Positions 1 to 50,633 of a stretch of 50,633 nt of DNA are shown here, one piece after another. The position numbers and the translations under genes were made by a program. Each line of letters starts with the position of its first letter. Within the stretch, counting starts at the first letter, position 1. Source of the stretch: Deltaproteobacteria bacterium (lineage in GTDB: Bacteria; Desulfobacterota; Syntrophia; Syntrophales; UBA2185); assembly GCA_026388545.1 (NCBI GenBank), contig JAPLJS010000020.1:1-50633 (forward strand). Reading direction: 5' to 3'. The notes below the pieces were generated by a model. It saw nothing but the letters and a program-made list of their open reading frames with translations. It was not told where the DNA came from and ran no database searches.

Positions 1-1158
1 CAGTTCCGGGAAAAAGTCCGTCGCCTCATATGCCTCATCCAACAAGCGGGACTTCATATACTTTTCAAAATACCATTGAGGAATCGCTTCCAGCGCCTGA
101 TCCACCAGCAGGTCAGCCATGCACGGCCTCTCCTTGCCGTAGAATGCCCTCCAATAATGTGTTGTGCCGATGACTTCTTCAGGCTTGATACCACTGAGCT
201 CTTCCAATGCCTTGTTCCAGTAGAGCACCCTGTGGTCCTTCCCGATTACAAAGGTAGGAAGGGGGGAACCCTGAATAACGTTGTACAGTCGCTGTTCGCT
301 TTCCTGGAGTTTTTCCTCTATCTGTTTACGGTCAGTGATATCCTTTGAAACAACAGTTACAGCTACTGTTTTTCCTTCTGTACTTTTAACAGGACTGAAT
401 GTCCGGAGAAAATACCTTCTGTCTCTTTCACTTTCATGCTCATGCTGGATAAATGTGCCGGTGTCGAATACATGTTCCACATACTGGGTAAATTCACACG
501 CGTCGTCCTCTGAATGAACCTCACTATACGTTCTCCCTACTACTTGATCCCAGGGAAGACCAAACCTTTCTAAGTGTCTTTCATTCATAAACAGATACTT
601 GCAATCTCTATCTACAAGGTACATTGAATCTGCAGATGATGCCAGGGATCGATATTTCTCCTCAGATTCTCGCAATGCCTCCTCCGTCCGCTTACGTTCG
701 GTTATATTCCTGGCAATCTCAAGACAGGAAACAATTTTCCCGCCGGCGTCTCTGATGGTGTTCGCTGTATTTTCCCAGATGGTAAGTTCTCCGGTCGGCA
801 TTATTACTCTTCTTTCGGATGTATGGGCTTTACCGTCTCTGTATGCCATTTTCACCGGACATCCGTCACAAATTGTATCGTTACCTTCGTAGACCCGGTA
901 ACATTTTTCCCCCAGTCGGTCTCCGAAAGCGTTCTTCAATACCTCATTTTGATAGATGATATTATAATCTAAATCCTGGATGCTTACACCGGATACCATT
1001 GCATCTATAATGGACTGGAGTTTTTCCTTCTCCGCGTACAGTTCTTCTTCCGCCCGCCTGTGCCTCCATTCTCCCGCGTTCAATTCTGAAACAAGCTGGC
1101 GCATTTCTTCAAGTTCTTTTATGAGCTGCCTTTTTGTCTTATATTTATCTTTCATCAT
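1..1158 (-). CDS. Multi-PAS sensor protein, N-terminal part (runs off the left edge)
   Basis: The reading frame is open from an ATG at 1158 (a second ATG lies at 1155) to the window edge, giving 386 residues with no stop. A short coiled-coil-like segment (residues about 8-45, rich in E/K/R) precedes three PAS domains at roughly 46-155, 167-280 and 288-386. PAS domains 1 and 2 end in the usual PAC-type signatures (ARNITERK, SKDITDRK). PAS1 carries Cys86, Cys97 and Cys100 (the KCY...CDGCP pattern), which suggests a redox or metal-sensitive site. There is no signal peptide or membrane segment in the visible part, so sensing is probably cytoplasmic. The output module lies outside the window; a histidine kinase is the likeliest, but a GGDEF or sigma-54 activator output cannot be excluded. 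The gene is divergent from the metallophosphoesterase gene at 1475. Confidence 0.85.
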   Translation of the reverse strand, partial: MMKDKYKTKRQLIKELEEMRQLVSELNAGEWRHRRAEEELYAEKEKLQSIIDAMVSGVSIQDLDYNIIYQNEVLKNAFGDRLGEKCYRVYEGNDTICDGCPVKMAYRDGKAHTSERRVIMPTGELTIWENTANTIRDAGGKIVSCLEIARNITERKRTEEALRESEEKYRSLASSADSMYLVDRDCKYLFMNERHLERFGLPWDQVVGRTYSEVHSEDDACEFTQYVEHVFDTGTFIQHEHESERDRRYFLRTFSPVKSTEGKTVAVTVVSKDITDRKQIEEKLQESEQRLYNVIQGSPLPTFVIGKDHRVLYWNKALEELSGIKPEEVIGTTHYWRAFYGKERPCMADLLVDQALEAIPQWYFEKYMKSRLLDEAYEATDFFPEL

Positions 1159-1474
1159 ACATCTCTTTAAGAGAAGCGATTGAATGCTTAAATTATACAC
1201 TATTTTTAGAATTTTTGTTAATGGTGATTTGTAAATTATTTTCTGAAGGGCTGCTAACTCTTTTTGATAGGTTTTGCAGTTATAAAGGTAATAATTTACA
1301 GCAGTTTTATCAGTGGTACAAAATTTTATGTTTGTATGTCCTTTCACTTGTGACTTTATATGATGACATGATAGAATCAATCTAAAGAAGGATTATCAGG
1401 CATTTTTATATCGATAACTTTTAAATAATAGCAAACTTTAAGATTATGATCGTTCCTCAATATTTTAAAGAATT
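1159..1474. other. AT-rich divergent intergenic region
   Basis: This 316 bp gap separates the divergently transcribed PAS sensor and metallophosphoesterase genes. It is clearly AT-rich and short frames through it show no protein-like sequence. A possible plus-strand promoter is TTGTGA at 1348-1353 and TAGAAT at 1372-1377 (18 bp spacer), about 100 bp before the metallophosphoesterase start. No terminator or repeat was seen. Confidence 0.5.
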
Positions 1475-2293
1475 ATGAAAATCGTTGCAACCGGTGACAT
1501 CCATTACGACCTGATACGGAACCAGACGGAACAAGAGGCATTCCTTCAATTTATAAAAAGCATGGAAGCTGAAAAACCGGATGTCCTTGTACTGGCGGGC
1601 GATACGGTGGGGTTTGGCTCCCCGAAACTGGAAGAATGTTTGAATTATTTCAGAACAATTGCACCAGTGCGACTTGCAGTTTTCGGAAACCACGAATACT
1701 GGAGCCATGAAGGTGGTACGATCAGTCATCTTGAATTCATGAAAAACAGAATCAAGGGATGCGGCTTTCAACTCCTGGATGAGAATCCGGAGATTATCGA
1801 TGATATCGGTTTTGCGGGCAATTGCTCCTGGTATGATTATTCTTTTGCTCCCAAAGAACTTCCACCACGTTCATCATACGAAAAAAAGATATTTGGCGGG
1901 CATATTATCTGGAATGATGTCCGTTTTATCAGGCTTGGCAAAACGGACAGTGACTATATGAATGAACTCCTGAAAAAGCTGAAGGAAGATATACGGACGC
2001 TTGAATCAGAGGTGGATCAGATTGTTGTCGTTACCCATCACATCGGTTTTGTGGAAATGTTAACATTATTGGACGATTTTCCCGGATTGAATTTCTGCAA
2101 TGCCTTTATGGGCAGTTATAGACTTGGAGACATGCTCTTACTACATCCCAAGGTAAGATACCACATATGTGCACACACTCACGTTCAGAAAGTGGTAAAA
2201 AAAGAACATCTGATTTCGATCAACCCGGGTTCGACGTATGATGAAAAAAAATATCTCACTATGGTAATACCTGAGGATAATGCGGAGGTTTAA
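1475..2293 (+). CDS. Calcineurin-type metallophosphoesterase
   Basis: A 272-residue cytoplasmic protein with the five metallophosphoesterase signature blocks in order: GDIHYD (Asp8, His10), AGDTVG (Asp43), GNHEYW (Asn72, His73), THHIG (His188, His189) and AHTHVQ (His234, His236). These build the usual two-metal site that hydrolyses phosphomonoesters or diesters. The canonical GHTH is AHTH here, which is tolerated in the family. The substrate cannot be read from sequence. Its stop is two bases before the GTG of the DUF1460 amidase, whose Shine-Dalgarno sequence lies inside this gene's last codons, so the two are co-transcribed and probably translationally coupled. That context hints at a cell-wall role, which is inference. 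Confidence 0.88.
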   Translation: MKIVATGDIHYDLIRNQTEQEAFLQFIKSMEAEKPDVLVLAGDTVGFGSPKLEECLNYFRTIAPVRLAVFGNHEYWSHEGGTISHLEFMKNRIKGCGFQLLDENPEIIDDIGFAGNCSWYDYSFAPKELPPRSSYEKKIFGGHIIWNDVRFIRLGKTDSDYMNELLKKLKEDIRTLESEVDQIVVVTHHIGFVEMLTLLDDFPGLNFCNAFMGSYRLGDMLLLHPKVRYHICAHTHVQKVVKKEHLISINPGSTYDEKKYLTMVIPEDNAEV

Positions 2294-2295
2294 TA

Positions 2296-3114
2296 GTGAT
2301 TTATCGTTCAGCAGATCGTATTATTTATGACGACCTGATTGATTCTGCCTGTCGGAAATGGAAGAGAGCACAATCAATCAGTGAACTGATGCTCAATGTG
2401 GGAAAATATTTTCTTGGGTTTCCTTATGTGAGCAATACACTTGAAATTGAAAGTGAGGAGAGCCTTGTCATAAACTTAAGGGGATTCGATTGTTTCACCT
2501 TTATCGAAAATGTTGTGGTGCTGGCAAGGCAGATCAGGGAGGAAATATTCACCTTCGAGGACTATGCTGCCGAGTTGGAAAAAATCCGTTACCGCAATGG
2601 TATAGTAAACGGATATTCTTCGCGCCTTCATTATTTTTCAGATTGGCTCTTCGATAATGAACGTAAAGGGGTTGTCAAGGATATTACCGGGGAAAAGGGA
2701 GGGGAACCTTTTTTAAAAGAAATCAATTTTATGACGATGCATCGGGATGATTATACCGGGTTGAGCACTGATGGATCGTTCCGGGATATGAAGACTGTTG
2801 AAATGAACCTGTCCGGCAGGTCGCTGTCCTATATTAAAAAAGCTGAATTAAGACGGTTCGAGAATGGAATTGAGAACGGGGATCTTATCGCCGTTACTAC
2901 CGGTATCGAGGGATTGGATGTCGTACATGTCGGTCTGGCTGTCCGCATCGGGAGAAGGATTCATCTTTTACATGCATCGAAAATCGAGAAGATGATTGTT
3001 CTTTCCGTTACCACTTTGTATCAGTATCTCTCCAGAAGAAAAATGATGACCGGAATTATGGTTGGGCGGGTTAATCCGGTTTGTCAAAATGATGATAATC
3101 TATTGATGGCCTGA
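2296..3114 (+). CDS. DUF1460 / N-acetylmuramoyl-L-alanine amidase-like protein (NlpC/P60 fold)
   Basis: A 272-residue protein matching the DUF1460 pattern. It has a nucleophile Cys66 in GFDCFTFIEN, His211 in VVHVGLAV and a further His226 in LLHAS, an arrangement shared with NlpC/P60 cysteine peptidases. Family members are annotated as N-acetylmuramoyl-L-alanine amidase-like and act on peptidoglycan fragments. No signal peptide is visible, so it probably acts on imported or cytoplasmic fragments. The start is the GTG at 2296, chosen because GGAGGT at 2284-2289 sits just upstream and the gene then abuts the metallophosphoesterase. The last 44 bp overlap the convergent M15 peptidase gene. Exact bond specificity cannot be read from sequence. 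Confidence 0.82.
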   Translation: MIYRSADRIIYDDLIDSACRKWKRAQSISELMLNVGKYFLGFPYVSNTLEIESEESLVINLRGFDCFTFIENVVVLARQIREEIFTFEDYAAELEKIRYRNGIVNGYSSRLHYFSDWLFDNERKGVVKDITGEKGGEPFLKEINFMTMHRDDYTGLSTDGSFRDMKTVEMNLSGRSLSYIKKAELRRFENGIENGDLIAVTTGIEGLDVVHVGLAVRIGRRIHLLHASKIEKMIVLSVTTLYQYLSRRKMMTGIMVGRVNPVCQNDDNLLMA

Positions 3115-3619
3115 AATATCCTCCCCACCGCCATCCCCGATTAAGGAATTCCCTCACAATGGAATGGGTTTCGGAAAGAGTTCCTGATCTTTCCGGATCA
3201 TAGATTGCATCTGGCGGATCAATCCGTCCGTTTTCGTATATGACGGGATTCAGATACGGATTAATATCTACAGCCTTTCCATACGCGTGGTGTGATAACC
3301 TTTCCGTGCCCGAAACGAAGCGGTAGTTAAAGGCGGAGGAGTTGTTATCTGCCATTGACATGTCGTCCGACCAATCGTATTTCACAATCGGGACCACCCG
3401 GGCTATGGGGAATTTTAACCGTTCGATTATCTCGAAAATCTCGATCACCTCTTTTTCTACACCCCTGTGAACGACAAGTTGCCCCTGGTGTAATCGACCA
3501 TCGAAAGCCCGGTAGCATACAGTGATAAGGCATAAGGAATCGATAACCTCCTTGGGTGCTTTTGTGCCAAAAACGGCTTCCTCAAAGGTCATACTACTGT
3601 CGATTATGGGAATATTCAT
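3071..3619 (-). CDS. M15-family D-Ala-D-Ala carboxypeptidase / L-Ala-D-Glu endopeptidase-like protein
   Basis: A 182-residue protein with the M15 zinc site: SHHAYGKAVDIN (His111, Asp118 in the HxxGxAxD pattern) and DYHHF (His177) near the C-terminus. The Trp-rich RGWRWGG before it is also typical of M15C enzymes. M15 enzymes trim peptide stems of peptidoglycan. No signal peptide or SH3/PG-binding domain is visible, so it is a minimal catalytic domain. It is convergent with, and overlaps by 44 bp, the DUF1460 gene. On its own strand it follows the DUF4922 gene by 6 bp, so GT2, DUF4922 and M15 appear to be one minus-strand operon. Confidence 0.85.
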   Translation of the reverse strand: MNIPIIDSSMTFEEAVFGTKAPKEVIDSLCLITVCYRAFDGRLHQGQLVVHRGVEKEVIEIFEIIERLKFPIARVVPIVKYDWSDDMSMADNNSSAFNYRFVSGTERLSHHAYGKAVDINPYLNPVIYENGRIDPPDAIYDPERSGTLSETHSIVREFLNRGWRWGGYFRPSIDYHHFDKPD

Positions 3620-3625
3620 AAGGCT

Positions 3626-4645
3626 TTAAAGTGATACGGCTTCAATTGCTTTTTGAATCGTTTCGGGGTCCACGGAAATTTCTTTGTAAATGTTCTGAAT
3701 CAGCTCATGATCGATGGCGATAAAATCTTTTTCTATCGGGGTTATAATAACCCCTCCCATATCCACCAATCCCGGCGAGATCAGTATCCGTTCACTCCCC
3801 GGTAAAAAATAGACGTCGGGACGATGCTTGCGTCGCGGGAAAATCACGACTTGCCATGCATTTCTGTTATATGAGCACAGGAGATTCAGCATCGGCTCAT
3901 CGGGTGTTGACAGGACACTTTTCAGCGCCGAAATAACGTTCATTAAAGCGGTACTGACGGCGCCATAATTATTTCCTTCAATAATAATAATTTCCCGCCC
4001 CACGTTTTTTACTCTCAAGAGGGATATGCCATCTCCACGTTTCATGAGAATCCGTTTGTCGCTGTCCTGAATTTCTTTCTCGATCGGCAGTACCCCGACC
4101 GGAGCTGCCTGAATATGCATGTGGTCCGGTGCGGAAGCCCCGCTTTGTGGTCCGTTGTAATATATGTTGAAATCCGGACCGAAATCCTTTGCCAATGACA
4201 AAAATGCCGGAAGGGCGCCTTCTGAAGACTGGGGAATATGTCTGATGTGGGAAACTGTAAAATGCTTCGGAAATATCGGATAAGGGTTGCAGAGTATAAT
4301 AAAATCATGCCGGTATACAATACACCGTTGCGCATCAGGGAGATTTTCGAGACATAGGAAGCATGGCCTTTTATTAATGGATTTTTTATCAACCGGCGCC
4401 GCAGTGCTGATAATCCTTGCCGGATTGAACTGGAGCTTTACCGAAAATCCACTGCAACGGAGCTCACGCACACGTATATTGCCCATGGCAATATATCCAT
4501 GGGAGAGTTCTTGCCACGAAGTTTTCTGCTGTGTGAGCAGTTCGAGGCAAAGGGCAGCTAGTGACGGTTCGGAAGCATTACTGTTGAATGATGTAAAAAT
4601 TCTTTGTTTCAGCAGGTTGTCGATCAGCATGGTCTTATTTCGCAA
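3626..4645 (-). CDS. DUF4922 protein, HIT-like nucleotide-sugar phosphorylase/transferase fold
   Basis: A 339-residue protein with the marks of the DUF4922 family: a CFLC pair (Cys95, Cys98), [32 protein letters not shown] and a second-half segment ending in a conserved hydrophobic core. The DHMHIQ stretch (His175, His177, Gln179) parallels the HxHxQ active site of GalT, Ap4A phosphorylase and GDP-hexose phosphorylases, where the first His carries the nucleotidyl group. A nucleotide-sugar phosphorylase or transferase role is therefore reasonable but unproven. The longest frame opens with TTG at 4645 and overlaps the GT2 gene by 11 bp. ATG at 4630, four bases after the GT2 stop, is an equally plausible start (334 residues). 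Neither has a strong Shine-Dalgarno sequence. Confidence 0.78.
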
Positions 4646-6113
4646 TCAACTTTTGACGCGCCATGATCTCGATCGTACGAATCTTGTCTTTGAACGCATC
4701 ATTACGATTAATCTTCTCAATGGACAGTGCGGCGTCGGTATTTCCCTCCCATCGGCGGCAAAAATAGATACTCTCATAAATTCTGCCTATCCGATACTCT
4801 CGTGACAGCCGCAGGGCTATCGCATAGTCTTCTCCATAGCCGACATTCAGGAATCCGATAGCGCGAAGAAGCTCAGTGTCAAATGCTCTCGGGGCTCCCA
4901 GGCCGTTGATGCGCAACGCATTATTGCGTCCGTTGGCGTCGGTCCATTCCCTGTGGTCGATTAAACCGGGTGGTATTTGCTCCAGCAATTCATTAACGAG
5001 CGTATAAGATCCGGTAACCATTGCAAAGTCGCCGTTTCGGAATACGTTGATGATCTTCTGCAACGTCTCAGGACTGCTGTACAAATCGTCTGAGTCTAAC
5101 TGAACGGCGTAGCGACCGCAAAATTCCGAAAAGACCGCCTCGTTCCAGCACCCTCCGATACTGAGATCGAATCGTGATGGAATGATATGCTTGAGTGCGG
5201 GATAACGTTGAGAGAGCTCAACCAGGATTGGTGTTGTGCCATCCGTGGAGTGGTTATCAACAACAATAACATTGAACGGAAAGTTCGTCTCCTGAGACAG
5301 AGCACTTTGTACCGCGTTCGTGATTGTTCTTAAACGGTTACGTACCGGAATTACCACACTTGCCTCGACAGGGAATTTGTGCTCTGAGACGGGTACCTTC
5401 TTAAAGTACGGTTCGAGGCAGGCGCCGATGTTTTTTAAATGCCGTGTAACAACCTCCTCCATTTCTTTTTGTACGGCTTGGTTGCGGGGGTCGGCATAAT
5501 CGAACAGGCTTTCACGTGACGATCCCTCTTTGCCCGTTTCGTCTATTTCACCCTTTGTGTAGAGAAATTCCTGAATATGAAAAAGTCGGTGTTCAATGGA
5601 GAGCTTCAATCGGAGGTCATATAAACCGGCGTGTTTTACCTCCGGTATGGCGCCGTATTTATTGAATACTCGGATAACTGCGGGGATAGAAAAAAGGATT
5701 ACAGACCCGAAGTCAAATGCATCACGGATGCTTCCCGATTGATAGTCATTCAGGGGATGTTCAATAAGTTCTCCATTTTTCTTTTCCAAATAGTCACAAT
5801 AGACCATACCTGCATCTGTCAATTCCGCTACATCGATAAAACGTTCCAGGGCGCCGGGTGTAATATGAATTTCCTGAGATTGAGTGAGTATGAAGAGAAA
5901 ATCTGTGCTGATTTTTTCGATAAGTTTATTGAGCGCCTTGCCCGAAGTCAGGGATTCGGCTTGCATGCCTTCACATTTCGGCCATGGTGACTTGAATGAC
6001 GAGTCATGGAGAACGATAACTTTGTCAATCAAGGGTGATTCCATCAAGGGTTGAATCATCCCTGTAAAATATGACTTCGCACTGAACGGAATAACGGCGG
6101 TTATCTTGCCCAT
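4635..6113 (-). CDS. Two-domain family 2 glycosyltransferase
   Basis: A 492-residue soluble protein. Residues about 250-460 form a clear GT2 (GT-A) domain: [27 protein letters not shown], the metal-binding QLDSDDLY (340-343) and GYGEDYAI, which looks like the acceptor or base motif. Residues 1-200 resemble a second, degenerate GT-A domain ([25 protein letters not shown]) without a convincing DXD. There are no membrane segments, so it is not a typical undecaprenyl-linked enzyme. It is the first gene of a minus-strand run with DUF4922 and M15, overlapping DUF4922 or abutting it. Donor and acceptor cannot be deduced. The neighbours make a peptidoglycan or amino-sugar substrate the first thing to consider. 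Confidence 0.85.
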
Positions 6114-6245
6114 GGGTTATCTCCTAAAAGCGTATCCTGATTATATCCGCGATAAGTACTATCTTTCTCACCCGTTTCATAGGTATCATTTTTTAACACA
6201 GAAATTAATGGATACAAAGATAAAGTTTTTGCCTTATGAACTTAC

Positions 6246-6273
6246 TTGACAAATAGTATCGTTATGCTATCCT
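6246..6273 (+). promoter_or_regulatory. Sigma-70-type promoter of the dodecin gene
   Basis: TTGACA at 6246-6251 and TATCCT at 6268-6273, with a 16 bp spacer, lie about 60 bp before the dodecin start. Downstream, in the leader, TTAACACG occurs twice in tandem (6293-6300 and 6302-6309), which could be a protein-binding site. Confidence 0.55.
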
Positions 6274-6334
6274 TCTTCAAAGTGAGGTGAGGTTAACACG
6301 TTTAACACGGTCAAGAGAAAGGAGGGGGCATAGT

Positions 6335-6544
6335 ATGTCAGTATACAAAATTATTGAAATTGTTGGAACAAGTCCCAAATCATGGGAAGATGCTGCCCAG
6401 GTCGCCCTGACAACCTCTTCAAAGTCACTCGAAGATTTGAGAGTTGCGGAGGTTGTAAAGCTGGACGTTACCGTTGAAGATGGGAAAATAACGTCCTTCA
6501 GGGTAAGACTCAATATCTCATTCAAGTACAAAGAAGGTGCATAG
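6335..6544 (+). CDS. Dodecin-family flavin-binding protein
   Basis: A 69-residue protein of dodecin length and pattern: MSVYKIIEIVGTSPKSWEDA, a helix with SSKSLEDL, then VEDGKITSFRVRLNISFKY. Dodecins assemble into hollow dodecamers that store or buffer flavins or CoA. The start at 6335 is preferred over upstream codons because AGGAGG at 6320-6325 precedes it and homologues begin at this point. In characterised dodecins an aromatic residue (RWFEV or AWVKEQ) stacks on the isoalloxazine ring; here that segment reads LRVAEVV and has no tryptophan, so the ligand may differ. The gene stands alone, with its own promoter and a strong terminator. Confidence 0.9.
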   Translation: MSVYKIIEIVGTSPKSWEDAAQVALTTSSKSLEDLRVAEVVKLDVTVEDGKITSFRVRLNISFKYKEGA

Positions 6545-6581
6545 ACGGATTGTGTTCACTATAAAATAACATTAAAAAGGC

Positions 6582-6606
6582 AGAGGGGTCGAAAGACCCC
6601 TCTTTA
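6582..6606 (+). terminator. Rho-independent terminator after dodecin
   Basis: A perfect 9 bp stem, AGAGGGGTC / GACCCCTCT, with a GAAA tetraloop, is followed by TTTAT. It ends the dodecin transcript before the clpS promoter. Confidence 0.9.
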
Positions 6607-6648
6607 TCTTTGATAACACTTCATCATCTACTGCCACAAATAACCCCA

Positions 6649-6677
6649 TTGACAGACTGTCTTCCTTGTCTTATATT
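6649..6677 (+). promoter_or_regulatory. Near-consensus sigma-70 promoter of clpS-clpA-aat
   Basis: TTGACA at 6649-6654, a 17 bp spacer and TATATT at 6672-6677 form a near-consensus promoter 54 bp before the clpS ATG. It sits directly after the dodecin terminator and so defines the start of the N-degron operon. Confidence 0.75.
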
Positions 6678-6730
6678 ATTCAACAAAAGAGTGAATAGAA
6701 AACTGCTGATTTACAGTTTGGGAAATTTAT

Positions 6731-7054
6731 ATGCCGAAGTACCCTGATCCCGATTCAATGAATGATAGAGATATCAAGCTAGAACCCGACACTGTTCTGC
6801 AAGAGCCAAAGATGTATCGGGTTATACTTTATAATGATCATTATACCACGATGGACTTTGTGATAGAAATACTCATGGTTGTGTTCCACAAGCCGGCTGC
6901 GGAAGCGACCAAGATCATGCTTGATGTCCATAAAAAAGGGGCGGGTATGTGCGGGGTGTATACGTATGATATTGCCTCCACCAAAGTGGCTCATGTCCAT
7001 AGCATGGCGAAGAGGAGAGAATTTCCTCTAAAGTGTTCATTGGAGGAGGCCTGA
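6731..7054 (+). CDS. clpS: ClpS adaptor (N-recognin)
   Basis: A 107-residue ClpS with the diagnostic core: YRVILYNDHYTTMDFVIEIL, FHKPAAEATKIMLDVHKKGAGMCG, YDIASTKVAHV and a C-terminal KCSLEEA. In the family the YNDxxTxMxFV segment forms the hydrophobic pocket that binds N-terminal Leu, Phe, Trp and Tyr, and the conserved HxxG part of the following helix contacts the alpha-amino group. ClpS hands such substrates to ClpA. The gene is 16 bp upstream of clpA and in the same operon as aat, which makes the same N-degrons. The N-terminal 25 residues are polar and likely flexible, as expected for the part that enters the ClpA pore. Confidence 0.96.
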   Translation: MPKYPDPDSMNDRDIKLEPDTVLQEPKMYRVILYNDHYTTMDFVIEILMVVFHKPAAEATKIMLDVHKKGAGMCGVYTYDIASTKVAHVHSMAKRREFPLKCSLEEA

Positions 7055-7070
7055 CCATCGGGGAAATACT

Positions 7071-9338
7071 ATGAAAATAAGTGAAAGTCTCAATCAAATT
7101 ATCATGGCCGCTTATGCTGAAGCCAATACGCGGTCTCATGAATTTGTGACACCGGAACACCTTCTGTACGCCGCACTTTTCTTTGATGATGGGGCCGAAA
7201 TCATCCAAAGATGCGGTGGCGATCCGGAGCATTTAAAAAGAGTATTATCAAAGCATCTCCGAGAGAGCAATCCCGTTGTGGGTGACGCCCAGTCCGTCCA
7301 GTCACTGGGATTTCAAAATGTTCTGGAGAGGGCTGTATGGCATACAACCTCAGCACAGAAGAATATCGTGGAATTAGGAGATGTTCTCGTTTCCATTTTT
7401 GATGAAAGAGAATCCCATGCCTCATTTTTCCTGAGAAAAGAAGGTGTTACTCGACTTGCTTTGCTTAATTATATCTCTCACGGTGTTTCCATATTACCTG
7501 AAGCGACGGATACGCAAAAGCAGGATAGCAAAAGGGATGAAGGTGAATCTGAACAGCCCTCCAGGGAAAAGGATTCAGAGCAAAACAAGATATTAAAGGC
7601 ATTCACGACTGAACTGACGGCCAAGGCGAGGGCCGGCGAGATAGATCCCCTGATTGGGAGAGAGGATATTCTTGAAAGGACCATTCAGGTGCTGTGCCGG
7701 CGATTCAAGAATAACCCGGTACATGTCGGCGAGCCTGGTGTAGGGAAAACGGCTATTACCGAAGGACTTGCGCAGCTCATTGACGATGGAAAGGTTCCGA
7801 AACGCCTGAAGGGTTCAAAGATTTATGCCCTGGACATGGGTGCGATCATAGCCGGTACAAGATTCCGGGGAGACTTTGAAGAGCGTATGAAACGGGTGAT
7901 TGCGGAACTTCAGAAACAGGAAAAGGCAATACTCTTCATTGATGAGATTCATAATATTGTCGGTGCAGGGGCTGTTTCCGGAGGTTCCCTGGATGCGTCC
8001 AATATCCTGAAGCCCTCACTGGCTTCGGGAAAGCTCCGATGTATTGGTTCCACAACATACGATGAATACCGTAAATATTTTGAGAAAGATGGAGCCCTGT
8101 CCCGCAGGTTCCAGAAAATTGAAGTATCCGAGCCTACAACAGATGAAACCTTCAAGATTCTGCAGGGTCTCAAGAATAAATACGAAGAATATCATCGTGT
8201 GTCATATACCGAAGAGGCCCTTCGGGCGGCTGCGGAATTATCCGATAAATATATCAATGACCGCAGGTTGCCGGACAAGGCGATCGATGTGATTGATGAG
8301 GCAGGCGCTCTCGCCAATATGAAGGATGCTGATGAATCTACGGAAAAGATTATTAATAACCATGACATTGAGGCGATCGTTGCAAAGATCGCCCGGATTC
8401 CTGAGAGAAACGTTTCTTCCTCCGATCTTGACAAGCTGAAGGATCTGGAGACAAGTCTGAAGGGGAGGATCTTTGGGCAGGATCAGGCGATTGATTTTGT
8501 GGTAGAGGCAATCAAGCGTTCACGGGTAGGGTTCCGTGAACCTCATAAACCCATTGCCTCTCTTTTGTTTGTGGGGCCGACGGGTGTGGGTAAAACTGAG
8601 CTGGCTCGCCAGCTTGCTGATACTCTCGGAGTGCCGCTCAACCGTTATGATATGAGTGAATACCAGGAGAAGCACACCGTGGCAAAGTTTGTGGGGGCGC
8701 CTCCGGGCTATGTGGGTTACGAAGAAGGTGGACTCCTTACAGAGGCTATAAGGAAGAACCCGCATTCTGTCCTGCTCCTCGATGAAATCGAGAAGGCCCA
8801 TACTGATATATTCAACACCCTCCTTCAGGTTATGGACTATGCAACACTGACGGATAACAGCGGAAGAAAAGCGGATTTCCGCAATGTGGTTGTCCTCATG
8901 ACATCGAATGCGGGAGCGCGTGAGATGGGCAGGCAAACTATCGGATTCGAGGCCAAGACCATCAACCGGGATGCAGTATTTACGGCGGTGGAGCGAATCT
9001 TTTCCCCCGAGTTCAGAAACCGACTCGATGGCGTAGTAAATTTCAACGGCCTGACCCATGAAGTGGTTCTCTTGATTGTCAAAAAGGCCATCGGTGAATT
9101 TTCAGTTCAGTTGCAGGAGAAAAATGTATCACTGCAGGTTACCGACCAGTGTTATGATTGGCTTGGCCGTAAAGGTTATTCTGAGGAGTTCGGGGCAAGA
9201 GAGATTGCCCGGCTCATCCAGGACAAGATAAAACGGTTCTTTGTGGATGAGGTGCTTTTCGGGAAACTGCATAAGGGCGGCACTGCTCTTGCGGATATTG
9301 AAAATGATGATGTGGCTTTGCGGGTCATTGAAGGGTAA
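7071..9338 (+). CDS. clpA: ATP-dependent Clp protease ATP-binding subunit ClpA
   Basis: A 755-residue class 1 Clp/Hsp100 unfoldase. It has a Clp N-domain (about 1-145), a charged linker (145-175), AAA-1 with Walker A GEPGVGKT (220-227) and Walker B FIDE (289-292), and AAA-2 with Walker A GPTGVGKT (502-509) and Walker B LLDE (569-572). There is no long coiled-coil middle domain, so this is ClpA rather than ClpB or ClpC. The IGF tripeptide (624-626) in the SNAG...TIGFE segment is the loop that docks ClpP. A histidine stands just before the first Walker A (VHVGEPG), where a hydrophobic residue is usual. ClpP is not encoded in this window. Confidence 0.97.
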
Positions 9339-9379
9339 TCATAGTATCCCCTGCCTTTTAAAAAGATATCAACTATCTC

Positions 9380-10072
9380 ATGCCTATTTTTCGACTGGGT
9401 GACGAAACCACATTTCCCCCCGTGCACCTTGCATCGGAGAGCGGGATTCTTGCCATCGGCGGCGACCTTTCACCCGGCAGGCTTCTGGAGGCTTATCGCC
9501 AGGGGATTTTCCCATGGTATTCCGATGGTGATCCCATTATCTGGTGGTCTCCCAATCAGCGATTCGTATTGTTCCTGGAGGAACTCAAGGTTTCCCGGAG
9601 TATGCAGAAGGTATTACGGAAGAACATTTTCAGGGTTACCTATGATCATAACTTCCGTAAAGTAGTCACATTGTGTCAAAAACCGAGGCGGAAACAGAAA
9701 GGGACATGGATTACGGATGATATGCTTGAGGCGTATTGTTTTTTACACCAACTGGGGTTTGCTCATTCTGCGGAGGTCTGGTACGGGGAAGAACTCGTCG
9801 GCGGTATCTACGGTGTGTCTCTTGGCAGGTGTTTTTTCGGCGAGTCTATGTTTTCGCTCATGAGTAACGCGTCAAAAGCGGCGCTGATCAATTTGGTTTA
9901 CAAGTTAAAAGAAGTGAAGTTTGAATTCTTAGACTGCCAGGTATATACAGCTCATATGGAAAACATGGGTGCGCGCTATGTTCATCGGAGTGAGTTTATT
10001 GACCTGCTCAAAAAAGGATTACAGCATGAGACCCTTCGAGGGAACTGGGAGTACATGCCCGAGTTCAGCTGA
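9380..10072 (+). CDS. aat: Leucyl/phenylalanyl-tRNA-protein transferase
   Basis: A 230-residue Aat, the length expected for the family. Signature segments are GILAIGGDLSP, YRQGIFPWYSDGDPIIWWSP, KGTWIT, AYCFLHQLGFAHSAEVW, GGIYGVSLGRCFFGESMFS and FLDCQ. The enzyme transfers Leu or Phe from tRNA to proteins with N-terminal Arg or Lys, creating the primary N-degrons recognised by ClpS. It lies 41 bp after clpA, so recognition, unfolding and tagging are encoded together. The 3' end overlaps the convergent NDK-like gene by 8 bp, and no terminator is visible between them. Confidence 0.96.
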   Translation: MPIFRLGDETTFPPVHLASESGILAIGGDLSPGRLLEAYRQGIFPWYSDGDPIIWWSPNQRFVLFLEELKVSRSMQKVLRKNIFRVTYDHNFRKVVTLCQKPRRKQKGTWITDDMLEAYCFLHQLGFAHSAEVWYGEELVGGIYGVSLGRCFFGESMFSLMSNASKAALINLVYKLKEVKFEFLDCQVYTAHMENMGARYVHRSEFIDLLKKGLQHETLRGNWEYMPEFS

Positions 10073-11255
10073 CAAAAGCCGAACTACTGCCACCATCCTT
10101 CAGCCAGTTGAGGATTATTTCCTTGCAGTCGTCACCAGTGTTTTCATAGAGGCCTATAATCTTTCGTTCACGGATGGCGCTCGGGATTGAGTCGGAGGCA
10201 TGTGCGGCATTCTGGAGGATGTTCTGTCCAAAATCAGAACGAATGGTGCCTGCCTCTGCCTGTGCCGGATCAGTCACACCCAGGCGTTCACGGATTTGTA
10301 TAACCGCGTTGGGGCCTCGGTACAGAAGCGCCAGCGATCGGTGCATGCCGGGTTTATTGCGGTCACCGGGAGATACCCTGGTCGGATCAACGCCGGTCAT
10401 ATATTTGACAATTAACGAAAACTCGTGCGCGGCGTTCTTATTAGCGATAATGTCGGCCATGGCATTGTATTCTTCAGAGCCTATCTTGAAATCAAAGAGC
10501 CCGCTGATCCCTTCACTGATTTTATCCGCGATCCGGAACTTAAGTTTTTTCTTGAACTCATCACGGAGAGCTCCATAGAACTCCTCACCCTGGGCGGCGC
10601 TCATCCGAATCACACGGGCGCCAACGAGTCGTAGTCCTGTCTTGGAAAACATGTCGATCATGTTGCCGGGTCGAACCGAATGCTTGAAAAAATTGTCCGG
10701 CTTCAAAATTACCAGTGTTGTTTCCCCTTCAGCACACTCATCGTAGATACCGGAGTCGTTGAATCCAAGCCGTGCGAACATCTCCAAATTACTTTTCGCA
10801 TATTCAGGATTCGTCGGTACCAATACCGCCGGTTCGAAGTATCGGACGGTTCCATCAGGGGTGGTAATATAGTCGCAATAAGTTCCCCGGATGGTTCCGC
10901 GAATGGCCTCTGATTCCGCCTCTGTTGTAAGCTTGCCGACAACTTCGTAGATCCGCTCCACGGCATTTTTACCCTCAAACAAAAGGAACAGGCACCGGTT
11001 CGCCTGACCGAGGATATTTTCATGTCTGAGGTTCTGATCTATGTAATCGATGAGCGCGTTTTCTACTTTGGGATTAATACTGAGACTCTTAACACGTTTT
11101 ATATATTCATCGACTAATTCATCGGATGGTCGCATCATCCGAATACCGACAAGATCGCAGCCGGAAAACGACATGAGGCGCGCAATAATATTTCCTGTCC
11201 GTGACTTGATGAGGCTATAAGGGGTGATGAGCACATATGTTAATTCGGTTGACAT
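10065..11255 (-). CDS. Tandem nucleoside-diphosphate-kinase-like protein
   Basis: A 396-residue protein made of two NDK-like halves. Residues 5-148 begin TYVLITPYSLIKSRTGNIIARL and contain GTIRGTYCDY but no active-site histidine context. Residues 179-370 begin TLVILKPDNFF, have RPGNMIDMFSKTGLRLVGARV and GTIRSDFGQ, and keep His352 in NAAHASDS, the counterpart of the phosphorylated His in the NxxHGSD motif of NDK. The second half has an insertion (about 232-300) relative to the 140-150 residue classical enzyme. It may be a real NDK with a regulatory pseudo-domain or a protein with another role. It stands as a single gene, convergent with aat. Confidence 0.8.
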   Translation of the reverse strand: MSTELTYVLITPYSLIKSRTGNIIARLMSFSGCDLVGIRMMRPSDELVDEYIKRVKSLSINPKVENALIDYIDQNLRHENILGQANRCLFLLFEGKNAVERIYEVVGKLTTEAESEAIRGTIRGTYCDYITTPDGTVRYFEPAVLVPTNPEYAKSNLEMFARLGFNDSGIYDECAEGETTLVILKPDNFFKHSVRPGNMIDMFSKTGLRLVGARVIRMSAAQGEEFYGALRDEFKKKLKFRIADKISEGISGLFDFKIGSEEYNAMADIIANKNAAHEFSLIVKYMTGVDPTRVSPGDRNKPGMHRSLALLYRGPNAVIQIRERLGVTDPAQAEAGTIRSDFGQNILQNAAHASDSIPSAIRERKIIGLYENTGDDCKEIILNWLKDGGSSSAFVS

Positions 11256-11503
11256 GTAAATTATCCTTTATATTACGGGAGCTTATATTTATGTAAATTC
11301 CGGTTATCAGTAATATGTCTGTAATACAGAATCAAAGAAATATTCCCTATTTCAAAGTTATATAGAACGAGAATAGCTGTGTGTCAACGATAAAGAACTT
11401 ACAATATAGTACCTTATTCCTTTTCAGGTACCCACCCGCCGGTTGTGAAAAAAATTCACAGATCGATAAAATACTATCTTAAAGATGCTTTGTCTGAGGC
11501 ATA

Positions 11504-12520
11504 TTATCGAATTGATTGTCTGCTTTTCAGAGTGTCCTGACACCTCAAGGCAAGATTTCTCAGTAGTGGGAGTCGGTATGTTCTGGTGGCGGCATCAAGG
11601 AGATTTGCAATAGCGTTGGGGATGTGCGAGAGGAATTCTGAAAGGTCACGTTTCAATCCTAAGAATCCATAAGCGCCGAGAGCCTGCATGAGGCGCTGTG
11701 CCGATGCCTCCCGAAATTTCTCCTGAAACTCACTCCAGTCATCCCGATCCCAACGCTGGTAGTAACACTGAAGCAGCTCCATCCGTTCACCCTCTGTCAG
11801 AGAAACATAAGGATCATAGAGGAGTGATCCCAGGTCATAAAACAAATTGCCGAAGCGCATACCCTGGAAGTCTATAAATACCGGTTCGCCTTTGCAAATC
11901 ATAATATTCCGGGACTGAAGGTCTCGATGCACAAGTGTGGGTTTTATGTTCTCAAGCCGGTCAGATAAGTCCCTCAATTCATCTTCTAGTTTTTCCCCTT
12001 CAGTTAAACTTAACTTGATACCGCAAACCGCCCGAACAAAGTTTTCACAGAAATAATTTCGCTCCCATCGGTAAAGATCCGGACCGAATCCCTCCATCAG
12101 GGGAACCTTTTCCGAAGGGAAATCCTCTGCCGGAAAGGAATGGAGTCTGTACGTAATGGCCAGGGTTTTGCGGTAATATGCGCTTCTTGTCGACCATGAT
12201 TCATGCCGAAAAGACCAAAGATCCACATCTCCCAGGTCTTCCATGACAATGAAGCCCCTTGCAGGATCATGAGCCGCGATCCGGGGCGCCGGTACATCGA
12301 TCTCCCGGAGGAACTCCGCAATTGCTGCGTAGTAGTTGTTCTCCTCATGATCCCTGTCGTACTGCATAAAGATAACAGAACCATTATTTCCATAACGGAC
12401 TCTCTGGAACGATCTGCTCGATCCGCCTCCTGTCACTGGCGCCATTTGGACGGTAATCGATTTTCCAAGACCCAGTGTCTGACGTACAAAGGGGAGTATT
12501 TCATGGTGTAGGTATTTCAT
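11504..12520 (-). CDS. amgK: AmgK-like anomeric sugar kinase (MurNAc/GlcNAc kinase)
   Basis: A 338-residue aminoglycoside-phosphotransferase-fold kinase with a Gly/Ser-rich loop TGGGSSRSFQRV (30-41), the hinge VMEDLGDVDLW, catalytic HRDLQSRNIM (His198, Asp200, Asn205) and metal-binding FIDFQGMRFG (Asp217). This pattern and length match AmgK, which phosphorylates MurNAc (and GlcNAc) at C1 in the anabolic recycling route known from Pseudomonas putida. It follows the MurU-like gene on the same strand after a 127 bp gap holding a palindromic repeat, and MurU uses AmgK's product. Substrate choice cannot be proven from sequence. Other homoserine- or choline-kinase-like roles are less likely because of the neighbours. 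Confidence 0.8.
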   Translation of the reverse strand: MKYLHHEILPFVRQTLGLGKSITVQMAPVTGGGSSRSFQRVRYGNNGSVIFMQYDRDHEENNYYAAIAEFLREIDVPAPRIAAHDPARGFIVMEDLGDVDLWSFRHESWSTRSAYYRKTLAITYRLHSFPAEDFPSEKVPLMEGFGPDLYRWERNYFCENFVRAVCGIKLSLTEGEKLEDELRDLSDRLENIKPTLVHRDLQSRNIMICKGEPVFIDFQGMRFGNLFYDLGSLLYDPYVSLTEGERMELLQCYYQRWDRDDWSEFQEKFREASAQRLMQALGAYGFLGLKRDLSEFLSHIPNAIANLLDAATRTYRLPLLRNLALRCQDTLKSRQSIR

Positions 12521-12545
12521 ATTATTCCGAAAATAACTTTTTATT

Positions 12546-12629
12546 CCCCCTTTGGAAAAGGGGGGAAGGGGGGATTTTTTTACAATCCCATTTGAAAAAT
12601 CCCCCTCAATCCCCTTTTATAAAAGGGGA
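12546..12629. repeat. Large imperfect palindrome of the CCCCCTTT...AAAGGGGG type
   Basis: This 84 bp segment folds onto itself. The left arm holds CCCCCTTTGGAAAAGGGGG and GGGGGGATTTTTT. The right arm holds AAAAATCCCCC and CCCCTTTTATAAAAGGGG. Each arm also contains its own small hairpin. Such C/G-run palindromes are dispersed in many genomes and behave like MITE or REP elements. Here it fills the gap between murU-like and amgK-like genes and may affect transcript stability or read-through. Confidence 0.8.
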
Positions 12630-12647
12630 GCTTGGCATGAAGGTTTA

Positions 12648-13373
12648 CTAAGATTCTTGTCCTGATAGCAAAGCATTCATTTTTTCATATTCCGCCACTG
12701 AACCGATATCGTACCAACGTCCTTCGTCAATAAGCACCCCTGCCACCGATCCTGGTTGTTCTCGGATCATCTCAATAAAAATGGGGATGACCGATTCCAC
12801 TCGACCGGCTTTCAGGCGATTGAGAAAACATTTTTCCACGATATAGATGCCCGTAAAGAGGCAGCTCCTGACGCCCGGGTCGCCCAGGGTGTGTCTCAAG
12901 TCGCATATCTGACCGCGGGCATTCAGATTAACATTTAGAAGCGAGCCGCTGCTCCTCAATGCCAGAGTGACTTCCTGTTTCTCTGTATAATGTGTATCGA
13001 TGAGACGTTGCAATGGCAGGTCCGTAATGGTGTCGCCGTTGTAAATCAGGATCGTTTCGTCATTGTCAAGGAGATCTTCAATGTTCTTAATTCCCCCGGC
13101 GGTATCCAGAAGCACCGGTTCGTGACGGAAGATGATGGGCACACTACACCACTGCTGATCCGGGAATATCTGATGATACACGTCTGCGCAATGGTGGGTG
13201 TTGATGATGAACCGTTTGATACCCGCCGATGTCAGGTGATCCATGGCATAGGTGATGATCGGACGCCCACCGACAGGCAACAGAGGTTTCGGACAGTTAT
13301 TGGTCAGGGGGCGGAGACGCTTTCCCAGTCCTGCACCCAGGATAAAAGCGGTTTTAATAGGTGACATTTTCAT
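12648..13373 (-). CDS. murU: MurU-like sugar-1-phosphate nucleotidyltransferase
   Basis: A 241-residue nucleotidyltransferase with the N-terminal signature GAGLGKRLRPLTNNCPKPLL (13-32), TAGG (91-94), the metal-binding NGD (112-114) and RWYDIGS near the C-terminus. It is short, with no hexapeptide domain, as in MurU, which makes UDP-MurNAc from MurNAc-1-phosphate and UTP. Mannose- or glucose-1-phosphate transferases share the core fold, so the symbol rests mainly on length and on the adjacent AmgK-like kinase. The gene starts 10 bp after the SpoIID-like gene. A second in-frame ATG two codons downstream (13367) is an alternative start. Confidence 0.76.
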   Translation of the reverse strand: MKMSPIKTAFILGAGLGKRLRPLTNNCPKPLLPVGGRPIITYAMDHLTSAGIKRFIINTHHCADVYHQIFPDQQWCSVPIIFRHEPVLLDTAGGIKNIEDLLDNDETILIYNGDTITDLPLQRLIDTHYTEKQEVTLALRSSGSLLNVNLNARGQICDLRHTLGDPGVRSCLFTGIYIVEKCFLNRLKAGRVESVIPIFIEMIREQPGSVAGVLIDEGRWYDIGSVAEYEKMNALLSGQES

Positions 13374-13383
13374 CGATGGTTTT

Positions 13384-14772
13384 TCAATATAATTTCTTCA
13401 GTTCTGCACTGCAAAAATAGTGTTTTAAAATGGATTCTGCTTGTGATCCTTTCAAAGCCATTACTGCCGCCCCAATCTGACATAGGCCGACACCGTGTCC
13501 CCAACCGGCGCCATTCAGGATAAAGCGAATTGGAAGCCCGGAGGAATCACGCTCAACAGAAACAATGAAGGCGCTGCTGTAGAGATGGCTCCGGGAAAGC
13601 CAGCGTCGAATATTGAGTTCCTTGCCTATGGTGAGAGTCTTTTTTGATCCCTTGATTTTCAGCCGCATAATCCTGCCTGACGGACCCCGCTCAAGAGGAG
13701 CGAGATTCCGGAGATTACCGAAATCCATTCCCGATTTCTCCCGGATGATATCTTCCAGTTCATTACGTGTATACACCACCTTCCACCGGAAGAAATCCGT
13801 GGTTTCCTGATCGAAGGAGGGGAGAATCCGCCGCAGGATGTTCCCATCTGTCGTATAACAATATGCTTCAGGATTTGAGAGAATCCATCGCTTGGCTTCG
13901 GCTTCCGTGCGAATCGGGTTGTGAAGAATGGCAGAATCGGAAACAGAGGTAAGGTACGGAATTGGCGTATTCTCCCAGGTGTTCTCGAAATTGTCCGTCA
14001 GACCGCCGCAGGCTTTATGGTAGCGGGCATCGCAAACCTCGCTGTTATGGACAAGAAATGTACCGCGTGTTGCGTCAACGGCATCCCGGGCGTTTCCTGA
14101 TATTAATCGGGTAACACCTTGATACCGCTGGCAATGATCGTCCGCACAAACGTCAAAAAGCGTGTGGTCGACTCTATCGTACCAGCGGATACGCTCATCC
14201 ATGTGCTGGTCCGACCCGGGCGATACCGTATCGGCGCCTTTTACCTTTCGGGCGCGGCTCAGCATGGCCATGAGCCAGCTTCGCGATGTTATCGCGTGGG
14301 CCTTCAGAAATTCCAGCGGAGCTTCAGCGCTCATTTCTGACGAAATGACGCTTGCCAGGTAATCTTCTAAAAGGATTTCATTGATGGCAACCAGCGTTTC
14401 ATCTTTATCAAAAATCAGTCTCAGATCTCCCCGGAACGTCTGTTCCTGTTTCCTTTCCCAGTGGAAATGAACACCGATTGTCACATCAAAGAGGGTGAAG
14501 GTGGAATCATTCAAAGGAGTACATCGGATTTCCTTTTGCCGTGCTACCTCGCTGCCGGCGGCATCGTAAAGAATAATATGACACTCTGCAACGCGGACAG
14601 TAAATCCTCCATCGAGCAGCCGGTCATTATCAAGGCGATATGGGCCGTTAAAACACCCGTCGACTTTCCTGCATTGCTCGATGATGCCTACTTTTATCTT
14701 TGGTTCTTCTGTCATCATACTGTTTTGTCTTGCACCATGCACGCCCATATCAGAAACAGGGTGATAATTCAA
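13384..14772 (-). CDS. SpoIID/LytB-domain protein, probable peptidoglycan glycan-strand lytic enzyme
   Basis: A 462-residue protein with the SpoIID hallmarks: ILLEDYLASVISSEMSAEAP (catalytic-type Glu146), KAHAITSRSW, and near the C-terminus NGAGWGHGVGLCQIGA. Characterised SpoIID enzymes are lytic transglycosylases that cleave denuded glycan strands. The insert between the two core motifs (about 170-300) contains a Cys/His pair set (CADDHC, YHKACGG) seen in related proteins. No signal peptide is apparent. The longest frame opens with TTG at 14772, preceded by AAGGG; ATG at 14718 or 14715 would remove 18-19 residues. It leads a run with murU-like and amgK-like genes, so glycan cleavage, sugar phosphorylation and activation appear to be encoded in succession. 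Confidence 0.85.
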   Translation of the reverse strand: MNYHPVSDMGVHGARQNSMMTEEPKIKVGIIEQCRKVDGCFNGPYRLDNDRLLDGGFTVRVAECHIILYDAAGSEVARQKEIRCTPLNDSTFTLFDVTIGVHFHWERKQEQTFRGDLRLIFDKDETLVAINEILLEDYLASVISSEMSAEAPLEFLKAHAITSRSWLMAMLSRARKVKGADTVSPGSDQHMDERIRWYDRVDHTLFDVCADDHCQRYQGVTRLISGNARDAVDATRGTFLVHNSEVCDARYHKACGGLTDNFENTWENTPIPYLTSVSDSAILHNPIRTEAEAKRWILSNPEAYCYTTDGNILRRILPSFDQETTDFFRWKVVYTRNELEDIIREKSGMDFGNLRNLAPLERGPSGRIMRLKIKGSKKTLTIGKELNIRRWLSRSHLYSSAFIVSVERDSSGLPIRFILNGAGWGHGVGLCQIGAAVMALKGSQAESILKHYFCSAELKKLY

Positions 14773-14830
14773 TGTTTAACCCTTGCTTAGCTGCGACATG
14801 GGAACATCTACACTCAGTGTCATTACTCTC

Positions 14831-15202
14831 TTAATATTTAAACCGGACCGGCCTGAACCAGAACGAGAGCAAAACGACGACAAGAAAAATGATTGTCGCA
14901 CAGGTTATTTTTTCAAGGGTTAAATCCTCAACATAAATAAGTTTTTCTATGGTATGTATCATGAATTGACCGGGGTAGACCTGGCCGGACGCGCCTTTCG
15001 ATTTGAGGTAAGCTTCAAGGTACGTCAGGGGGCAGATGGTGCGGGTAAGTTGCATGACAACCATGCCAATCAGTGCCGTCAGATGAATAACCCGCCATTT
15101 TGGGAGATTCAAAATGAGGAATAACGGAAATCCCAGGATCACAAAGGCAATCCACAAAAAATGAATGAAGATTACAAAATCAGCCGCTATTCTGTATAAC
15201 AT
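14831..15202 (-). CDS. DUF2784 family small membrane protein
   Basis: A 123-residue protein with three or four membrane segments: one starting at AADFVIFIHFLWIAFVILG, a second around VIHLTALIGMVVMQL and a C-terminal one (TCATIIFLVVVLLSFWF). The sequence RTICPLTYLEAYLK between helices 2 and 3 is characteristic of DUF2784. The ATG at 15202 is preferred because the 11 residues that would precede it (from a TTG at 15235) are hydrophilic and unlike the family. The family has no established function. It stands alone between the SpoIID-like and UbiA-like genes. Confidence 0.82.
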   Translation of the reverse strand: MLYRIAADFVIFIHFLWIAFVILGFPLFLILNLPKWRVIHLTALIGMVVMQLTRTICPLTYLEAYLKSKGASGQVYPGQFMIHTIEKLIYVEDLTLEKITCATIIFLVVVLLSFWFRPVRFKY

Positions 15203-15484
15203 ATCATGCCTGTCATTATCTCTATCGGGTAACAAATATCTTCACTTTTCACTAGTATAGCAAAATATTCGAAGTTATTTAAGAAAATGTATCAGTATGA
15301 AATTCTGTGAAAAAACATGACTCCTCCATGTGTACGCGAAAGGAATAATTGAAGATGCAAAGGTGTTTCTCAGGAATAAAGGCGGATGATAAGCACAGAA
15401 AAATAAACTTGCCTCAGCATTTTCCCCAGGCCACCCCGAAGGTAAATGCCCGACAGGCGCCGATAAGCAGGATGGCGGCGAAAA

Positions 15485-16381
15485 TCACAGAATAAACTGT
15501 GTTTCAAGAAAAATAGCCAGGATGAGAAGAATACCGAAAACGGTGTCAAACTGGGCCGTCAAAGCATCAGCCATATCGGGGATCTTCTCATTGAAGGTTT
15601 TTAAAAGACTTACAGCTTTGGGAAGGGAGAGAAAGATCAGCAGTCCCCAGAGGCTCATAATTCCCGTGATAATCATGCCGAGGACATAGGCATAGGCCAG
15701 CACGATGAGTCCCGCAAAAAGGGTGTAGCTTTTGCGGCTTCCCAGCATGATGCTTACGGTTTTCACTTTATGGCGTGAATCATAGGCGATATCTCTCATA
15801 TTGTTGGCAAAGAGAACAAGGGCGACAAGAACCCCGAAGGGAATAGAGATATAGAGAGCCTTCATTGAAAGTGCCTGGCGCTGAACCGCATAAGCTCCTT
15901 CAATCATGAGAGGACCCCACATCATAAAGACTGCAAATTCACCGAGGGCGCGATACTTGAACTTAACGGGACCAGCAGTGTAGCAGATGCTTGTAAAAAG
16001 TCCGATGATGCCGATCCAGAGAACATGCCATGAACGGACAATGGCTATTGTCAAACCGATAGCAACGGTTAAAACAAGAAGGATGACGGCTTCCCCTAAG
16101 ACTTGGCGAGGTGTAAGCATCCCGGATAAGATGGGCTGGGGACGATATTTGGCTGTTGGCGAGTCCTCTTGGTCGATCCCGTAGAGGGTGTCAAAGTAAT
16201 CGTTGATGAGATTGGCCGTGGCGTGGAAAAGGGTAATGCCGATGGCGGTTATGGCAAACCAGGCCCAGGACACAGATCCCTCTTCAGCAGCCAGAAGCGT
16301 TCCTACGGAAACGGAAATTAAGGACATGGTGAATGACCATGGACGGGTTGCGATAACATACTTTTTGATATGGTTTAACAT
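15485..16381 (-). CDS. UbiA-superfamily prenyltransferase, MenA-like
   Basis: A 298-residue integral membrane protein with about eight or nine helices. The first Asp-rich motif NLINDYFDTLYGIDQEDS (58-75) and the second NNMRDIAYDSRHKVKT bind the Mg-diphosphate of the prenyl donor. TRPWSFTMSLISV at the N-terminus is typical of MenA and related 1,4-dihydroxy-2-naphthoate polyprenyltransferases, so menaquinone synthesis is the best guess. A MqnP-type enzyme of the futalosine route would look similar. No other quinone gene is in the window. An out-of-frame hydrophobic stretch follows the stop (15414-15488). Confidence 0.85.
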   Translation of the reverse strand: MLNHIKKYVIATRPWSFTMSLISVSVGTLLAAEEGSVSWAWFAITAIGITLFHATANLINDYFDTLYGIDQEDSPTAKYRPQPILSGMLTPRQVLGEAVILLVLTVAIGLTIAIVRSWHVLWIGIIGLFTSICYTAGPVKFKYRALGEFAVFMMWGPLMIEGAYAVQRQALSMKALYISIPFGVLVALVLFANNMRDIAYDSRHKVKTVSIMLGSRKSYTLFAGLIVLAYAYVLGMIITGIMSLWGLLIFLSLPKAVSLLKTFNEKIPDMADALTAQFDTVFGILLILAIFLETQFIL

Positions 16382-16477
16382 ACATTAATTTCCAAATCTT
16401 TTTTAGTAATTCGCTGAGCAATCTAATTAAAAAGGGCAGTGATGTCAAGTTTATTTGGGCGATGCGATCATCAAAAC

Positions 16478-16560
16478 CCCATATGTTGTGGTCAAACTCC
16501 TCTTGACACTCAAAATCCTTCTTCATATACTCCCACCGTGAAAAAGCAATACCTCATCAA
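16478..16560 (+). repeat. Direct repeat, copy 1 (promoter module)
   Basis: This segment matches 17438-17519 over about 83 bp with one single-base gap and roughly a dozen substitutions. The best block spans the -10 region (ATATACTCCCACCGTGAAA, identical in both). Copy 1 lies upstream of the flavin reductase gene. Confidence 0.88.
16503..16531 (+). promoter_or_regulatory. Sigma-70 promoter in repeat copy 1
   Basis: TTGACA (16503-16508), 17 bp, TATACT (16526-16531). An imperfect inverted repeat, TGTGGTCAA (16487-16495) and TTGACACT (16503-16510), overlaps the -35 box and could be an operator. It would transcribe the flavin reductase gene with a leader of about 155 nt. Confidence 0.72.
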
Positions 16561-16695
16561 AGATTGGCAAAATTCAAGACACGTTAGCAACTCGTTGATA
16601 AGACCGGGTGCTGCCCCCTCTTCTATTGACTGCATCGCAATCATGAACCATAATGGAGTATCTCTGACCGTACGCAGACAAGAGGAAATCATACC

Positions 16696-17298
16696 ATGGT
16701 GAAGAGCGAGCGCATCAAAAAACAATCCTGGAAACCCGGAAACGTGCTATGGCCCGTTCCGGTGGTTTTGGTAAGTTGCGGCGGGACGCAGGACTGGAAA
16801 CCGAACCTGATCACGATTGCCTGGGCGGGAAGTGTGTGCAGTGATCCGCCCATGCTGTCGATATCCGTCCGTCCCGAACGGTATTCTCATGCAATTATCC
16901 AGGCCACGCATGAGTTTGTGGTGAATATCCCCTCCCCGCGGCAGGCGAAGGCGGTGGACTGGTGCGGGACGGTTTCCGGCCGTAATGTGGACAAGTTCGC
17001 CGATACGGGGTTAACGCCGGCGAAGGCATTGAAAGTGCAGTGTCCGATCATTACGGAGTGTTTGCTCAACATCGAATGCCGGGTGCAAAAATGCCTGAAA
17101 CTGGGTTCGCACACGATGTTTGTGGCGGAGGTGGTTGCCGTGCAGGTTTCTTCCACACTTCTCGACACGAAGGGACGACTCCGTTTGGAGAAAGGCAGCT
17201 TGCTCGCGTTTGCACACGGTCAATATTTCGAACTTGGCCGCTGCCTGGGCCATTATGGCTTTTCCGTGCGGAAGCACCCTCGCCAAACCCGTCGCTGA
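16696..17298 (+). CDS. Flavin reductase family protein (flavoredoxin-like)
   Basis: A 200-residue FMN-binding split-barrel protein: WKPGNVLWPVPVVLVSCGG, NLITIAWAGSVCSDPPMLSISVRPERYSH, FVVNIP, the DWCGTVSGRNVDKF motif, the GSHTMFVAEVVAV core and a C-terminal GQYFELGRCLGHYGFSVRK. These match flavin reductase-like proteins and Desulfovibrio flavoredoxin, which exchange electrons through bound FMN. The protein looks complete. The gene is visibly richer in G+C than its neighbours, is flanked by two copies of a promoter repeat and is followed by an IS91-type transposase scrap, all of which point to acquisition by transfer. GAGGA at 16682-16686 may serve as the ribosome binding site. Confidence 0.9.
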   Translation: MVKSERIKKQSWKPGNVLWPVPVVLVSCGGTQDWKPNLITIAWAGSVCSDPPMLSISVRPERYSHAIIQATHEFVVNIPSPRQAKAVDWCGTVSGRNVDKFADTGLTPAKALKVQCPIITECLLNIECRVQKCLKLGSHTMFVAEVVAVQVSSTLLDTKGRLRLEKGSLLAFAHGQYFELGRCLGHYGFSVRKHPRQTRR

Positions 17299-17321
17299 TT
17301 TCAAATCCTTGTCAGGTGCCG

Positions 17322-17436
17322 GTATTTGATCCGATGCGGCTGGCGTGCCGCCACGTGTTCGCACATCCCGAACCGGGGAGAGCAGATGGTGCGTTATTAC
17401 GGATACTACAGCAACGTCTCCCGGGGGAAACGGCAG
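17322..17436 (+). pseudogene. Remnant of an IS91-family (Y2) transposase gene
   Basis: From 17365 the plus strand reads IPNRGEQMVRYYGYYSNVSR, continuing with GKR. This is a highly conserved stretch of IS91-family transposases around a putative tyrosine pair. Just upstream FDPMRLA is in another frame and is restored to the expected order (FDP-x-x-LAA-x-CSHIPN) by removing one base near 17345. No start, stop or complete catalytic domain remains, so this is a degraded scrap of about 115 bp. It is G+C-rich like the flavin reductase gene and ends right before repeat copy 2. Confidence 0.75.
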
Positions 17437-17437
17437 A

Positions 17438-17519
17438 CCCATATTTTGTGGTCAATATTCCATTGACACACAAGATCCTTCTCCATATACTCCCACCGTG
17501 AAACTCAATACCTTATCAA
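17438..17519 (+). repeat. Direct repeat, copy 2 (promoter module)
   Basis: Second copy of the repeat described at 16478-16560, exactly 960 bp downstream. It begins within 2 bp of the end of the IS91-type remnant and leads into the DEAD-box helicase gene. Confidence 0.88.
17463..17491 (+). promoter_or_regulatory. Sigma-70 promoter in repeat copy 2
   Basis: TTGACA (17463-17468), 17 bp, TATACT (17486-17491), identical in design to the promoter in copy 1. TGTGGTCAA (17447-17455) and TTGACACA (17463-17470) form an imperfect inverted repeat over the -35 box. It would drive the DEAD-box helicase gene with a leader of about 100 nt. Confidence 0.75.
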
Positions 17520-17597
17520 TTCAATTTCGCACTCTCCCAAATGACCACTTGCTGTTCCTTACCGAAAATCGGATCCGTTTCCATACATTGAGGGATT

Positions 17598-18851
17598 ATG
17601 AAGTTTGAGAAATACCCTATTTCAGAAGAAGTAAAACAAAACCTGTTGCAACTCGGTTTCAAGAGGCCGACGGATATCCAGTTCAAATCCATTCCATCCA
17701 TAATGAAGGGCGAAGACGTTCTTGCCATCGCCCAGACGGGAACGGGTAAAACGGCGGCATTTGCGATTCCTCTCATCGATCGAATCCACAGGGACAAAAA
17801 CAGTAAACGCTCCCCCGGCATCAAATGTATGGTTATGGTTCCGACCCGCGAACTGGCTCTGCAGATTGGCGACGTTTTTGCAAGTATTTCAAAGCATACG
17901 AAAGTAAAAACGTTTCCCCTGGTAGGCGGTGTCGAGCAGGATGCGCAGATTAAAAAGCTTCAGGACGGCATCGATATTCTGATTACCACTCCGGGAAGGA
18001 TGTTTGATCTCATCCATCAGGGGTATATTCAACTGGACAGGATCGATACCCTTGTCCTTGATGAAGCCGACCATATGCTTGACCTGGGCTTTATAGAGGA
18101 TATCAAAGCAGTAAAAAGGAGACTCACGCGAAAGCACCAGACCCTTTTTTTCTCGGCAACTATCAATCAGGAGATCAAAAAGCTTGCATTTTCCCAGGTG
18201 AAAAGCTCTGCCATACGCATTCAGATATCGCCGGAAGACCCTGTCTCAAAAAATGTTTCTCACGCGGTCATGTTTGTGGAAATGGATGACAAGCGATTTT
18301 TTCTGGAAAGATTTGTAAAGGAAAATCCTGACAGCAGGATCATTGTCTTTGTGAGAACCCGGGTGCGGGCTGAACGCGTCGCAAAAGCACTGGCGAGAGT
18401 CGATATTCCTTCGCTGACCATTCATGGTGAAAAGGATCAGGATGAAAGATCCGCTGTGATGAAGAAGTTCAAGGCGTGTGAATGCAATCTGTTGATTGCC
18501 ACGGACATAAGTGCCCGGGGAATTGATATTCCCGATGTCAACTATGTCATCAACTATGATTTGCCCGAAAAGCCGGAGAACTATGTCCATAGAGTGGGAA
18601 GGACCGGACGGGGCGTCAACAAGGGCGTTGCCATTTCCTTCTGCAGCGAAGAGGAGAAAGAGCGCCTTGAGGAGATTCATCAGTTTTTAAATAAAGAAAT
18701 TGAAGTGATGAAAATCGGTAAAAAAGATTACGTCCGTACGCTTGGTCTTCCCAAAAAGGAACCCGATGTTCAGTCGCTGATCGAGGATCATGAGGCATGG
18801 CTGAAGACAAAAAAGCGGAAGAAGCCCAAAAGTAACGGAACACGGCGTTAA
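17598..18851 (+). CDS. DEAD-box ATP-dependent RNA helicase (RhlE-like)
   Basis: A 417-residue helicase with the standard motifs in order: F..(Q motif) RPTDIQ, AQTGTGKT (motif I, 45-52), PTRELALQ, TPGR, DEAD (155-158), SAT, IVFVRTR, ATDISARGIDIP and YVHRVGRTGRG. The tail is short and basic (KKRKKPKSNGTRR), as in RhlE-type proteins that act on rRNA or structured mRNA. It is preceded by promoter repeat copy 2 and a 100 nt leader, which would suit cold or stress control. No downstream partner is present. Confidence 0.95.
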   Translation: MKFEKYPISEEVKQNLLQLGFKRPTDIQFKSIPSIMKGEDVLAIAQTGTGKTAAFAIPLIDRIHRDKNSKRSPGIKCMVMVPTRELALQIGDVFASISKHTKVKTFPLVGGVEQDAQIKKLQDGIDILITTPGRMFDLIHQGYIQLDRIDTLVLDEADHMLDLGFIEDIKAVKRRLTRKHQTLFFSATINQEIKKLAFSQVKSSAIRIQISPEDPVSKNVSHAVMFVEMDDKRFFLERFVKENPDSRIIVFVRTRVRAERVAKALARVDIPSLTIHGEKDQDERSAVMKKFKACECNLLIATDISARGIDIPDVNYVINYDLPEKPENYVHRVGRTGRGVNKGVAISFCSEEEKERLEEIHQFLNKEIEVMKIGKKDYVRTLGLPKKEPDVQSLIEDHEAWLKTKKRKKPKSNGTRR

Positions 18852-19006
18852 CTGATGGTACATATTACGGACGTCGATTGTTTTTCATTAATATCAATAA
18901 GAAAATCAGATTATATTACGTATAGCAATAAATTATGGATAATCTTTCGGTAAAATCAAGGCATGGATCGGTAGGTGGACGTGCCATGCTCAGGGGTTGA
19001 ACGTGA

Positions 19007-20638
19007 TCAAGATATTTCTTTACCGGGTTCTTGGTCCTTTGAAATAATGGAGTCTTTTAACCATAATATGTCATCTTTTTCCGGATAATCGATGTTATAG
19101 TGAAGACCCCTGCTTTCCTTTCTCATCATGGCACAATGAATAATGAGTTTCGAGACTGTTGCGATATTTCTCAGTTCGATTAAATCCCTCGTTATAATGA
19201 AATTTCTGTAGTATTCATCGATTTCACGGCTTACCAGGCAGATTCTCCGATACGCACGATCCAACCGTTTATTGGATCTTACGATGCCCACATAGTTCCA
19301 CATTAGTCTTCTGATTTCATCCCAGTTGTGGGCTACGACAATAGATTCATCACTTTCCGTGGCGCCTCTTGGATCCCATGCGGGGATGGAGATCGGATCG
19401 TCTTTTGTTGCATGAAAAATCTCCGATATTTTAACGAATGACCGATGGGCAAAGACCACTGCTTCCAAAAGCGAGTTGCTCGCAAGGCGGTTGGCGCCAT
19501 GGAGCCCGGTGCAGGAGACCTCGCCGCAGGCGAAGAGGCGTTCAATATTTGTTTCTCCGAAATTATTTACAAGTGCGCCTCCACACTGGTAGTGAGCAGC
19601 AGGAACGACGGGTATCGGATCTTTTGTGATATCTACACCGAACTCGAGGCACTTGTTGTAAATATTGGGAAATCGACTGATAAGAAAGTCATGGTCTTTG
19701 TGAGTGATGTCGATCAAAACGTATTCATCCCCTGATTTTTTCAGTTCCGTGTCGATAGCCTTGGCGACAATGTCCCTCGGTGCAAGGCTTTTCATCGGAT
19801 GATATTTATCCATGAACGGAGAGCCGTTTTTTAATCTCAGAATCCCTCCCTCACCCCGGACAGCTTCACTAATCAGATATGATTTGGCTTCCGGGTGATA
19901 GAGGCAGGTTGGATGAAACTGGATGAATTCCATATTGGCAATGAGGGCTCCTGCCCTGTATGCCATGGCAATGCCGTCGCCTGTGGCGATATCCGGATTT
20001 GTTGTAATGAGATACACTTTCCCGGTGCCCCCGGTAGCCAGAATGGTAAATTTTGCTTTAAAGGTATGAATTTCGTTACGTTCAGTATCGAGAATATACG
20101 CACCGAGACACTTACCCCGGGGGTCGTTTTTTCGATTCAGGATGGTGGATTCCAATATAAGATCGATGCCGATGTGGTTTTCATAAATTGTTATATTTCT
20201 TTTTAAGCTCGCTTTCTCATGAAGGGCACGCTCTATTTCCCGGCCTGTCAGGTCTTTTGCATGAAGCACCCGCCGCATGGAATGTCCGCCTTCCCGGCCG
20301 AGGTCGTAGGGGGTGGTATTGCTATTTTCCGCTTTTGTAAATTCAACTCCCCACTGCATAAGTTCCTTAATTCTTTCTGGACCATCCATAACAACGAATC
20401 TTACGACATCCTCCTTACAAAGGCCGGCTCCACAGACAAGGGTATCGTTAATATGATAGTCAAAGCGGTCCTCTTTATCAAAAACCGCCGCTATCCCGCC
20501 TTGAGCCAGATTTGTGTTTGATTCTGATTTATCTTTTTTTGTTACAATGGCTACGGTTCCAAGATCTGCTGCTTTAATGGCAAAGCTTAATCCTGCAATG
20601 CCGCTTCCTAATACCAAAAAGTCTGTCGTAAATTCCAT
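19007..20638 (-). CDS. nadB: L-aspartate oxidase
   Basis: A 543-residue flavoprotein of the succinate dehydrogenase/fumarate reductase family. It has FAD-binding GSGIAGLSFAI (12-22), SNTNLAQGGIAAV, the substrate-side EGGHSMRRVLHAKDLTG, FIQFHPTCLYHP, SEAVRGEGGIL, the CGGALVNNFGETNIERLFACGE segment and the NRLASNSLLEAVVFA FAD-contact motif. NadB oxidises aspartate to iminoaspartate, the first step of NAD synthesis. In anaerobes fumarate serves as the electron acceptor. nadA and nadC are not in the window. The gene is divergent from tsaD with a 115 bp shared promoter region. Confidence 0.95.
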   Translation of the reverse strand: MEFTTDFLVLGSGIAGLSFAIKAADLGTVAIVTKKDKSESNTNLAQGGIAAVFDKEDRFDYHINDTLVCGAGLCKEDVVRFVVMDGPERIKELMQWGVEFTKAENSNTTPYDLGREGGHSMRRVLHAKDLTGREIERALHEKASLKRNITIYENHIGIDLILESTILNRKNDPRGKCLGAYILDTERNEIHTFKAKFTILATGGTGKVYLITTNPDIATGDGIAMAYRAGALIANMEFIQFHPTCLYHPEAKSYLISEAVRGEGGILRLKNGSPFMDKYHPMKSLAPRDIVAKAIDTELKKSGDEYVLIDITHKDHDFLISRFPNIYNKCLEFGVDITKDPIPVVPAAHYQCGGALVNNFGETNIERLFACGEVSCTGLHGANRLASNSLLEAVVFAHRSFVKISEIFHATKDDPISIPAWDPRGATESDESIVVAHNWDEIRRLMWNYVGIVRSNKRLDRAYRRICLVSREIDEYYRNFIITRDLIELRNIATVSKLIIHCAMMRKESRGLHYNIDYPEKDDILWLKDSIISKDQEPGKEIS

Positions 20639-20753
20639 GATTTGCTGTTCCTCTGAATATTCTCTAATCTTCGAAAGTTGTTTACAAAGGCAATGTGTTT
20701 CTATATATAATTCCCGTCTATTTGTAAAAAGAAATTGTTCCGAGGATGAATAT

Positions 20754-21773
20754 ATGCTGGTTTTGGGAATAGAGTCCTCCTGTGATGAGACGGCAGCAGC
20801 AGTACTGAGGGATGGACAATTCCTTCAGTCCAATGTTATCGCTTCTCAGGTAGATTTGCATAGGATTTATGGCGGTGTTGTGCCGGAGATAGCGTCACGT
20901 AAACATATGGAAATGATCATACCGGTCATATTTCAGGCGCTCAACGATGCGCAGGTAACGTTACGTGACATTGAAGGGATAGCGGTAACCAGGGGGCCGG
21001 GATTGGTTGGTTCTCTCCTTGTGGGTTTATCAGTGGCCAAAGCTATTGCGTTTGCCTTAGATATACCATTTGTCGGTGTGAACCATCTCGAGGGCCATAT
21101 TGCATCCATCTTCCTCAGCGATAATCCTCCAGCGTTTCCCTTCATAGCCCTTGTAGTTTCCGGTGGGCATACGAACGTTTACCGTGTAAATGAATTTCAG
21201 AATTTTACACTGCTGGGTCAAACGAGGGACGATGCCGCAGGTGAGGCTTTTGACAAAGCGGCAAAACTTCTCAATATAGGCTATCCTGGCGGCGCCGTAA
21301 TTGATCAATTGGCAAAAAAGGGAAATAGAGAGTGGATACAATTTCCCAGAGCCATGAAGGACAGTATGGATTTTAGTTTCAGTGGTCTGAAAACATCTCT
21401 ATTGGTCCACATCAAAAAAAGAGGGCGTCCGTTTACTGAAGACGAACTGCCGGATGTGGCTGCCAGTTATCAAGAGGCTATCATTGATGTCCTTGTAGAA
21501 AAAACCCTCAGAGCTGCTCAAATCAACTCCCTATCAAGGGTCGTTGTTTGCGGCGGGGTTGCTGCAAACAGTGGATTGAGAGCCAGATTTACCAGAGAAT
21601 CAAAACGCAAAGGGATTGATGTATACGTTCCGCCTCCTGTGTTTTGTACCGACAATGCGGCTATGATTGCCGTTGTTGGTGAGAATCTTTTGACAAGAGG
21701 TGTCAGAGACTCTTTAGATCTGAATGCAGTTTCCAGATGGCCAATAGACTCCCTTAACAATAATAAGGCATGA
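20754..21773 (+). CDS. tsaD: tRNA N6-adenosine threonylcarbamoyltransferase TsaD
   Basis: A 339-residue ASKHA-fold protein. Key features are LGIESSCDETAAAV at the N-terminus, GGVVPEIASRKHME, TRGPGLVGSLLVG, the metal-binding HLEGH (His111, His115), VSGGHTNVY, DDAAGEAFDKAAKLL, CGGVAANSGLR and TDNAAMIA. It transfers the threonylcarbamoyl group to A37 of ANN-decoding tRNAs with TsaB and TsaE. The open frame extends upstream into the divergent nadB gene, but homologues begin at the ATG at 20754, which is preceded by GAGG at 20742-20745. rsmA follows after 51 bp. Confidence 0.96.
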   Translation: MLVLGIESSCDETAAAVLRDGQFLQSNVIASQVDLHRIYGGVVPEIASRKHMEMIIPVIFQALNDAQVTLRDIEGIAVTRGPGLVGSLLVGLSVAKAIAFALDIPFVGVNHLEGHIASIFLSDNPPAFPFIALVVSGGHTNVYRVNEFQNFTLLGQTRDDAAGEAFDKAAKLLNIGYPGGAVIDQLAKKGNREWIQFPRAMKDSMDFSFSGLKTSLLVHIKKRGRPFTEDELPDVAASYQEAIIDVLVEKTLRAAQINSLSRVVVCGGVAANSGLRARFTRESKRKGIDVYVPPPVFCTDNAAMIAVVGENLLTRGVRDSLDLNAVSRWPIDSLNNNKA

Positions 21774-21824
21774 TTCATCCATTTCATAATTTCAAAAGCT
21801 CTAAGGTCTATCGGAAAAACAGGT

Positions 21825-22676
21825 ATGACGACAATTAGAAAAATCCTTAGAGATCACGGTATCAGACCTCTCAAGCGTTTAGGACAGTCGTTTCTTGAGG
21901 ATATAAATGTCATAAATAAGATAATCAGTATATCCAATATCCAGGAAGATGATACCGTTGTTGAGATAGGTGCGGGTGTGGGGATCATGACGGAACTGAT
22001 AGCCGAAAAGGTTCGAAAGGTCATCGCCCTCGAAATCGACCCGAGAATGGTCGGTATTTTGAGAGAAAGACTGGCGGGCTATCATCAGGTGGATGTTATC
22101 AAGGGCGATGTTCTCAAGTATGATTTTTCTTCAGTGGGTCATGAATTACTATCGCGGAAAATAAAGGTTGTCGGGAATATTCCGTACAACATTTCGTCAC
22201 AGATATTATTTCATTTATTAGCTTACCGACAACATATCTCATCTATGATCCTCATGTTCCAAAAAGAACTGGCAGACCGGCTCATCGCATCTCCGGGGAC
22301 AAAGGAGTATGGGATACCGACGGTTTTGGTTTCCATGTATACGGAATGCTTTCGTGAAATGGTAATCCCTCGCAGCTGTTTTTATCCTGAGCCAAAGGTA
22401 ACTTCATCTGTCATGAAAATAATAATTCGAGAAAAGCCGTTAATGGATTTAAATGATCATGACTTTTTCGTCAAAATTGTGAAGATAGCTTTTTCGAAAA
22501 GAAGGAAAACCCTGTTAAATAATCTCAGAAGTTCGCCTTTGTTGGGATATACAGAAAGAGAAGTTGTTACAGCACTGAAGAAATCAGACATCGATGGCGT
22601 GAGAAGGGGTGAGACACTGACAGCTGAAGAACTCGGAAAATTAAGTAATGCCCTTTATTCAAGAGAAATACCTTGA
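21825..22676 (+). CDS. rsmA: 16S rRNA (adenine1518/1519-N6)-dimethyltransferase
   Basis: A 283-residue KsgA/RsmA methyltransferase. The N-terminal PLKRLGQSFLEDINVINKII, SAM-binding VVEIGAGVGIMTELI, EIDPRMV, GDVLKYDF and the catalytic NIPYNISSQIL motif are all present, followed by the YPEPKVTSSVM segment and a C-terminal helical domain with FSKRRKTLLNNL. The enzyme dimethylates two adjacent adenines near the 3' end of 16S rRNA. It is probably co-transcribed with tsaD. Confidence 0.96.
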   Translation: MTTIRKILRDHGIRPLKRLGQSFLEDINVINKIISISNIQEDDTVVEIGAGVGIMTELIAEKVRKVIALEIDPRMVGILRERLAGYHQVDVIKGDVLKYDFSSVGHELLSRKIKVVGNIPYNISSQILFHLLAYRQHISSMILMFQKELADRLIASPGTKEYGIPTVLVSMYTECFREMVIPRSCFYPEPKVTSSVMKIIIREKPLMDLNDHDFFVKIVKIAFSKRRKTLLNNLRSSPLLGYTEREVVTALKKSDIDGVRRGETLTAEELGKLSNALYSREIP

Positions 22677-22825
22677 CAACTTCCGGTTCTTTTGGTAAGA
22701 GCGCTCATCTGCTTGGATCCGGCTACGGACTGAGACGGAAGGTTTGGTAAGGTGTATAAACACGGGTTAATTATAAAGCCTCTCGTCTTTGACGTAGGGG
22801 CTTTTTTTATGGGTATGGGGAAAAG
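22677..22825 (+). promoter_or_regulatory. Structured leader upstream of panC (possible pan-type RNA)
   Basis: The 149 bp between rsmA and panC contains TTTGGTAAG twice (22691-22699 and 22743-22751), complementary arms around CTTCCG and ACGGAAG, a small hairpin GTGTATAAACAC (22752-22763) and a terminator-like hairpin ending 17 bp before the panC start. A terminator so close to a coding start, preceded by structured RNA, is the layout of an attenuation-type leader. Pantothenate operons in some bacteria carry the orphan pan RNA motif. By eye I cannot say whether this is one. Confidence 0.35.
22776..22808 (+). terminator. Terminator hairpin before panC
   Basis: AAGCCTCTCGTC pairs with GACGTAGGGGCTT (one G-T pair, small bulge) and is followed by a run of seven T. 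It either ends the tsaD-rsmA transcript or acts as an attenuator of panC. Confidence 0.75.
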
Positions 22826-23683
22826 ATGAAGATCATATGTTCCGTAAGAGAGATGCAGTCATTTTCCGAATCCTTGAGGAATAGAGGACAAAAAATAGCC
22901 TTCGTTCCTACAATGGGTTATTTTCACGATGGCCATTTGAGTTTGATGAGAGAGGGAAAGCTGCGGGGCGACTGTGTGGCAATCAGCATTTACGTAAACC
23001 CGACGCAGTTCGGTCCAAGTGAGGATTTTGAAAGGTATCCAAGAGATTTTGAAAGGGATAAAGCCCTTGCTGAAGGGGTTGGTGTGGATGTTGTTTTCTA
23101 TCCTGAGAATAAAGAGATGTACCCTGAACATTATCAGACTTATGTTAATGTTGAGAAGGTAACGGAGAATCTCTGCGGAATCTCGAGGCCCGGACATTTC
23201 CAAGGTGTTACAACTGTTTGTGCAAAACTTTTCAACATTGTAAAACCCCATTATGCACTATTCGGCAAGAAGGACTTCCAGCAACTTTCAGCCATTAAGA
23301 GGATGGTACAGGACCTTAATATGGATCTCGAGATTATCGGTATGCCAATAGTGAGAGAAACCGATGGTCTGGCTATGAGTTCACGAAATGTGTATATCAA
23401 GGAAAATGAGAGGAATTCGGCTCTTAGTCTGAGTCGTTCTTTGAAGTTAGCCAAACAGATGTATGACAGAGGAGAAAGGGATGCTTTCAGGATACTGGAT
23501 GAGGTCAAAATATTTATAGAAGGACACCCCTATGCCAGGATTGATTACGCGAAGATATGCGATACGACGACCCTGAAAGATAGTGAACGTCTGGAGGGGG
23601 AATCCGTTTTAGCCCTTGCTGTGATGATTAGCAAAACGAGACTGATAGATAATTACGTATTCGGGGATGTACTTCATCTGTAA
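22826..23683 (+). CDS. panC: Pantothenate synthetase
   Basis: A 285-residue PanC. The nucleotidyl-transfer HxGH motif appears as GYFHDGHLSLM, followed by ISIYVNPTQFGPSEDFERYPR, GKKDFQQLSAIKRMV and the KMSKS-like GLAMSSRNVYI. It joins pantoate and beta-alanine using ATP. panD follows after 48 bp and supplies beta-alanine. panB and panE are absent from the window, so pantoate must be made elsewhere. AAAAG before the ATG is the only nearby purine-rich ribosome binding candidate. Confidence 0.97.
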   Translation: MKIICSVREMQSFSESLRNRGQKIAFVPTMGYFHDGHLSLMREGKLRGDCVAISIYVNPTQFGPSEDFERYPRDFERDKALAEGVGVDVVFYPENKEMYPEHYQTYVNVEKVTENLCGISRPGHFQGVTTVCAKLFNIVKPHYALFGKKDFQQLSAIKRMVQDLNMDLEIIGMPIVRETDGLAMSSRNVYIKENERNSALSLSRSLKLAKQMYDRGERDAFRILDEVKIFIEGHPYARIDYAKICDTTTLKDSERLEGESVLALAVMISKTRLIDNYVFGDVLHL

Positions 23684-23731
23684 CGTTTACTGACAAGTAA
23701 TATTTTTCACAAGGAGAAAGGTAATCACACC

Positions 23732-24088
23732 ATGCAAAGGTTTATGCTCAAATCAAAACTGCACAGGGCGGTAGTGACCGATGCTAACCTCCATTATGAA
23801 GGCAGTATCACGATTGACGAAAAGCTGATGAATGCCGCTGATATACTGCCTTATGAGAAAGTGAATATATATAATGTTTCCAATGGAGAGAGGTTCTCGA
23901 CGTACGCGATAAAGGGTGACCAAAATTCGGGTGTTATATGTCTGAACGGAGCGGCGGCATGGAAAGCAAAAAAGGGTGACATTATCATTATTGCATGCTA
24001 TGCGCTTCTTGATGATGGTGATGTTAAGAAGTGGCATCCCAAATGTGTCTTTCTGGATGATAAAAATGGGATAAAGAAATTAAAATAG
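23732..24088 (+). CDS. panD: Aspartate 1-decarboxylase (pyruvoyl enzyme proenzyme)
   Basis: A 118-residue PanD proenzyme. The self-cleavage site is Gly24-Ser25 in YEGSITID, which yields the pyruvoyl group. [16 protein letters not shown] at the N-terminus, [17 protein letters not shown] and [10 protein letters not shown] are also diagnostic. It makes beta-alanine for PanC. AAGGAGAAAGG at 23711-23721 is a good ribosome binding site for the ATG at 23732. A terminator follows. Confidence 0.97.
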
Positions 24089-24115
24089 TATTCGTTTAAG
24101 AAATCAATCTTATAT

Positions 24116-24149
24116 GGGGCGGGGTGTCGATGCACCTTGCCCCTTTATA
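24116..24149 (+). terminator. Terminator after panD
   Basis: GGGGC..GGGTG pairs with CACC..GCCCC around a short loop and is followed by TTTATATTTT. It closes the panC-panD transcript. Confidence 0.72.
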
Positions 24150-24226
24150 TTTTAAATAGCGGTTGATAACAGTTCACCTTTTTGTTATGTACACGCAGAT
24201 TAAGACAGTCTAAAGGTTATTCATCA

Positions 24227-24895
24227 TTGAAAAAAAAACTGAAGCAGATTTTTTTAACGGGTCTTGCCGTTACAATTCCGATAGGATTAACACTTTATAT
24301 CCTTTTCTTTCTCATAGATATCATGGATGGTCTCCTGAAGATTATCCCCGTCAGGTATCATCCTGATACGTTACTTGGTATTCATATTCCCGGTCTTGGA
24401 ATTATTGTAACTCTGGCCTTGATCACCATCGCCGGTCTTGTCACGACAAGCTATGTTGGTTATAAGATTGTCCAATCAGGAGAAGACCTCGTTGATAGGA
24501 TACCGTTTGTGAGGAATATTTACCAGGCTATCAAGAAGATCTCTGACAGCATGTTCATGGATAAGAGAAGCAGCTTTAAAAAGGTTGTACTGGTGGAGTT
24601 TCCCAGGAAAGGAGTATATACTATCGGATTTGTGACAGGTGTACCAAGCGGGGAGATTCGTAAAAAGGCGGGACAGAACTGTATCAGTGTATTTTTGCCG
24701 ACAACGCCCAATCCGACATCGGGGTATCTCATTATCGTGCCGGAAGATGAATTGGTTCCCATGGATATGTCTGTAGAGGAAGCATTGACATTCATCATTT
24801 CTGTCGGTATCGTGACTCCATCAGACCGTCCGAAAAGGAGAGAGAAATTGCACCACGAAGGGAATCACATTGATGAATTGAAATCAACTGAATAA
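24227..24895 (+). CDS. DUF502 family membrane protein
   Basis: About 222 residues starting from the TTG at 24227 (KKKLKQIFLTGLAVTIPIGLTLYILFFLIDIMD), which is where homologues start; the frame stays open to a TTG at 24182. Two membrane helices near the N-terminus (about 6-32 and 60-85) flank a loop with HIPGLGII, and the soluble part contains DRIPFVRNIYQAIKKISD, VVLVEFPRKGVYTIGFVTG and the PTTPNPTSGYLIIVP motif typical of DUF502. The function is not established, although the family is widespread and has been linked to membrane organisation. It precedes metK by 21 bp. Confidence 0.85.
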   Translation: MKKKLKQIFLTGLAVTIPIGLTLYILFFLIDIMDGLLKIIPVRYHPDTLLGIHIPGLGIIVTLALITIAGLVTTSYVGYKIVQSGEDLVDRIPFVRNIYQAIKKISDSMFMDKRSSFKKVVLVEFPRKGVYTIGFVTGVPSGEIRKKAGQNCISVFLPTTPNPTSGYLIIVPEDELVPMDMSVEEALTFIISVGIVTPSDRPKRREKLHHEGNHIDELKSTE

Positions 24896-24916
24896 AGAAT
24901 AAAAAGGAGCAACCAT

Positions 24917-26095
24917 ATGCTAATAACATCGGAAAGTGTAAAAGTTGGACATCCGGACGTTGTATGCGATTCGATAGCGGCAAATATCATTGCCGCAATT
25001 ATTGATGAAGAACATAAAATTGGGATGAACGTGGATAACATGCCTCATTGCGGCATCGAGATTTTCCTGGGGAAGGGTCTCTGTATCGTCGGTGGAGAGG
25101 TTGCCACCCGTGTTTATGTAGATGTTGAGAAGATCATACGGGATACGGTCCTTAGAATAGGTTATTGCGATTATAGTCTTGGTCTCAATGGAAATTCGAT
25201 GGGGATTCTCAATACGATTATTGAACAATCTCCTGATATCAATATAGGTACACGGGCTGACATGGGTAAATACAAGGAAATCGGCGCCGGGGATCAGGGG
25301 ATTATCTATGGATTTGCCTGCGATGAGACGCCGGAATTGCTTCCCCTTCCGTATGTACTGGCTACCAAGATGATGAGAGCCTTTGAGATGTGCGCAAATC
25401 CAATATTCGCGCCGGATGGTAAAGGTCAGATAACGGTAGAATATAGTGATGAGGGTGTTCCCTTGCGTGTGGCGACAGTTCTCATGTCCAATGCAGTCGA
25501 TTACCGTCAAGTTCCTGAAGGTGCAAAAGCCGGTGTAGAACCTCAGGCAAGGCATATTGCTATGGAATGCCTCAAAGACTGGGTGGATGAGAATACCGAA
25601 TTCCTTTTCAATCCCACAGGGGAATGGCAGGCTATTAATTCATGCAGCGCCGCTGATTCAGGCGTGACGGGCCGTAAGCTTGTTGTTCAGCTTTATGGCG
25701 GATATCCGGGCGCTCAAATTGGAGGCGGTTCAATCGTCAATAAATCGCCGGAAAAAGTCGATTGTTCAGCGGTTCTGGGAACCCGCTATGTTGCAAAGAA
25801 TATTGTCGCCGCAGGTCTTGCAAAGAAGTGTTCCATTCAAATAGCTTATGCCATCGGCATTGCGAGGCCTATTTCCATTTATGTGAATACTTTTGGTACG
25901 GGAATAATTTCCAACAACAAGCTCAATGCAATTATTAAAGAATACTTTGACTTATCTCCCAGGGGGATGATTGAAAAATTGGGTCTCCTCAATGGTAATA
26001 TTTACAGAAAACTGCCAAGGACGTTATTTATGGATGATTATATTTGGGAAAAGACAGATATGGTAGAAGAATTGAAACTGGCTGCAAGCGCATAA
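24917..26095 (+). CDS. metK: S-adenosylmethionine synthetase (divergent form)
   Basis: A 392-residue methionine adenosyltransferase. Recognisable segments are [10 protein letters not shown] (His and Asp of the active site), [51 protein letters not shown] and [15 protein letters not shown]. Aligned by eye with the E. coli enzyme, the catalytic residues (numbered as His14, Asp16, Asp118, Lys165, Arg244, Lys245, Lys265, Lys269, Asp271) are all kept. The lysine after GHPD is Val, and GGPMGDCG and RHGGGAFSGKD are changed to NSCSAADSG and [12 protein letters not shown]. It is therefore a divergent but probably active form. AAGGAG at 24902-24907 precedes the start. ahcY follows after 20 bp. Confidence 0.93.
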
Positions 26096-26115
26096 GGTCA
26101 GCGAAGGACAAAACA

Positions 26116-27663
26116 ATGTTAAAACAAACGACAAATCGGCAATCAAAAAAAAATGATATGAAAACCGGGCAAATCGCCGGATCCATTCCCGCGGCAAGCC
26201 GCGAAGGACTTCCTTTACAAACTCGAAGTGGGGGCAACGTAAAATTTATGGAGATTGACAAGAAGTTAAGATATAAAATTGCCGACATCACTCTTGCCGG
26301 TTGGGGGCGTAAGGAGATCGAACTCTCCGAAAATGAGATGCCCGGTCTTATGGCTATACGAAAAAAATATGGCCCCAAGAAACCATTAAAGGGGCTTAAG
26401 GTTATGGGCAGTCTCCATATGACAATCCAAACGGCAATGCTCATAGAGACATTGAAAGAGCTTGGCGCCGATCTCAGATGGGCATCGTGCAATATTTTTT
26501 CGACCCAGGATCACGCTGCTGCCGCTATCGCAAAAGCAGGGACCGCCGCTGTTTTTGCCTGGAAGGGAGAGACGCTTGAAGAGTACTGGTGGTGTACGGA
26601 GCAGGCTCTGACATGGCCGGATGGAACTGGCCCTGATTTGATTGTCGATGACGGTGGTGACGCAACACTTTGCATTCATCAGGGCGTCAAGGTGGAAAAA
26701 GATCCTTCACTACTTGAGAGGAAATGCGATCATAAAGAGTTTCAGATCATCATGGATCGCTTAAGACATGCCCTGAAGCGAGATCCCCAGCATTGGCATC
26801 GGGTAGCTGCAAGTATCCGCGGCGTTTCGGAAGAGACAACCACGGGTGTTCATCGGCTTTACCAAATGGCGCAATCCGGGGAACTTCTCTTTCCTGCAAT
26901 TAATGTAAATGATTCGGTAACCAAGTCAAAATTCGATAATCTCTATGGCTGCCGGGAATCCCTTGCTGACGGCATCAAGCGGGCGACGGATATCATGGTT
27001 GCTGGGAAGGTGGTCGTAATCTGCGGATATGGTGATGTCGGTAAAGGCAGCGCCCAGTCTATGCGCGGTTTTGGCGCCCGCGTCATCATCACCGAGATCG
27101 ATCCGATCTGTGCCCTCCAGGCTGCCATGGAGGGCTATGAGGTAAAGACCCTGGAAGATGTCGTTTCAAAAGGGGATATTTTTGTATCAGCTACCGGCTG
27201 CTGCAATGTCATTACGGGCAGACATATGGAAAAGATGAAAAATGAAGCGATTGTCTGCAATATCGGGCATTTTGATAGTGAAATAGACATGCAGTACTTG
27301 GAAAACAACAAGGATTGTAAGAAAGAGAATATCAAACCCCAGGTCGATAAATGGACACTCAAATCGGGGCGTTCCATCATAGTCCTTGCGGAAGGGAGGT
27401 TGGTAAACCTCGGCTGCGCAACGGGCCATCCCGGCTTTGTCATGAGTAACAGCTTTACGAATCAGTGCCTTGCACAGATTGAACTTGCAAAAGGGAAATA
27501 CAAACCCGGTGTATATACATTGCCGAAAAAACTTGATGAAGAAGTTGCGAGACTCCATTTAGGAAGGCTTGGCGCTAAATTATCAAAATTGACCAAGGAA
27601 CAGGCTGAATATCTTTGTGTTCCTGTACATGGGCCTTTTAAGCCGGATTATTACCGGTACTAA
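26116..27663 (+). CDS. ahcY: Adenosylhomocysteinase
   Basis: A 515-residue SAH hydrolase that splits S-adenosylhomocysteine into homocysteine and adenosine. Diagnostic stretches are [90 protein letters not shown], the NAD-binding [10 protein letters not shown] and the C-terminal KPDYYRY. The start at 26116 is chosen because GAAGG at 26103-26107 precedes it and it lies 20 bp after metK. This gives an unusual 44-residue polar extension. ATG at 26248 would give the usual 471 residues but has no good Shine-Dalgarno sequence. Together with metK this is a two-gene SAM-cycle unit. Confidence 0.96.
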
Positions 27664-27673
27664 TTAGGGGTCC

Positions 27674-27709
27674 GGGGTCAGGGAACAGGGAAACCTGACC
27701 CCTCACGTT
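27674..27709 (+). terminator. Hairpin between convergent ahcY and lptG
   Basis: GGGGTCAGG (27674-27682) pairs perfectly with CCTGACCCC (27694-27702) and is followed by TCACGTTTT. The T-run overlaps the lptG stop region. It is a plausible terminator for ahcY and possibly a block to read-through from lptG, though no T-run exists on the minus strand. Confidence 0.6.
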
Positions 27710-28785
27710 TTAACCCGGAGGAACATAATAGCGGAGGCTATGCCCCAGATAATATTTGCAAACCATGCTGATAGAATAGGAGGTATTGTTCCGGAACGTC
27801 CCAGAGACAGAGCGAAGGCATGGACAATCCAGTAGGAGAATCCGATGATAATGCCGACTCCGATACTCTGCATGACACCGCCGCTTCGCTCGGTTTTCAT
27901 GAGAGAAAATGAAATACCAATAGTGACAAGTATGACGCTGACAAAGGTAAACGCGATTTTTCCATGCATATCAACAAGATATCGTGTAGCATCATATCCT
28001 TCAGATTGAATCTTTCTTATATATTTTCTGAGCTCCGCATACCCCATTTTTTCGGCTTCGATTTGGACTACACTGAAATCTGATGGCTGCTCCGGAAGGT
28101 CTATTACTTTCGTTGAAACATATTCAAGAGATGGGAATTCTTCTGCAGTAAAATGAGTGATTAAAAGGTTGTAAAAGACCCATTGACCATCTTTCCACTC
28201 GGCTTTTTCGGCATCGATACGCATCTTCATAGTGAAGTTTTTGTCTAAGTAATTTATTGTAATTCCTTGCAGTGTGTTCGTTTTTGGATCGAACATCTTG
28301 AAATTGTAAATACCGCTTTTCCCCCTGTACCAGAGCTGGTTCTGTTTGAAAGTTCCCGCAGGCTCCCTTTTTTGTACCTCTACTAACTTGATATGGTCTG
28401 CCTTTTGATTACTTAAAGGTGTAATGAATTCAGAGATGAGAAAGGCGAAGATACAGATTGCGGCAGTTGTAATGATCACGGGCAATGACGTTCTGTAGAG
28501 ACTGATCCCGTTTGCCTTCATGGCAACGATTTCGCAGTTTTTCGAGAGGGAGCTAAAGGTTATAAGAGAAGCGAGCAATACAGAAACCGGAATAGCCTGT
28601 GAAATCATCATCGGGATCCTGAAAAAGAAGTAATATACCATCTGTTGCGGGGAGGCATTATTACTCAGGAACATCCTGATGCGTTCAAAAAAATCAACGA
28701 TAAGAAAAAGCGAAATGAACAATGCAAGGATGAAAACGCATAACCTGCAGAATTCTTTAGTTATATAACGATCCAATATGGTCAT
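27703..28785 (-). CDS. lptG: LPS export ABC transporter permease LptG
   Basis: A 360-residue permease beginning MTILDRYITKEFCRLCVFILALFISLFLIVDFFER. It has six membrane helices, three on each side of a beta-jellyroll periplasmic domain (about 140-255), and the conserved coupling-helix segment SLSKNCEIVAMKANGISLYR. With LptF and the ATPase LptB it extracts LPS from the inner membrane. It starts 3 bp after lptF, so the two form an operon. lptB is not in the window. Confidence 0.93.
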   Translation of the reverse strand: MTILDRYITKEFCRLCVFILALFISLFLIVDFFERIRMFLSNNASPQQMVYYFFFRIPMMISQAIPVSVLLASLITFSSLSKNCEIVAMKANGISLYRTSLPVIITTAAICIFAFLISEFITPLSNQKADHIKLVEVQKREPAGTFKQNQLWYRGKSGIYNFKMFDPKTNTLQGITINYLDKNFTMKMRIDAEKAEWKDGQWVFYNLLITHFTAEEFPSLEYVSTKVIDLPEQPSDFSVVQIEAEKMGYAELRKYIRKIQSEGYDATRYLVDMHGKIAFTFVSVILVTIGISFSLMKTERSGGVMQSIGVGIIIGFSYWIVHAFALSLGRSGTIPPILSAWFANIIWGIASAIMFLRVKT

Positions 28786-28788
28786 GAT

Positions 28789-29961
28789 TCAATGACCTTT
28801 ACCTTTAACGAGTATCCTTTTTACATTATTCCAAAATGACTGGATATTGACTGGCCTGTCTTTTCCGGCCATTATCAGAAGATAGATTCCAATCGAGCCA
28901 AGAATAATATTCGGAGCCCACGTTCCAATAAAAGGCGAAAGCCTGCCGGTTTCTACGAGGGCATCGCCGCCAAGGCGGAGGATGTAATAAATAAAGACTG
29001 TAAAGAGACCCACGGTGAACCCTCTCGATTTTACCGCTCTGTGTGATCTGATTCCTAAAGGAATTCCCAGAATACCAAAAACAATGCATGAAAGAGGGGT
29101 AGTAATTGTTTTATGAAATTCAATGGCTATTTCCCTGATTGCTGCTTCTTCTAATCCGGCCGTTTTTAGTTTTTCAGCAAGTTCCCGGATGGTAAGCTCG
29201 GTGCTGTCTTTCGTTTTAAGTTTCTTTTCTTCAGCGATAGACGATTCAATGTCGAGATTTACGTCATACACACTGAAATCCATTTTTCGATAATTCCTCA
29301 GGTTTGTATCGACGATGTGTGTACTGCCGTTTTCGAGTCTCAAAGTTACACTCATCAGTTGAGGATCTGATAAAAGATAAGCTTTCTCCGCAATAATGGT
29401 GCTCGGCTCCTTACTGATTCTTGTATCCGAGATGATGACTCCTTCCATGTAATTGCCGTGAACAGGAATATTTTCAGCATAAAGGAGGATGCCCTTGAAG
29501 TCATCGTTGAATACTTTTTCTTTTATACCTATGCTGGCCTTTTTCTTTGCGATAGTAAAAAGTAAATTTTTCGTGGTAAATTTACTGTGGGGAACTAAAA
29601 AGAGGCTTGTAAAAGATGTCATGATGAAGGCGATTAACGACAAAAAGGCAACCGGGGCGATGAGTTTGTATAAACTTATACCGGATGCCTTTAAAATGGT
29701 AATTTCATTGTCGCCGGATAGCCTGCCCAATCCTATCAGAATCGATATTAAAAGCGATATGGGAATGGTTAAAATCAAGAACGACGGTGTCAACAAGAGA
29801 AAGAGTTTTGATATGTCAATGAAACTTACCCCTTTATTGACCATTAAGTCCATTAGCTGAAGAATTTTTCCCATAAGAAGGACAAAGGTCAAAACAAAAA
29901 TGATTATGAAAAACGGATAAGAAATTTCCCGCAGAATGTATCGATTGATAATTTTATTCAT
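28789..29961 (-). CDS. lptF: LPS export ABC transporter permease LptF
   Basis: A 390-residue permease starting MNKIINRYILREISYPFFIIIFVLTFVLLMGKILQLMDLMVNKG. It shows the LptF/LptG layout of three helices, a periplasmic beta domain (about 130-265) and three more helices (ITTPLSCIVFGILGIPLGIR onwards), and the coupling segment GLGRLSGDNEITILKASGISLYK. It is the partner of LptG and first gene of the pair. The assignment to LptF rather than LptG rests on gene order and on the MGKILQLMDL stretch. Confidence 0.92.
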   Translation of the reverse strand: MNKIINRYILREISYPFFIIIFVLTFVLLMGKILQLMDLMVNKGVSFIDISKLFLLLTPSFLILTIPISLLISILIGLGRLSGDNEITILKASGISLYKLIAPVAFLSLIAFIMTSFTSLFLVPHSKFTTKNLLFTIAKKKASIGIKEKVFNDDFKGILLYAENIPVHGNYMEGVIISDTRISKEPSTIIAEKAYLLSDPQLMSVTLRLENGSTHIVDTNLRNYRKMDFSVYDVNLDIESSIAEEKKLKTKDSTELTIRELAEKLKTAGLEEAAIREIAIEFHKTITTPLSCIVFGILGIPLGIRSHRAVKSRGFTVGLFTVFIYYILRLGGDALVETGRLSPFIGTWAPNIILGSIGIYLLIMAGKDRPVNIQSFWNNVKRILVKGKGH

Positions 29962-30397
29962 AATTATAAAGATATACTTGAAATTTATTCTGAGGTTAAG
30001 ACTACCATGGATTTGAAGAAGTTTGTCAAGAAAAAGATGGAAGGCTATCTATTTTTTGAGGGACACTTCACAAATGTTTCTGCGAAGCTTTTCTCGTACA
30101 AAGTCATTCCCGCGCAGATCGATGCCTCAGGTGTATAGGGAATGATTCCCAAGGTTAAGAATTTCTTTAGATTAATCCATATCTTTGTTGACCTTGAGTG
30201 GTAAATCTGGTAATTGCATGGCCTCTGATAGCAGGATCATTTGATGAGCTTAAAAACATGCACTCTTTCTGTAATTCCCACGGAAGTGGGAAGGCATGAT
30301 TCAAAATAATGGAATCCCACCTGCGCGGGAATGACAAGGGGGAAGCGGGAATGACAAAGGAGGGCGGGAATTACATTTGTGTGAGAGGTGATATACT
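29962..30397. other. Repeat-bearing intergenic region between lptF and the PHP gene
   Basis: A 436 bp gap between divergent genes. Its first 100 bp hold only a weak 43-codon frame (30007-30138). The rest contains pieces of a dispersed inverted-repeat element (see 30103-30375) and the palindrome GGGAATGATTCCC at 30138-30150. GAGAGGTG at 30383-30390 is the ribosome binding site of the next gene. Confidence 0.6.
30103..30375. repeat. Degenerate inverted-repeat element (GGGAATGAC type)
   Basis: GTCATTCCCGCGCAG at 30103-30117 is the exact reverse complement of CTGCGCGGGAATGAC at 30321-30335, 203 bp apart. Nearby are the hairpin TTCCCACGGAAGTGGGAA (30275-30292) and two further partial copies, GCGGGAATGACAA (30346-30358) and GGGCGGGAATTAC (30362-30374). 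CGGGAATGAC-type repeats are dispersed in many proteobacterial genomes. This looks like one or more decayed copies. Confidence 0.7.
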
Positions 30398-31051
30398 GTG
30401 ATTGATCTACATAGCCATTCCATATTCAGTGACGGAGAACTGATTCCTTCTGAGCTCGCGAGGAGGGCCATGGTCGCAGGATATCGTGCCATCGCCATAA
30501 CCGATCATGGTGACCAATCCAATATCGATTTCATTATTCCCCGACTTGTAAAGGTCTGTCAAAAATTGACGGATGCCTATGCCATACAGGTGATTCCGGG
30601 TATAGAAATTACCCATGTCCCCCCCGAATACATTTTCGAGCTTGCTCTTGAAGCCAGAAAGCATGGCGCTAAGATCGTTGTGGTGCATGGCGAAACGATT
30701 GTTGAGCCGGTTATTTCCGGGACTAATATGGCCGCCCTTCAGTCTTCTATTGATATCCTTGCACATCCCGGACTGATTACGGAAGAGGAATCGTTATTGG
30801 CAGCAGAAAATTCGATATATCTGGAAATTACAACAAGAAAAGGACACTCTCTAACGAATGGACATGTGGCAAGGGTAGCCCGCCGCACGAAAGCACCTCT
30901 CATTTTAAACAACGACAGTCATTCGCCCCGTGATCTTGTCCATAAGGAAATGGCACGTAAGATAGCCCTTGGAGCAGGCTTGACTGAGAAAGAAACGGGC
31001 ATTATGTTCCATAATTCGGAACTTCTTCTTAAGAAAGCATCAAAGAAATAA
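30398..31051 (+). CDS. PHP-domain phosphoesterase (histidinol-phosphatase-like)
   Basis: A 217-residue PHP-fold protein with metal ligands in LHSHSIFSDG (His5, His7), ITDHGD (Asp36, His37), PGIEIT, VVHGE, LAHPGL and NNDSHS. PHP enzymes hydrolyse phosphate monoesters using a trinuclear metal site. Histidinol phosphatase and polymerase/exonuclease PHP proteins share it, and this length fits the small phosphatase group. The start is the GTG at 30398 with GAGAGGTG eight bases upstream. A GT4 gene follows after 9 bp, so the protein may dephosphorylate an intermediate of that cluster rather than act in histidine synthesis, which is inference. Confidence 0.82.
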   Translation: MIDLHSHSIFSDGELIPSELARRAMVAGYRAIAITDHGDQSNIDFIIPRLVKVCQKLTDAYAIQVIPGIEITHVPPEYIFELALEARKHGAKIVVVHGETIVEPVISGTNMAALQSSIDILAHPGLITEEESLLAAENSIYLEITTRKGHSLTNGHVARVARRTKAPLILNNDSHSPRDLVHKEMARKIALGAGLTEKETGIMFHNSELLLKKASKK

Positions 31052-31060
31052 TGCGGTCTA

Positions 31061-32356
31061 ATGGCACGTGGGATACGTATGAGGCCTGTATCGATTAAAA
31101 AAAAGTGCCATACAGAACCATTGAAGATATGTCTGCTGACCTATCGTGGCAATCCAACGTGCGGAGGTCAGGGTGTATACATAAAGTATCTCAGCAGGGC
31201 CCTTCGAGATATCGGACACCATGTTGATGTGATTTCAGGGCCGCCATATCCTGAATTAGCGGAAAAGATAACCCTCCATAAACTTCCCGGTCTTGATCTT
31301 TACAATCCGGAGCATCTGTTTAAGGTACAGGAAATCCGGGACCTGAAATCACCGGTAAACCTTCTGGAGTATTGCATCATGTGTCTGGGAGGTTTTCCTG
31401 AACCGCTTACCTTCGGTTCGAGGGTATATCGTTATTTTCGAAAAATATTGCCGGATTATGACATTGTTCATGATAATCAATGTCTTTCCTACGGTATTCA
31501 GAGAATAGCCCGTTCAGGCTATCCTACGGTAGCTACCATTCATCACCCCATCACCGTAGATCGGGATGTTGAAATGAACTTTGCAAAAACGTGGCGGGCG
31601 AAGCTGAAAGTCAGAAGGTGGTACTCATTTATAGGGATGCAAATGCGTGTATCACGATGTCTCGCGTCAATAATTACCGTTTCAGAGTGTTCAAAACAGG
31701 ATATCAGCAAGACTTTTAAAATACCTGATCATAAATTTCGTGTCGTTCCCAATGGGATCAATACAGACTTTTTTTATCCCCTTCCTCAAATCAAGCGCTC
31801 AAGGAACCAGATACTGGTGACAAATAGTGCCGACAGCCCTTTGAAGGGTCTCGACTACTTGCTGCATGCAGTTGCCTTGGTAAAGAAAAAGCGGAATGTC
31901 AAACTTACCGTTGTTGGTACACCGAAAGAAAACGGGAAGATTAAGCATCTCGTTAAGATACTGGGGATTCATGAATGTGTGACGTTTACCGGCAGAATCC
32001 GAAATGAGGATTTTGCGCGCTATTATGCTGAAGCCGCAATGGCAGTTATTCCTTCTCTTTACGAAGGATTCGGCATGCCCGCAGGCGAGGCTATGGCATG
32101 TGGTGTTCCGGTAATCAGCACATCGGGTGGTGCACTGCCTGAGGTTGTTGGCGATGCCGGGATTATTGTTCCACCGGCGGATACACAGGCGTTAGAAAAA
32201 GCAATTCTTTCGCTGCTTGATGATCAGGAGAAATGTTATCGACTTGGCCAGGCCGGGCTTGAACGTGTGAGGAAATCATTTACCTGGCATCACGCTGCAA
32301 ATAGTACGGTCGATGTATACAGGGAAGCAATCGATGCTGACGGTGGACATAAATAA
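31061..32356 (+). CDS. Family 4 glycosyltransferase
   Basis: A 431-residue GT-B enzyme. The N-terminal acceptor half begins LKICLLTYRGNPTCGGQGVYIKYLSRAL, and the C-terminal donor half has VPNGINTDFF, ADSPLKGLDYLLHAV, VTFTGRI and the GT4 catalytic motif SLYEGFGMPAGEAMACGVPVI (E-x7-E). No membrane segment is visible. Donor and acceptor are unknown. Its last 23 bp overlap the start of the methyltransferase gene, indicating tight coupling. The predicted N-terminal 20 residues are basic and poorly conserved, so a later start is possible. Confidence 0.88.
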   Translation: MARGIRMRPVSIKKKCHTEPLKICLLTYRGNPTCGGQGVYIKYLSRALRDIGHHVDVISGPPYPELAEKITLHKLPGLDLYNPEHLFKVQEIRDLKSPVNLLEYCIMCLGGFPEPLTFGSRVYRYFRKILPDYDIVHDNQCLSYGIQRIARSGYPTVATIHHPITVDRDVEMNFAKTWRAKLKVRRWYSFIGMQMRVSRCLASIITVSECSKQDISKTFKIPDHKFRVVPNGINTDFFYPLPQIKRSRNQILVTNSADSPLKGLDYLLHAVALVKKKRNVKLTVVGTPKENGKIKHLVKILGIHECVTFTGRIRNEDFARYYAEAAMAVIPSLYEGFGMPAGEAMACGVPVISTSGGALPEVVGDAGIIVPPADTQALEKAILSLLDDQEKCYRLGQAGLERVRKSFTWHHAANSTVDVYREAIDADGGHK

Positions 32357-33041
32357 ATTGAATTTAAAACCGGGAAGTCGCGTTCTGGATGCCGGTTGCG
32401 GCGCCGGTCGTCATCTCTGCGAAGCATTTCGATCTGATGGTATCGATGTTATCGGTATTGATCTGAATTGGGAGGATCTTTGCAAGGCAAGGAGTTTTTT
32501 ATGCCTGATGAATAATGAGTCAAGCGGCTCATGGATGACAGCCATGGCCAATGTGACCAGGTTGCCTTTCAAAGACGGAGTATTTGATGCAGTTATTTGT
32601 TCAGAGGTACTTGAACACATTCCCGATAATAAGGGCGCCATTGCTGAACTTGTCAGGGTGTTGAAGCCTGGAAGGGATCTGGCTGTGAGTGTACCGCGTT
32701 TTTTGCCGGAAAGAATATGCTGGGCTCTTTCAAAAAGTTACCACCAGGAACCCGGTGGCCATATCAGGATTTACAAAAAGAAAGCATTACAGCGCATTTT
32801 TGAAAATGCAGGTACGAAATGCTGGAAGATCAGTTACAGGCATGCCCTGCATGCGCCATACTGGTGGATTAAATGTCTTGTTGGCCACAAGAATGAAAAA
32901 TCGCGGATTATTAATCTGTACAGGAAGTTTCTTGAGTGGGAAATCATCGAGCATCCTCCTTGGATTCGTGTACTGGACGAACTCCTGAACCCTGTCATTG
33001 CAAAAAGTGTAGTTTTCTATTTCAAAAAAGAAGGAAATTGA
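32334..33041 (+). CDS. SAM-dependent methyltransferase (class I)
   Basis: About 235 residues from the ATG at 32334, which overlaps the GT4 stop. Motif I is VLDAGCGAGRH, followed by VIGIDLNWEDL, ANVTRLPFKDGVFDAVICSEVLEHI and RVLKPGRDLAVSVPR. These define a Methyltransf_11-type enzyme. Substrate unknown; C-, O- or N-methylation of a sugar or lipid-linked intermediate is possible. An upstream ATG at 32313 exists but lies deeper in the GT4 gene and is less likely. The toroid gene follows after a single base. Confidence 0.87.
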   Translation: MLTVDINKLNLKPGSRVLDAGCGAGRHLCEAFRSDGIDVIGIDLNWEDLCKARSFLCLMNNESSGSWMTAMANVTRLPFKDGVFDAVICSEVLEHIPDNKGAIAELVRVLKPGRDLAVSVPRFLPERICWALSKSYHQEPGGHIRIYKKKALQRIFENAGTKCWKISYRHALHAPYWWIKCLVGHKNEKSRIINLYRKFLEWEIIEHPPWIRVLDELLNPVIAKSVVFYFKKEGN

Positions 33042-33042
33042 T

Positions 33043-34113
33043 ATGAAGCCTTATGTTTCGCAAAGTATCCTGGAATCTCCCATTGATGTTGAAGCGATGG
33101 CCTCATTTATTGCCGGAGTGCAAAAAGAAAATGGTGAAATTCCATGGTCAATAGGCGGAAAAACGAATCCGTGGGACCATGTTGAGAGCGCCATGGGGTT
33201 GAGTATTGGCGGCCGTTTAGCTGATGCAGAAAGGGCCTATGAATGGATGATGAGAACGCAACTGAAAGATGGTAGCTGGTGGGCGGTATGTCGTGATGGT
33301 ATTCCGGAAGATAAAACAAAAGATACCAATATATCGTCGTATATTGCAGTAGGTGTGTTCCATCATTACTTGATAAGCGGTGATACATCCTGTCTCAAGT
33401 CAATGTGGCAGGCAGTTAAGGCCGGTATTGATTATGCGATCAGCATGCAACAGCCTACAGGCGTAATTTACTGGGCAAAAAATGGAGATGGTATCGTAGA
33501 CCCGATGGCTCTTTTAACAGCATCGAGTTCCGTGTATATGAGTATAAAGTCTGCTCTTGCCATTGCCTTTCAACTTGGGAAAAAGAGGCCTGACTGGGAA
33601 GATGCTCTTAAAAAGCTTGGAAGTGTCATCAAAAATCGACCTCATCTCTTTAACATGATGAAAGCACGCTTCTCGATGGACTGGTATTATCCAGTTCTCT
33701 GTGGCGCTGTTTCAGGATTAGATGCCAGGGTAAGGATTGATAAATCATGGGATAAATTTGTCGTTCCCGGCTGGGGGGTGCGCTGTGTTTCAGATAGACC
33801 ATGGACGACGATTGCGGAAACCTCGGAACTTGTCTTGACTCTTGCCGCAATAGGAGAACATGAAAGAGCAAAAATGGTTTTTAACTGGATACGGGATAAG
33901 AAGTATGACGATGGATCTTACTGGATGGGTGTTACTTTTCCTGATTCGGTCGTATGGCCGGAAGAAAAAACATCATGGACTGCGGCGGCCGTACTTATTG
34001 CCTATGATGCCCTTAATTACTTAACACCTGCCTGTTGTATATTTAATCACCGTTTCTGGACACAATCAGAATACCAGTCATTAATTTCTCCTCAAAGTCA
34101 TTCTTTTTCCTAG
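33043..34113 (+). CDS. Alpha/alpha-toroid (prenyltransferase/squalene-cyclase-like) protein
   Basis: A 356-residue soluble protein with repeated helical hairpins and the motifs expected of an alpha/alpha-toroid: FIAGVQKENGEIPWSIGGKTNPWDHVESAMGL, AYEWMMRTQLKDGSWW, INYA-like IDYAISMQQPTGVIYWAK, VFNWIRDKKYDDGSYWMG and EEKTSWTAAAVLIAYDAL. Databases label such proteins prenyltransferase-like, but the DDxD-type cyclase motifs are not evident. It could be a glycoside-acting toroid such as those of GH families. Its tight position between methyltransferase and acyltransferase genes suggests a dedicated step in the same pathway. AAGGA just before the ATG is the ribosome binding site. Confidence 0.75.
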   Translation: MKPYVSQSILESPIDVEAMASFIAGVQKENGEIPWSIGGKTNPWDHVESAMGLSIGGRLADAERAYEWMMRTQLKDGSWWAVCRDGIPEDKTKDTNISSYIAVGVFHHYLISGDTSCLKSMWQAVKAGIDYAISMQQPTGVIYWAKNGDGIVDPMALLTASSSVYMSIKSALAIAFQLGKKRPDWEDALKKLGSVIKNRPHLFNMMKARFSMDWYYPVLCGAVSGLDARVRIDKSWDKFVVPGWGVRCVSDRPWTTIAETSELVLTLAAIGEHERAKMVFNWIRDKKYDDGSYWMGVTFPDSVVWPEEKTSWTAAAVLIAYDALNYLTPACCIFNHRFWTQSEYQSLISPQSHSFS

Positions 34114-34137
34114 AGGGGATATAAGGGGTAAGACTCA

Positions 34138-34860
34138 TTGCGAAGAGATCATCGTCCATATTTCATCAAGCGCCTGGATATTACATTTCAGCAGTGGTAT
34201 GCAAACCTTTTTTTACGCCCCCAATTTGAATATTTGGGCAAGGGAACTCTGTTTCTGGGACCACGGTATGTGGAAGTATTCGGATGGCCAATAGTATTGG
34301 GTGATTATACGAATGTCGTTGCTATCCCCGACAAAAGGGTCAGGTTGACTGTCTGGTCGAATATTAAAGAAAAGGGCAGTATCCAAATCGGGAGATATTG
34401 CTTGATCTGTCCCGGCGTAAGGATCAGTTCTGCCACACGCATCACCATTGGTGACAGCTGTATGATGGCGCAGGGAGTGTATATAACCGATTCTGACTGG
34501 CATGACATATATGATCGCAACATGTCCATTGGACAAACGGAAGCAGTCAGAATAGGGAGTAATGTATGGATCGGAGATAGCGCAATCATATGCAAGGGTG
34601 TAACTATAGGAGATAACAGCATCATTGGAGCAGGCGCCGTCGTGGTGAAAAATATTCCGCCTGATGTCATTGCTGCCGGAAATCCCGCAATCGTTGTCAA
34701 AAAGCTTGATCCTTCACATTCCATTACAACACGTGCAGATTGGTTTGCAAATCCGGAATGCCTGGTTGCACAGTTTGATGAGATTGATCGAAACATCCTT
34801 AAAGGAAATACAATCGTCGGGTGGTTAAGATCAATACTCTTTCCCAAGAAAGGGGACTAA
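34138..34860 (+). CDS. Left-handed beta-helix (hexapeptide) acyltransferase
   Basis: A 240-residue protein with repeated hexapeptides forming a left-handed beta-helix: IQIGRYCLICPGVRISSATRITIGDSCMMAQGVYI, then AVRIGSNVWIGDSAIICKGVTIGDNSIIGAGAVVVKNIPPDVIAAGNPA. ITDSDWHD carries the catalytic-type His. This is the maltose/galactoside/sugar O-acetyltransferase class. The start is a TTG at 34138, preceded by AAGGGG at 34123-34128. It probably acylates the glycan made by the upstream GT4. The C-terminal 50 residues are helical and less conserved. Confidence 0.87.
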   Translation: MRRDHRPYFIKRLDITFQQWYANLFLRPQFEYLGKGTLFLGPRYVEVFGWPIVLGDYTNVVAIPDKRVRLTVWSNIKEKGSIQIGRYCLICPGVRISSATRITIGDSCMMAQGVYITDSDWHDIYDRNMSIGQTEAVRIGSNVWIGDSAIICKGVTIGDNSIIGAGAVVVKNIPPDVIAAGNPAIVVKKLDPSHSITTRADWFANPECLVAQFDEIDRNILKGNTIVGWLRSILFPKKGD

Positions 34861-34886
34861 ATTCGCGTTGTGGGTATAGTGCAACC

Positions 34887-35600
34887 CTATTTGAATTCGT
34901 ACCATTTCGACAGGGCCTTTTGCGTTATTGTTCCGCACGTGGTACGTTTCAGTACGCCAAGCGTATTGACCATTGGTAATTCCTCAAAAAGGCCGGAAGA
35001 CAGGGCAAGATTGTAAATACAATATGGGGCTTGACCGCCTTTTGTTGGATCGTGGGAAATATCATGAATTACAAGATATCCACCGGGAAGCAGATGAGAC
35101 GCCCAGCTATTATAGTCGATAAATGCTGCCTCAAATGTGTGACCGCCATCAATAAAGATCATGCCAAGGGGGGTTGACCAGCATCGGGAAACAGTTTCTG
35201 ACTTGGCAACGATAGGAATAACTGTATCTTCCAGCGAGAGATCACGGATTACTCTTCTGAATATTCTGAATGTGTCGATCAAACCGGTCTCATGGTCAAT
35301 GAGATCCGGATCAAAATATTCCTGACCGGATTGCTGTTCTTCAGATCCTCTGTGATGGTCAATAGAGAAAAGGACACCCCCATTTTTTTTACAGCCCATT
35401 CCGATATATGCAGCAGATTTTCCACAATAGCTTCCAATCTCCAGGCAGGGGCCTAATTTGCTCGCTTCTCCTGACAGTTTATAAAGATGGAATGCTTCCT
35501 CATTCGAAAGGAAACCCTTAAAAACAAACGTTTGTAAATTTTCAATAGTCGTCATGAGTCTCATGCCTCGTCTACGGTAAGGTTTATATGTTGATAGCAT
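34887..35600 (-). CDS. SAM-dependent methyltransferase (Methyltransf_24 / CmcI-like)
   Basis: A 237-residue protein with LEIGSYCGKSAAYIGMGC (SAM-binding), LFSIDHHRGSEEQQSG and MIFIDGGHTFEAAFIDYNSW, followed by LLPGGYLVIHDI. The IDGGHTFE stretch is the usual Methyltransf_24 core. It faces the acyltransferase gene and ends 26 bp from it, so it belongs to the cluster region but has its own promoter. The ATG chosen by homologue length may be at residue 12 or 16 (MRLMTTIENLQTF). No membrane segment. Substrate unknown. Confidence 0.85.
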   Translation of the reverse strand: MLSTYKPYRRRGMRLMTTIENLQTFVFKGFLSNEEAFHLYKLSGEASKLGPCLEIGSYCGKSAAYIGMGCKKNGGVLFSIDHHRGSEEQQSGQEYFDPDLIDHETGLIDTFRIFRRVIRDLSLEDTVIPIVAKSETVSRCWSTPLGMIFIDGGHTFEAAFIDYNSWASHLLPGGYLVIHDISHDPTKGGQAPYCIYNLALSSGLFEELPMVNTLGVLKRTTCGTITQKALSKWYEFK

Positions 35601-35686
35601 TGTGCCATTTTAAAATTCATATACGTATCGTCATAGTATTGCAAGGAATTGCAAATATAAAAAAACCTCACTTTTTGACTTGATTA

Positions 35687-35702
35687 TATCAATATATAGT
35701 AG
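35687..35702 (+). promoter_or_regulatory. NrdR-like box 1
   Basis: The core CAATATATAG at 35690-35699 matches the NrdR-box core CWATATATWG exactly; the flanks match poorly. The box lies about 90 bp before the nrdD start and overlaps the likely promoter (TTGATT at 35680-35685, TATTGT at 35703-35708). Confidence 0.65.
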
Positions 35703-35717
35703 TATTGTATCTTGCTA

Positions 35718-35733
35718 CCCCAACATATTGGGT
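35718..35733 (+). promoter_or_regulatory. NrdR-like box 2
   Basis: CAACATATTG at 35721-35730 has one mismatch to the NrdR core and sits in the palindrome CCCAACATATTGGG. The two cores start 31 bp apart, three helical turns, which is the spacing known for paired NrdR boxes. Confidence 0.65.
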
Positions 35734-35788
35734 AAAATAATTGCGCTGAGATATAACTTTCACTATGCAAACAAGGAGGGGTGTTCTC

Positions 35789-37879
35789 ATGCATGGAAAG
35801 ATAAAAAAAAGGGATGACCGATTAGTAAAATTCAATGCGGAAAAGATAACCAATGCCATTGCGAAGGCCGGAGCTGCAACGGGTGAGTTTGATGGTGATG
35901 GAACTATAGCAAGGAAACTCACGATAAAAGTTCTTAATTTAGCAGAAAAACTCTTCGACGATAAAGTAATAACGGTGGAAGAAATTCAGGACATCGTTGA
36001 AGAGGTGCTTTTATCTTCTCCTTACCGCCGAACCGCTAAGGCTTATATCATATATAGAGATCAGCATGCCAGATTAAGGGAAATTACCAATAAAATGGAG
36101 GTTGATTTAGTTGATCAGTATCTGAAGAAGAAAGACTGGAAAATTAATGAGAACAGCAATATGGATTATTCCTTGCAGGGTTTGAATAACTATATATCTT
36201 CCGAAGTCAGCAAGGTGTACTGGTTAAACGAGATTTATTCACCGGAAATTAGGAAGGCCCACACGGATGGTGATTTCCATATCCATGATTTAAGCCTTCT
36301 TTCCGTTTATTGTGTTGGTTGGGATTTGTATGATCTTCTTATGCAGGGCTTCAGAGGTGTGTCCGGGAAAGTTGAAAGCAAACCGGCTAAGCACCTTCGC
36401 AGTGCTCTGGGACAGGTTGTCAATTTCTTTTATACCCTTCAGGGAGAAGCAGCCGGAGCCCAGGCCTTCTCAAATTTTGATACCCTTCTTGCACCTTTCA
36501 TAAGATACGACGGTTTGACTTATAATGAAATTAAACAGGCTTTACAGGAATTTATTTTTAATATTAACGTTCCGACAAGGGTAGGTTTTCAGACACCATT
36601 TACCAACGTCACCTTAGATGTAAAGGTGCCAAAATACTATGCTAATCAAAATGTCATTATCGGTGGTAAACCACAGCAGGAGACATTCAGCGATTTTCAG
36701 AATGAGATGAATCTCTTCAACAAAGCGTTTCTTCAGGTGATGGCTGATGGTGACGCCAAGGGCAGGGTATTCACTTTTCCAATTCCAACATACAACGTGA
36801 CAAAGGAATTCAACTGGGAAGACCGTAATCTTGATGGCCTATGGGAAATGACGGCTAAGTATGGGGTGCCCTATTTTTCTAATTTTATAAATTCAGATAT
36901 GAATCCGGAAGATGCGAGGAGCATGTGCTGTAGACTTCGCATTGATAATAGAGAATTGGAGAAAAGAGGCGGGGGGCTTTTTGGTTCCAATCCTTTAACG
37001 GGCTCTATCGGCGTGATTACAATGAATATGCCGAGAATAGGTTACCTTTCTAAGACAGAAGATGAATTTATAGAACGGCTGAAAAGATTAATGAGCATTG
37101 CGAAGGATAGTTTGGAAACAAAGAGAAAAGTCCTTGAAAAATTTACAGAAGGAAACCTCTATCCTTATACGAAATATTATTTAAGAGATGTAAAGAAGCG
37201 TTTTAACGAATACTGGAAGAATCACTTTTCAACTATCGGGCTCGTTGGCATGAATGAAGCCTGCCATAATTTTCTTGGTAAAAATATTGCTACCCAGGAA
37301 GGACAGATGTTCACCCTGCGCGTATTGGATTTTATGAGAAAAAGCCTTTTGGAATTTCAAAAAGAAACGGGGAATAACTATAATCTTGAATCGACGCCTG
37401 CTGAAGGTACATCGTACCGTCTTGCAAAAATTGATCGGACGAAATATCCTGATATAATCAGCGCCAATCAGAGTGGAAACATTAAAGGGGAACCATTTTA
37501 TACAAACTCGACACAACTTCCTGTGAACTTTACGGACGATATATTTGAAGCGCTCGATATTCAGGATGAGATTCAGGCAAAATACACGGGGGGGACGGTT
37601 TTCCATACATATGCAGGTGAAAGAATACAAGATCCGACTTCTGTAAAAGCGCTTGTAAAAAAAATATGCACCAATTATCATTTGCCCTACCTTACATTCA
37701 CGCCCACTTTTAGCGTCTGTCCCTCTCATGGATATTTAAACGGCGAGATGAAAACATGTCCAATATGTCAGGAATCTTGTGAAGTATATTCTCGTGTAGT
37801 TGGTTATCTGCGACCTATAAAACAGTGGAATTTGGGGAAGCAGGAAGAATTTAGGGAGAGGAGGGTTTTCAGTTTTTAA
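35789..37879 (+). CDS. nrdD: Anaerobic ribonucleoside-triphosphate reductase (class III)
   Basis: A 696-residue class III reductase. An ATP-cone (KIKKRDDRLVKFNAEKITNAI and following, about 1-90) precedes the catalytic barrel, with the NTP-site region GSIGVITMNMPRIGYLS and MCCRLRID cysteines. The C-terminus has a zinc-binding set of Cys (SVCPSHGY, TCPIC, SC) and the glycyl-radical segment SRVVGYLRPIKQWN. The start at 35789 is chosen because AAGGAGG at 35773-35779 sits nine bases upstream; an ATG at 35765 adds eight residues. It makes dNTPs without oxygen. nrdG follows after 3 bp. Confidence 0.96.
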   Translation: MHGKIKKRDDRLVKFNAEKITNAIAKAGAATGEFDGDGTIARKLTIKVLNLAEKLFDDKVITVEEIQDIVEEVLLSSPYRRTAKAYIIYRDQHARLREITNKMEVDLVDQYLKKKDWKINENSNMDYSLQGLNNYISSEVSKVYWLNEIYSPEIRKAHTDGDFHIHDLSLLSVYCVGWDLYDLLMQGFRGVSGKVESKPAKHLRSALGQVVNFFYTLQGEAAGAQAFSNFDTLLAPFIRYDGLTYNEIKQALQEFIFNINVPTRVGFQTPFTNVTLDVKVPKYYANQNVIIGGKPQQETFSDFQNEMNLFNKAFLQVMADGDAKGRVFTFPIPTYNVTKEFNWEDRNLDGLWEMTAKYGVPYFSNFINSDMNPEDARSMCCRLRIDNRELEKRGGGLFGSNPLTGSIGVITMNMPRIGYLSKTEDEFIERLKRLMSIAKDSLETKRKVLEKFTEGNLYPYTKYYLRDVKKRFNEYWKNHFSTIGLVGMNEACHNFLGKNIATQEGQMFTLRVLDFMRKSLLEFQKETGNNYNLESTPAEGTSYRLAKIDRTKYPDIISANQSGNIKGEPFYTNSTQLPVNFTDDIFEALDIQDEIQAKYTGGTVFHTYAGERIQDPTSVKALVKKICTNYHLPYLTFTPTFSVCPSHGYLNGEMKTCPICQESCEVYSRVVGYLRPIKQWNLGKQEEFRERRVFSF

Positions 37880-37882
37880 AAG

Positions 37883-38572
37883 ATGAAAATTGGGGGCTTG
37901 CAGAAAGTATCATTAATTGAATATCCGGGTAAAATCTGTGCAATTATATTTACACAGGGCTGTAATTTTAATTGCCCCTATTGCTATAATGCAGAATTGG
38001 TAGATCCCAATCTCTACCGAGAATGCCTGCCGGAAGATGAGATATTTTCATTTTTAGCAAAGCGTAAGGGGAAGCTTGATGCGGTGACGATCACGGGAGG
38101 CGAACCGACAATACAACCCGACTTGATTGAGTTTGTAAAGTATGTTAGAAAAATCGGGTATTTAATTAAAATAGATACAAACGGTTCTTATCCTAAGGTA
38201 ATAGAAAAACTCATTAGCAAAAAACTGGTGGACTACATTGCCATGGATCTAAAAGGACCCTTGAGTAAATACAGGATCGTGACGAGGTCACAAATTAATG
38301 AGGATGAAATCAAACAGAGTATAGAAATAATTATGAAATCAGGAATACCGTATGAATTCCGCACAACTATCCTGAAACAATTACTTGATGAAAATGATAT
38401 TTTAGAAATTGGGAATTTAATTAAAGGTGCAAGCCTTTACATATTGCAGCAGTTTGTTCCTACAAAAACACTTGATAAAAATTTTCACAATTATGAGGCA
38501 TATACACTGGAGGAAATGCACTCTTTTAGGGATAAACTTAAGAAAGACGTATCGGTTGCCTTTGTTCGATAA
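37883..38572 (+). CDS. nrdG: Anaerobic ribonucleotide reductase activating protein
   Basis: A 229-residue radical-SAM enzyme with the CxxxCxxC cluster motif in CNFNCPYC, preceded by SLIEYPGKICAIIFTQG and followed by VTITGGEPTIQPD. This is the NrdG type that is about 230 residues long and installs the glycyl radical on NrdD. It directly follows nrdD and shares its NrdR-type control region. Confidence 0.94.
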   Translation: MKIGGLQKVSLIEYPGKICAIIFTQGCNFNCPYCYNAELVDPNLYRECLPEDEIFSFLAKRKGKLDAVTITGGEPTIQPDLIEFVKYVRKIGYLIKIDTNGSYPKVIEKLISKKLVDYIAMDLKGPLSKYRIVTRSQINEDEIKQSIEIIMKSGIPYEFRTTILKQLLDENDILEIGNLIKGASLYILQQFVPTKTLDKNFHNYEAYTLEEMHSFRDKLKKDVSVAFVR

Positions 38573-38612
38573 ATCGAAATAAGCAATGATACGGTGATCC
38601 TAATATCATAAT

Positions 38613-40283
38613 ATGGATAAAGATAAAGAAACAAGCCCCATTTATTATACCGACGGCGATCAAATTAATGAACTGCTGAGCAAGCTGGTATCAGAAGTAA
38701 AGGGCTTTACAGAGAAACAGCTCGATCAAATCAGAAGGTTGAATCAGATAGGAACAGCTCTGTCAGCTGAAAGGAACCTCGACAGGCTATTAGAAATGAT
38801 CGTCGATGAAGCGAGGGAATTTACCAACGCCGATGGCGGCACTCTGTATATTATGTCTGATGACGAAAATGAACTCCATTTTGCAATAGTACAGAACACT
38901 TCATTAAATGTCCGTATGGGAGGAACGGGTGGAAAGATTACATGGCCACCGGTAAAGTTAAAGAATCCGGATGGAAGTCCCAATCATGCGAATGTCTCTG
39001 CATACGCTGCATTTACACATAAAGTCGTTAATATTTCTGATGTTTATCATGCGGAGGGGTTTAATTTTGAAGGCACAAGAAAATTCGATGCTGATACGGG
39101 GTATCGCTCCAGATCCATGCTTGTTGTGCCCATGCGGAATCATGAAAATGATATTATCGGCGTTCTCCAGTTATTGAATGCTCAAATGCCGATAACGAAG
39201 GAGGTTATTTCATTTTCACTTGAAAATCAGAAAATGACGGAATCTCTGGCATCCCAGGCAGCAGTTGCCATCTCCAATAATCGACTTATCCATGATCTGG
39301 AAGAACTGTTAGAGTCCTTTATCAAATCTATCGCTATGGCGATTGATGAGAAATCTCCTTATACGGGAGGTCATGTTCGTCGGGTTTCTGAATTGACAAT
39401 GACCATTGCGGGAAAGATAAACGAAGCCAAAGAAGGACCATATGCCGGCATTTACTTTAACGAAGACAAATTGAAGGAGCTTCACATCTCGGCATGGCTT
39501 CATGATGTGGGTAAGATAACTACCCCGGAATTCATTATTGATAAGGCAAGAAAACTTGAAACAATTTATGACAGGATTGGAAACTTAAAGGTACGTTTTG
39601 AGGTTCTCAAAAGGGACTATGTTATTGCAGAACTGAAGAAAGGAAATATACAAAAAGGGGAAAAAGGTCCAGAAATAGCAATTAACGATTATGATAAATG
39701 CGCTAAAGATTTTGAAGCAGATTATGAATTCCTCGTAGATGTTAACACGGGAAGCAAATTCATGGACGAAAAGATGCTTGAACGGCTGAAGAGCATAGCT
39801 GCAAGACAATTGAGCTTTGATGGAGATTTTCAAAATCTGCTGAGCGATGATGAAATTTATTATCTTAGTATTCCTATGGGAACACTTACAAACGAAGAGA
39901 AAGAAATCATCAAAAATCACGTAACTGTTACCCACAAAATGCTTTCTCATCTTCCTTTTCCAAAAAAATTAAAAAATGTTTCCTATTATGCATCAGCTCA
40001 CCATGAGAAAATCGATGGCGCCGGTTATCCATTGGGATTAAAAGGCGACCAGATTCCCCTCCAGGCCCGTATTATAGCATTGGCGGATATATTCGATGCA
40101 TTAACAGCGAAAGACAGGCCGTACAAGAAAGAAAAAACCCTGTCGGAAGCAATAAAGATAATGGGATATATGGTGAAGGACAAACATATCGATGCGGATC
40201 TGTTCGAGCTTTTTATCAAGGAGCGAATTTATCTGGATTACGCAAGGAGAGAATTGACACCACACCAGATTGATATTGTTTAA
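38613..40283 (+). CDS. GAF-domain HD-GYP phosphodiesterase
   Basis: A 556-residue protein. A coiled segment (20-50) leads to a GAF domain (about 55-225), then an HD-GYP domain with HVRRV (254-258), HDVGK (297-301), NHVTVTHKML (435-444), HHEKIDGAGYP (463-473) and ADIFDALTAKDRPYKK. HD-GYP enzymes degrade c-di-GMP. Between HDVGK and the later motifs is an insertion of about 115 residues (310-425) not seen in minimal HD-GYP domains. No membrane segments. The GYP loop reads GAGYP, which is normal. It starts 40 bp after nrdG and probably has its own promoter. Confidence 0.92.
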   Translation: MDKDKETSPIYYTDGDQINELLSKLVSEVKGFTEKQLDQIRRLNQIGTALSAERNLDRLLEMIVDEAREFTNADGGTLYIMSDDENELHFAIVQNTSLNVRMGGTGGKITWPPVKLKNPDGSPNHANVSAYAAFTHKVVNISDVYHAEGFNFEGTRKFDADTGYRSRSMLVVPMRNHENDIIGVLQLLNAQMPITKEVISFSLENQKMTESLASQAAVAISNNRLIHDLEELLESFIKSIAMAIDEKSPYTGGHVRRVSELTMTIAGKINEAKEGPYAGIYFNEDKLKELHISAWLHDVGKITTPEFIIDKARKLETIYDRIGNLKVRFEVLKRDYVIAELKKGNIQKGEKGPEIAINDYDKCAKDFEADYEFLVDVNTGSKFMDEKMLERLKSIAARQLSFDGDFQNLLSDDEIYYLSIPMGTLTNEEKEIIKNHVTVTHKMLSHLPFPKKLKNVSYYASAHHEKIDGAGYPLGLKGDQIPLQARIIALADIFDALTAKDRPYKKEKTLSEAIKIMGYMVKDKHIDADLFELFIKERIYLDYARRELTPHQIDIV

Positions 40284-40338
40284 TTGTAAGAATTCGGACT
40301 TGAGTTGATAGTTTGATAGAGAAGGGACAAGTTATTTC

Positions 40339-41739
40339 TTAACGTTTAATAGATTTGATCTCATTTTCAATTTCCTGAGATTTATCAGAGTATTTGGGAT
40401 AATATCTCAATGCTTCCTTGAAGTGAAAAAGGGCGCTATCCATCTTTTTTTTCTTTTTGAAATAGATTCCGAAATTGTAATGTGAATCGCCAGGGTTGTT
40501 TGTCTTCCCATAAGCCATAGCAATACTATAAAAAATATCTGCATCATCAATTTTCTTTTTTTCGAGTATTTTGTAAAGGTTCAATGCTGATACATAATCG
40601 CCCTGTAACTCGTACGACCTTCCAAGATAGAGCACTGTATCTAAATCGTCTTCATTAAGAGTTAAGGCCCTACGAAGTAAGACAACTGCTTCGGATGTCC
40701 TCCCGAGTTTGAAATAGGCAATTCCAAGATCTCGTGTGATGTCTCCGTCATTAGGAGACAGGCTTAAGGCTTTGAGAAAGTTAGCGAGAGATTCGACAGT
40801 TTGCCCGAGTCTGTCCTGTATCACGGCAATTCCATAAAGTGCATCAACGTCGTTTTGGTTCTTCTGTAATTCATTTTTGAAATATTTAAGACTCACGTCG
40901 AGATTTTTTTCCCCAAACATCAGGAGGGCTTGTATCCTTTTAAAATTTCCAATAATACTTTTTGCACCTTTATGAGTATATGTAGTTTGCAGAAGAGCGT
41001 CGATGTAGGTGATTCTTTCATCTGTCCCCGGATGGGTGAGAAAGTAGGACGGAATACTATTTGAGTAAAACTCATATCTCCTCATTATTTTTAACATATC
41101 TAACATGGCTTTACTGTCATATCCCGCACTGGCAACATAATACATACCAAGCCTGTCCGCCTCTTCTTCATGTTCACGGCTGTATTTAAGATTTAAGCTC
41201 GTGGCTGCTGCTAATGAAAAGCTCATTACAGCGGCAGAAAGGTCTCCTCCGCCGCCAAGAAATGCACCGGCGAGAATGGCAGCGAGTGTAGCAATTCCTA
41301 CCTTCTGAGATTTTTCAATGATACTGGCAATATGCCTGGCATTTACATGAGCTATTTCGTGCGCCAGTACGGCGGAAAGCTCACTTTCAGTTTCGACCAT
41401 GTTGATTAAGCCTCTGTTGACGTAGACATAACCTCCAGGAGTCGCAAAGGCATTTATTGCGGAGCTTTTAATAACAGAGAATCGATAATCGAAAGGTGCC
41501 TTCTGACTATGCGAAAGCACCTTATTCCCGAGTTCATTGATATACATGTTTATCTTTTGATCATGGATCAGAACGTTACTTTTTTCCAGTTTTTCGTAAA
41601 ATTCTTTTCCGAGTTTTTTTTCATCTTCAAGGGTAAAAGATGCGTGTGCCAATCCTGTATTTTGAAATAATGAACTAAGAATAACAAAAACTAATAATAT
41701 TAAAGTATTTATTCTTCTAAAAGTATCGAATTTATTCAA
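40339..41739 (-). CDS. M48 metalloprotease with TPR repeats (BepA/YfgC-like)
   Basis: A 466-residue exported protease. A signal peptide (about 1-33, INTLILLVFVILSSLFQNTGLAHA) precedes a peptidase M48 domain with HEIAH (His127, Glu128, His131) and the third ligand in REHEEEADRLG. At least four or five tetratricopeptide repeats occupy the C-terminal half (about 270-460). BepA in E. coli acts on outer-membrane protein assembly and LPS-transport component LptD. This is the closest functional model. It is convergent with the HD-GYP gene. Confidence 0.9.
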   Translation of the reverse strand: MNKFDTFRRINTLILLVFVILSSLFQNTGLAHASFTLEDEKKLGKEFYEKLEKSNVLIHDQKINMYINELGNKVLSHSQKAPFDYRFSVIKSSAINAFATPGGYVYVNRGLINMVETESELSAVLAHEIAHVNARHIASIIEKSQKVGIATLAAILAGAFLGGGGDLSAAVMSFSLAAATSLNLKYSREHEEEADRLGMYYVASAGYDSKAMLDMLKIMRRYEFYSNSIPSYFLTHPGTDERITYIDALLQTTYTHKGAKSIIGNFKRIQALLMFGEKNLDVSLKYFKNELQKNQNDVDALYGIAVIQDRLGQTVESLANFLKALSLSPNDGDITRDLGIAYFKLGRTSEAVVLLRRALTLNEDDLDTVLYLGRSYELQGDYVSALNLYKILEKKKIDDADIFYSIAMAYGKTNNPGDSHYNFGIYFKKKKKMDSALFHFKEALRYYPKYSDKSQEIENEIKSIKR

Positions 41740-42030
41740 ATGTAAACCTCAATATTTTTAAGCCGGTTTTACCTAATAGGTATTTTCCCCCGGGGTAATT
41801 TTCATTTTTATGATTTAATAATGATGCTTTCAAATGTTACGATCACCTTATTATTCATATCATTTATTTCAATCCATTGTAATATATAAAATATGCAACG
41901 TTTAATGTACGTTTACCTTTAATATTGTTAAGGTATGATCATTATGTTATAGCAATTCAGTCTGAAATTGAGCCATGTAAGAGCCACTTGTACGTATGGA
42001 GGATAAAAGAATGAATGAAATGGGAATTCA

Positions 42031-42720
42031 ATGATGAAAAAAGGACTGGTTATTACAATCGACGGACCTGCCGGTGCAGGTAAAAGTACGATCAGCAAGG
42101 TTCTCGCAAATAAAATGTCCTATATTTATCTCGATACAGGTGCGCTGTATAGAGCAGTTGCCTATAAAATTATCAATGATGGGATTTCGCCGGATAATCC
42201 AAAAGAGCTTTCAGATTTGTGTCATCGAATAAAGATTTATCTTCGAAATGTGGATGGAAATTTGAATGTATTTATCGATAGTGAAAATGTGACTAAAAAG
42301 ATAAGGAGTGAGGAAGTGGGCCTTCTTGCGTCAAAAGTATCTGCAATTTCCATCGTAAGAAGCACACTTTTATCGATTCAGCGGGAGGCAGGCGAAAAAG
42401 GAGGTATAGTCGCCGAGGGTAGAGACATGGGGACAGTAGTATTTCCAGATGCTGATTGTAAATTTTATCTTGATGCAGGCGAGGGAGAAAGAGTTAGAAG
42501 GCGTTACAATGAATTGCTAACGCGAGGAAACAGAGCTGACTATCGGGAAATTGAAAGAGATTTAATAGTGAGGGACAGGCAAGATCGAGAAAGAGAAATA
42601 GCTCCTTTAAAGGCTTCTCAAGATGCAATTATCGTAGACTCTTCAAATATGAGCATTTTTGAAGTCGTCGATACGATGATGTCAGTAATTAAAAGCCGCT
42701 TGGGGGAAAAATTCAACTGA
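42031..42720 (+). CDS. cmk: Cytidylate kinase
   Basis: A 229-residue CMP/dCMP kinase with P-loop GPAGAGKST (11-19), YLDTGALYRAVA, EGRDMGTVVFPDADCKFYLDA and the RDRQDREREIAPLKAS lid-type segment. Two ATG codons (42031, 42034) stand in tandem. rpsA follows after 199 bp, an order common in proteobacteria. Confidence 0.96.
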   Translation: MMKKGLVITIDGPAGAGKSTISKVLANKMSYIYLDTGALYRAVAYKIINDGISPDNPKELSDLCHRIKIYLRNVDGNLNVFIDSENVTKKIRSEEVGLLASKVSAISIVRSTLLSIQREAGEKGGIVAEGRDMGTVVFPDADCKFYLDAGEGERVRRRYNELLTRGNRADYREIERDLIVRDRQDREREIAPLKASQDAIIVDSSNMSIFEVVDTMMSVIKSRLGEKFN

Positions 42721-42919
42721 GTAAGCAGTTGTAATATCTATAAGTGAAGTGTATTTTACTATTCATCAACTTTGATTTGTATAACGATCAGAAATAAAAA
42801 AAGCTCTATCGAGCGTTAATGTAGTTTCATTTGAATTTGCTTGATATTTCATAACCAGTATGTTACGTCACCATGTGCTTGAAAAAGTATTTTTATAAAA
42901 TTCAGGGGGTAATGGTTTA

Positions 42920-44674
42920 ATGGTTAACGGTAATAACTTAATAGCTGATGAAAATCATGAAGGTAAGCAAGTAAATGAAAAAGTTTCAGCCGGTGGTAAA
43001 GAAGAGGATATCGGTTTCAGAGAATTGTATGAACAGAGTCTGCAGAGCGTGCAGCTTGGTGAAATAGTTATCGGAAAGGTTGTCCAAATAAACAGTGATG
43101 TCGTTATGGTTGATGTGGGCTGGAAGACGGAAGGTTACATTCCAGCCAGAGAATTGAAAGATGATGAAGGGAATATCCCCCTTGCTGTCGGTGATCAAGT
43201 AGAAGTCCTGGTTGACAGAAGAGACTCGGATGGTAATCTGGTCTTGTCGAGGGATAAGGCTTTAAAAATTAAAATATGGGATGATGTAAAAAATGCCTGC
43301 GAGCATAATACCCCCGTCAAAGGTATAGTTATAGAAAGAGTTAAGGGTGGGCTGTCCGTCGATATTGGAATTTTGGCTTTCCTGCCCGGTTCGCAGGTTG
43401 ATGTTCGTCCGGTAAGAGATCTTGATAAATATGTAGGACAAACATTGATGTTCAATGTTCTTAAATATGACAGGAAGAGAAACAATGTCGTATTATCGAG
43501 GAGATCGATATTAGAACATGAAAGGATAGAGGCTAAGAGAGAGACCCTTGAGGGCATTGATGAAGGAAAGATTATGGAAGGGGTCATTAAGAATATAACC
43601 GATTATGGACTTTTCATTGATTTGGGGGGCATTGATGGCCTACTTCATGTGACAGACATATCATGGGGAAGGATTGCACGACCATCTGATAATTTTTCCA
43701 AAGGTGACAAGATAACGGTGAAAGTCCTTTCTTTTGACAGAGAGAAAGAAAGGGTTTCCCTTGGTTTGAAACAACTGACGGATAATCCGTGGGAGAATAT
43801 TAGCGAAAAATATCCAGTTGGATCTATCGTTGAAGGCAAAGTAGTAAACCTTACGGATTACGGAGTCTTTGTAGAACTGGAACCGGGAGTGGAAGGCCTT
43901 GTCCATATCACGGAGATGTTCTGGACAAGAGAGATTAAGCATCCATCTAAGGTTTTATCCATGGGTGAAAATGTTAAAGTCATGGTTTTAGATGTAAATC
44001 CTGAGGCAAAGCGCGTTTCCCTTGGATTGAAACAAACAGCGGAGAATCCGTGGGAAGCACTGAAACAAAAATATCCCGAGGGGAGCCTTGTTAAGGGCGT
44101 AATCAGGAATATTACGAACTTTGGTTTTTTCGTCGGTATTGAAGAAGGTATAGATGGTCTTGTTCACGTATCTGATATTTCCTGGAAGCAAAATATTAAA
44201 CATCCTTCGGAATTGTTTAAAAAGGGCCAGGAAATTGAGGCTATGGTTTTGAATATTGATGTAGAAAACGAAAAATTTTCTCTCGGAATCAAGCAGGTGG
44301 ATAAGAACCCCTGGGATGAAAATAATTTTAAGTATGCAACAGGATCAATCATTAAAGGAAAGGTAACTAACGTCACAGACTTCGGTATTTTTGTAGAACT
44401 CGAGGAAGGTGTAGAAGGCTTGGTTCATATTTCAGAATTAAGTCAAAAAAGGGTAAAATCTGCATCAGAAATATATGCAGTTGGCGATACTGTATCGGCA
44501 ATAGTTAAAAGCGTTGACTTGCTGAATAGAAGAATCAGGTTGAGCATAAAGGACTACGAATCAGCATCTGAGGGATATTCGGTGACTCAGTACATTAACA
44601 ACAAGGAGAATATTGGTTCAAATCTTGGGAAGGTCATGGCAGATGTGAAAATTGCGGACACTGAGAAAGGATAA
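42920..44674 (+). CDS. rpsA: 30S ribosomal protein S1
   Basis: A 584-residue S1 protein with six S1 (OB-fold) repeats, roughly at residues 45-110, 130-195, 213-281, 298-368, 385-455 and 472-541. Repeats 3-6 are the most canonical (for example GVEGLVHITEM, GIDGLVHVSDI). Repeats 1 and 2 are the ribosome-binding, degenerate ones. AGGGGG at 42904-42909 precedes the ATG at 42920. The protein helps mRNA docking on the ribosome. sppA and ihfB follow in the same direction. Confidence 0.96.
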   Translation: MVNGNNLIADENHEGKQVNEKVSAGGKEEDIGFRELYEQSLQSVQLGEIVIGKVVQINSDVVMVDVGWKTEGYIPARELKDDEGNIPLAVGDQVEVLVDRRDSDGNLVLSRDKALKIKIWDDVKNACEHNTPVKGIVIERVKGGLSVDIGILAFLPGSQVDVRPVRDLDKYVGQTLMFNVLKYDRKRNNVVLSRRSILEHERIEAKRETLEGIDEGKIMEGVIKNITDYGLFIDLGGIDGLLHVTDISWGRIARPSDNFSKGDKITVKVLSFDREKERVSLGLKQLTDNPWENISEKYPVGSIVEGKVVNLTDYGVFVELEPGVEGLVHITEMFWTREIKHPSKVLSMGENVKVMVLDVNPEAKRVSLGLKQTAENPWEALKQKYPEGSLVKGVIRNITNFGFFVGIEEGIDGLVHVSDISWKQNIKHPSELFKKGQEIEAMVLNIDVENEKFSLGIKQVDKNPWDENNFKYATGSIIKGKVTNVTDFGIFVELEEGVEGLVHISELSQKRVKSASEIYAVGDTVSAIVKSVDLLNRRIRLSIKDYESASEGYSVTQYINNKENIGSNLGKVMADVKIADTEKG

Positions 44675-44683
44675 CATCAAACC

Positions 44684-45583
44684 ATGAGAAAACACCCGGT
44701 CTTATTAGGGATATTTCTTTTGTTTCTTGTTGGTGCGGCATTTTTTCTGCTGGTATATGCTTTAGGGTCCGTAACTGAAGATAAACAATCATTTTCGCTT
44801 AACAATAAAGTGGGTGTTGTAAAAATAGAAGGGTTCATTGGCGATACACACGATGTTGTAGAACAGATGAATCAATTTGGTAAAGACGACAGTATTAAAG
44901 CAGTTATTCTGAGAATTGATTCCCCGGGTGGCGGCGTTGCTTCCTCACAGGAGATATACCAAGCCGTAAATGACCTAAAAAAGAAGAAAAAGGTTGTAGC
45001 CTCTATGGGCTCTGTCGCAGCATCAGGGGGTTATATGGTGGCGTGTGCCACAGATAAGATTGTAGCCAACCCTGGTACTCTTACCGGTAGTATTTCTGCA
45101 GTTATGCACTTTGCTAACGTTGAGGAGCTATTAAAAAAGGTGGGTCTTAAGGCGTCGGTTGTTAAAAGTGGGAAATTTAAAGACATAGGATCGCCGGTAA
45201 GGGAAATGACGCCCGATGAAAAGGCGTTACTCCAAGACTTGGTTGATGATATCTCCGATCAATTTATTGAGATGGTTTCCAAGGATAGGAACATTCCCAA
45301 AGAAAATGTGAGAAAGATCGCTGATGGAAGGGTTTTTACGGGCAGGCAGGCGCATAAATTGGGTCTTGTCGATTATTTAGGCGACATGGGGTATGCTGTA
45401 ACACTTGCAGGTGAAATGGCAGGGATCAAGGGGAAACCCGATATCGTATATCCAAAGAAGAAAGGATTAAAATTCTGGGATTATTTTTTTCGGGAGATGT
45501 TTATCGCACTTGAGGGACAAATAAAGGGTAAGGTAGAGCATCTCAACGGTATTTTGTATCTCTCACCGATTGTGAGTTATTAG
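44684..45583 (+). CDS. sppA: Signal peptide peptidase SppA
   Basis: A 299-residue SppA of the short, 36 kDa type. A single N-terminal membrane anchor (7-28) is followed by RIDSPGGGVASSQEIY, the serine nucleophile Ser114 in GSVAASGGYM and the lysine base near SGKFKDIGSP (Lys164 or Lys166). It degrades cleaved signal peptides in the membrane. It is 9 bp downstream of rpsA and 14 bp upstream of ihfB. Confidence 0.93.
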   Translation: MRKHPVLLGIFLLFLVGAAFFLLVYALGSVTEDKQSFSLNNKVGVVKIEGFIGDTHDVVEQMNQFGKDDSIKAVILRIDSPGGGVASSQEIYQAVNDLKKKKKVVASMGSVAASGGYMVACATDKIVANPGTLTGSISAVMHFANVEELLKKVGLKASVVKSGKFKDIGSPVREMTPDEKALLQDLVDDISDQFIEMVSKDRNIPKENVRKIADGRVFTGRQAHKLGLVDYLGDMGYAVTLAGEMAGIKGKPDIVYPKKKGLKFWDYFFREMFIALEGQIKGKVEHLNGILYLSPIVSY

Positions 45584-45597
45584 TAAAGATTACAATC

Positions 45598-45882
45598 ATG
45601 ACGAAAAAAGAGTTAATTAAACGGGTTCAAAAAAAAATAGAGGAATATCCCCCCAAAGATATATCATACGCAGTTCACTTGGTATTCGACGCAATGATTC
45701 GAGCCCTAAAAAGAAATGAACGGATAGAAATCAGGGGCTTCGGAAATATTACGGTCAGACGCAGACGATCGATACTGGGAAGAAATCCGAAAACATCTGA
45801 TGTCATACGCCTTCCGGAGAGAAAGGTACCTTTTTTTAAGGTTGGTAAAGAACTCCATGACATGATTAATGGATGCAAGTAA
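45598..45882 (+). CDS. ihfB: Integration host factor beta / HU-family DNA-bending protein
   Basis: A 94-residue HU/IHF-family protein: MTKKELIKRV, IEIRGFGNITVRRRR, GRNPKTSDVIRLPERKVPFFKVGKELHDMIN. The GRNPKT arm is the DNA-intercalating beta-arm. Position after cmk-rpsA supports IhfB. It is convergent with the sigma-4-like gene, with a 9 bp gap. Confidence 0.9.
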   Translation: MTKKELIKRVQKKIEEYPPKDISYAVHLVFDAMIRALKRNERIEIRGFGNITVRRRRSILGRNPKTSDVIRLPERKVPFFKVGKELHDMINGCK

Positions 45883-45891
45883 ACTGTGCAA

Positions 45892-46176
45892 TTACGAAAA
45901 ATCCATTTCATTGTCGGGAGAAGCAAAGTCTTTTAATTGTTCTCTTCTCTTTTTATGCTGTAGTTTCTTAAGCGCTTTCGCTTCTATTTGTCTTATTCTC
46001 TCACGGGTTACCCCCATCATTTCACCTACTTCTTCAAGAGTAAACGGCCCATAATTACAGGCAACCCATGTACAATTTAAAAAAGCATCATTTTTAAGCC
46101 GCCATTCACATGTTGTATCCTGGCAAACATCTGATATCAAATGGCCCTTTTTTTTACATCTGTAAGTGTTGATCAA
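45892..46176 (-). CDS. Cysteine-rich stand-alone sigma-70 region 4 protein
   Basis: A 94-residue protein whose C-terminal half (40-80) is a sigma-70 region 4 helix-turn-helix: [28 protein letters not shown]. The N-terminal half holds five cysteines (Cys7, 18, 23, 35, 40) in a pattern [24 protein letters not shown] that suggests a metal or redox site. There is no region 2, so it cannot be a full sigma factor. It could be an anti- or accessory transcription factor. The start is a TTG at 46176, supported by GAGGGG ten bases upstream. Its role is unknown. Confidence 0.85.
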
Positions 46177-46336
46177 TTTAATAGACCCCTCTCCCTAACG
46201 CCTTGATTGCACGTTTAAGCTTACTAAGATGACAAAATGGGTATTATAAAAATAACGCTCTATTATATTCCTTTATTATCAATTTGTCAATAACCAATAG
46301 AATAAAAAGTTTACGTAATTTCCGTGGTTTATTGAT

Positions 46337-47644
46337 CTATTCAGTTTCAGTATAACCTGCGCGACTTTTAAGGCGATTAAGACGATGAACAAGTGAGTTT
46401 CTTTCTTCACTTGTTTTTAATCCTGATAGTATGAGGGTTTTGCTGACTATATCAATAGCTTTTTTATAATCGTGTTTCCTGTGTTCGTACCATTTGGCCA
46501 GCTCTGCTGCGGCAAAATAGTTGCCGGGATCATCCAGGAGCATCATTTCCCATATGCAAACAGCATCATGCCAGCTACCGGATCGTTTGTGAATCAGGGA
46601 AAGTATCCTTCTTGCCTCAAAGGCGATAGACGGATTTTCCGAGTTTATTAACGATTCCAGGAGAATCCTGGCACCTGCTTTGTCTCGGCGATCAAGAAGG
46701 AGCCTTGAAACCGCTAAAATATCTAAATGTTCGGCACTTGTGATGTCGCGATCAAATTTTAACATTTCTGCAAGGTGAACCGAGAGGGTCGCCATGGAGA
46801 TTACATCAAGACGGTTGTGTTCAAAGACATCCAGCATAAACCGGGCATCACGGTTTCTCAGCCAGTCGAAGTAACGCTGGGGAATTTCACTGCCTGGAAT
46901 ATCCCCGCTGCGGCGGAAACCGAGTATCTCATTTTCGATGGTGATCAGACGATTGTTATCCAGACGATGTCCAAGAAGGCGACGTGACGGGTGGAGTAAG
47001 TCAAGATGGGGCATGCTGGATAGTTTGTCAGGAAGGCGGTTCAGGATAAAGCGTGTGGATAGCAGGCCGACATCAAATGCCTTGCCGTTAAAGGTTACGA
47101 TGAAGTTCTTTTTTCCGGCCAATTCCAGCAAAAAGCTCAAAGAGGCGCGCTCCTCCGAAAAGTCACGGGCGAATATTTGCCTTGTAACAAATGTTTCATT
47201 TTCAAACCAGCCAAGGCCGATAAGAAAAGCAAGCGTGCCGGTACCGCCGGATAATCCGGTGGTTTCCGTATCGAGGAATAAAGCATCGGTATAATTAAAT
47301 GAGGCCAGATCAGGGTTATTGGCAAGGAGCGCTACGGCATTCATATCAAGAGTAGAAATTTCACCGATGCAGCGGCATCCGTGGTATGAGGAACCGGTGA
47401 GAGAGCGGTCGGCGACAAAAAAATTGCCGTGGGTATTTTCGAACTCATCCCCCTGTATTAAATCCTTCAACGTAAAGGCACTATCACATAACACAGTGGA
47501 TGGTGAAACGGTTGGAGCCGGCCTCCGCGAGGTAATGGCCTCTATGCGCCTGCGCAGTTCGCTGATCTCATCAGCACGTGTCGATTCTTTTTTCCCTGGA
47601 GCGTCGTCGCCGGTCAGGCGTTGCAAGCGTTTGAGTGTGCTCAT
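46337..47644 (-). CDS. mrfB: MrfB/YprB-like ribonuclease H-fold 3'-5' exonuclease
   Basis: A 435-residue protein. The RNase H-like exonuclease domain (about 118-300) carries FLDTETTGL (Asp125, Glu127), IVTFNGKAFDVGLL and HNRLDVISM. The C-terminal part (about 310-430) has TPR-like helices. It overlaps mrfA by 4 bp (ATGA), so the two are translated together. In Bacillus subtilis MrfA and MrfB act in a mitomycin-C repair pathway. The same pairing here supports the call. Confidence 0.84.
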   Translation of the reverse strand: MSTLKRLQRLTGDDAPGKKESTRADEISELRRRIEAITSRRPAPTVSPSTVLCDSAFTLKDLIQGDEFENTHGNFFVADRSLTGSSYHGCRCIGEISTLDMNAVALLANNPDLASFNYTDALFLDTETTGLSGGTGTLAFLIGLGWFENETFVTRQIFARDFSEERASLSFLLELAGKKNFIVTFNGKAFDVGLLSTRFILNRLPDKLSSMPHLDLLHPSRRLLGHRLDNNRLITIENEILGFRRSGDIPGSEIPQRYFDWLRNRDARFMLDVFEHNRLDVISMATLSVHLAEMLKFDRDITSAEHLDILAVSRLLLDRRDKAGARILLESLINSENPSIAFEARRILSLIHKRSGSWHDAVCIWEMMLLDDPGNYFAAAELAKWYEHRKHDYKKAIDIVSKTLILSGLKTSEERNSLVHRLNRLKSRAGYTETE

Positions 47645-50013
47645 GTTTTATCAATAATCAAATCAAGAATAGCCAGAACTGTTTCTTTAGCCGCGGGTCC
47701 TACCTCAAGTGTAGGCCCTACACAGCTTGGACAGCCGTGGATGCAAGGACAGCTCCGAATCAGAGCCAAGGCTGAGGCTAAAAGGCGCTCATGCTCTTCG
47801 TAGAGAAGCTCGGAAAAGCCGATCCCCCCTGGATAGGCGTCAAAAATAAACACAGTCGGGTCAAAAGCATCAACCATGACAGTGGTTGCATCCGTTGCAT
47901 TTTTCGAAGAAGTCGTAATGGACCGCGATCCTGCTCCGTGACGGACAAACCATTCACCGCTCTTATCACCAATACATCTGTCAATATCGTGCGCATCGGA
48001 CATCAGCAACATGGAAGCGAGGTAATGAAGTCCATACGCGAGACCGGACAGGCCGTCAATGATTTCCGACTGCGTGTACGGCATCAGGTTCAGCATATCT
48101 CTGGGAATAGTAAACCAGTAGCTCGTCGTATGCATGTCTTTCTCCGGGAGCGTCACATCGCCGTAACCCAGGTTCTCCGAGGTATAAAATTTTATCTTTT
48201 TATACCCGACAACCTTTCGTACCACCTGTACCTCACCGTGTTCAACGATTAATTTTTGCCGGTGCTTTTTCGTGAAACTGTCGATAACGCGCACGTTTGT
48301 ATAGGTCATGGCATCGGTGTAATAATCGACATCGACTTTATGGACATAAGCCGTATTTCGTTCGAGGTCCAGCTTATCTACATGGTACTGCTGGGATTCA
48401 ACCATATAGATGGCATCATCGTGAACCGTGGAAAAGGCGCTGTCCCAGTCAACTTCGGCAATAACTTTATGCGAGCCTGCTTCCGTCGTATCAACCACGA
48501 CGACGTTTTCAGGGTTGATGCTTCGGAGGCTGACCTCATCGGCAGGGTAGCTCTCCGCCGTCCAGTGCCACCGGTCATCAACTCTGTGGAGCACGCCTTT
48601 TTCTTCCAGATAGTTGAGGAGTTCCTCCAGATTTTCGCTTCCGAAATGTTCTCCCTTTTCGAAGGGAAGTTCAAAGGCAGCACTCTTCAGGTGGTGAAGT
48701 AGTATGAGGAGGTTATCGGGATTGATGCGGCAGTGTTCCGGTGACCGGGAAAAGAAGTAATCAGGGTTTTCGACGATGAACTGGTCCATGGGGCTGCTAC
48801 GGGCAATGAGTATGGCAAGACTATGCCCCATCCGCCTCCCGGCCCTCCCGGCCTGCTGCCAGGTGCTGGCGATGGAGCCCGGATAACCGACCATGATACA
48901 GGATTCCAAGTCTCCGATATCGATTCCCAGTTCCAGGGCGTTTGTACTCACAACACCCATTACCTCGCGGTTGCGAAGGCCCTCTTCGATCTGCCGGCGC
49001 AGATTCGGCAGGTAACCGCCACGGTAGCCTGTGACAAAATGTGTGTCAACGGGTTTTCCCCTGGCAAAATGATCCTTGAGATATTTTGTAAGTATCTCGA
49101 CATTCAGGCGGCTGGTGGTAAAGACGATGGTCTGGATACCGTTTGTGATAAGTTCGGTTGCCAGAATTCTTGCCGGCGTCATCGCGGACTGACGAATTCC
49201 CAGTTCACGATTGACGATGGGCGGGTTGTACAGAATAAACGTTTTTGACGCCGTCGGGGCGCCGCTCTGGTCGATCAGTTCTACCGGCCGTTCGAGCAGG
49301 CGTTCGGCATGTTCCTTCGGGTTGGCAACCGTTGCGGAACAGCAGATAAAAATAGGTTCCTGGCCGTAAAAGCGGCAGATTCTTACAAGCCGCCGCATCA
49401 CGTTCGTGAGATGTGAGCCAAAAATGCCTCGATAAACGTGCAGCTCATCGATTACGACAAATTTGAGATTGGCAAACAGCTTCTGCCACTTGGTGTGGTG
49501 CGGGAGTATCCCCGCGTGAAGCATATCGGGGTTCGTAACCACCACGTGGCCCTGCTTGCGGATAGCCTGGCGGGCGTCGTCTGGCGTGTCTCCGTCGTAT
49601 GTATAGGTCTTGATGTCGGCCTTTAAATCGGTAATGAGACCGTGCACCTCGTGCATCTGATCCTGGGCGAGGGCCTTTGTGGGAAATATATAGAGGGCGC
49701 GCGTCTCCGGTTCTTCAAGGATTCTGTTCAGAACCGGAAGATTATAGCATAGGGTCTTCCCGCTTGCGGTCGGGGTGACCAGCACCACATCAAGGCCTTT
49801 CTTTACGAGGTTGACCGCCTCAGCCTGGTGGCTGTAAAGCTGATCGACCCCCCTTTTTTTAAGGATGGATTGAAGCCGGGGGTTAACCCAATCGGGGAAG
49901 GGTGCAAACCGGCCCTCAAAAGCGGGGAGTATTTTCAACGCCCGGACGTTTTCCATGAAACGCCGGTTGTTTTCGAATCGGGACAGCAATTCCTTGATGG
50001 TCAAAGTGGGCAT
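47641..50013 (-). CDS. mrfA: MrfA/YprA-like DEAD/DEAH-box helicase with C-terminal zinc-binding domain
   Basis: A 790-residue SF2 helicase. The motor has SHQAEAV (Q-like), TPTASGKT (motif I, 80-87), VIDELHVYRG (motif II, DELH), CSATVANP, VSTNALELGIDIG and QQAGRAGR. The C-terminal MZB/DUF1998-type region has Cys755, 757, 761 and 764 in SCPCIHGCPSCVG. This domain order defines the MrfA/YprA/Hrq1-like group, which repairs DNA crosslinks and alkylation damage. It is coupled to mrfB by a 4 bp overlap and has its own promoter region upstream. Confidence 0.9.
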   Translation of the reverse strand: MPTLTIKELLSRFENNRRFMENVRALKILPAFEGRFAPFPDWVNPRLQSILKKRGVDQLYSHQAEAVNLVKKGLDVVLVTPTASGKTLCYNLPVLNRILEEPETRALYIFPTKALAQDQMHEVHGLITDLKADIKTYTYDGDTPDDARQAIRKQGHVVVTNPDMLHAGILPHHTKWQKLFANLKFVVIDELHVYRGIFGSHLTNVMRRLVRICRFYGQEPIFICCSATVANPKEHAERLLERPVELIDQSGAPTASKTFILYNPPIVNRELGIRQSAMTPARILATELITNGIQTIVFTTSRLNVEILTKYLKDHFARGKPVDTHFVTGYRGGYLPNLRRQIEEGLRNREVMGVVSTNALELGIDIGDLESCIMVGYPGSIASTWQQAGRAGRRMGHSLAILIARSSPMDQFIVENPDYFFSRSPEHCRINPDNLLILLHHLKSAAFELPFEKGEHFGSENLEELLNYLEEKGVLHRVDDRWHWTAESYPADEVSLRSINPENVVVVDTTEAGSHKVIAEVDWDSAFSTVHDDAIYMVESQQYHVDKLDLERNTAYVHKVDVDYYTDAMTYTNVRVIDSFTKKHRQKLIVEHGEVQVVRKVVGYKKIKFYTSENLGYGDVTLPEKDMHTTSYWFTIPRDMLNLMPYTQSEIIDGLSGLAYGLHYLASMLLMSDAHDIDRCIGDKSGEWFVRHGAGSRSITTSSKNATDATTVMVDAFDPTVFIFDAYPGGIGFSELLYEEHERLLASALALIRSCPCIHGCPSCVGPTLEVGPAAKETVLAILDLIIDKT

Positions 50014-50193
50014 AAGTTAATGGATAATATTTACGGTAAAAATGTCATTTCGACTGACGAGAAAAATATTAAATGACGTCATTCAACCGAACAATATGGG
50101 TTTGACACCTTTAAAGGTTTTCCTTATTACCCTCTATCATATTTTGCCGCCATCTTTCACTATTTTTCGTGAATTCGGCCTCCCTTTTATTCA
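50014..50193. other. Region upstream of mrfA with a perfect palindrome
   Basis: The 180 bp between the zinc-ribbon gene and mrfA contain the 12 bp perfect palindrome AATGACGTCATT (50072-50083), 59 bp before the mrfA start, and a fragment of the dispersed repeat ATGTCATTTCGACTGACGAGAAA (50042-50064). The palindrome could be an operator for the repair genes. No terminator is evident. Confidence 0.45.
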
Positions 50194-50481
50194 CTATTTC
50201 TTAAAAAGATCATCAAGCGTTTTCCGTGCTGAATCGGTACCTTCTTTCGTTTTTCCCTGGGAAGAGCTATCCTTAAAGCTGAAATAATCACAGAAATTAC
50301 TGCGATCCTTGTCAAGTACCCTGTCTGCCTGGGATTCCCGGCAATGATTGTATGATCGAAAATCATAGAAACGGCAGTTAAGACAGCATCGGAGATCGGA
50401 TTGACAAAAAGGGCAAACGTCTTTCCTGCCGACTATTTTATCAACCTTAATCTCTTTTTTGCATTTATGGCACGTCTTCAT
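50194..50481 (-). CDS. Small zinc-ribbon protein
   Basis: A 95-residue protein with a zinc ribbon CHKCKK..VCPFC (Cys4, 7, 23, 26) and a second Cys cluster (Cys32, 33, 36, 47, 64) in RCCLNCRFYDFRSYNHCRESQ and FCDYF. The middle segment CRESQADRVLDKDRSNFCDYF is conserved in a family of uncharacterised Desulfobacterota proteins. The acidic/serine-rich tail is low complexity. No function assigned. It sits 4 bp after the partial upstream gene and 180 bp before mrfA. Confidence 0.8.
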   Translation of the reverse strand: MKTCHKCKKEIKVDKIVGRKDVCPFCQSDLRCCLNCRFYDFRSYNHCRESQADRVLDKDRSNFCDYFSFKDSSSQGKTKEGTDSARKTLDDLFKK

Positions 50482-50485
50482 AGTT

Positions 50486-50633
50486 TTACTTTAAGGTAAA
50501 CCGCCACCGGCAGAAGGCATTATCCGGATGTGGATCGGGAGGCGCAAAAAGGCATTCAACCTGTATTCTATCATCGATAATTCCGGCGAAATTCTCAAAC
50601 TCGCCCCGGTGCATCTCCTTGCAGGAAAACTCA
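50486..50633 (-). CDS. C-terminal end of an unrecognised protein (runs off the right edge)
   Basis: Only the last 49 residues are visible, ending FCRWRFTLK before TAA at 50486-50488. They contain [32 protein letters not shown] and a C-x-W motif (CRW). The pattern of Cys followed by PPDPHPD is reminiscent of uncharacterised proteins in related bacteria, but too little is present to assign a family. It ends 4 bp before the zinc-ribbon gene, so the two are probably one operon. Confidence 0.65.

Follow-up and report, generated by a model that had tools for sequence, protein, structure and literature searches.

A GT2–DUF4922–SpoIID gene module as a possible substitute for NagZ in the recycling of peptidoglycan sugars

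Gene arrangement at the locus

The window, i.e. the whole stretch of 50,633 nucleotides analysed here (positions 1–50,633 of contig JAPLJS010000020.1, Deltaproteobacteria bacterium assembly GCA_026388545.1; forward-strand coordinates), carries a run of three minus-strand genes for proteins in which neither a signal peptide nor a transmembrane segment was apparent by hydropathy. The first gene (4635–6113) codes for a bimodular GT2 protein that matches PF00535 (E=7.9e-19) in residues 252–382 only, the second (3626–4645) for a DUF4922 protein (PF16269, E=1.6e-53; 181 bits at a gathering score of 23.6) and the third (3071–3619) for an M15_4 peptidase (PF13539, E=6.8e-16). The stop codon of the GT2 gene occupies positions 4637–4635, and an ATG codon at 4630, 4 bases further on, is the likely true start of the DUF4922 gene; the alternative TTG start at 4645, as listed for the open reading frame, would overlap the GT2 gene by 11 bases. 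The M15 gene starts 6 bases past the DUF4922 stop. The coupling of the DUF4922 gene to a gene for a soluble GT2 protein, with the M15 gene joining the pair on the minus strand, had been proposed in the initial annotation and is what we find. The peptidase was nevertheless rejected as a core member of the module described below, as it is linked to the pair only in this genome and in one sister family (f2). A 9-pair terminator-like hairpin (6582–6603), readable on both strands, lies upstream of the GT2 gene and downstream of a plus-strand open reading frame (6287–6544).

Genes for a metallophosphoesterase and for an AmiA-like (DUF1460) amidase without obvious signal peptide (2296–3114, plus strand; PF07313, E=1.1e-49) converge with the GT2–DUF4922–M15 run. 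Homologues of the amidase were found near GT2 in six other loci (L032, L039, L041, L043, L086, L118) and near a GH3 gene in L123. A second minus-strand run is located 5–9 kb upstream of GT2–DUF4922–M15 and is separated from it by plus-strand Clp/aat genes and an NDK-like gene. It encodes a SpoIID/LytB protein without signal peptide (13384–14772; TIGR02669, E=1e-46), a MurU-like sugar-1-phosphate uridylyltransferase (12648–13373) and an AmgK-like anomeric MurNAc/GlcNAc kinase (11504–12520). The best NCBIfam matches of the latter two are NF045761 (E=4e-35) and NF045759 (E=3e-23), both under the curated cut-offs. An AmpG-type open reading frame is absent from those listed for window positions 1–14772. 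Adjoining the AmgK gene, a minus-strand gene (10065–11255) codes for a 396-aa protein in which two nucleoside diphosphate kinase-like halves follow each other in tandem; the second half has the NAAHASDS motif with the active histidine, which the first half has apparently lost.

Predicted properties of the GT2, DUF4922 and SpoIID proteins

The GT2 protein consists of a degenerate GT-A domain (residues ~1–240) and an intact one (~250–490). The first shows a GT-A-like beta/alpha pattern but gives no Pfam match and has no conserved pair of acidic residues where DxD would be expected. In the second, DSDD (340–343), ED (428–429) and RRW (453–455) are invariant among 58 distinct homologues. This domain looks catalytically competent and, judged from its family, inverting; with no conserved DxD in the first domain, the protein is predicted to have one catalytic domain only. 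A profile match to chondroitin polymerase 2z86 (E=3.4e-18) is accompanied by a Foldseek match of an AlphaFold model to 2z86/2z87 (E=5e-11) that extends over ~420 columns and covers both domains; the model was built from a two-row alignment, has a pLDDT of 48 and was used only beside the profile matches. The chondroitin polymerase K4CP and heparosan synthase 2 likewise combine two GT-A domains in one chain free of membrane segments. In contrast to these enzymes, the GT2 protein has no metal site in domain 1 and no capsule context.

The HxHxQ site of the DUF4922 protein corresponds to H175-H177-Q179. Both histidines are present in all 55 distinct homologues and the glutamine in 53, the other two having histidine instead. 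C95, C98, H128 and H136 are as invariant in this set as H175 and H177, and we take the CxxC/His residues, as a lead, to be a GalT-like zinc site. A profile of 17 DUF4922 homologues matched the yeast Ap4A phosphorylase Apa2, the top PDB sequence match, across the HxHxQ region (E=5.6e-7). Foldseek matches of the AlphaFold model were led by DUF4931 (4e-6) and Apa2 (1e-5), followed by HINT proteins, and realignment gave Z scores of 11.9 for DUF4931, 10.1 for Apa2, 7.8 for ADP-glucose phosphorylase and 7.5–6.2 for GalT. This model (two-row alignment, pLDDT 52) is of low confidence and was consulted only beside the profile matches; since both concur, the protein is predicted to have the GalT/HIT fold. 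A GalT of the source genome was sought for direct alignment, and none was found. We regard the DUF4922 protein as a putative NDP-sugar phosphorylase, a class assignment in which phosphorolysis and nucleotidyl exchange are not distinguishable by sequence. Apa2, the ADP-glucose phosphorylase of Arabidopsis and GDP-L-galactose phosphorylase have a like fold and an HxHxQ-type site. Unlike them, DUF4922 forms its own Pfam family and is the strict partner of a GT2 protein. Among the papers searched, those that mention DUF4922 deal with the plant GGP, and none was found that connects it to peptidoglycan. Taken together, an HxHxQ-type active site in the DUF4922 protein and the lack of a metal motif in the first GT-A domain, both postulated in the initial annotation, agree with the conservation of these residues, and the structure comparison suggested there led to the GalT/HIT fold.

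The SpoIID protein (13384–14772) shares its domain, the catalytic glutamate and a Cys/His motif with the SpoIID lytic transglycosylase of sporulation and with LytB; E146, the catalytic glutamate, and C209, H213 and C214 are invariant among 30 homologues. It differs from the sporulation SpoIID and LytB proteins in having no apparent signal peptide or transmembrane segment and in being fused or linked to cytosolic enzymes. By hydropathy, a strongly hydrophobic N-terminal segment is seen in none of 12 homologues, nor in any other soluble member of the module examined.

Distribution of the module and its relation to NagZ and AnmK

In a sample of 297 genomes of the phylum, the DUF4922 protein (strong match) was present in 33 and the GT2 protein in 41. 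All 33 DUF4922 genomes also have GT2 (Fisher p=1e-36, a formal value as related genomes are not independent). Of 55 loci in total, 49 have the two genes next to each other or fused: 30 of the 33 in the phylum sample, where two further pairs are apart and one is cut off by the end of a contig, and 19 of the 22 in Bacteroidota. GT2 and DUF4922 form a single open reading frame of 802–866 aa in family f2 (e.g. L032:7865–10249). In a Bacteroidaceae MAG (L031), one open reading frame of 1255 aa comprises GT2, DUF4922 and, at its C-terminal end, the SpoIID domain, and is followed by ampG; this triple fusion was the one locus obtained in a search of genome contigs with the DUF4922 protein. No relatives of the proteins were found in viral contigs. 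DUF4922 is not always needed, as eight genomes have GT2 without it: five of these (L084–L088) retain the rest of the recycling locus intact or nearly so, and in L089 and L090 the GT2 gene is solitary, and a different contig carries SpoIID and AmgK.

The tightest link that we found is that of GT2 with the unexported type of SpoIID, present in 40 of 41 Desulfobacterota genomes with GT2 and in none of 31 without. GT2 and SpoIID accordingly form the core of the module, to which DUF4922 is added in most cases. The co-occurrence of DUF4922 with GT2 and SpoIID genes, which the initial annotation had named as a check, is thus observed, the fusions included. AmgK stands beside SpoIID or GT2 in many genomes, and the locus of many relatives also contains a permease of the AmpG subfamily (TIGR00901, E=6e-51, under its cut-off). 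The order SpoIID–AmpG–MurU–AmgK–GT2–DUF4922 recurs in several families (e.g. L040); it is rearranged in L037 and L118, and AmpG is missing in L047, L049 and L050. AmpG and SpoIID are part of only some module loci in Bacteroidota.

Recycling of peptidoglycan sugars by AmpG, NagZ, AmgK and MurU is known from Pseudomonas and Caulobacter. The present locus likewise unites AmgK-like and MurU-like genes, with an amidase nearby, and an AmpG-type importer is found in the corresponding locus of many relatives. In contrast to the known pathway, the source genome, which is rated 100% complete, has no match to PF00933 (GH3/NagZ), and AnmK was not found in it; GT2, DUF4922 and the unexported SpoIID are present instead. 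The same opposition is seen across 66 genomes: GH3 occurs in 4 of 35 genomes with GT2 and in 25 of 31 without (p=1e-8), or, by family majority, in 0 of 9 versus 25 of 31 (p=2e-5), a comparison in which the GT2-negative set was taken from the top of the list of negatives, not drawn up as a sample, and related genomes are not independent. The GH3 matches in GT2-positive Desulfobacterota comprise three strong ones, in open reading frames of 669–833 aa, and a partial one; NagZ proteins usually have a length of about 340–370 aa.

Among genomes with AmgK, GH3 is present in 3 of 30 with GT2 and in all 21 without. None of the AmgK-positive genomes tested lacks both GH3 and the GT2 module, and the six genomes that have neither GH3 nor GT2 all lack AmgK. 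On the GH3 side, AmgK lies within ~6 kb of GH3 in 9 of 21 GT2-negative genomes, with NagZ–MurU–AmgK clusters in L122 and L126–L128 and a cluster that also includes AmpG and AmiA in L123. GH3 and the GT2 module thus alternate beside the same salvage genes, and the simplest reading of this complementarity, for which GH3 was the one hexosaminidase family searched, is a non-orthologous displacement. In L123 (5290–7350), AmgK and MurU matches are found in one open reading frame of 686 aa, with AmpG-like, AmiA-like and GH3 genes alongside.

A replacement of NagZ is not visible in Bacteroidota because GH3 is nearly universal there (20 of 22 genomes with and 20 of 20 without the module). Within ~6 kb of the module, GH3 matches in open reading frames of ~950–980 aa were detected in three Bacteroidota genomes (G311:C74, G390:C38 and G394:C18; L107–L109); these proteins are possibly exported NagZ-type enzymes. 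AnmK is rare regardless of the module (3 of 41 genomes with and 3 of 31 without GT2), and its absence was therefore dropped as an argument for a ring-opening function of SpoIID.

A parallel is provided by Tannerella forsythia, whose ampG codes for a functional muropeptide permease and is co-transcribed with two annotated glycosyltransferase genes and lytB ('amidase enhancer'); the operon (Tanf_08345–08370) is described as coding for protein glycosylation, too (PMC5388701). AmpG is required for growth of this bacterium on complex MurNAc sources and its main substrates are GlcNAc-MurNAc and GlcNAc-anhMurNAc; no AnmK is predicted for it, and what becomes of anhMurNAc 'remains to be explored' according to the authors (PMC7670621). 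The operon resembles the module in combining glycosyltransferases and a lytB/SpoIID gene with ampG, whereas the cluster lists ybbC and murTKQ in place of the amgK–murU genes of the module loci. From gene order rather than sequence, we infer that the glycosyltransferase genes Tanf_08350/08355 may correspond to GT2 and DUF4922.

Possible routes of disaccharide cleavage

GT2, DUF4922 and the unexported SpoIID very probably have a role in the recycling of peptidoglycan sugars. That they stand in for NagZ is a proposition for which we see even chances. Substrates, nucleotide, direction and SpoIID reaction of the module we infer as follows. AmpG would bring in GlcNAc-MurNAc or GlcNAc-anhMurNAc. GT2, working in reverse, would transfer the beta-linked GlcNAc of the disaccharide to a nucleoside diphosphate, probably UDP. 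DUF4922 would at once phosphorolyse the NDP-GlcNAc, with His177 carrying the nucleotidyl group in the intermediate, and yield GlcNAc-1-P and NDP; this step would pull the unfavourable GT2 step and give back the NDP. The net reaction would be the conversion of GlcNAc-(anh)MurNAc and Pi to GlcNAc-1-P and (anh)MurNAc, and the GlcNAc-1-P could feed straight into the GlmU reaction. The sum would be a glycoside phosphorolysis, a reaction that in other enzymes is known to be close to equilibrium. The fusion of GT2 to DUF4922 may be understood in this way, because an unfavourable reverse transfer would need a favourable phosphorolysis close by. SpoIID, with its lytic-transglycosylase fold, might open the 1,6-anhydro ring in a reversal of the lytic transglycosylase step with water, after which AmgK and MurU would convert MurNAc to UDP-MurNAc. 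This exact relay of reverse transfer and phosphorolysis is a tentative proposal; the opening of the anhydro ring of anhMurNAc by SpoIID is doubtful and the least supported step. A module that substitutes for NagZ with the NDP relay as its leading mechanism is the reading that we prefer, with a probability somewhat short of even. The most far-reaching version, a two-enzyme glycoside phosphorylase (reverse glycosyltransferase and nucleotide-sugar phosphorylase with a recycled NDP carrier) that together with an anhydroMurNAc-opening SpoIID replaces both NagZ and AnmK in two phyla, seems unlikely to hold in full.

The initial annotation had suggested a pair for the production and use of an unusual nucleotide-activated amino sugar. 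The pair and its amino-sugar setting stand, given AmgK, MurU, AmpG and SpoIID in the loci; the direction of synthesis is not supported, because the surrounding genes code for recycling enzymes and the phyletic distribution shows the module in place of NagZ. A breakdown of GlcNAc-(anh)MurNAc after its import, with ordinary NDP-GlcNAc as the intermediate, would fit better and is more economical. Synthesis would nevertheless suit the intact active site of GT2, whose nearest solved relatives are polysaccharide synthases, and the described coding for protein glycosylation in the T. forsythia operon (PMC5388701). In that case DUF4922 would use sugar-1-P and NDP to make an NDP-sugar, or an NDP-sugar would be used directly, and GT2 would glycosylate a cytosolic acceptor (a muropeptide or soluble glycan) that is later cut by SpoIID. 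As AmpG, AmgK and MurU belong to salvage, complementarity with a hydrolase such as NagZ is not predicted by a synthetic role, and no recurring polymer-export or lipid-carrier genes were seen in the loci, we consider this forward direction unlikely. Alternatively, DUF4922 might act as a GalT-like exchange enzyme (UDP-GlcNAc + MurNAc-1-P ⇌ UDP-MurNAc + GlcNAc-1-P) that activates the AmgK product without UTP, for which the GalT uridylyltransferases among the structural matches and the AmgK neighbourhood can be adduced. However, the operon also contains MurU, Apa2 (Z 10) is nearer than any other named enzyme, ahead of ADP-glucose phosphorylase (7.8) and GalT (6.2–7.5), whose scores differ little, and the fusion to GT2 would be left unexplained, so that such an exchange appears improbable.

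The nearest named enzyme and best PDB sequence match, yeast Apa2, might instead indicate an Ap4A or ADP-sugar phosphorylase that serves general housekeeping or the stress response and whose gene neighbourhood is incidental; with fusion and adjacency to GT2 recurring across two phyla, hardly any weight can be given to this explanation. The association with GT2 is stricter for SpoIID (40 of 41) than for DUF4922 (33 of 41), and relatives of SpoIID cleave glycan strands. The cutting of imported saccharides at MurNAc-GlcNAc bonds could thus be a task of SpoIID, and GT2–DUF4922 would only handle the released GlcNAc or trim nucleotide sugars. In the known SpoIID reaction, however, the bond that is cut lies at the reducing side of MurNAc. 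SpoIID could therefore not split GlcNAc-anhMurNAc, a disaccharide imported by T. forsythia AmpG (PMC7670621), and we judge this division of labour to be quite improbable.

For bacteria without a cytosolic NagZ or AnmK, the module suggests another route by which imported wall sugars may be dismantled. It supplies specific candidate genes, so that the use of AmpG-imported disaccharides by such bacteria becomes directly testable, also with regard to the periodontal species T. forsythia. If the relay of GT2 and DUF4922 is true, it would represent a new way of splitting a glycosidic bond with its energy saved and would provide functions for DUF4922 and unexported SpoIID proteins of Desulfobacterota and Bacteroidota.

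Note that genes of two further kinds adjoin the module in some genomes. In three Desulfobacterota loci (L037:8860–10344, L040:9038–10588, L118:9062–10762), DUF4922 carries a fused GNAT acetyltransferase at its N-terminus, and in three loci of Bacteroidota (L097:10620–11144, L108:10172–10681, L109:8603–9091) a gene for such an enzyme stands between GT2 and DUF4922; the acetyltransferase possibly re-acetylates deacetylated amino sugars. Five Bacteroidota loci have a BadF-type kinase gene next to the module (L097:12699–13694, L098:5397–6344, L107:11268–12212, L108:5619–6569, L109:6072–7055). The best match of these kinases is the N-acetylglucosamine kinase family NF046058, under its cut-off, and they are perhaps MurK/NagK counterparts of AmgK.
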